Source of the DNA: Rhodovibrionaceae bacterium
Lineage (GTDB): Bacteria > Pseudomonadota > Alphaproteobacteria > Kiloniellales > DSM-21159
Length of the DNA: 38,195 bases
Reading direction: 5' to 3'
Assembly (NCBI GenBank): GCA_028282405.1
Contig: JANQIA010000059.1
Span: 1-38,195, forward strand
The position numbers and the translations under genes are program-made. Numbering within the stretch: position 1 is the first letter of the stretch; every line of letters begins with the position of its first letter. The notes beneath the pieces were generated by a model. The model worked only from the letters and a program-made list of their open reading frames with translations, was not told the origin of the DNA and did not search any database. Below are positions 1 to 38,195 of this stretch, one piece after another.

Positions 1-129
1 GTCCTCTCCCATGTCGTCTTTCGTCCGGGCCTTGGGCCCGAGAGACAGATAGGGAGAGTCTAGGCGGCGTGCCGCCGCTTCGTTGTCGCCATTGCGCCCA
101 TGGGGGGCACAGGGGCGACCGCCTGGCCG

Positions 130-789
130 CTATGCCTGCCGTTCGGCCCAGGCGTCCGGGTCGTTCAGGAAGGCCCTCACTTCCGCAAGCCCCTCGCCGG
201 ACAGATAGCCCTCGGCTTCGGCGACGGCGAGGGCATCGTGCCAGGTGGCCAGCGCGTGCAGGCTGACGCCGGCCTCCTCCAGCCGCTTCAGACCCTCAGG
301 AAAGATGCCGTAGTGGAAGATCACGGCGGTGTGGGCGCAGAGACCGCCCGCCTGCCGGATGGCCTCGACGAAGTTGAGCTTGCTGCCGCCGTCGGTCGCC
401 AGGTCTTCGATCAGGAGCACCCGGTCACCGGTGTTGAGGGTGCCTTCGATCTGCGCGTCCCTGCCGAAGCCCTTCGGCTTCTTGCGAATGTAGATCATCG
501 GCAGGGCCAGCAGCTCGGCGATCCAGGCGCCGAAGGGGATGCCTGCCGTCTCGCCGCCGGCCACCACGTCAATGGACTCGTAGCCCACCCGCTCCATCAC
601 CAGCTCGCTGAGCGATGTCATGAGCTGGCGGCGTGCCCGGGGAAAAGAGATGATCTTGCGGCAGTCGACGTAGACCGGGCTCTTGCGGCCCGACGTGAAG
701 GTGAAAGGGTCTTCGGGGCGGAACAGGATCGCCTCGATTTCCATGAGTATCCGCACCGCGGTGCGGGCCGTATCGCTGGGCGCGGCCAT
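130..789 (-). CDS. pyrE: Orotate phosphoribosyltransferase
   Basis: Translated product from MAAPSDTARTAV (ATG at 789) has the PRTase pattern RKSPVYVDCRKIISFPRARRQL...GDRVLLIEDLATDGGSKL. The ORF-track start at 858 is probably too far upstream. Confidence 0.93.
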   Translation of the reverse strand: MAAPSDTARTAVRILMEIEAILFRPEDPFTFTSGRKSPVYVDCRKIISFPRARRQLMTSLSELVMERVGYESIDVVAGGETAGIPFGAWIAELLALPMIYIRKKPKGFGRDAQIEGTLNTGDRVLLIEDLATDGGSKLNFVEAIRQAGGLCAHTAVIFHYGIFPEGLKRLEEAGVSLHALATWHDALAVAEAEGYLSGEGLAEVRAFLNDPDAWAERQA

Positions 790-868
790 GCCGTCTCCTT
801 GGCATCTTGCTTGCACTCTTGCGGCGCCTCTCATATCGACTGCTGGCAGTCCGAGCAACGGCGGTAGA

Positions 869-1546
869 ATGGCAGGCCTCTCCCAAAACGAGCATACCCC
901 CTTCGACCTCTCGGTCTATTTCGTGGTCGGGGAGGCGGATGTCGGCGACCGCGACCTCCTGTCCATCGTCTCGGCAGCGGTGCGCGGTGGGGCGACCCTG
1001 ATCCAGTTGCGGGAGAAGGACGGCCGGCAAGAGCAGGTCGTGGCCCTAGCCCGAGCGCTGAAAGCCGCGCTGCCCAGTGATGTCCCGCTCATCCTCAACG
1101 ACAATGCCGAAGCGGTCCTCGCGTCCGGCGCCGACGGCGTGCATCTCGGCCAGGACGACGGCTCGCCAAGCGAGGCGCGCGCGCTCTTGGGGCCGAAGGC
1201 GATCATCGGCCTTTCGGTCGGCAACCTCGCCGAAGCGGCGGTCAGCGATGTCAGCGAGGTCGATTACCTCGGCGTCGGGCCGGTCTTTGCCACCGGCACC
1301 AAGGCCGACGCCGGCGCGGCCATCGGGCCAGAGGGCGTGCTGCCCGTCCGTCAGGCGCTCGACCGCCCCGCCGTGGCCATCGGAGGCATCGCCCTGGACT
1401 CGGCGGAATCCGTCGTCGCGGCCGGTGCCGACGGGGTTGCCGTGGTCTCGGCCATCGCAAAGGCCGCCGACCCGGAGGCCGCGGCGCATGCGCTTAAGCA
1501 AGCCGTGCTTGCCGGCCGCCACCATCGCACCCCAGATCATGATTAG
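869..1546 (+). CDS. thiE: Thiamine phosphate synthase
   Basis: MAGLSQNEH...GGATLIQLREKD...LILNDNAEAVLASGADGVHLGQDD...YLGVGPVFATGTK...VAIGGI are canonical ThiE motifs. ATG at 869. Confidence 0.92.
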   Translation: MAGLSQNEHTPFDLSVYFVVGEADVGDRDLLSIVSAAVRGGATLIQLREKDGRQEQVVALARALKAALPSDVPLILNDNAEAVLASGADGVHLGQDDGSPSEARALLGPKAIIGLSVGNLAEAAVSDVSEVDYLGVGPVFATGTKADAGAAIGPEGVLPVRQALDRPAVAIGGIALDSAESVVAAGADGVAVVSAIAKAADPEAAAHALKQAVLAGRHHRTPDHD

Positions 1547-1568
1547 GTCCCAACCAGGAGACAGCCCC

Positions 1569-2363
1569 ATGCCCGACAGCGCCCCGAGCGACGCCATCTA
1601 CGTCACCCGAGAGGGGCCCATCGCCACCGTGGTGCTGAACAACCCGGAGCATCGCAACGCCCTCAATCTCGCCATGTGGATTCGCCTCGGCGAGGTGATG
1701 CAGGAGCTCAATGCGGACGACTCGCTCCGTTGTATCGTGCTGCGTGGGGCAGGCGGGAAGGCCTTCGCCGCCGGTGCCGACATCGCCGAGTTCGAGGCGC
1801 TGCGCTTCACGGCCGAGCAGGCCGAGGCTTACGGGGAGCAGATGCATCCCGCCTTTGAGGCCATCGAGCATTCGCCCCATCCGACCGTGGCCCTGATCGA
1901 GGGCGCTTGCGTCGGCGGCGGCCTGGAGCTGGCGCTGAAATGCGACCTGCGCATCTCCAATCGGAGCGGCAAGTTCGGCTGTCCGATCAATCGCTTAGGG
2001 CACGTTCTTCCCTGGGTAGGTATGCTGCCGTTGGTGCAGCTCTGCGGCCGGGCCGTGGCCCTGGAGATCCTTGTCGAAGGCCGAATCCTCACGGCCGAGG
2101 AGGCCTACGTGAAAGGCCTGGTCAACCGCGTGATCGCCGACGAGGAGGTGGAGGCCGAAGCCTATGGCACGGCCAAGCGCATCGCCAATGGCGCGCCTTT
2201 GGCCGCGCGCTGGCACAAGCGACTCTCCTTACGCGCGCTGGACCCTCGCCCCCTCAGCGAGGAGGAGGCTCGGGAGCCTTACCGTTCCTGCGACACGGAG
2301 GACTACAAGGCTGGTGTGCGCGCCTTTCTCAACAAGGAGAAGCCGGTCTTCTCCGGTCGTTAA
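1569..2363 (+). CDS. Enoyl-CoA hydratase/isomerase (crotonase) family protein
   Basis: Crotonase oxyanion-hole motifs GGKAFAAGADIAEF and GACVGGGLELALKCD. ATG at 1569 downstream of an AGGAG-like site. Confidence 0.9.
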   Translation: MPDSAPSDAIYVTREGPIATVVLNNPEHRNALNLAMWIRLGEVMQELNADDSLRCIVLRGAGGKAFAAGADIAEFEALRFTAEQAEAYGEQMHPAFEAIEHSPHPTVALIEGACVGGGLELALKCDLRISNRSGKFGCPINRLGHVLPWVGMLPLVQLCGRAVALEILVEGRILTAEEAYVKGLVNRVIADEEVEAEAYGTAKRIANGAPLAARWHKRLSLRALDPRPLSEEEAREPYRSCDTEDYKAGVRAFLNKEKPVFSGR

Positions 2364-2368
2364 ATCGA

Positions 2369-2986
2369 TCAGAACGGCACCATGACGTGGACCTTGTAGG
2401 CAGGCCGCTCTTGCAGGCTTGCGTAGTAGGCCTCGATGCCGGGCAGGCTGGGGCGCTCGATCGCCATATTGAAGTAGCGATAGAGATTGCCGCCGAAGGA
2501 AATGTCGCCGAAGGTCAGGGCGTCGCCCGCGACGAAGCGCCTGCCGGTAAGCATCTGTTCCGCAAGCTGAAAGCTCTTGTTGAGCCGGACCAGGGCGCTT
2601 TCGACCAGATGCATGTTGCGCTCGGTCTCGGCCACCCGATGCAATTCCCAGAAGACCGTGATGAAATCGGGATAGAGCACGTTGGCGGTCCATTCGACCC
2701 ACTGGTCGGTCTCCGCGCGTGCCTGGGGGTCGACCGGCCAGAAGCTGCCGGCGCCGTACTTGGCCCCGAGATAGCGTACGATGGCATTGGACTCCCAGAG
2801 CACGAAGCCGTCGTCTTCGATGACCGGGATCTTGGCGTTGGGGTTCCGGGCCAGGAATTCGGGGCTGTCCAACCCGCCATAAGTGCCGCCCGCGTCGATG
2901 CGCACGTGGGGGACATCGAGCTCACCGACGGTCCACATGACCTTTTGCACGTTTGAGGAGTTGGCGCGGCCCCAGACCGTCAGCAT
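2369..2986 (-). CDS. Glutathione S-transferase family protein
   Basis: GRANSSNVQKVMWTVGELDVPHVRID...NPNAKIPVIEDDGFVLWESNAIVRYLGAKYG is a typical GST N-terminal domain. Confidence 0.92.
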   Translation of the reverse strand: MLTVWGRANSSNVQKVMWTVGELDVPHVRIDAGGTYGGLDSPEFLARNPNAKIPVIEDDGFVLWESNAIVRYLGAKYGAGSFWPVDPQARAETDQWVEWTANVLYPDFITVFWELHRVAETERNMHLVESALVRLNKSFQLAEQMLTGRRFVAGDALTFGDISFGGNLYRYFNMAIERPSLPGIEAYYASLQERPAYKVHVMVPF

Positions 2987-3174
2987 GGTGTCCTCCGAAA
3001 GATCTCTATTTGCGGACTGTCCGCCTTCACGCGAACCTAGATCGACAAGCTTTCCAATTCATTTGCCCCAAGGCTACTGCATCGCTCCCACGCGGCGATG
3101 AACATTGCACCGCTCCCCGCCCGACGATAGAACACGCCCGCGCTGGCGCCCGCGACAGTACGGGGCCTGCATAA

Positions 3175-4221
<1,047 letters not shown>

Positions 4222-4325
4222 GCTAAATCAAAACTCTCTCTGACGCCGTATCGGATGGTGGCTATTCAGGCGCACGCGTTGCGCTTGAGAACGCCATGAT
4301 GGCCGCAAAGGTTCGGATTGGGCCG

Positions 4326-5024
4326 CTAGGGCGCTACTCTGAAGATTTGGGGCGGATTGGAGTGGAGCCGGATGTAGTCCACGCGGTCGCCGTTCCAGTG
4401 GTAGTCATAGTGGTTGCCCTGGACGGGGATGCCGGCCACGTCAGGCCAAAAGATGCCGATGCAGCTGCCGGTATCGCAGCGGACGCTCGGATAGACGACC
4501 CCGTCGCTGCCGGCGTTCCTGAGGCTCGCTCCTAGATCCTGAGCGGCAGAATAGTCGTCGGGATCGAGCACGCCTGGCGCATCTTTCACGTCGTGCAACT
4601 CGGCATCGATTTGGCCCATGAGAACGCGGAACTGAGATGTCCAGCCCGGCATCTCGTCGGTCGCGGCCATGGTTCGGGCGTGATGGTGGGCGGTCTCGGC
4701 GATCGCGGCCTCTTCGCTGTCGCTGGCGTAGTAGAGACCATAATCGCCGCGCGAAAAGCGGCTCGGACAGCGGCGCGAGCAGTGAACGAACGGCGCCATC
4801 ACGAGTGACGCTCCTGGTCCCGAAACGCGCCGGTCGATGGGGACCTTCGAGAGATCGCCATGGCTCTGAATGGCGCGTGCGTTGAGTTTGGCCTCGGCCG
4901 AGGCGACGGCTTCCCAATCCGCCGGGTCGGCGATGTCTTCGAAGAGATCGATCGGTGGGAAGATCGAGCGGATGATGCGATAAGTCCGGTCCCACCGCAC
5001 CTGCACCGTCGGCGGCAGGATCAC
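4326..5024 (-). CDS. RES-domain protein, probable toxin of a RES/Xre toxin-antitoxin pair
   Basis: RWDRTYRIIRSIFPP...GDYGLYYASDSEEAAIAETAHHHAR...SDGVVYPSVRCDTGSCIGIFWP resembles the RES family. It overlaps the upstream antitoxin-like ORF by 4 nt (ATGA). Confidence 0.85.
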   Translation of the reverse strand: MILPPTVQVRWDRTYRIIRSIFPPIDLFEDIADPADWEAVASAEAKLNARAIQSHGDLSKVPIDRRVSGPGASLVMAPFVHCSRRCPSRFSRGDYGLYYASDSEEAAIAETAHHHARTMAATDEMPGWTSQFRVLMGQIDAELHDVKDAPGVLDPDDYSAAQDLGASLRNAGSDGVVYPSVRCDTGSCIGIFWPDVAGIPVQGNHYDYHWNGDRVDYIRLHSNPPQIFRVAP

Positions 5025-5431
5025 AGACCGCGCTCTGCCGCCAAATAGTCGCGGACGTCGAGGAGGTCGGTGATCTCGCCGCGCAGCATGATGTCGAGCG
5101 CACTCGCGCCGCCGAAGGCTGCATTCGCCTTACGGACCCAGCCATAACCCCGCTGCGGTTCGCGAAAGAGGTAGTGGAGGCCCTTGTGGACCCCCATCAG
5201 AATCGCCATGCGTGAGCGCCGGTCGCGCGGGATCTCACCGATCTCGCCGCGCTTCCAGCGGGCCCAGGTGCTCGTCGACATTTCGCCGAGGAGTGTGCAA
5301 GCCTCGGCGTCCCGCAGCCCCCATTTTGCGAACAGGTTCACGGTTGTCCGAGCGAGGGCACGCGCTTCCTCGTCCGTGATCCGGTCAGTGCCGTACCCCG
5401 CAGACGTAGCATCGATTGATTGGAGACGCAT
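5021..5431 (-). CDS. MbcA/ParS/Xre-type antitoxin
   Basis: 136 aa with an Xre-like N-terminal helix region (FAKWGLRDAEACTLLGEMSTSTWARWKRGE) and a C-terminal region (NAAFGGASALDIMLRGEITDLLDVRDYLAAERGL) typical of Xre/MbcA/ParS toxin-binding domains. Translationally coupled to the RES ORF. Confidence 0.85.
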   Translation of the reverse strand: MRLQSIDATSAGYGTDRITDEEARALARTTVNLFAKWGLRDAEACTLLGEMSTSTWARWKRGEIGEIPRDRRSRMAILMGVHKGLHYLFREPQRGYGWVRKANAAFGGASALDIMLRGEITDLLDVRDYLAAERGL

Positions 5432-5463
5432 GTCAGAAGACCTTTTTCCTTATCATATGACAC

Positions 5464-5492
5464 TATATAATATTTATGAAGTCACTTGACAA
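5464..5492 (-). promoter_or_regulatory. Candidate promoter of the RES/Xre operon
   Basis: Minus strand reads TTGTCA-N17-TATATA (TGACAA at 5487-5492 and TATATA at 5464-5469 on +), in an AT-rich island about 35-60 nt upstream of the antitoxin start. Confidence 0.5.
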
Positions 5493-5653
5493 TGATTTGC
5501 TCTCGGCCATTGCGTCGCTCGGCCCTCTTCCTGCCGCGTGAAACACTCCTGGTTGAGGCCTGTAAGGAGAGTGGGAAACGCGCCATCGACAGTGCGAAGA
5601 ACCAAGCTCACCTCTCTAGATATCTCCGGATCGGCTATCGATAGGGTTTAAGT

Positions 5654-5751
5654 CTTCGTTCACCACTATGCGGCGATTCTTGCGCAGAGTCCGCCTGGCT
5701 AGGGGGCGGACCGCCGTGTCCGTCAGCCCTGCTGACACTCCGTGAACGAAG
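5654..5751 (+). promoter_or_regulatory. Candidate structured 5' leader with several hairpins enclosed by a long-range closing helix
   Basis: CTTCGTTCAC (5654-5663) is perfectly complementary to GTGAACGAAG (5742-5751). It encloses GTCCGCC/GGCGGAC (5689-5695/5705-5711) and GTCAGC/GCTGAC (5722-5727/5731-5736), plus a weaker TGCG/CGCA (5669-5672/5683-5686). The closing helix abuts the SD GGAGGG. Confidence 0.5.
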
Positions 5752-5759
5752 GAGGGATC

Positions 5760-6101
5760 ATGCATCCCAAGCTCGGCGACAAGCTCGCAACTCCGGGCAA
5801 GCCGCCAATGGCGGCGGCTCAGCCGAACGCCGCCGCCGGCGACGAGGCCGCGACGATCAGTGACACCGCCCTGGTGCAGGCGGTTCACGCGGTCTATCGC
5901 GGCGACACCGATCGTCATCTCGGCCTCTTGCGACAGTCCGGTCTGCTGGCCGGCGCAGTGGCCGGCAAACGCGTGGGCTCGAGCGTCAGCTCAGCCGCTC
6001 CGTTGAAGGCCGTGCCGAAGGAACCCAACAAGCAGCCTAAGCCGTCCGGCAAGAGCGAAGTGGCGCGGCGCATCCAGAAGGCGCTTTCCTTCAGCTTCTA
6101 G
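5760..6101 (+). CDS. Uncharacterised small protein, about 113 aa, Ala/Pro/Lys-rich
   Basis: ORF MHPKLGDKLATPGKPPMAAAQP...SEVARRIQKALSFSF. A GGAGGG SD lies immediately upstream of ATG 5760. No family recognised. Confidence 0.55.
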   Translation: MHPKLGDKLATPGKPPMAAAQPNAAAGDEAATISDTALVQAVHAVYRGDTDRHLGLLRQSGLLAGAVAGKRVGSSVSSAAPLKAVPKEPNKQPKPSGKSEVARRIQKALSFSF

Positions 6102-6155
6102 CGTCTTGGCTTGAGTTGGCACCTGCCGCGGCTTGCCGCCCGGCTGGAAAAGCTT

Positions 6156-6204
6156 GACCTCCCACCCGCGCCGTCGGAAAGCGGGCGCTTCGGATAGGGA
6201 GGTC
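6156..6204 (+). promoter_or_regulatory. Candidate SD-sequestering hairpin upstream of creatinase
   Basis: GACCTCCC (6156-6163) is perfectly complementary to GGGAGGTC (6197-6204), which contains the SD for ATG 6211. CCCGC/GCGGG (6165-6169/6181-6185) is nested inside. Confidence 0.45.
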
Positions 6205-6210
6205 TGGTCG

Positions 6211-7416
6211 ATGGAAGAAACCCTCAAGATCGAGAATGGGCCGAAGGCGCCCGCTACCTTCTCTCAGGCGGAGATGGAGCGGCGGGTTGCCGGGCTGAGA
6301 AATCTGCTTGAAGAACAGCAGCTTGACGCGGCGTTCTTCACCTCAATGCACAACATCGCTTACTACAGCGACTTCCTCTACTGCTCCTTCGGGCGGCCCT
6401 ACGGCCTGGTGGTCGGTGACGGCACGCACAGCACCATCTCGGCCAAGATCGATGGCGGCCAGCCCTGGCGGCGCAGCTTCGGCGACAATCTGGTCTACAC
6501 CGACTGGCAGCGCGACAACTTCTATCGCGCGGTCCGGAGCCTGCTCGGCAGCGGCAAGCGCCTCGGCGTCGAGTTTGATCATATGACCCTGGAGGCCCGC
6601 GCCAAGCTGGAGGCGGCCCTGCCGGGGGTGGTCCTGACCGACATTGCGCCTGCGGTGATGCGCCAGCGCATGATCAAGTCGCCGGAAGAGCATGTCATCA
6701 TTCGCGACGGTGCCGCGGTGGCGGACATCGGCGGCTGGGCAGTGGTCGAGGCCATGGGCGAGGGCGTGCCCGAGCACGAAGTGGCACTGGCCGGCACCGC
6801 GGCCATGACGCGGGAGATCGCCAAGCGCTATCCCCACTCGGAGATTCGCGACACCTGGGTCTGGTTCCAGTCCGGCCTCAACACCGACGGCGCGCACAAT
6901 CCCGTCACCACGCGGCCTCTGGAAGCCGGCGACATCCTGAGCCTTAACTGCTTTCCCATGATCCAGGGCTACTACACCGCCCTCGAGCGCACCCTCTTTC
7001 TCGGCCATGCGAGCGACGCCCATCTCAAGCACTGGGAGGTCAATTGTGAGGTCCACCGCCGCGGGCTGGAGCTGATCAGGCCCGGCGCCCGCTGCTGCGA
7101 CATCGCCGCCGAGCTCAACGAGATCTACGCCGGCCACGATCTGCTGCGCTATCGCAGCTTCGGCTACGGCCACTCCTTCGGCGTGCTGAGCCACTACTAC
7201 GGCCGGGAAGCGGCCTTGGAGCTGCGCGAGGACATCCAGACGGCGCTAGAGCCCGGCATGGTGGTCTCCATGGAGCCCATGATCACCATTCCCGAAGGTC
7301 AGCCCGGCGCCGGCGGCTACCGCGAGCACGACATTCTGATCGTGACGGAGGCGGGCGCGGAGAACATCACGGGATTTCCTTTCGGCCCAGAGGATAACGT
7401 CATCGCTCTGCGATGA
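6211..7416 (+). CDS. Creatinase (creatine amidinohydrolase), M24/aminopeptidase-P fold
   Basis: Strong recalled similarity to Pseudomonas creatinase: FFTSMHNIAYYSDFLYCSFGRPYGLVV, IDGGQPWRRSFGDNLVYTDWQRDN, WVWFQSGLNTDGAHNPVTTR, DILSLNCFPMIQGYYTALERTLFL, YRSFGYGHSFGVLSHYYGREA, EPGMVVSMEPMITIPEGQPGAGGYREHDILIV. Confidence 0.93.
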   Translation: MEETLKIENGPKAPATFSQAEMERRVAGLRNLLEEQQLDAAFFTSMHNIAYYSDFLYCSFGRPYGLVVGDGTHSTISAKIDGGQPWRRSFGDNLVYTDWQRDNFYRAVRSLLGSGKRLGVEFDHMTLEARAKLEAALPGVVLTDIAPAVMRQRMIKSPEEHVIIRDGAAVADIGGWAVVEAMGEGVPEHEVALAGTAAMTREIAKRYPHSEIRDTWVWFQSGLNTDGAHNPVTTRPLEAGDILSLNCFPMIQGYYTALERTLFLGHASDAHLKHWEVNCEVHRRGLELIRPGARCCDIAAELNEIYAGHDLLRYRSFGYGHSFGVLSHYYGREAALELREDIQTALEPGMVVSMEPMITIPEGQPGAGGYREHDILIVTEAGAENITGFPFGPEDNVIALR

Positions 7417-7452
7417 CGCCAAAACGATAAAGGCTAACCCATTGAAGAGAAA

Positions 7453-7485
7453 AGCGGGCGAGTCTCGTTTCCGAGACCGCCCGCT
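7453..7485 (-). terminator. Intrinsic-terminator-like hairpin between creatinase and the convergent hydrolase gene
   Basis: AGCGGGCG(a)GTCTCG-TTTC-CGAGACCGCCCGCT gives a 14-bp stem with one bulge. On the minus strand the stem is followed by TTTTCTCTTC. It could also act on the + transcript. Confidence 0.75.
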
Positions 7486-7618
7486 GGAAAGTTCAGCTTG
7501 ATGAGGGGAGTCATCACGTCGGTTTCAACGACTTAGAAGATGCTGCTCGCTCTTGGCGAGACCGGGGCCGGAAAGTGACGACTTCTGGGCGACTCGATTA
7601 AGGAATGGACGGTCCAGC

Positions 7619-8755
7619 TCACTGCTTGAGAGCCCCGTCGCGGGCCGCCATCAGGTCGTAGCAGGCGCGCAGCAAGGTCCAGCCGTCGGCCAGGCTGTCG
7701 AGGTTCAGCTCCACATGGGCCAGGTTTTTCAACAGGTAGAGCCGGCTGTTAGGGGCAGCATCGGCCAAGCGAACGCTCTCGCTCGCGGGCAGGATGGGGT
7801 CGTTGTGGCCGTGGACCAGAAGAAGCGTCGTGTCCAGGTCGGTCAGGTCCCGGCGGGCCAGGCTGAGCGCCTCGATCTCCTGCTGCAGGGCGGGGGGCAG
7901 GGCGCCGATCAGCGCTGGCGTCTTCGCCGGGTCGCTGTTTTGCGCCAACCGGAGAACCGCGCGTCCGTCAGGGGAGAGACCTTCGATCAGCGGTGTGAGA
8001 TCGACCGGCTCGTCGGCGCCGCGCAAGGACGCGATCTGCCGCAGCAGGGCCGCATCCTCGATACGGTCGAGGAAGGGCGTGTTGCTGAGCACGAAGACCC
8101 ACTTGCCATAGTCGTTGAAGGGCATGCCGCGCCAGCGGTCGGCGGTCCGGTCGTAGAAGTAGCCCGTGGTGAAGAAGGTGATGGCCGCTTCGCTGTCGTA
8201 GTAGCCGCCGATGCCGAGCAGGAAGTCGGGTTGTTCGCCGGCCGGCGAGTCGGCGGCGGCCAGCACCGCAGGGCCGACCGAGTAGGATAGCGCGGCGATG
8301 CCGACCGGCGCTCCCGCCGGCAAGCGGCCCTTGGCTCTCACGTGCGCCACCGCCTCTTGAATGGGCTCGGCCTGGGCGGAGGATATTCTGAGCGCGCGCA
8401 AGCCCGGAACATCGGGCACCAGGACCGCGAAGCCAGCCTCGGCCAAGCCCTTGGCCAAGGCGACGAGCTGCGGCTGCTGGCGTCCGTCGCGCTGCGCGCC
8501 GGTGACCAGCACGAGGCCGGCTTTCGGCTCGTCCTGCCAATAGAGATCGGCCAGGAAGGCGCCGTTCGCGCCATCTATCAGCTGCGGCTCCCCTCGGACA
8601 TCCGTCGGCGCTTTGACCGTGGCCAGGCGATAGACCAGCCAGAGCGCGTCGATGCTGCGCTGGGTGGCCGGGAGGCTGGCCGCGCCGACGGCAAGGCCCA
8701 CAAGCACCAGAAGGGCAAGCGCAAGCTTGCGCCGTCGTGACAGCCGTTGCGTCAT
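7619..8755 (-). CDS. Alpha/beta-hydrolase-fold protein with N-terminal membrane/signal segment
   Basis: MTQRLSRRRKLALALLVLVGLAVGAASL... followed by GLVLVTGAQRDGRQ, ALSYSVGPAVLAAADS and LLLVHGHNDPILPASES...LAHVEL, consistent with a hydrolase. Start at 8755 overlaps the preceding ORF by 4 nt. Confidence 0.75.
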   Translation of the reverse strand: MTQRLSRRRKLALALLVLVGLAVGAASLPATQRSIDALWLVYRLATVKAPTDVRGEPQLIDGANGAFLADLYWQDEPKAGLVLVTGAQRDGRQQPQLVALAKGLAEAGFAVLVPDVPGLRALRISSAQAEPIQEAVAHVRAKGRLPAGAPVGIAALSYSVGPAVLAAADSPAGEQPDFLLGIGGYYDSEAAITFFTTGYFYDRTADRWRGMPFNDYGKWVFVLSNTPFLDRIEDAALLRQIASLRGADEPVDLTPLIEGLSPDGRAVLRLAQNSDPAKTPALIGALPPALQQEIEALSLARRDLTDLDTTLLLVHGHNDPILPASESVRLADAAPNSRLYLLKNLAHVELNLDSLADGWTLLRACYDLMAARDGALKQ

Positions 8756-9402
8756 GCCGCTTGGGGTCGGGCCACGCGGCCTTTCCATATCAGCAGCACG
8801 CTCGACAGCACGCAGAGGGCGGCGAGCGCGGTCTCGGCCGTCAGGGCGAGCGTCCAGGCCGTTGCGGCGGCCGCGAGCGCCCAAAGCAGCGGGATGACGG
8901 TGAGATGCAATGGTGTCTTGCCTGCCGTCAGCAGGAGCACCCCAACGGTGAACAACACGGTCGGTAACGGCATGAGTCCCACGAGCCGAAGCTGCATCCA
9001 GCCGGTGCCCTGGAACCATACGGAGGCCGGCAGCAGGAAAACAGCGATCAAGAACAGCAGCATGGCGACACTACCGTAGAGATCGAGTCGCGGCGCCCAA
9101 CTCAGCGCGCCGCGAATTACGCCGGTCCAGAGCAGCAGCAGGCCTTGCAGCAGAAACGCCCCGCCGTAGAGCGGCGCGCTGAAATCGATGCTGCCCAGGC
9201 GCACGACGTAGTAGACCCAGCCGACCCACAGCCAGCCGGCCGCGAGGATGACGGCAATGGCCTGGCCGCCCCATCGGCGCGGGAAGACGAGCAGCAGCAA
9301 GGCCAGCAGCATCAAACTCCCAGCGATGAGCTGACCCGGCCAAACGGCCATGTTGTAGTGCGCGATCAGCGACTGGAGAACCTCGGCCGTGTAGGAGAGC
9401 AC
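8752..9402 (-). CDS. DUF6064-like multi-pass membrane protein
   Basis: Hydrophobic 216 aa with repeated TM segments (LIAGSLMLLALLLLVFPRRW...). N-terminal YNMAVWPGQ resembles DUF6064 members. Confidence 0.7.
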   Translation of the reverse strand: MLSYTAEVLQSLIAHYNMAVWPGQLIAGSLMLLALLLLVFPRRWGGQAIAVILAAGWLWVGWVYYVVRLGSIDFSAPLYGGAFLLQGLLLLWTGVIRGALSWAPRLDLYGSVAMLLFLIAVFLLPASVWFQGTGWMQLRLVGLMPLPTVLFTVGVLLLTAGKTPLHLTVIPLLWALAAAATAWTLALTAETALAALCVLSSVLLIWKGRVARPQAA

Positions 9403-9410
9403 GGCGGGCC

Positions 9411-10376
9411 CTAGACCGCTTCGAGGTCGCGGGCCATCCGTCGGCGCAGAGCCTCGTCCGGCAAGCGCCCGGTCATGGCGCCCATGTTCTCCTCCATGTG
9501 CGCGACCTGGGACGTGGCGGGAATGGCGCAGGTCACGGCCGGGTGGGAGACGATGAACTTGAGGAAGACTTGCGCCCAGTTGGCGCAGTCGATCTCGGCC
9601 GCCCAGCTTGGCAGCGGCTTGCCTTCCACCGGCGGGAAGAGGGCGCCGCGCCGGAACGGCCGATTGACGATCACAGCCAGCTTGCGCTCGGCCGCCAGCG
9701 GCAGCAGGCGCTGCTCGGCCTCCCGGTCGACCACGTTATAGGTGAACTGGACGAAATCGATCGGCTGAGTTGCCATGATCTCTGCCAGCTCTTCGTGGCG
9801 GCGCCCGTGGGACGTGGTGACGCCGATGTAGCGGACACGCCCCTCGGCCTTGTCCCGCAGCAGCGTCTCGAGATGGTCTTCCCAGCCCAAAAGATTGTGG
9901 ATCTGCATCAGATCGAAGCTTGGCAAACCCCAAAGGCGGCGGGAGTCGGCCATCTGCGCTTCGCCGGCGGAGCCACGCCGGGTCCAGACCTTGGTGGCGG
10001 AAAAGAGCGTCTCTTGTGGGCCGAGGCGCGCGAGGCCGTCGCCGACCACGGCCTCGGCCGAGCCGTACATGGGCGAAGAGTCGATCATACCGCCCCCGAG
10101 CGCGAAGAAGCGTTGCATCACCTCGCTGCGCTTCCTGCGTAGCGCCTCGTCCTCGCCGACGTTGAAGGTGATCCAGGTACCCATGCCGATGGTCGGCAGG
10201 GCTTCGCCGCTCGCGGGAATCGGGCGGGTGTGGATGGCACCCGTCGCGCCCGCCGAGAGCGGCAGGGCCGCGCCGAGGCCGCAGGCGGCCATGCCGGCGA
10301 GCAGGCTCCGGCGGTTCATCATGCCGTCGAACCGGCGAGAGGGGGAATCCATGCTGTGCCTTCCTCCGGGAGCCAT
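9411..10376 (-). CDS. Aldo/keto reductase family protein with Tat-type signal
   Basis: MNRRSLLAGMAACGLGAALPLSAGA (twin-arginine leader), then AKR motifs MIDSSPMYGSAEAVVGDGL, LFSATKVWT, DLMQIHNLLGWEDHLETL, RYIGVTTSHGRRHEEL. The start may be the downstream MMNRRSLL. Confidence 0.88.
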   Translation of the reverse strand: MAPGGRHSMDSPSRRFDGMMNRRSLLAGMAACGLGAALPLSAGATGAIHTRPIPASGEALPTIGMGTWITFNVGEDEALRRKRSEVMQRFFALGGGMIDSSPMYGSAEAVVGDGLARLGPQETLFSATKVWTRRGSAGEAQMADSRRLWGLPSFDLMQIHNLLGWEDHLETLLRDKAEGRVRYIGVTTSHGRRHEELAEIMATQPIDFVQFTYNVVDREAEQRLLPLAAERKLAVIVNRPFRRGALFPPVEGKPLPSWAAEIDCANWAQVFLKFIVSHPAVTCAIPATSQVAHMEENMGAMTGRLPDEALRRRMARDLEAV

Positions 10377-10449
10377 TCAGTCTTTTGCTCTTGCCTCCGA
10401 ATGAGGATTGGCTTACCTAACAAGCAGGAAAAAGGCGAATTTTCGGTCG

Positions 10450-10569
10450 ATGAACCAGTGTCTGACCATTTCGAGCATCAACACCGCCCCGAACGGGCGC
10501 GCGGTGCTGCTCGACCTTTTCGCCCCTGAGCTTCCTCTCAGCGACCTCCTCCTCCTTAGCAACCCCTGA
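10450..10569 (+). CDS. Putative Leu-rich leader peptide of leuA (39 aa)
   Basis: MNQCLTISSINTAPNGRAVLLDLFAPELPLSDLLLLSNP*. 10 Leu in 39 residues, including four consecutive Leu codons (CTC CTC CTC CTT, 10546-10557), ending about 100 nt before leuA. Too short for the ORF track. Confidence 0.65.
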   Translation: MNQCLTISSINTAPNGRAVLLDLFAPELPLSDLLLLSNP

Positions 10570-10633
10570 GCGCTACAGCCGCAAGAGCGGCAGGCGAGCA
10601 GGGGATGACGTGATCACGAGGGGCCAGCGCCCC
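10563..10633 (+). promoter_or_regulatory. Attenuator-like RNA structure region upstream of leuA
   Basis: CCCCTG (10563-10568, overlapping the leader stop) pairs with CAGGGG (10599-10604), enclosing GCCGC-AAGA-GCGGC (10578-10591). The next hairpin is GGGGC-CAGC-GCCCC (10620-10633), whose CCCC could alternatively pair with GGGG 10601-10604. Confidence 0.55.
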
Positions 10634-10667
10634 AAGCCATAGCAGTCAGCTAAGAGGAGAACGCGCC

Positions 10668-12287
10668 ATGAGCGCCGAAATCGTTTCCAGCCAAACCAAG
10701 ACCAGCGTCGATCGCGACGCCTTCGCCGACTACGCCCGCCGACCGAGCGAGGACGGCTACGTCCGCATCTTCGACACCACCTTGCGAGACGGAGAGCAGG
10801 CGCCCGGCTGTTCCATGAACCTCGAGGAGAAGATCCAGGTTGCGGAGATGTTGGAGTCCTTGGGTGTCGACATCATCGAGGCCGGGTTTCCAATTGCTTC
10901 GAACGGCGACTTCGAGGCGGTCAGCGAGATCGCAAAGCGGGTGAAGACCTCCCAGGTCGCCGGTTTAGCCCGCGCGACGGAGAAGGACATCAATCGCGCC
11001 TGGGAAGCCTTGCAGCATGCGGCCGCCCCGCGCATCCACACCTTCATCTCCACCAGCCCGCTGCACATGAAGTACAAGCTGCAGATGGAGCCGGATGCCG
11101 TCCGCCAACGCGTCATCGACAGCGTCTCCATGGCGCGGAACTTCTGCGAGGATGTGGAGTGGTCTCCGGAAGACGGCACCCGCACCGAGCATGATTTCCT
11201 CTGCAGCTGTGTGGAAGCCGCCATCAAGGCCGGTGCCTCGACCATCAACATCCCGGATACGGTCGGCTATACGGTGCCGGAGGAGTTCTACGCCCTCATC
11301 GACATGCTGATGAACCGGGTGCCGAACATCGACCAGGCGGTCATCTCGACCCACTGCCACAACGACTTGGGCCTGGCGGTCGCCAATTCCTTGGCGGCGG
11401 TGCGGGCCGGTGCGCGGCAGGTCGAGTGCACCATCAACGGCATCGGCGAGCGGGCCGGCAACGCGGCCATGGAAGAGATCGTCATGGCCTTGCGCACGCG
11501 CCCCGATGCCATGCCCTACACGACTCGAATCGAATCGACGCACATCACGCCGGCGTCCCGGCTCTTGTCGACGATCACCAGCTTCTCGGTGCAGCCCAAC
11601 AAGGCCATCGTCGGGGCCAATGCCTTCGCCCACGAATCGGGCATCCACCAGGACGGCATGCTGAAGAACGCTCAGACCTACGAGATCATGACGCCGGAGT
11701 CGGTCGGCCTGCACCGCTCCAGCCTGGTCATGGGCAAGCACTCCGGCCGCCATGCCTTCAAGGCAAAGCTGGAGGAGTTGGGCATCGCGCTCAACGACAA
11801 CCAGCTCAACGACGCCTTCGTGCGCTTCAAGGACTTGGCCGACCACAAGAAAGAGATCTTTGACGAGGACATCATCGCCCTCGTGGAAGACGCCGCTCTG
11901 CGCCACAACGACGTCATCAAGTTCGTTTCGATGCATGTGAACTGCGGCAGCCACGGGCCGAACGTGGCCGACATCGCCCTCGACGTTCAGGGCGAGCGCA
12001 AAGAGGTGCGTGCCGAAGGGCAGGGACCGGTCGATGCGACCTTCGCGGCGATTCGCGAAATCGTCCCGCATGACGCGAGTTTGCAGCTCTATCAGGTGCA
12101 TGCCGTGACCGGCGGCACCGATGCGCAGGCAGAAGTCACCGTGCGCCTGGAAGAGGACGGCAAGTCGGTGAACGGGCAGGGTGCCGACTACGACACCTTG
12201 GTCGCTTCGGCGCGTGCTTACGTCAACGCTCTCAATAAGTTATTGGTAAAGCGAGAGAAAACAGCGCCCGAGGCAATGACGGCCTGA
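10668..12287 (+). CDS. leuA: 2-isopropylmalate synthase
   Basis: [44 protein letters not shown]...[39 protein letters not shown]...HESGIHQDG, with a C-terminal regulatory domain. SD AGAGGAG at 10653-10659. Confidence 0.96.
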
Positions 12288-12339
12288 CGCTGGAACGCTG
12301 CGCCGGCCGAACGCAGGCGGGCGGGAAACAGGATTGATG

Positions 12340-12376
12340 GGCCCGTGCGGCTGTGGCTGCACGGGCCTTCTTTCTG
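12340..12376 (+). terminator. Rho-independent terminator after leuA
   Basis: GGCCCGTGC-N10-GCACGGGCC followed by TTCTTTCTG. Confidence 0.88.
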
Positions 12377-12493
12377 CCTATCGCGGTCTGCCTGGGGATG
12401 CATTGCTTGAAATCGCTCCGGGCGCACGTTAACCAAACCGACAGAGGGCGTTCCCCGTTAACGCTAATCGTTTTTTAAGCAGCCTCACGGTAA

Positions 12494-13543
<1,050 letters not shown>

Positions 13544-13663
13544 CTTGAAACGACGTTTTATCATCTGTAAACGAAAACTTGCTAATTAAGAAGTGGCCCT
13601 GGTTCTTCGGGGTCACAGAATCGCCTGAATTGATTTCGCCTACTGTCGGTGCAGGAGGCTCGC

Positions 13664-14578
13664 TTGCACAATCGCGCCCAAAGTGTCGCACGTATAACGA
13701 CCCCGCTTAGGGCGTGGGCGCAGCGACTCGGCGTGACCTTCCTCCTGCTCTGCGCCCTTGGGCTGACAATCGTCAGCCGCAGCGACCAGGGAACGATTCA
13801 GCAAGCGCGTATCGTCGTTACGGATGCGGTTGCACCCATCCTGGCGGCCATTTCCAGCCCCATCGCCACCGTCGAAGAAGCCGTCAACGCCGTCAGCGAG
13901 CTGTCCCACCTGCGTGCCGAGAATGTCGCCCTGCGCGCCGACAACGCGCGGCTAGCGGGTTGGTATCAGCAGGCCGAGACTCTGAAGGCGGAAAACCTGG
14001 TGCTGCGTCGCATGCTCAACGTGCCCGACCAGACCGAGTTCCGCTATGTGACCGCCCAAGTCATCGCCGACGTGCGCGGTCCCTTCCTCCACAGCGTTGT
14101 GGTCCAGGCCGGTCAGGCCGACGGCGCAAGAATTGGTCTACCGGCGCTTGGAGAGCAGGGCCTGGCCGGGCGGGTTGCCCAGGTGGGGGAACGCGCCTCG
14201 CGCGTTTTGCTGATCACGGACATCAACAGCCGCATTCCGGTGCTCGTCGGCTCGGGTCGGGAGCGTGCCATCCTCGCCGGCGACAACTCGCCGTTCCCGC
14301 GTCTGGAATTCGGGTCTCAGGACGTGGCGTTCATGCCCGGCGACCGGGTGGTGACCTCGGGCCACGGCGGCCTCTTCCCGCGAGGTCTCGCCATCGGCAC
14401 GGTCGAGTCGCTGGACGACAAGGGGGCCCGCGTGCGCCCCTCCGTCGACTGGTCGCACATGGAGTACCTGCGCTTGCTACAGCGTCAGCCGCTTTCCTTC
14501 GAGCAACTCGGCGCCGCTGCCGACGCCAGCCCCCTGGTTGGCCAAGCGGTGACCCTCTCGGCTGCGGCTTCACGCTAA
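13664..14578 (+). CDS. mreC: Rod shape-determining protein MreC
   Basis: N-terminal TM helix, coiled coil (LRAENVALRADNARL...ETLKAENLVLRRMLN) and MreC core (GLAGRVAQVGERASRVLLITDINSRIPVLV). TTG at 13664 preceded by AGGAGG is a better start than the GTG at 13649. Confidence 0.93.
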   Translation: MHNRAQSVARITTPLRAWAQRLGVTFLLLCALGLTIVSRSDQGTIQQARIVVTDAVAPILAAISSPIATVEEAVNAVSELSHLRAENVALRADNARLAGWYQQAETLKAENLVLRRMLNVPDQTEFRYVTAQVIADVRGPFLHSVVVQAGQADGARIGLPALGEQGLAGRVAQVGERASRVLLITDINSRIPVLVGSGRERAILAGDNSPFPRLEFGSQDVAFMPGDRVVTSGHGGLFPRGLAIGTVESLDDKGARVRPSVDWSHMEYLRLLQRQPLSFEQLGAAADASPLVGQAVTLSAAASR

Positions 14579-14581
14579 GCG

Positions 14582-15109
14582 ATGGACGACAGCGGTTTCT
14601 GGAACAGGCTCGATCTCCTCGCCCGTTCGCTGTTTCCCTTCGTCGCCTCCGCTCTTCTCATAATCATCGGGTTCGCGCCGCTCAGGGCGCCGGAGATCGC
14701 ACCGGCATTGCCCCTCTTCGGCATGGCTGCGGTCTATTACTGGTGCGTCTTTCGGCCGGACCTCATGCCGCACTGGGCGATCTTCCTGCTGGGCCTGTTC
14801 AGCGATCTTTTGGGCGGCACCCTGGTGGGCTCGTCCATTCTGGCCTTCTTCGCCCTTTACTTGGCGATTTCTTCCCAGCGGCGCTTCTTTGCGCATGCCT
14901 CCTTCTTCCTGCTCTGGCTGGCCTTCGCGCTCTTTGCTCTGCCGGCCTTCTTCATCATGTGGTCGCTGGCCTGCTGGAACGCGGGCGCGATTATCACGCC
15001 GGCGCCCTCGGCGCTTCAGTACGTCTTGACGGTCGCCGTGTATCCCATGATTGCTTGGTTTTTCGGGCAGTCGCAGCAGGCTATCCTGCAGTCCGGCGGC
15101 CGCGGCTGA
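14582..15109 (+). CDS. mreD: Rod shape-determining protein MreD
   Basis: Small multi-pass membrane protein between mreC and mrdA, with PDLMPHWAIFLLGLFSDLLGGTLVGSSIL. Confidence 0.9.
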   Translation: MDDSGFWNRLDLLARSLFPFVASALLIIIGFAPLRAPEIAPALPLFGMAAVYYWCVFRPDLMPHWAIFLLGLFSDLLGGTLVGSSILAFFALYLAISSQRRFFAHASFFLLWLAFALFALPAFFIMWSLACWNAGAIITPAPSALQYVLTVAVYPMIAWFFGQSQQAILQSGGRG

Positions 15110-15133
15110 CGCCAGCAGAGATAGAAGGCTGAA

Positions 15134-17038
15134 ATGGGTACCACACCACCGAACGACGAGCAGGAACGGGACAAGACCTTCACCCGTCGCAGCCTAATTG
15201 TCGGCGGCGGGATGACGGCGCTGCTCTCCACCCTGGTCGCGCGCATGTACTACCTGCAGGTCATCGAAGCCGACCGCTTCCTGACAATGGCGGAAGAGAA
15301 CCGCATCAACCTGCGCCTCATCCGGCCAAGCCGCGGCAAGATCCTGGATCGCTTCGGCGAGCCGCTTGCCGTCAATCGCCAGAATTTTCGCGCCCTCATC
15401 GTCGCCGAGGACGCCGGCGAGGTGGAGGAGACCTTGGACCGCTTCTCCCAGATCGTGGCGATCGACCAGGAGACGCGCGACCGCATCATCCGCGACATCC
15501 GCCGCAAGCGGAAGTTCGTTCCGGTCACCATGCGCGACAACCTGACCTGGGACCAGGTCAGCCGCCTGGAGGTCAACGCCCCCAATCTGCCTGGCATCAC
15601 CATCGAGGTGGGCGAGACGCGGCACTACCCTTATCGCAGCCTGACCTCCCAGGTGATCGGCCATGTCGGCGCCGTGTCCGAGAAGGAGCTGACCGGGGAC
15701 CCGGTGCTCGAGCTGCCCGGCTTCCGCATCGGCAAGAAGGGCGTGGAGCGCCAGAACGATCTGGCGCTGCGCGGAACGGCCGGCCGCCGCCAGGTCGAGG
15801 TCAACGCCATGGGCCGCGTCATCCGGGAGCTCAACCGGGACGACGCGCTGCCTGGCAGCGATACGGTGCTGACGATCGATGCCAAGCTGCAGGTCTTTGC
15901 CCAGCAGCGTATGATGGGAGAGAAGAGCGCCTCCGCCGTGGTCATGGACGTGCACACGGGCGAGGTCCTGGCGCTCGCATCCGTGCCGAGCTTCGACCCA
16001 GAGCTCTTCGTACGTGGTCTCAGCACGCAGGAATGGCGCAACCTGATCAACGATCCGCTCGGGCCGCTCAACAACAAGGCCATCTCCGGGCTCTACAATC
16101 CCGGCTCGACCTTCAAGATGCTGGTTGCCATCGCCGCCCTCGAGTCCGGCATTGGGCCCGGCTACACGGTCTATTGCCCCGGCCATATGCGGCTCGGCAA
16201 CCACCGCTTCCACTGTTGGCGCCGTTGGGGCCACGGCAAGCTCGACATGCGGGACGCGCTCAAGCAGTCCTGCGACGTTTGGTACTACGATGTCGCCTGG
16301 AAGGTCGGCATCGAAAAGATCGCCGAAGTGGCCCGCCGCTTCGGCCTCGGCGAGCGGGTGGGCATCGACCTGCCTGGCGAGCGCGGCGGGGTGGTGCCGA
16401 CCAAGGCCTGGAAGCTCGCCAACATCGGCGAGCCGTGGCAGGGCGGCGAGACCCTAGTCAACGCCATCGGCCAGGGCTTCGTGCTGACCTCGCCGCTGCA
16501 GCTCGCGGTGATGACCGCCCGTCTGGTCAACGGCGGCAAAGCGGTGACGCCGCGCCTGACCCGAGGCTTCCATTTGGAGGATCCCCTGGCCAGAGAGCAG
16601 CCGCCGGTGCAGGGACCTTTCCCGGACATCGGCGTTTCCGAGCATCACCTGGCGCTGATGCGCGACGCCATGGACGCTGTGGTCAACGAGCGTCGCGGTA
16701 CCGCGCGTGGCTCGAAGATCGAGGAAGAGGGCTTCGAGATGGGCGGCAAGACCGGCACCAGCCAGGTTCGCCGCATCACCAAGGAAGAGCGTGCAGCCGG
16801 CGTGATCAAGAACGAGGACCTGCCCTGGCACCGCCGCGACCATGCTCTTTTCGTCGGCTATGCCCCGACCAAGTCGCCGCGCTACTGCTGCTCCGTGGTG
16901 GTCGAGCATGGCGGCGGCGGCTCCAAGGCAGCGGCGCCCATCGCCCGCGACTTGCTGCTCGAGGCGCAGAAGCGCGACCCGATCAACCGGGCCGGGGTGC
17001 GGGTGGTCTCGCTCGGGTCCCCGTCGCAGGGGTCTTAG
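15134..17038 (+). CDS. mrdA: Penicillin-binding protein 2 (peptidoglycan transpeptidase)
   Basis: Active-site motifs NPGSTFKML (SxxK), SCD and GKTGTSQV, with N-terminal RSLIVGGGMTALLSTLVARMYYLQVI. Confidence 0.96.
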   Translation: MGTTPPNDEQERDKTFTRRSLIVGGGMTALLSTLVARMYYLQVIEADRFLTMAEENRINLRLIRPSRGKILDRFGEPLAVNRQNFRALIVAEDAGEVEETLDRFSQIVAIDQETRDRIIRDIRRKRKFVPVTMRDNLTWDQVSRLEVNAPNLPGITIEVGETRHYPYRSLTSQVIGHVGAVSEKELTGDPVLELPGFRIGKKGVERQNDLALRGTAGRRQVEVNAMGRVIRELNRDDALPGSDTVLTIDAKLQVFAQQRMMGEKSASAVVMDVHTGEVLALASVPSFDPELFVRGLSTQEWRNLINDPLGPLNNKAISGLYNPGSTFKMLVAIAALESGIGPGYTVYCPGHMRLGNHRFHCWRRWGHGKLDMRDALKQSCDVWYYDVAWKVGIEKIAEVARRFGLGERVGIDLPGERGGVVPTKAWKLANIGEPWQGGETLVNAIGQGFVLTSPLQLAVMTARLVNGGKAVTPRLTRGFHLEDPLAREQPPVQGPFPDIGVSEHHLALMRDAMDAVVNERRGTARGSKIEEEGFEMGGKTGTSQVRRITKEERAAGVIKNEDLPWHRRDHALFVGYAPTKSPRYCCSVVVEHGGGGSKAAAPIARDLLLEAQKRDPINRAGVRVVSLGSPSQGS

Positions 17039-17065
17039 GCGCGGGCGGGGACAAACGGCACGACG

Positions 17066-18223
17066 ATGGCGGTCTTCGACGATCCCCTAAGACGCGACCA
17101 CCAGATGACGCTCGCCGAGCGCTTCTGGCACATCAACTGGGGCCTGCTGCTGGTCATCGCGGCGATCGCCGGCCTGGGCTTCGCCATGCTCTACTCAGCC
17201 GCCGGCGGCGACTGGGATCCCTGGGCCAAGCGTCAGCTCATCCGTTTCGGCGGTGCTTTCGGCCTCTTCTTCATCTGCGCGATGATCGACATCCGCTTCT
17301 GGTTCCGCTGCGCTTACCTGATTTACTTTGGTGCTTTCATGCTGCTCGTTGCCGTGGAGCTCTTCGGCAGCGTCGGCATGGGTGCGCAGCGCTGGATCGA
17401 CCTCAAGGTCATGCAGCTCCAGCCCTCCGAGGTCATGAAGGTGGCTCTGGTGCTGGTGCTGGCCCGCTACTTCCACGGCCTGCAGGTCACCGAGGTGCGG
17501 CGTATCGGCCCGCTGATCTGGCCCATCCTCCTGGTGTTGGCGCCGGTGGCGCTGGTCCTCAAGCAGCCCGACCTGGGCACCGCCGCCATGCTCGCCATGG
17601 CTGCCGGTGCCATGTTCATGATCGCCGGCGTGCGCTGGTGGAAGTTCGCGCTGGTCGGTGCGGCCGCCGCCGCCGCCGTGCCGGTGATCTGGAACTTCCT
17701 CCGCTCCTATCAGAAGGAGCGGGTGCTGACCTTTCTCAATCCCGAGCGCGACCCACTAGGCGCCGGCTACCACATCATGCAGTCGCAGATCGCGCTGGGC
17801 TCCGGCGGCGTCACCGGCAAGGGCTTCCTGGCCGGCACCCAGAGCCATCTCAACTTCCTGCCCGAGAAGCAGACCGACTTCATCTTTACCATGCTGGCCG
17901 AGGAGTTCGGCATGATCGGCGGGCTCATCCTGCTGGGGCTCTACTTCATCATCTTCGTCTACGGCTTCGCCATCGCCTTTCGCGCCCGCAACCACTTCGG
18001 GCGCCTCCTGGCCGCGGGCCTGACGGTCAACCTCTTCCTCTATGTCTTCATCAACATCGCCATGGTGATGGGCCTCCTGCCCGTGGTCGGCGTGCCTCTC
18101 CCGCTGATCTCCTACGGCGGCACGGCCATGCTGACGGTGATGATCTCCCTCGGCATCATCTCCTCGGTCTCGGTGCATAAAGACGTGAGGATTCCGCGCC
18201 GAGGCCCGTCGGACGGCTGGTAA
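17066..18223 (+). CDS. rodA: Rod shape-determining protein RodA (SEDS glycosyltransferase)
   Basis: SEDS motifs GAQRWIDL, LQPSEVMKVALVL, KQPDLGTA, FLPEKQTDFIFTMLAEEFGMIGG and LPVVGVPLPLISYGGTAMLTVM. Confidence 0.96.
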   Translation: MAVFDDPLRRDHQMTLAERFWHINWGLLLVIAAIAGLGFAMLYSAAGGDWDPWAKRQLIRFGGAFGLFFICAMIDIRFWFRCAYLIYFGAFMLLVAVELFGSVGMGAQRWIDLKVMQLQPSEVMKVALVLVLARYFHGLQVTEVRRIGPLIWPILLVLAPVALVLKQPDLGTAAMLAMAAGAMFMIAGVRWWKFALVGAAAAAAVPVIWNFLRSYQKERVLTFLNPERDPLGAGYHIMQSQIALGSGGVTGKGFLAGTQSHLNFLPEKQTDFIFTMLAEEFGMIGGLILLGLYFIIFVYGFAIAFRARNHFGRLLAAGLTVNLFLYVFINIAMVMGLLPVVGVPLPLISYGGTAMLTVMISLGIISSVSVHKDVRIPRRGPSDGW

Positions 18224-18281
18224 GGCGGATCTTCTGATTTGGCGCGCTGACGCACGCCAAATGCTCGGTACCGCCCACACT

Positions 18282-18331
18282 CCCGCCCGACCAACTCATG
18301 CCATGGTACCCTAGTGGGTTGGTCGGGCGGG
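18282..18331. repeat. Large inverted repeat between rodA and tRNA-Lys
   Basis: CCCGCCCGACCAAC (18282-18295) is perfectly complementary to GTTGGTCGGGCGGG (18318-18331), extended inward by GU/CG/AT pairs. No T-tract on either side. Confidence 0.8.
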
Positions 18332-18467
18332 GGTATGGGCTGGAGCCGCACGGCGCCAAAGGCGCCCTAGAAAGACTCTCGATGGCCGCTTATCTCCGCT
18401 CGACAAGCAGAAGCGGGGCTGCTATCACGCCGCTCTTCGCACGGCTGCCCTGGCGGCCTTCTGGTGC

Positions 18468-18543
<76 letters not shown>

Positions 18544-18726
18544 ATCTTTTCAAAGATTTAGGCGGCAGTCCAAAAATCTTAGCTACGCTATAGCTACTGG
18601 ATGTAAGGCTGCGATAGCCTGTCGAGAGGGCGTAGGTGCTTTCTCCCTGCGATCTGCGCCGGATCTGATGTTTCTGGTTGAGAACCGACGGGTCATACTA
18701 TCAAGGCGCTGTGCCGAGAGAGAACA

Positions 18727-19689
18727 ATGACAGCCTTCCCGCATTTCGAGCCGAAAGGGGTGATCCCCGCGACCCTTCTCGCACTCGACGAGGACTTTGG
18801 CATCGATGAAGCAGCATCCCGCCGCCATCTTGCCGACTGTGCGCTGATCGATGGTGTCGCGGCCGTTACCGTCAACGGCCATGCTTCGGAAGTGCATGCC
18901 TGCACCTTCGAGGAGCAGCAGCGCATTCTCGCTTTCTCCCTCGACGAGGTGGGAGACAGGGTGCCGGTGATTAGCGGGATCTATGCCGACGGTGGCCATG
19001 AAGCGGCCCGCATCGCTCGAATGATGGCTTCCGAAGGTGCCTGCTGCCTGCTGGTTTTTCCGCCACAGAGTCTCGGCATGGGGCTGGTGGAGCGGCCGGA
19101 GACAGTGATCGGCCATTTTAAGCGCATAGCCGATGCTACAGACTTGCCGTTGATCGCTTTCCGCTATCCGGCTGCGTCCGGCCTTGCCTATGGCTTCGAG
19201 ACACTGCTCTCGCTGTTCGAAGCGGTGCCTACGGTCCGTGCAATCAAGGACTGGTGCAACGACCCCATGCTGCACGAACGGCATATCCGCACCTTCCAGT
19301 CCCTTCCGCGCAAGGTCAATGTGCTGACGACCCACAGCGCCTGGCTCATGGCGTCCCTCGCCATGGGCGCGAACGGCCTGCTGTCCGGTGCAGGCAGCGT
19401 CATCGCCAACCTGCAGGTCGCGCTGTTCCGAGCTATCCAGGCCGACGATCTCGCGGAAGCCAGGCAGTTGAACGATCGAATCTACCCGCTCACGCAAGCT
19501 TTCTACACGGCGCCATTCGGCGACATGCACAACCGCATGAAGGAGGCTCTTGTGATGCTTGGCCGGCTCGATAAGGCTGTGGTGCGCCCGCCCTTAGCCA
19601 AGTTGAACGATGCCGAGTTGACGCGGCTCCGTGCTGCTCTCACCCAAGTGGGGCTGCTGACCGAGGAGTCCGCCCAGCAGGTGGCGTAG
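18727..19689 (+). CDS. Dihydrodipicolinate synthase (DapA)-family protein, divergent
   Basis: TIM-barrel DHDPS-like pattern (GVIPATLLALDEDFGIDEAASRRHL...LIAFRYPAASG...VRAIKDWCNDP), with a non-canonical GTTGE/YNxPxRTG equivalent. Confidence 0.85.
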   Translation: MTAFPHFEPKGVIPATLLALDEDFGIDEAASRRHLADCALIDGVAAVTVNGHASEVHACTFEEQQRILAFSLDEVGDRVPVISGIYADGGHEAARIARMMASEGACCLLVFPPQSLGMGLVERPETVIGHFKRIADATDLPLIAFRYPAASGLAYGFETLLSLFEAVPTVRAIKDWCNDPMLHERHIRTFQSLPRKVNVLTTHSAWLMASLAMGANGLLSGAGSVIANLQVALFRAIQADDLAEARQLNDRIYPLTQAFYTAPFGDMHNRMKEALVMLGRLDKAVVRPPLAKLNDAELTRLRAALTQVGLLTEESAQQVA

Positions 19690-19940
19690 AGCAAAAGCAA
19701 CGTTTGAGCAGCCAAGCAGGAATGGTCGCCCTGGTCGATCTGGAGTCCACTTTTGTGCGGCTCTAGCCAGATCGGCCTGACATCGAGAGCAAGTTGATGC
19801 CTAAATGAAACCTGGCTGCGCCGTAGACGCCACGTCCGGTGGGGTCTTGGCCATACCGACATGCAGGATTTGGCCAGCCGCGGGACGAGATGATATGCCT
19901 CTCGGGCCCGTACCCTGAAAGCGTTACAGAAGCGGCTTGA

Positions 19941-20711
19941 ATGGAAAAATCAACAAACGGTAACCGACGGGGCCACGGAGCGGCGCGTGTCTATTCGCAA
20001 CTCCGGGAGGATATTCTGCGTCTGACGTTGGCGCCGGGTGAAGCGCTGGACGAAACCACCATTAGCAGGACTTTCGGGCTGTCGCGCTCGCCGGTCCGCG
20101 AGGCCATGGTGCGGCTGGCCAGCGAGGGGCTGGTCAAGACCCTGCCCAACAAGAACACCATTGTCTCGCCGCTGAACATCGCCGAATTCGCAACCTATGC
20201 GGATGCGCTGGATCTGGTGCAACGGATCACCACCCGGCTCGCGGCGCGCCTGAGGACAGGCAAGCAGCTTGATGAGATCAAGGCACGCCAAGCGGCCTTT
20301 CGGCGCACAATGGAAAAACGCGACGCGCTGGCCATGATCGCCAGCAATCGCGATTTCCACGTCGCGGTGAGCGACGCATCGCAAAACCGCTATCTCAGCG
20401 ATTTCAACTCTCGCCTTCTGGATGAAGGCAGGCGGTTTCTTCGCCTCTACTACAAGTCCTTCGACGATGTCCTGCCCGAAGAATTCGGCCATGAACACGA
20501 TGAGATCATAGCGGCCATCGAGGGCAGAGACGAAGAGTGGGCCGAACAACTGGCCCACCGGCACGCCGAACAGGTAAGAGCGCGGTTCCTGGAACACCTG
20601 TTGCGCACAGAAGTGGACGGCTTTTCGGTACTGCCGCCTCAGCCGAACGTCGAAGACCGGGACGCAGGAGCCCGCTCCACCGATGCGGCTATCGAGCCGG
20701 GGATAAACTGA
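19941..20711 (+). CDS. GntR-family transcriptional regulator (FCD/FadR subfamily)
   Basis: wHTH VYSQLREDILRLTLAPGEALDETTISRTFGLSRSPVREAMVRLASEGLVKTLPNKNTIVSPL, then an FCD-like helical domain with NRDFHVAVSDASQN and HEHDEIIAAIEGRD. Confidence 0.92.
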   Translation: MEKSTNGNRRGHGAARVYSQLREDILRLTLAPGEALDETTISRTFGLSRSPVREAMVRLASEGLVKTLPNKNTIVSPLNIAEFATYADALDLVQRITTRLAARLRTGKQLDEIKARQAAFRRTMEKRDALAMIASNRDFHVAVSDASQNRYLSDFNSRLLDEGRRFLRLYYKSFDDVLPEEFGHEHDEIIAAIEGRDEEWAEQLAHRHAEQVRARFLEHLLRTEVDGFSVLPPQPNVEDRDAGARSTDAAIEPGIN

Positions 20712-20720
20712 GCGAAGCTC

Positions 20721-22034
20721 TTATTGAAACAACAATCGCGGCAGCCATAGCGCCAGCGCAGGGAACAGAACGATCAGCAAGACCGCCACGAGCTGAAGTC
20801 CGATGAAGGGCAGGCTCGACCAATAGATGTCTGATAGACGGACATGCGCCGGCGTCACGCTTTTCAGATAAAACAGCGCAACCCCGAATGGTGGGGTGAT
20901 GTAGGCGGCTTGCAAAAGCGTCATGAAGATGATCGCCCACCACAAGGGATCGAACCCCATCTGCAACATGATCGGCGAAAGAATGGGGGCGGCCAGCATA
21001 ATGATCGCCATGGTTTCGAGAAACATGCCAAGCAGAAAGATAAAGGCGATTGAAAGCAGCAGGACGCCCCACTCGCCACCGGGCATGTGAAGCGCGATGT
21101 TGGCGATAACCTGATTGCCGCCAATGCCGGCAAACACCGCGCTGAACGATGCGGCGCCGCCAATCATCCACGCAATCATGCTGGAGACTTTCAGCGTCTC
21201 GATCATGCTTTGCTGGAGAATATCGAAGGTGAAGCGCCGCCGCACGATGCTGAACAGAACTGCGCCGAACGCGCCCACCGCAGCACCTTCTGTAGGCGTC
21301 GCCGCACCCGACAGAATCGAGCCCACGGTCGCGACGACCAGAAATCCGGGCAGGATCAAAACCCGTAAAGAGGCGAACTTTTCGCGCCAGCCGACGCGTT
21401 TGTCGGCCGGAAGCGATGGGCAGAAGTCCTTTTGAAGATAAGATCGGATAAGGATGTAGAGGCTGAAAAGCGCCACCAGCAGTAAGCCGACGCTGACGCC
21501 GGACGCGAAAAGCTGGCCGACCGACACTGAGGTCAGCGCACTGTAGACGATCATTACCAGAGCCGGCGGAATGATCTGGCCAAGCGTCCCGCCGGACAGG
21601 ATGGAACCGAGATTAACACCCTGATTGTAGCGGTACTTGGCCATCTGGGGGAAGGCAATGACGCCGAGCCCGATGACACCGGCTGCAACGACGCCCGATA
21701 CCGAACCGATGAGTGCGCCGACGAAGATCGTCGCAATGGCAAGACCGCCGCGCAGTGCGGCCGACCATTTGTAAAAGCAATCGTAGACGTCGGCGACGAG
21801 GTTCGATTTCTCCAGGATCATCGCCATGAAAATGAACAGCGGAATGGCGAGAAGGGGAAAGTTGTTCATCATCCCCCAGATCGACATGACGATGGTGTTC
21901 ATGCCGGCTGTGCCCCACAGGAAATAGGCAAAGCCCAGCGCGATGGCGTAGAGGCCGAAAGAGATATGAAGCCCTGCCGCAAGCGTCAGGAACAGCGCCA
22001 GAAACATCAGGAGGGAAAGCGTGTCGTAGTCCAT
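20721..22034 (-). CDS. TRAP transporter large permease (DctM-type)
   Basis: Multi-TM with FPLLAIPLFIFMAMILEKS, GGTLGQIIPPALVMIVYSALTSVSVGQLF, and PILSPIMLQMGFDPLWWAIIFMTLLQAAYITPPFGVALFYLKSV. Confidence 0.95.
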   Translation of the reverse strand: MDYDTLSLLMFLALFLTLAAGLHISFGLYAIALGFAYFLWGTAGMNTIVMSIWGMMNNFPLLAIPLFIFMAMILEKSNLVADVYDCFYKWSAALRGGLAIATIFVGALIGSVSGVVAAGVIGLGVIAFPQMAKYRYNQGVNLGSILSGGTLGQIIPPALVMIVYSALTSVSVGQLFASGVSVGLLLVALFSLYILIRSYLQKDFCPSLPADKRVGWREKFASLRVLILPGFLVVATVGSILSGAATPTEGAAVGAFGAVLFSIVRRRFTFDILQQSMIETLKVSSMIAWMIGGAASFSAVFAGIGGNQVIANIALHMPGGEWGVLLLSIAFIFLLGMFLETMAIIMLAAPILSPIMLQMGFDPLWWAIIFMTLLQAAYITPPFGVALFYLKSVTPAHVRLSDIYWSSLPFIGLQLVAVLLIVLFPALALWLPRLLFQ

Positions 22035-22048
22035 TCTGGGCGCTCAGC

Positions 22049-22549
22049 TTAGTGTTTGCCGTCAATCGGGCGAAAAATCTTCATCACTTCCGCCACGGCC
22101 TGGATGCCGACGATCGTGGCGGAGAATGGAATGATCCAGCGGTACCACCAGATCGGCGGATCGAACGGGGTTTGCAGCGATGAGCGTTCCAGCCGCAGCG
22201 TCGAAGACCATGCGGCCTTGGTGCCCAGATAGACGATGACGGCGCAGACCAGGATGATGATCGCGAGGCTCAGCGTATCGAGATACCGGCTCCATTTCGG
22301 CCCGATATAGCTCGCGATGATATCGACACGGACATGCGCTTTGTACTTGAGGGTATAGCCACCGCCGACCATCACCATGATGCCGAATAGGAAAAGCGAT
22401 ACCTCAAAGGCCCAGTCGACGACGTCGTTGAAAAAGTACCGGAAGACCACCGAGTAAACGACAGTCAGCATCAGCGGAAGAATGAGATAGAGCGCAAACC
22501 GTCCGGTGTATTCGGATATGGCGTCGGCGATCTGGACAAACCTGTTCAT
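22049..22549 (-). CDS. TRAP transporter small permease (DctQ-type)
   Basis: Four-TM small protein MNRFVQIADAISEYTGRFALYLILPLMLTVVYSVVFRYFFNDVVDWAFEVSLFLFGIMVMVGGGYTLKYKAHVRVDI. ATG at 22549. Confidence 0.93.
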   Translation of the reverse strand: MNRFVQIADAISEYTGRFALYLILPLMLTVVYSVVFRYFFNDVVDWAFEVSLFLFGIMVMVGGGYTLKYKAHVRVDIIASYIGPKWSRYLDTLSLAIIILVCAVIVYLGTKAAWSSTLRLERSSLQTPFDPPIWWYRWIIPFSATIVGIQAVAEVMKIFRPIDGKH

Positions 22550-22655
22550 TCGGAGGCTTCCCATCAATTGCATTTCACAGGCAAGGACGTCGCGAGCGGC
22601 GCGCCCTGGAAAGGGAAGGGGCCGGTGCGGCTCCCGTCTGGTGCCTGGAGGACGA

Positions 22656-23468
22656 TCAATGCCCGCCATCCAATACGACAGAGCATGACGGGCGTGTTGA
22701 GCTGAGTTCCCCTTCCGTGAGCCGGCGATACACCTGATCGAGACCACGCTCGATTTCAGCCGAAAGGCCGGCGTCCGTCAGCCTTTGGCGCATCATGACG
22801 TTCAAGCCGCCGGGCGTTGCAACCTTTTGCGCCCCTGCCTTGAGGCTGCCGGTCACCGAACTTTGGACATCCGCGAACAGTGCCCTTGCATAGATTTCTG
22901 CCGTCGTCGCCTCGACACCGGACCTTTCGAGCCATTCGGCGGCTACCTCACCGACCATGATGATGGATGAAAGCAGCGCCGTGATCGACCAGAAAGCGAT
23001 AAGCTGTTCTTCGGTTTCGGCCGCAATGAGCGTGTTGGTCTTGCCGAACAGCGCGTCCACCGCCGGGATTCTCGGATGTACGGGAAGCGTTTGGCCGCCG
23101 CCGGCCACCGACGGAAGCGCCAGCAGGCGGCACCGATGGCCCGCTGCTTCGGTGAGCGAATCCAGCTCCGATAAGCCCATCTCGGCCATCAGGCTGACGA
23201 TCCGATGACGGCTTTCGAACTCAAGCTCGGGGAGCACGTCGCGGGCATCCGCCGCGCCGAGAGCAATCAGTACGACGTCACAATGATGCAGGACGACCCG
23301 AGGTTCGGCGACTTTGACGCGACGGTCCTGTGCAACAAGCCGAGCCACGCGGTCGCTGCTGCGGGGTGTTACATAAAGCGCCGGCAGCCCGGAATCGGAC
23401 AAGAGCGCCGAAGCGACCGCTTCTCCCAGACGCCCCACACCCACAATGCCGACAGCATGCTCTGTCAC
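22656..23468 (-). CDS. Pyrroline-5-carboxylate reductase-like NAD(P)-binding protein
   Basis: VGIVGVGRLGEAVASALLSDSGLPALYVTPRSSDRVARL (Rossmann) and a P5CR-like dimerisation region ending VATPGGLNVMMRQRLTDAG. Likely GTG start at 23468. Confidence 0.8.
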   Translation of the reverse strand: MTEHAVGIVGVGRLGEAVASALLSDSGLPALYVTPRSSDRVARLVAQDRRVKVAEPRVVLHHCDVVLIALGAADARDVLPELEFESRHRIVSLMAEMGLSELDSLTEAAGHRCRLLALPSVAGGGQTLPVHPRIPAVDALFGKTNTLIAAETEEQLIAFWSITALLSSIIMVGEVAAEWLERSGVEATTAEIYARALFADVQSSVTGSLKAGAQKVATPGGLNVMMRQRLTDAGLSAEIERGLDQVYRRLTEGELSSTRPSCSVVLDGGH

Positions 23469-23595
23469 GGTTTTCCCGTTTTGTTGAGGACCGTTGCATC
23501 GACGGCCAACGGTTTTGCTCGCATTTGCAGGGCGGCCCCACGGAACGGGAAGAGAGTGGTCCCGCGGGGCCGATTGATCGCTGCAGGCTTGCCGC

Positions 23596-24666
23596 CTATT
23601 CGGCGCCGAACGTCTTGGCGAGTTCGGTGTAGCCGAGTTCCCGAAGGGTCTCGGCATAGATGCGCACGTATTCAGCGGCTTCGGGGCTGCGATCGGCAAA
23701 GTCCAAAATGACCTGCGCGGCGACCTTTCTGGCCTCGGCCACGTCTTCGTCGGGCAGCGTGATCACTTGGACGCCGGCCTCTTTCCACTCTTGCTTGGCT
23801 CGCTCGTTGGCGACGCCATAGGCAATGGACGACAGGTATCGGGCCTGATCGCGGCACGCCAGAATAACGCTCTGAAGATCCTCGGGCAGTTCGTTCCAGG
23901 CCTCCGGGTTGACGATCAGTTCCTTGTCGTCGGTCGAGCCGGCGTGAAGTGCCGGTTCGATGATGTACTTGGTGACCTCGTGGAAGCCCATTTCCATGTT
24001 GACCAGCCAATCGTTGAACTCGGCCATATCCACCGTGCCCAGTTGCAGCGCTTGGTAGATCTCGGTGCCGGTCAGCGTCATTGCCGAGGCGCCCAACTCG
24101 CCGTAGAAGGTGGCGCCCAGACCGCCGGACCGGACAGTCTTGCCCTGGAAGTCCTCCAGGCTTCTGACCTCCACGGCCGAGTTCAAGATTTCGGCCGACG
24201 CGAAGTCGAAGGCGCCTAGGCTGATCACGCCCTGCGCCTCGTAGGCGGCCGCGACGACTTCATGCAGGCGTTCGGCCCGGTAGAAATTCTCGCTGAACGA
24301 GGTAATCGGATCGCCGGGGCGACTGCCGGCCAGGGCGAACATCGGATTGACGCCGGCCCAGTATCCCGACCAGACCATGCCCATCTGGACAATGCCGTTC
24401 CGGATCGCGTCCAGGCTGTCGGAGATCGGGTGCAGCACGCCGCCGCCGAACGCCTGAATTTCCATCCGGCCGCCGGACGCATCACTGACGCATTGGGTGA
24501 AGGGCGGGATGGTTCCATCATAGCGGGCCGTTCCGGGAAGCTGGTGCGTCACGGCACGCCAGGAGTACTCCTGCGCGGTAGCGGTTCCTGCAATGCCTCC
24601 GCTGATCATCAGCATGGCTCCTGCCGCAAAGCTCGTCAGGCCCGCACTCATTACTTTTTTGTTCAC
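23596..24666 (-). CDS. TRAP transporter substrate-binding protein (DctP-type)
   Basis: Signal peptide, then FGGGVLHPISDSLDAIRNGIVQMGMVWSGYWAG, FQGKTVRSGGLGATFYGELGASAMTLTGTEIYQALQLGTVDMAEF, and WNELPEDLQSVILA. Confidence 0.94.
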   Translation of the reverse strand: MNKKVMSAGLTSFAAGAMLMISGGIAGTATAQEYSWRAVTHQLPGTARYDGTIPPFTQCVSDASGGRMEIQAFGGGVLHPISDSLDAIRNGIVQMGMVWSGYWAGVNPMFALAGSRPGDPITSFSENFYRAERLHEVVAAAYEAQGVISLGAFDFASAEILNSAVEVRSLEDFQGKTVRSGGLGATFYGELGASAMTLTGTEIYQALQLGTVDMAEFNDWLVNMEMGFHEVTKYIIEPALHAGSTDDKELIVNPEAWNELPEDLQSVILACRDQARYLSSIAYGVANERAKQEWKEAGVQVITLPDEDVAEARKVAAQVILDFADRSPEAAEYVRIYAETLRELGYTELAKTFGAE

Positions 24667-24765
24667 GGAAACCTCCTCTTCGTTCTGTTATGAAACAATC
24701 ACCGGCATTGTCCTTTGTCCGGCCAACCATGGAAAAAGCGAACGCCTAACGCCTCGTGTCAGGCT

Positions 24766-26292
24766 CTAATCCAGTTTGTTTTCGACGTTTGAATCGGACA
24801 CATCGATCCAGACCGTCTTCATTTCGGTGTACTGGTCGTGGGCGTGGATCGAGTTGTCGCGCCCGCCGAACCCGGATTGTTTGAAGCCGCCGAACGGTGT
24901 CGTGATATCGCCTTCGCCGTAGCAGTTCACCGTCACGGTTCCGGCTCGCAGCGCACGCGATATGCGGTGAGCGCGTTTGACATTGCTCGTAAAGACCGAG
25001 GCGGCGAGCCCGTAGTTGGTGTCGTTGGCGACCCGGACGGCCTCGTCTTCGTTGGAAACGGTGATCACCGACAGCACGGGACCGAAAATCTCGTCGCGCG
25101 CGATAGTCATATCCGGGGTTACGTCGTCGAAGATGGTCGGCTCGACGAACCAGCCGCCATCCGTTTCGATCGGATTGCCGCCCAGTAGGGTTTTCGCGCC
25201 TTCCTGCTTACCGAGCTCGATGTACTTGACGATGCTGTCGTACTGCTCCTGCGAGACGATGGCGCCCAGGCGATTGGCCGGGTCGAGCGGATCGCCCGTT
25301 CGCCAGTCGCGCACCCGGTGCAAGATGCGCTGCAACAAATCGTCCTTGATGTCCCGATGCACGATCAGTCGGGAGTTCGACGAGCAGTTCTCGCCCATGT
25401 TCCAGAAAACGGCCGTCGTGGCGTGCTCGGCCACCACGTCGAGATTGTCGGCGTCGTCGAGAACCAGGCAAGGGTTCTTGCCGCCGCATTCCAGGACGAC
25501 CTTCTTGAGATTGCTGTGCGCCGAATACTCCAGGAATTTGCGTCCCACCTCGGTGGAGCCGGTGAAGGAGACCATGTCCACGTCATTGTGCAGGCCAAGC
25601 GGCGCGCCTGCGGCTTCGCCGGAACCTGTGACGACATTGAGAACGCCCGGCGGCAGGCCCGCCTCGCAGGCCAGCTCGGCCATTCTGAGCGTTGCCATGC
25701 TGGTCTGCTCGGCCGGCTTGACGACGACGCTGTTGCCGGCCGCCAGCGCGGGGCCTGCCTTCCAGGCCATCATCAGCATCGGAAAGTTCCACGGCAGCAC
25801 GCAAGCCACCACGCCGATCGGCTCGCGTACGATCATGGCGACCGCGTCATCGCCGGCAGGCGCCAACTGGTCGTAAATCTTGTCGGCAGTCTCGGCGTGC
25901 CATTCCAGGCAGTGCAGCGTCTCGGGAAGATCGAGCGTCTCGATCTCCTGAATGGGCTTTCCGCTTTCAATGCTCTCCAGGACGGCGAGCTCATGCCTGT
26001 GTCGCCTGATCAGCTTGCACCACTTGATCAGGACCTTCTTGCGCTCGGTGGGGTGACGCTTCGACCATCGCCCGCTGTCGAACGCCTCTCGGCTCTTGAG
26101 AACCGCCAGGTCGACATCCTTGGCGCCGCAAGCGGCGATTGCGTTCAGCGGTGCACCGGTGGCTGGATTGACCGTCTCGAAGGTTTCTCCGGACGCGGCG
26201 GCGCGCGCCCGGCCATCGATGAAGGCGCCCGATGGCAGGGCGATCGAGTTGGCGAGAGCGCCGTACTCGTCACGCGTTAAGACTGATGACAT
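24766..26292 (-). CDS. NAD-dependent aldehyde dehydrogenase (PuuC/betaine-aldehyde-dehydrogenase-like)
   Basis: VLPWNFPMLMMAWKAGPALAAGNSVVVKPAEQT, VSFTGSTEVGRKF, VVLECGGKNP, FWNMGENCSSNSRL, DEIFGPVLSV, TPFGGFKQSGFGGRDNS. Start taken at MSSVLTRDEY. Confidence 0.94.
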   Translation of the reverse strand: MSSVLTRDEYGALANSIALPSGAFIDGRARAAASGETFETVNPATGAPLNAIAACGAKDVDLAVLKSREAFDSGRWSKRHPTERKKVLIKWCKLIRRHRHELAVLESIESGKPIQEIETLDLPETLHCLEWHAETADKIYDQLAPAGDDAVAMIVREPIGVVACVLPWNFPMLMMAWKAGPALAAGNSVVVKPAEQTSMATLRMAELACEAGLPPGVLNVVTGSGEAAGAPLGLHNDVDMVSFTGSTEVGRKFLEYSAHSNLKKVVLECGGKNPCLVLDDADNLDVVAEHATTAVFWNMGENCSSNSRLIVHRDIKDDLLQRILHRVRDWRTGDPLDPANRLGAIVSQEQYDSIVKYIELGKQEGAKTLLGGNPIETDGGWFVEPTIFDDVTPDMTIARDEIFGPVLSVITVSNEDEAVRVANDTNYGLAASVFTSNVKRAHRISRALRAGTVTVNCYGEGDITTPFGGFKQSGFGGRDNSIHAHDQYTEMKTVWIDVSDSNVENKLD

Positions 26293-27226
26293 TGACGTCC
26301 TCCCCTTCACCCTCATCAGGGCTCTTGCCCGCCTCGATCTGCGACATGGTGTGCTTCAAGGTGCGCAAGGTCATTTCAAGCTCGCGCTTTTCGTCCTTGA
26401 ACAGTGGTCTGAGCGGCTTGCGTACCGGACCGGCGGGCAGGCCCTGCAGTTCACAGGCATATTTGACGATCTGAATAAGCTTGCCGCCCTGTTCGAGGAT
26501 ACGCATGAACGGCATCAGCGCCGACATGATGCGCCGACCCTTCACGATGTCGTTCTCGACCGCGACGGCCCGATAAAGGGCAAGATGCTCGGCCGGCAGG
26601 CAATTGCCGCCGGCGCAGACCCAGCCGGCCGCGCCCCAGGCGAAGAACTCCAGCGCCTGATCGTCCATCCCGCAGATAAGCTGGATGTGCGGGAACTCGC
26701 GCGCCAGCATGTGCAACTGATTGATGTCGCCGGTGGATTCCTTGACGGAGGCGAAGTTCGGGCTGCGGCCGACGCGCTCAAAGAACTCACGCTCCATCGT
26801 CGTCCCGGTGCGGCCCGGATAATTGTAGAGCATGATCGGCAAATTGACCGCGCGATCGACGGCGAGCGCATGGTTGATCAGCTCAAGCTGTGTCGGCACG
26901 GCGTAGTAGGGCGACGGCATCAATATGGCGTCGGCGCCATGCTCGCGCGCGGTCACGCCATAGTCGATGCAGTCCTCGGTGCGGATTGCCCCGATGCCGA
27001 CAATAAGCGGCACGCGGCCGTCGATGACATCGCGTGCGATGCGCATCAGCTCAACGCGTTCGGCCTTCGTCTGGGCATAGTATTCGCCGGTCGTGCCGCC
27101 AACCACGACACCGTGGACCGAAGAGTCGATCAGATACTCGATCATGGCCGTGAAGCCATCGTAATCGATCGCTCCATCGTCTTTGAACGGTGTGATCACG
27201 GGCGGAATGATGCCGCGAAAATCCAC
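26270..27226 (-). CDS. Dihydrodipicolinate synthase-family protein (canonical motifs)
   Basis: GIIPPVITPFKDDGAIDYDGF, VVGGTTGEYYAQT, MLYNYPGRTGTTM, ASVKESTGDINQL. GTG start at 27226 with a GGAGG SD on the minus strand. Confidence 0.93.
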   Translation of the reverse strand: MDFRGIIPPVITPFKDDGAIDYDGFTAMIEYLIDSSVHGVVVGGTTGEYYAQTKAERVELMRIARDVIDGRVPLIVGIGAIRTEDCIDYGVTAREHGADAILMPSPYYAVPTQLELINHALAVDRAVNLPIMLYNYPGRTGTTMEREFFERVGRSPNFASVKESTGDINQLHMLAREFPHIQLICGMDDQALEFFAWGAAGWVCAGGNCLPAEHLALYRAVAVENDIVKGRRIMSALMPFMRILEQGGKLIQIVKYACELQGLPAGPVRKPLRPLFKDEKRELEMTLRTLKHTMSQIEAGKSPDEGEGEDVNVISLNA

Positions 27227-27272
27227 GTCCCTTCCCCTCCAATTTGATGTTTAATCACGATGCGAGCCCATC

Positions 27273-27282
27273 TTGTACACAA
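27273..27282. promoter_or_regulatory. Candidate FCD-GntR operator
   Basis: TTGT-AC-ACAA fits the general TNGT-Nx-ACNA dyad of FadR/FCD-type GntR regulators. It lies about 47 nt upstream of the first gene of the minus-strand catabolic operon. Confidence 0.4.
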
Positions 27283-27496
27283 ACTGTCGGCAAGAACAAC
27301 AGCTTTGCTACCATTGCTTATGGAGAGGCTGCTCAACCGCCGGAATCCGATTGCCGTGCCGCGCCAACCGAGCTCGGTTTTGGCGCGCGAATTGCGAAGT
27401 TGCGATCGCCATCATCGACGCCCATATGCGCGCCCCTTCTCCGACGGCACCGGCCACAAGACCGAACGTGAAGCGGAAGGGAACAGCAGGCACTTC

Positions 27497-27655
27497 GCTC
27501 ATGCTCTCGCCATCCAGCAAGCGGTCGACAAAGCGAAGACGTTCCTCCATCACCGAACACTCTCTCCACGGCATCAACACCTCCGGCCAAAGGACCAGAA
27601 GTGTTACCCATGTGTCCGGTACGAAACGTCATCCATGTCTCGGGTCGGGCACCCA
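27497..27655 (-). mobile_element. Truncated 5' end of an IS481-family transposase gene and adjacent element end
   Basis: Minus-strand ORF begins MPWRECSVMEERLRFVDRLLDGESMSEV, the recalled N-terminus of IS481-family transposases, and then loses similarity. Upstream minus-strand sequence ATGGATGACGTTTCGTACCGGACACATGGGTAACACTTCTGG resembles the IS481-family terminal region. Confidence 0.65.
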
Positions 27656-28030
27656 GCGGGCTTGCCTAGTCCTCCGAAGCAGCCGCTTCGGCTGCGAAGG
27701 CCGGACGGGTGGCAAGACAGCCGAAACCGCAAATTGGCGAAGGAGGATTTCAAACTCTCCTCCTCCTGCGCTTCTGCCAATCGCTTGTTGTGCAAGTTGC
27801 GGCTTGGCAGGCCAGCCTGCGATGGCTCCACGTAGCTGGTGAAGCCCTAGCCGTGCTTTTGTCACGTCCTGACAATCCGAACTTAACGGCTTGAAAGCTC
27901 GCCTGACTGTGCGAAGCTTGTTCCCCGGTCGATTGCTCTCTCGAAGGATGTGTTCGCGAGGAGAGCGATGACGCCGGAAAACGAGACTAAGGCCCGACGA
28001 AACAAGGCCACACAGGAACAGGAGCGAAAC

Positions 28031-29017
28031 ATGCCCATTTCCCCGCAGCGTTTCCCAGTGCGATCTCTAATTGCATCTTTCGCCATCGCCGCGGCGGCGT
28101 TCTATACCGCGCCCTCTGGCGCGGCCGCCGCTGAGGTCGAGAAGATCCACTTCCTTATCCCCGGCGGAGCCGGCGGCGGTTGGGACGGCACCGCGCGCGG
28201 CGTCGGCGAGGCCCTAACCAAGTCCGGCTTGGTCGGCCAGGCCTCCTACGAGAACATGTCGGGCGGCGGCGGCGGCAAGGCGATCGCTCATATCATCGAG
28301 ACGGCGGAACGCCAGTCGGGAACTCTGATGGTGAACTCGACCCCCATCGTGCTGCGCTCTCTACGCGGGCGCTTTCCCCAGTCGTTTCGCGATCTGACGC
28401 CAATCGCAGCCGTCATCGGCGACTACGGCGCCTTCGTGGTCAGGGCCGATTCGCCTTTGCAGTCCTGGGACGACGCTGTCGCGGCGTTCAAGGAGAATCC
28501 GCGCAAGGTCAAGGTGGCAGGCGGTTCTGTAAAAGGCAGCATGGACCATCTGGTGACCGCCATGGCCTTCAGGGCGGCGGGGGCTGAGACCACCAAGGTG
28601 CGCTACATTGCCTACGACGCCGGCGGCAAGGCGATGGCCGGCCTGCTGTCGGGCGAAACCACCATGCTCTCGACCGGCCTTGGAGAAGCGCTCGAACAGG
28701 CCAAGGCCGGCCAAGTCCGCATCCTTTGCATTACCGCGCCGGAATCGGTGGCCGGCGTGGCGCCCTGCGGCAGCGGCATAACCTTCGTCAACTGGCGCGG
28801 CTTGTTCGGCGCGCCCGGTCTCGACGCGGCGACGGCCGACGCTTACGCGGCGACCTTGGGCAAGATGTACGACACGCCGGAGTGGGAAGCGGTGCGTGAG
28901 CGCAATGGCTGGGTCGACATCTACAAGCCGCGCGCCGAGTTCGTCGCTTTCTTGGAGGAGCAGGAAGAGGAGATGAAGGCCCTGCTCAACGGGTTAGGTA
29001 TCGAGACCGTGCGCTAG
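28031..29017 (+). CDS. Tripartite tricarboxylate transporter substrate-binding protein (TctC/Bug family)
   Basis: Signal peptide, then KIHFLIPGGAGGGWDGTARGVGEALTKSGLVGQASYENMSGGGGGKAIAHI...KGSMDHLVTAM. Start at ATG 28031 with an AGGAG SD. Confidence 0.93.
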   Translation: MPISPQRFPVRSLIASFAIAAAAFYTAPSGAAAAEVEKIHFLIPGGAGGGWDGTARGVGEALTKSGLVGQASYENMSGGGGGKAIAHIIETAERQSGTLMVNSTPIVLRSLRGRFPQSFRDLTPIAAVIGDYGAFVVRADSPLQSWDDAVAAFKENPRKVKVAGGSVKGSMDHLVTAMAFRAAGAETTKVRYIAYDAGGKAMAGLLSGETTMLSTGLGEALEQAKAGQVRILCITAPESVAGVAPCGSGITFVNWRGLFGAPGLDAATADAYAATLGKMYDTPEWEAVRERNGWVDIYKPRAEFVAFLEEQEEEMKALLNGLGIETVR

Positions 29018-29090
29018 CCGCGCGCCGGCCGTCTAGCACCATCGCCGGCCGGCCGCGCTGCCGCGGCTTGGCCGAGATCGGGAGGTTCCC

Positions 29091-29564
29091 ATGGCAATCA
29101 CGCGCGACCGCATCTCAGCCTTGTTCTTTCTCGCCCTTTCGGTCGCCTACTACCTGGGGGCGATGCAGATCGAGCTCTATCCCGGCGATGAGGAAGAGCT
29201 GATCACCGCCCAGACCTTCCCGAAGTTCATCGGCCTCATGGCCGGGATCTTCTCCTTCCTCATCCTCGTGCTGCCGGCCAAGGGCGAGGAGGAGAAGATC
29301 GAATGGGCCAAGTTCGACTGGCTGCGCCCGCTGCTGCTCGCCGGCCTCATGGTGCTCTACGGTTTGACCATCAAATGGCCGGGCTTCTTTCTCGCCACCT
29401 CGTTTTTTCTGATCGGCGGCTTCCTAGTGCTGGGCGAACGCCGCTGGTGGGCCATCCTCGCGCTTTCGGTGCCGGTCGCCGCCGGCTTCGAGATCGTGCT
29501 CGACGGCCTGCTCGGCATCTACATCGAAGATCCCTTCGTCACCTGGCTCGGATTGAAGTCATGA
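29091..29564 (+). CDS. Tripartite tricarboxylate transporter small permease (TctB)
   Basis: Small four-TM protein (ITRDRISALFFLALSVAYYLGAMQIEL...TFPKFIGLMAGIFSFLILVLP) between the TctC- and TctA-like genes. Confidence 0.9.
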   Translation: MAITRDRISALFFLALSVAYYLGAMQIELYPGDEEELITAQTFPKFIGLMAGIFSFLILVLPAKGEEEKIEWAKFDWLRPLLLAGLMVLYGLTIKWPGFFLATSFFLIGGFLVLGERRWWAILALSVPVAAGFEIVLDGLLGIYIEDPFVTWLGLKS

Positions 29565-29594
29565 TCAGAGCGAAGCCATGAACGGGCCAAGACC

Positions 29595-31118
29595 ATGATC
29601 GAAGGCATCCTTACCGGACTATCGACGGCGCTGACGCCGACCAACCTCCTGATGGTGATGGTCGGCTGCTTCGCCGGTACTTTCATCGGCATGCTGCCGG
29701 GCTTGGGGCCGATCTCGGCCATCGCGTTGATGATCCCCATCACCTACGGCTTCGACCCGGCTTCGGGCATGATCCTCATGGCCGGCGTCTACTACGGCGC
29801 GATCTTCGGCGGCTCGACCTCCTCCATCCTGATCAATGCGCCGGGGGTCGCCGGTACCGTGGCAACCTCCTTCGACGGCTACCCCATGGCCCGCTCCGGC
29901 CATGGCGGCAAGGCCTTGGCGATCGCGGCCTATGCCTCCTTCAGCGGCGGCACCATCGCCGCCGTCTTTCTGCTGCTGGCCGCTCCGGCGCTGGCTCAGG
30001 TCGCGCTGTCCTTCCAGTCGGCCGACTACTTCGCGCTCATGGTGCTTGGCCTCACGGCGGTTTCCGCCTTTGCCGGGCGCGGCCAGTTCCTCAAGGCGAT
30101 GCTCATGGTCTTCCTCGGTCTCGGCCTCGCGACCATCGGCCAGGACACATCCTCGGACATTACCCGCTTCACCTTCGGCTCGATCGATCTCCTGGACGGC
30201 ATCAGTTTCCTGCTGCTGGCGATGGCCGCCTTCGCCTTGTCGGAGGCGATCATGACCGTCCTCAAGCGCGACACCGTTTCCGAATCCGCGGTTCAGGCGG
30301 CGACCGGCAAGATGGGGTCGCTCAAGATCAGCCGCGCGGAGGCCAAGACCATGGCGCCGGTCATCGGCCGCTCCTCGGTACTCGGCTTCTTCATTGGCGT
30401 GCTGCCCGGCGCGGGCGCCACCATCGCCTCCTTCCTGGCCTACGGCATGGAGCGCAACATTGCCCCGAAGGCCGAGAAGCAGAAGTTCGGCAAGGGCTCG
30501 CTGCGCGGCCTGACCGCGCCCGAGACGGCCAACAACGCGGCCTGCTCCGGCTCCTTCGTGCCGCTTTTGACCCTCGGCATCCCCGGCTCCGGCACCACGG
30601 CGGTGATGCTGGGGGCGCTGATCTCCTATGGTGTCCAGCCGGGCCCGACGTTGTTCACCGACCGGCCGGAGGTCTTCTGGGCGGTGATCATCTCCATGTA
30701 CATCGGCAACATCATTCTGCTGGTTCTCAACCTGCCGCTCATCCCCTATATCGCCCGCCTGCTGATGCTGCCGCCGCAGCTCCTGGTGCCGCTGGTGCTG
30801 TTCTTCTCGCTCTGTGGCGTCTACCTGGTCTCCTTCAACACCTTCGACATCCATCTGATGGTCGCCTTCGCCGCGGGCGCCGTGGTGCTGCGCCTCTTCG
30901 GCTATTCCATGGCGCCGATGATCCTCGGCTTCGTGCTCGGCCGCCTGATGGAGGAGAACCTGCGCCGCGCGCTGGAGATCTACGACGGCTACAGCTTCCT
31001 TTGGGAGCGGCCGATCACGCTCGGCATCATGATCCTGACGGCGCTCATCCTGCTGGCGCCGCTGCTCCGCTGGTTCAAGGAGCGCCGCGGCCTCGCCACT
31101 GCCGGCGAGGGGGGATAG
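29595..31118 (+). CDS. Tripartite tricarboxylate transporter large permease (TctA)
   Basis: GTFIGMLPGLGPISAIALMIPITYGFDPASGMILMAGVYYGAIFGGSTSSILINAPG...GVLPGAGATIASFLAYGMER...LTLGIPGSGTTAVMLGAL are TctA hallmarks. Confidence 0.97.
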   Translation: MIEGILTGLSTALTPTNLLMVMVGCFAGTFIGMLPGLGPISAIALMIPITYGFDPASGMILMAGVYYGAIFGGSTSSILINAPGVAGTVATSFDGYPMARSGHGGKALAIAAYASFSGGTIAAVFLLLAAPALAQVALSFQSADYFALMVLGLTAVSAFAGRGQFLKAMLMVFLGLGLATIGQDTSSDITRFTFGSIDLLDGISFLLLAMAAFALSEAIMTVLKRDTVSESAVQAATGKMGSLKISRAEAKTMAPVIGRSSVLGFFIGVLPGAGATIASFLAYGMERNIAPKAEKQKFGKGSLRGLTAPETANNAACSGSFVPLLTLGIPGSGTTAVMLGALISYGVQPGPTLFTDRPEVFWAVIISMYIGNIILLVLNLPLIPYIARLLMLPPQLLVPLVLFFSLCGVYLVSFNTFDIHLMVAFAAGAVVLRLFGYSMAPMILGFVLGRLMEENLRRALEIYDGYSFLWERPITLGIMILTALILLAPLLRWFKERRGLATAGEGG

Positions 31119-31239
31119 GAGCTGCATCTCTTCCAAAGACGGCAATGTGCGCCGGAGCCCGCGGTAAGCCATCCCGTTGAATCATCACCATGATGCGCCC
31201 ATTCTTGCGGGCACCGAACGAACGTCGCCGACTGTTCTC

Positions 31240-32382
31240 ATGATCCCCCAGCTTCTTTCCGCACCCTTCATGCGTGCTCTTGTTCCAGCGCTTCTGCTCG
31301 TCGCACTTGTCGCGCCCGCTTCCGCCCAGTCCGATGGCTGCGTGCAGCCGGAGCCGGTCTGCGAGGCGCGGGACGCAGTCTTCGCTGTCTCCGCCTTCGA
31401 CCCGATTGGCAGCGCCGTGCGCATCGGCGAAAGCCGGCTGGTGACCTCGCGCCATGTGGTGGCCGACGAGCAGGAGGTGACGCTCTTCACCGCCGAGGGG
31501 CGGCCGCTCATGGCCCAAGTGGTGCCGACCGACTATCCGGGCGATCTCATCCTGCTGGAAAGCAGTGACCTGCCGCCGGGGCCGGTGCTGACGCCGGAGG
31601 CGCTAGAGCCCGCGGCCGATCTCTTCACCGTCGGCGCCGACGTTGGCCTCAGGCGCATCCGCGCCTACGACCCCGGCCGGCTGCGCTTTGCGCCGCGCGC
31701 CGATCTGCCGCTCGCCCGTCTGCACCACGGTGCCTACAGCCAGCCGGGCAACAGCGGCGGTGCGCTGGTCGATCAGGATGGGCGACTGGTCGGCATCGTC
31801 GCCTCGGGCGGGGAGGGCCGCTTCGAAGCCATTCCGGCCGAGGCTATTGCCACCCTTGCGGTGCGCAGCGGCCCGGAGCATGCGGATGCCAGCGCGGAGA
31901 TCGGCGCGGCCGTTCGGGTCTGTGCCACGCTGCTCGATACCTACCGCAATCCCGGCCAGCGGCTGGAAGAGCAGCAGGCCAAGGCGGTGGAGACCGCCTG
32001 CCGCCGCTCGGGCAACCGCCAGTTCATGGACCTGGCCGGCCAGACCCTGGGGCGCAGCGGCCTGACCGAGCCGGCCATCCGGCTGTTCGAGCAGGGCCTG
32101 GCCGAAGACCCCGACGCCATCAACACCCGGCTGAGCTTGGCCATCACCTATCACCTGGCGCGCGACTTCGAGGCCGCCTTGCCGCAGCTGCAGTGGCTGA
32201 TGGCGCATGCCGACGACGACCTGCAGGTGCTGCGCCTGTCGATCCAGGCGGGAACCTGGGCCGGGGATGACGAATTGGCCGCGCGAGCCTTGGCGCGGCT
32301 GAAGGAGGTCAACCCGCAGAGCGCGCCGGCCGCCGAGCGCTTCGTCAACGACCCGCCGCCGCGTCCTCCCAAGCTTCAGTAG
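31240..32382 (+). CDS. Exported trypsin-like serine protease with C-terminal TPR-like region
   Basis: Signal sequence MRALVPALLLVALVAPASAQ, candidate triad H (LVTSRHVVAD), D (DYPGDLILLE), S (QPGNSGGALVDQDG), then helical repeats (AIRLFEQGLAEDPDAINTRLSLAITYHLARDFEAALPQLQWL). The start could also be ATG 31270. Confidence 0.85.
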   Translation: MIPQLLSAPFMRALVPALLLVALVAPASAQSDGCVQPEPVCEARDAVFAVSAFDPIGSAVRIGESRLVTSRHVVADEQEVTLFTAEGRPLMAQVVPTDYPGDLILLESSDLPPGPVLTPEALEPAADLFTVGADVGLRRIRAYDPGRLRFAPRADLPLARLHHGAYSQPGNSGGALVDQDGRLVGIVASGGEGRFEAIPAEAIATLAVRSGPEHADASAEIGAAVRVCATLLDTYRNPGQRLEEQQAKAVETACRRSGNRQFMDLAGQTLGRSGLTEPAIRLFEQGLAEDPDAINTRLSLAITYHLARDFEAALPQLQWLMAHADDDLQVLRLSIQAGTWAGDDELAARALARLKEVNPQSAPAAERFVNDPPPRPPKLQ

Positions 32383-32397
32383 ACGAGTGCGAAGCGC

Positions 32398-33705
32398 CTA
32401 GCCATCGTCGGTCGGATTGGGGATCCAGCCGACCGCCAGCCGTGGCGCACCGCGTTCGAGCGGCGGGACGGCGCGGGCGAAGATGGCCTGCTTGAGGTCG
32501 CTGGTCGTCCAGTCCGGATTTTCCTGCAGCAGCCGCGCCGCCAGCGCCGCCACCCGGGGCACGGCATAGCTCGAGCCCGAAGCGGTACCGCGCGCGCCGC
32601 GGTAGTCGGTCACTTCGAGGTTCTCGGCCGGCACCATCAGATCGACGCTGGCGGCGCCCCAGTTCGAGACGGGCGCCAGGCGCCCAAAGCCATCGGCGGA
32701 GGTGACCACGATCATGTTCTCCAGGGGCAGGCTGGCGGGGTAGAGCGGGGTGCTGTCGATGTCGCGCCCGTCGTTGCCAGCCGAGACGATGAACAGAATC
32801 TCCGGGTGCGCCGCGGCGGCATCGGCGAAGGCCGTCCAGTCCTCCTGTCGCCGACTGCCCATGGGCATGGCCACCACTCGAGTGCCGGCTGCCGCGGCGG
32901 TCTCCACCGCCTGGGCCATGCGGGTCATGTCCGGGCGGGGAAAGCGGATAGGGACAAGCCGTATCTCCGGCGCTTCCTTGACCAGCAGGCTGGCGACGGG
33001 CGTGCCGTGGCGGATGGGGAAGAAGGGCGAGCGTCCCTGGTCGCCGTCGAAGGGCCGGGCGTCATTGTCCCAGAGGTCGCGGCCGAGCGCGGTGCCTTCA
33101 GTGTCGCGGGCGAGGCGCGCCGCAATCTCCGGCAGCAGGTAGTTCACGCCGCTGTCGATGTGGGTGACGGTCACGCCGCCCGGGTCGCTGCCGTTCGGCA
33201 GCGGTGGGTTGAGCGGTTCGACCGTCTGAACGGTCTCGAGATCGGCCTCGAAGTGAACCAGCTCCTCCGCCATGCCGTCGCCGGCATAGCGGATGGCGCG
33301 GCCGTGCCGCACCCCACAGTCGCCACCTGCCAGCGCCATCATGATCGGGCGATCGTTGGTCAGCCCGTGCACTTCGAAGGTCACGCGGCGCAATCCGGCA
33401 GGGGAGCCCGATGCGAAGATGAGGAGCGCTTGATCGCTGTCCGGGTTCTCCAGGCGGATCTCGCGCCGGGCCCAGGTATCACCTCGGCCACGGTCTTCCA
33501 CCTCCGCCAGCACGAAGTCGGAGAACTGTTCACCGATGCCGGCCGGCTCCAGGATGCCGTCGGGGCAGAGAGCGGCCGGGGCTTGCTGAAGCGTGGCGCG
33601 GGCCAGACTTTCCGCACCGTCCTCCGCCATGGCCAGGGCCGGCACGGCCATTGCCAGCAGGCCAGCGAGCGCGAGTTGGTATCGACCTGCGGGAAACGTC
33701 ATCAA
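32398..33705 (-). CDS. Exported subtilisin-like (S8) serine protease
   Basis: Signal sequence LALAGLLAMAVPALAMA, then D (VTHIDSGVNYLLPEI), H (IRHGTPVASLL), SAGNDGRD and S (GTASGSSYAVPRVAALAARLL). N-terminal region of about 150 aa not recognised. Confidence 0.88.
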   Translation of the reverse strand: MMTFPAGRYQLALAGLLAMAVPALAMAEDGAESLARATLQQAPAALCPDGILEPAGIGEQFSDFVLAEVEDRGRGDTWARREIRLENPDSDQALLIFASGSPAGLRRVTFEVHGLTNDRPIMMALAGGDCGVRHGRAIRYAGDGMAEELVHFEADLETVQTVEPLNPPLPNGSDPGGVTVTHIDSGVNYLLPEIAARLARDTEGTALGRDLWDNDARPFDGDQGRSPFFPIRHGTPVASLLVKEAPEIRLVPIRFPRPDMTRMAQAVETAAAAGTRVVAMPMGSRRQEDWTAFADAAAAHPEILFIVSAGNDGRDIDSTPLYPASLPLENMIVVTSADGFGRLAPVSNWGAASVDLMVPAENLEVTDYRGARGTASGSSYAVPRVAALAARLLQENPDWTTSDLKQAIFARAVPPLERGAPRLAVGWIPNPTDDG

Positions 33706-35231
33706 ACGGCGGCTCTTTTTCTGGCTTCGGCGGCGTCTCCGCTGCCGACGCTCTCCAGCGCCTCGCCGAGCACGTCGATGCCGGCGCGGATATCGCGCGG
33801 CGGGGTGCCGCTGAAGCCCAATACCAGGCCTTGCTGGTCGAGTGGCGTGAGGCTGAAGGCGCCGATGGGGGCGGCGGTGATCTCTCGCTCGGCCGCGGCC
33901 TCGCTGACGGCGGCTTCGCAGAGGCCGGGCGGCAAATGGCCGATGGTGTGCAGGCCGCTGCTGGTCGGCACCACCTCGAGCAGCCCGTCGAGGCGCTTGC
34001 GCGCGGCGCTCAACAGCGCCTGGTGGCGTTCCGCGTAGATCTTGCGCATGCGCCTGACGTGGGTGGCGAAATGCCCCTGCTCGATGAAGTCGGCCAACAC
34101 CACTTGCGGGTTGGAGGCGACGCCGTGGAGATAACTGCGCACCACCTTCTCGAAGATCCCGACCAGCGGTTCGGGCGCGAGCAGGTAGCCGAGGCGCATG
34201 GCGGGAAAGAGGGTCTTGCTGAAGGTTCCGACGTAGATCACGCAGCCTTTCGTATCGATGCTCTTGAGGGTGGGGAGGGGGCGCTTGCCATAATAGAACT
34301 CACCGTCGTAGTCGTCCTCGACGATGAAGGCGCCGGCCCGCTCGGCCGCGCGCAGGAGAGCGAAGCGCCGCTTCAGGCTCATGGTGACGCCGAGCGGTTG
34401 CTGGTGCATCGGCGTCACGAAGGCCAGGCGAAAGTCGGGCGCCAGACGCTGGCCTTCGTCGATCACCATGCCGTCCCGGTCGATCGGCAAAGGCACCAGC
34501 TCGGCACCGCTGGCCAAGAGGCTGTTGCGCGCGCCGATGGCGCCCGGGTTCTCGAACCAGACCTTGTCGCCCGGGTCGATGAACAGGCTGCCGATCAACT
34601 GAAAGGCCTCCTGCGCGCCGCAGAGAACGAAGATCTGCTCGGCCTCGCAGGAGATGCCGCGGTTGGCGCGCAGGTGCGCGGCGATGGCGCGCCTCAGCGG
34701 CCAATAGCCGAGCGGGTCGCCGTAGCCCATGACGATGTCGCGCCCGCTGCGCCAATGCTTGGCCATAAGCCGCGACCAAAGCGCCATGGGGAAGGCATCG
34801 AAGGCGGGCAGGGCCGTGGTGAAGCAGCGGTTCCGGTGCGGCAGCCGCTCGCTGATCAGGGCCGAGGCTTTCACCAGCGCGCGGGAGAGGGTGGGGGTGT
34901 GGCGCGGTTCCTCGTCCTCCTCTTCGATCGGTCCTTCGACCTCCTCCGGCAGGTCTTGGCCGATGGCTGTGCTGACGAAGGAGCCGGCTCCGACCTTGGA
35001 GGTGATCAGCCCCTCCGCAGTCAGCCGCTCATAGACGTCGATTACCGTCGTGCGGGAGACGCCAAGCTCCCGCGCCAAGGTACGGCTGGAGGGCAGGCGC
35101 CCGCCCGGCTCCAGCCGGCCGGAGAGGATCATCTCGCGCAAGGCGAGCTGCAGCTGGCTGCTGACGGTCTTGCCCGGGCCCTTCTCGATTTTGAGGGTCA
35201 GCAGCAGCGTTCCCGCCGGATACTTGACCAT
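33702..35231 (-). CDS. MocR-type (GntR HTH plus aminotransferase fold) PLP-dependent regulator
   Basis: w[49 protein letters not shown] fused to a fold-type I aminotransferase domain with PLP lysine motif [21 protein letters not shown]. Stop overlaps the protease start. Confidence 0.95.
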
Positions 35232-35259
35232 CGCTTCCTCCCTGCAACGCGCAGTCCCG

Positions 35260-35307
35260 ACCAATTGGTATGGTCTTTTCGTCAGAATGGACCTTTTGCA
35301 GGACCAT
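35260..35307. promoter_or_regulatory. Operator-like repeats in the mocR/enolase divergent region
   Basis: ACCAATTGGT (35260-35269), ATGGTCTTTT (from 35270), ATGGACCTTTT (from 35287), GGACCAT (35301-35307). Direct repeats at 17-nt spacing plus an inverted copy. Confidence 0.5.
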
Positions 35308-35415
35308 TACGCAGCGCAGGATGCCCCCTGCGGTCTTAGGGGTAAAGTCGAAGGTGCCGACAAGCAGAACGCAAGGCGCCCATCCTGGACCGATTGTTGG
35401 GAGGTTTGCCGCTCT

Positions 35416-36534
35416 ATGAAGATTCAGAGCATCGAGACCTTTAGCACCCGCTTCGTTTGCCTGGTACGGGTACGTTGCGAGAATGGTGATGAGGGTTGGG
35501 GCCAAGTCGCGCCCTATCATGCGGACATCACTGCCCAGGTCGTTCATCGTCAGGTCGCGCCGCATGCGCTAGGCGCCGATGTCGATGACATCGATGGCTT
35601 GGTGGACCTGGTACCGGAGCGCGAGCACAAGTTTCCCGGCTCTTATGTCAATCGCGCGATGGGTGGCGTCGAGACGGCGCTTTGGGACCTGCGCGGCAAG
35701 CGTGAAGGCAAGACTGTCTGCGAACTGCTCGGCGGAACGCCCCGGCCGATCCGCGTCTACGGCTCCAGCATGAGCCGGGCCATCGCGCCGAAGGACGAGG
35801 CCGAGCGCATGCAGCGGCTGCGCGACGAGTGCGGCTATGACGCCTTCAAGTTCCGCGTCGGCAAGGAGTGCGGCCGCGACGAGGACGAATGGCCCGGGCG
35901 CACCGAAGAAATCGTCAAGACCATGAGCAAGGCCCTGAACGGGGAGGCCGACCTGCTGGTCGATGCGAACAGTTGCTATACGCCCAAGCGCGCCATCGAG
36001 GTCGGGCGGATGCTGGAAGACCACGGCATCTGCCACTTCGAGGAGCCTTGCCCCTATTGGGAGATGGCCTGGACCAAGGAGGTCGCCGACGCCCTCGACA
36101 TCGACGTGACCGGCGGCGAGCAGGACTGTCAGCTATCGATCTGGCGGCGCATGATCGACATGCGCGCGGTCGACGTGGTGCAGCCCGACGTCTGCTATCT
36201 CGGCGGCATCAGCCGGACTCTGCGGGTTGCCCAGATGGCGCGCGAGGCCGGCCTGACCTGCACGCCACATTCCGCCAACCTCAGCATGGTGACGGTCTTC
36301 ACCCTGCATCTGATGGGCGCGATCGAAGGCGGAGGGCCTTATGTCGAGTTCACCATCGAAGGGCCCGACTACTACCCTTGGCAGGACGGCATCTTTGAGC
36401 CGGCCCTAGTCGCTCGTGACGGCAAGGTGCAGATCCCCGACGGCCCGGGCTGGGGCGTGGAGATCAACGAGGACTGGCTCCAGTCCGCCGAGCATGGCAT
36501 CAGCGAGTTCGAGCGGGGGTGCGCCCATGGCTGA
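35416..36534 (+). CDS. Enolase-superfamily (mandelate racemase/muconate lactonizing enzyme) protein, probable sugar-acid dehydratase or racemase
   Basis: [42 protein letters not shown] and [10 protein letters not shown] correspond to metal-binding and catalytic positions. ATG at 35416. Confidence 0.92.
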
Positions 36535-37669
36535 GATCGTTCTCTCCGGCGTCACCAAGCGCTTCGGCTCGACGCTTGCCGTCGACGAAGTCTCCATGAC
36601 CATCGGCGACGGCGAGTTCATGGTTTTCGTCGGACCGTCGGGCTGCGGCAAGTCGACGACCCTGCGCATGATCGCCGGTCTGGAAACCGTGAGCGACGGT
36701 CAGATCCACATCGGTCCGCGGGAGGTCACGCGCCTCCAGCCCAAGGACCGTAACGTCGCGATGGTCTTTCAGAACTACGCGCTCTACGCCCACAAAAACG
36801 TCTACGACAACCTCGGCTTCGGCCTGAAGGTGCGCGGGACGCCGAAGGACGAGGTCGAACAGCGGGTACGCCGTGCCGCCGATCTCTTGGGCATCGGCGA
36901 GCTGCTGCACCGCAAGCCCAAGCAGCTTTCCGGCGGACAGATGCAGCGCGTGGCGCTGGGCCGTGCCCTGGTGCGGGACCCGGAGGTCTTCCTGCTCGAC
37001 GAGCCGCTCAGCAACCTCGACGCCAAGATGCGGGTGCGCATGCGCGAGGAGATCGGCAAGCTGCACAACGCGACCGGCACCAGCATGATCTACGTCACCC
37101 ACGACCAGATCGAGGCCATGACGCTGGGCGACCGCATCGCCGTCATGAAGGACGGCCGCGTCCAGCAGATCGGCCGGCCGCTCGAGATCTATGACCATCC
37201 GGTCAACATGTTCGTGGCCAACTTCATCGGCTCGCCGGAGATGAACCTGGTCGACGGGCGCTTCGAGAGCAACGCCGGTAGCATCCAGTTGGTCTGCGAC
37301 GGCTTCTCGATGACGATGCCCGAACAGCTCCTGTCGCGTCGTCCGCAAGGCGACAGCATCGTCCTCGGCCTGCGCCCGGAACATCTTTCGCCGGTCGGCG
37401 AGAGCGAGGGAATGATCTCGGCAGAGGTCAGTCACGTTGAGCAGATGGGGGCGCATACGCTGATCTTTTCGCATGCTGGGGGGACGACGCTGAACGCACT
37501 GGTGAGCCGTGACGACCATGTTCGGGGCGGCGATCGCATCGCGTTCAGCATCTCATTGGACCAGGTTCATCTGTTCGATCCGGTCGACGGGGAGAGTTTG
37601 CTTTCGGCTTCGAAGGCATACGAGGGGGAGCACCCTGAACACTCACAAAGGGAGGTAACCCATGGCTAA
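36527..37669 (+). CDS. ABC transporter ATP-binding protein (MalK/UgpC-like, CUT1 family)
   Basis: [21 protein letters not shown] (Walker A), [38 protein letters not shown] (signature and Walker B), [24 protein letters not shown], and a C-terminal TOBE-like domain. Overlaps the upstream ORF by 8 nt. Confidence 0.96.
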
Positions 37670-38195
37670 GTCTGGAAAGAAGTTATCAAAAAGAACGATT
37701 GCTCAGCCTGGTGTCGGGTCCGGTAAGACGGTCTCGCGCCGTTCCGTGGTCAAGGCGGTCGGTGTCGCCGGTGGCGCTGCGGCGCTCGGCTTTCCGGCGC
37801 CGTTCGTAAACGCTGCTCAGAAAGAGATTCGTTTCCTCAACGGTGAACCCACCGTCGAGAGCGTGCGGGCGATGAAAGTCGCGGCCGCGCAGTACGAGAA
37901 GGAAACCGGCGTCAAGGTCCAGATGGACACGGTCCCGGTCGGCAAGGCCTTCGAAAAGCTGCAGACCGGTATCAAGGCCGGCCGGCCATACGACATCGGC
38001 ACCCTGTTCTTCATCGGTGACGTTGTGCTTCTGGCCAGCGAGGGGCAGCTCGCTCCGCTGAACGAGATCATCGAGCAGTACGAGTGGGGGCCGAATATCC
38101 TCTTCCCGATCGACGGGAACTACTACTGGTACCCCTACGACTACAATCTCTGTTGGATCAACTATCGCCGCGATCTCTACGACAAGCATGGCCTC
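37662..38195 (+). CDS. Extracellular solute-binding protein of the ABC transporter, Tat signal, truncated by the window end
   Basis: [67 protein letters not shown]... is open to the last base. GGAGG SD upstream of ATG 37662. Absent from the ORF track because no stop is reached. Confidence 0.88.
   Translation, partial: MAKSGKKLSKRTIAQPGVGSGKTVSRRSVVKAVGVAGGAAALGFPAPFVNAAQKEIRFLNGEPTVESVRAMKVAAAQYEKETGVKVQMDTVPVGKAFEKLQTGIKAGRPYDIGTLFFIGDVVLLASEGQLAPLNEIIEQYEWGPNILFPIDGNYYWYPYDYNLCWINYRRDLYDKHGL

Follow-up and report, generated by a model that had tools for sequence, protein, structure and literature searches.

The window analysed here, a stretch of DNA of 38,195 nt, is one contig of a draft genome. 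On its + strand lie ilvC (ending at 4221), a candidate structured RNA leader (5644–5774), an orphan open reading frame (ORF) of 113 amino acids (5760–6101), basic by residue count, and a gene for an M24 metallopeptidase of the creatinase/prolidase type (6211–7416). The ORF was searched for in 101 relatives and 64 genomes of the order, as well as in plasmids, viral contigs and the contigs of GTDB genomes; only two credible relatives emerged, both from MAGs: L005, from the same-genus relative G001 (82% amino acid identity), and L006, from G058 (93%). Both carry the same leader, and in both the gene order is ilvC, leader, ORF, M24, with the leader 42–54 nt past the ilvC stop; the ORF is followed by the M24 gene in each of the three genomes. 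The spacer separating the leader from ilvC does not align among the three genomes, unlike the leader itself.

Between ilvC and the leader, a window-specific segment (4220–5639), which belongs to the context outside the RNA, carries a RES/Xre toxin-antitoxin pair on the − strand (4326–5431). This segment of approximately 1.4 kb stands in place of the spacer of approximately 54 nt found between ilvC and the leader in the same-genus relative. It ends 5 nt before the leader domain, and the homology of the three leaders starts at 5639–5640, beside the outermost predicted helix. No intrinsic terminator was found between 4150 and 7600. In the L006 locus (contig C25 of G058), ilvC (3821–4840) is a mosaic, similar to other Pelagibius genomes over its first two thirds and to the window's genus in its last quarter and everything beyond. 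Such a pattern would be explained by recombination or by a chimeric contig in the MAG.

Judged on patterns of substitution, the 113-aa ORF is a real gene: comparison with L005 gave a dS of 0.55 and a dN of 0.11 (dN/dS 0.19), and of the 59 differences 33 fall at third positions, consistent with purifying selection. The earlier description of the ORF as uncharacterised was borne out, as Pfam returned no match, NCBIfam a sub-threshold match only and a profile search of the PDB no match, and the confidence of an AlphaFold model (mean pLDDT 58.8) was too low to support a search by fold. The start codon can be placed at ATG 5760, because L005 carries one extra base between the Shine-Dalgarno (SD) sequence and the ATG, which puts the alternative GTG at 5742 out of frame. 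An antisense ORF (5616–5918) was set aside since it is the + frame that is under purifying selection. Orthologues of the M24 gene in G012 and G015 apparently lack the ORF, as judged from their flanks. Further copies of the leader were found neither by DNA search, nor by a search for the pattern of its closing helix in 386 genomes of the class, nor by a covariance model run against 119 relatives. One match in G127 (L010) was rejected as a 31-nt stretch lying apparently in coding-like sequence, and an origin of the leader in a repeat family was likewise rejected, there being one copy in the genome.

In the predicted minimum free energy (MFE) fold, the leader domain comprises 47 pairs and takes in codons 1–5 of the ORF. 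Its outermost helix, P0, pairs GGGTTT (5644–5649) with AAGCTC (5769–5774), the latter being codons 4–5. Within it, helix P1 joins 5653–5663 to 5742–5752, the 3' arm covering the AAGG of the SD sequence AAGGAGGG (5749–5756), which is identical in the three genomes. A 5-bp start hairpin (GGGAT-CATGC-ATCCC, 5754–5768) presents the ATG in its loop, leaving A5753 as the sole SD base between this hairpin and P1. In the prediction, these three helices meet in a three-way junction that covers the start site. P1 in turn encloses a hairpin, GTCAGC-CCT-GCTGAC (5722–5736), and an inner arm (5668–5719) built from an 8-bp pairing (5668–5675/5712–5719), a small hairpin (5678–5680/5686–5688) and a further stem (5689–5696/5704–5711).

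Part of this architecture had been anticipated by the earlier note, which drew attention to a perfect 10-bp complement, CTTCGTTCAC (5654–5663)/GTGAACGAAG (5742–5751), enclosing GTCCGCC...GGCGGAC and GTCAGC-CCT-GCTGAC and ending in the SD ahead of ATG 5760. All of these elements are present; P1 and both stems appear in the predicted MFE fold, and P1 closes on the SD there. For a weaker TGCG/CGCA element the letters are present but the pairing is absent from that fold, its place being taken by the 8-bp pairing. The structure is larger than was described there: the note had neither the hairpin around the start codon nor P0, which reaches into the coding region.

The stretch 5640–5775 folds with an MFE of −55.5 kcal/mol (z = −2.3 against shuffles), and the domain falls among the best 6% of GC-matched windows (26 of 453). 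A perfect 10-bp inverted repeat is not rare enough to prove much by itself: the window contains 17 overlapping instances, where random sequence of 38 kb has 8.6 on average. It is the preservation of pairing in a diverged relative that sets the domain above chance. It should also be considered that the inner arm can refold around a 6-bp hairpin (5675–5680/5686–5691) compatible with all three sequences. The two inner-arm folds have similar predicted energies in the window (−54.1 and −51.6 kcal/mol), and in L005 the MFE structure has the refolded arm, unlike that of the window. As P1 and the start hairpin stay closed in both predicted folds, and a state freeing the SD was not found, the alternative hairpin gives no account of release.

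Preservation of pairing was assessed on three sequences (the window, L005 and L006), of which L006 adds little since its leader is 98% identical to that of the window; all 47 pairs are kept in it. For L005, a structure derived solely from the window was checked against the 18 positions at which the two differ, the null being the same changes placed at random on the same bases: 46 of 47 pairs were kept, with one broken against 5.4 expected (P = 0.0016–0.0018). Applied to 228 aligned 131-nt windows from the same two genomes, the test gave the leader domain the joint lowest P (0.0033, 600 draws), a value somewhat favoured by the choice of the test window for its good folding, the control windows being evenly spaced. 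The reverse test, in which a structure derived from L005 was checked on the window, gave P = 0.017, and the inner region without the outer helices gave P = 0.055. Overall identity of the leader to L005 is 86%, compared with 57–76% at four-fold sites of neighbouring genes, and falls inside the range of other intergenic stretches (approximately 72–91%).

The character of the substitutions bears on which strand is folded. All nine transitions at paired sites remain pairable (as G-U, A-U or G-C), all six of those arising from Watson-Crick pairs yield G-U and none A-C, and 46 pairs are kept in L005 on the + strand against 38 on the − strand, which makes an RNA from the + strand likelier than a DNA palindrome or transcription of the − strand. 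The predicted folds of all three sequences share P0, P1 and the start hairpin. In P0, L005 has A-U at two pairs that are G-U in the window, with one change in each arm, including a synonymous change of codon AAG to AAA that turns U-G into U-A; P1 is unvarying save for its terminal pair (U-G to C-G); the start hairpin changes from U-A to U-G in L005; and in the hairpin at 5722–5736 the stem is invariant and changes are confined to the loop. On the covariation that the earlier note proposed to examine, pairing is preserved in a relative, but no pair is changed on both sides and covariation in the strict sense is not seen, with 11 further pair types represented in the three sequences. The control of 228 windows picked out a second region of unusually well-preserved pairing at 12184–12375, upstream of mreB (12503), with P = 0.003 at 12244; it lies between leuA and mreB and may be a terminator or a structured leader.

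We regard the leader as probably cis-acting, of a known general kind (control of translation) and restricted to very few genomes. The specific reading that we favour, whose chances we consider evenly balanced, is that 5644–5774 forms a structured + strand RNA which limits translation initiation of the 113-aa ORF. P0 would join the upstream leader to codons 4–5 and so close over the start site, the 3' arm of P1 would occupy the AAGG of the SD, and the start hairpin would occupy its GGG whilst presenting the ATG in a loop. We infer that the RNA folds in this way in the cell and lowers translation and, from its layout, that some factor opens it; this factor may be a ligand, a small RNA or a protein that binds RNA, for which the basic product of the ORF is a candidate. 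Of the earlier note's proposal, a conserved and structured leader that closes on the SD of a genuine ORF is supported; the thermosensor and the competing helix that accompanied it are not.

How far such a structure demands a regulatory explanation depends on what is ordinary in this genome. Composition-driven folding could cover the SD by chance, with no regulatory role, as part of the usual structure of GC-rich start sites. Predicted occlusion of the start site is high, but of the 20 genes in the window three (RES, M24 and leuA) need more energy to open theirs and ilvC needs about as much, which puts the ORF no higher than fourth; strong start structure is thus common in this GC-rich genome, as are chance 10-bp inverted repeats. 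We nevertheless consider this explanation somewhat unlikely, given that pairing in the leader is preserved beyond chance, to a degree jointly the best of the 228 windows, and that the G-U changes are polarised towards the + strand. An RNA acting on mRNA processing or stability between ilvC and the ORF-M24 genes would fit the position of the leader in both relatives, so close past the ilvC stop; its helices, however, lie over the SD, the ATG and codons 4–5 and not in the spacer, and this role is very unlikely. Translational coupling has been weighed on account of a 25-codon upstream ORF (5668–5745, + strand, ATG or GTG start), whose TGA stop lies inside the 3' arm of P1, such that a terminating ribosome would open the helix. 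Its frame and stop are retained in all three sequences, but retention of frame is uninformative because that stretch contains no indel; the upstream ORF has no SD, its start codon sits inside a stem, and comparison with L005 reveals seven replacements after the start codon against three silent changes, making coupling highly improbable.

Release by a metabolite or by heat raises different difficulties. A riboswitch of a new class controlling access to the SD would be in keeping with the multi-branch domain, its closing helix overlapping the SD and an inner arm with two folds of similar energy. Rfam, in agreement with the previous impression that no known riboswitch class was recognisable, gave no match for 5440–5800 at gathering threshold or up to E = 5, and across the whole window only a tRNA (18468–18540) reached its gathering score. 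Yet the leader was found in three genomes only and has no broad phylogenetic spread, neither inner fold opens P1 and no SD-exposing alternative is evident, there is no double-sided covariation and nothing links the leader to a ligand. The competing helix that might have supplied a switch, GTGTC (5716–5720)/GACAC (5734–5738), can be read in the window but is broken in the relatives, because the base at 5718 differs in each of the three sequences (G, C and A), leaving C-C and A-C mismatches; a metabolite riboswitch is accordingly quite improbable. An RNA thermometer, the other possibility raised by the first reading, would share the sequestration of the SD in a stem, but prediction leaves the SD core approximately 93% or more paired at 50–60 °C (the terminal base of P1 and A5753 excepted), which speaks against melting, and Rfam gave no ROSE match; we find this reading scarcely credible.

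By analogy, the closest kinds of system to the start-site control that we favour appear to be translation-controlling leaders of the S15 type and translational riboswitches. The S15 leaders (PMC4137082) are diverse, lineage-specific and part of the autoregulation of ribosomal-protein operons; they are likewise structured beside or over the start of a small gene, and their RNA folds are lineage-specific, as here. The present ORF, by contrast, is no known ribosomal protein, its leader has no counterpart in Rfam, and binding by its own product is putative. In translational riboswitches, too, a multi-branch domain is closed by a helix that overlaps the SD, but they have a known aptamer and an alternative fold that frees the SD, and the present leader was found in three genomes only. 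ROSE-type thermometers also hold the SD in a stem near the start codon; here the long, perfect P1 is not predicted to melt in the physiological range. A bolder version, in which a leader-coding three-way junction enclosing an orphan start codon, opened by its own product or a ligand, constitutes a new and lineage-restricted class of cis-regulatory RNA, we consider unlikely.

Were start-site control to prove mistaken, the locus would stand as an example of how often GC-rich start regions mimic regulatory RNA. If it is correct, this lineage would possess a structured leader in which coding sequence of the regulated gene itself helps to close the start site, attached to a gene of unassigned function that adjoins a metallopeptidase, and the leader would help to show under which conditions this orphan gene is required.
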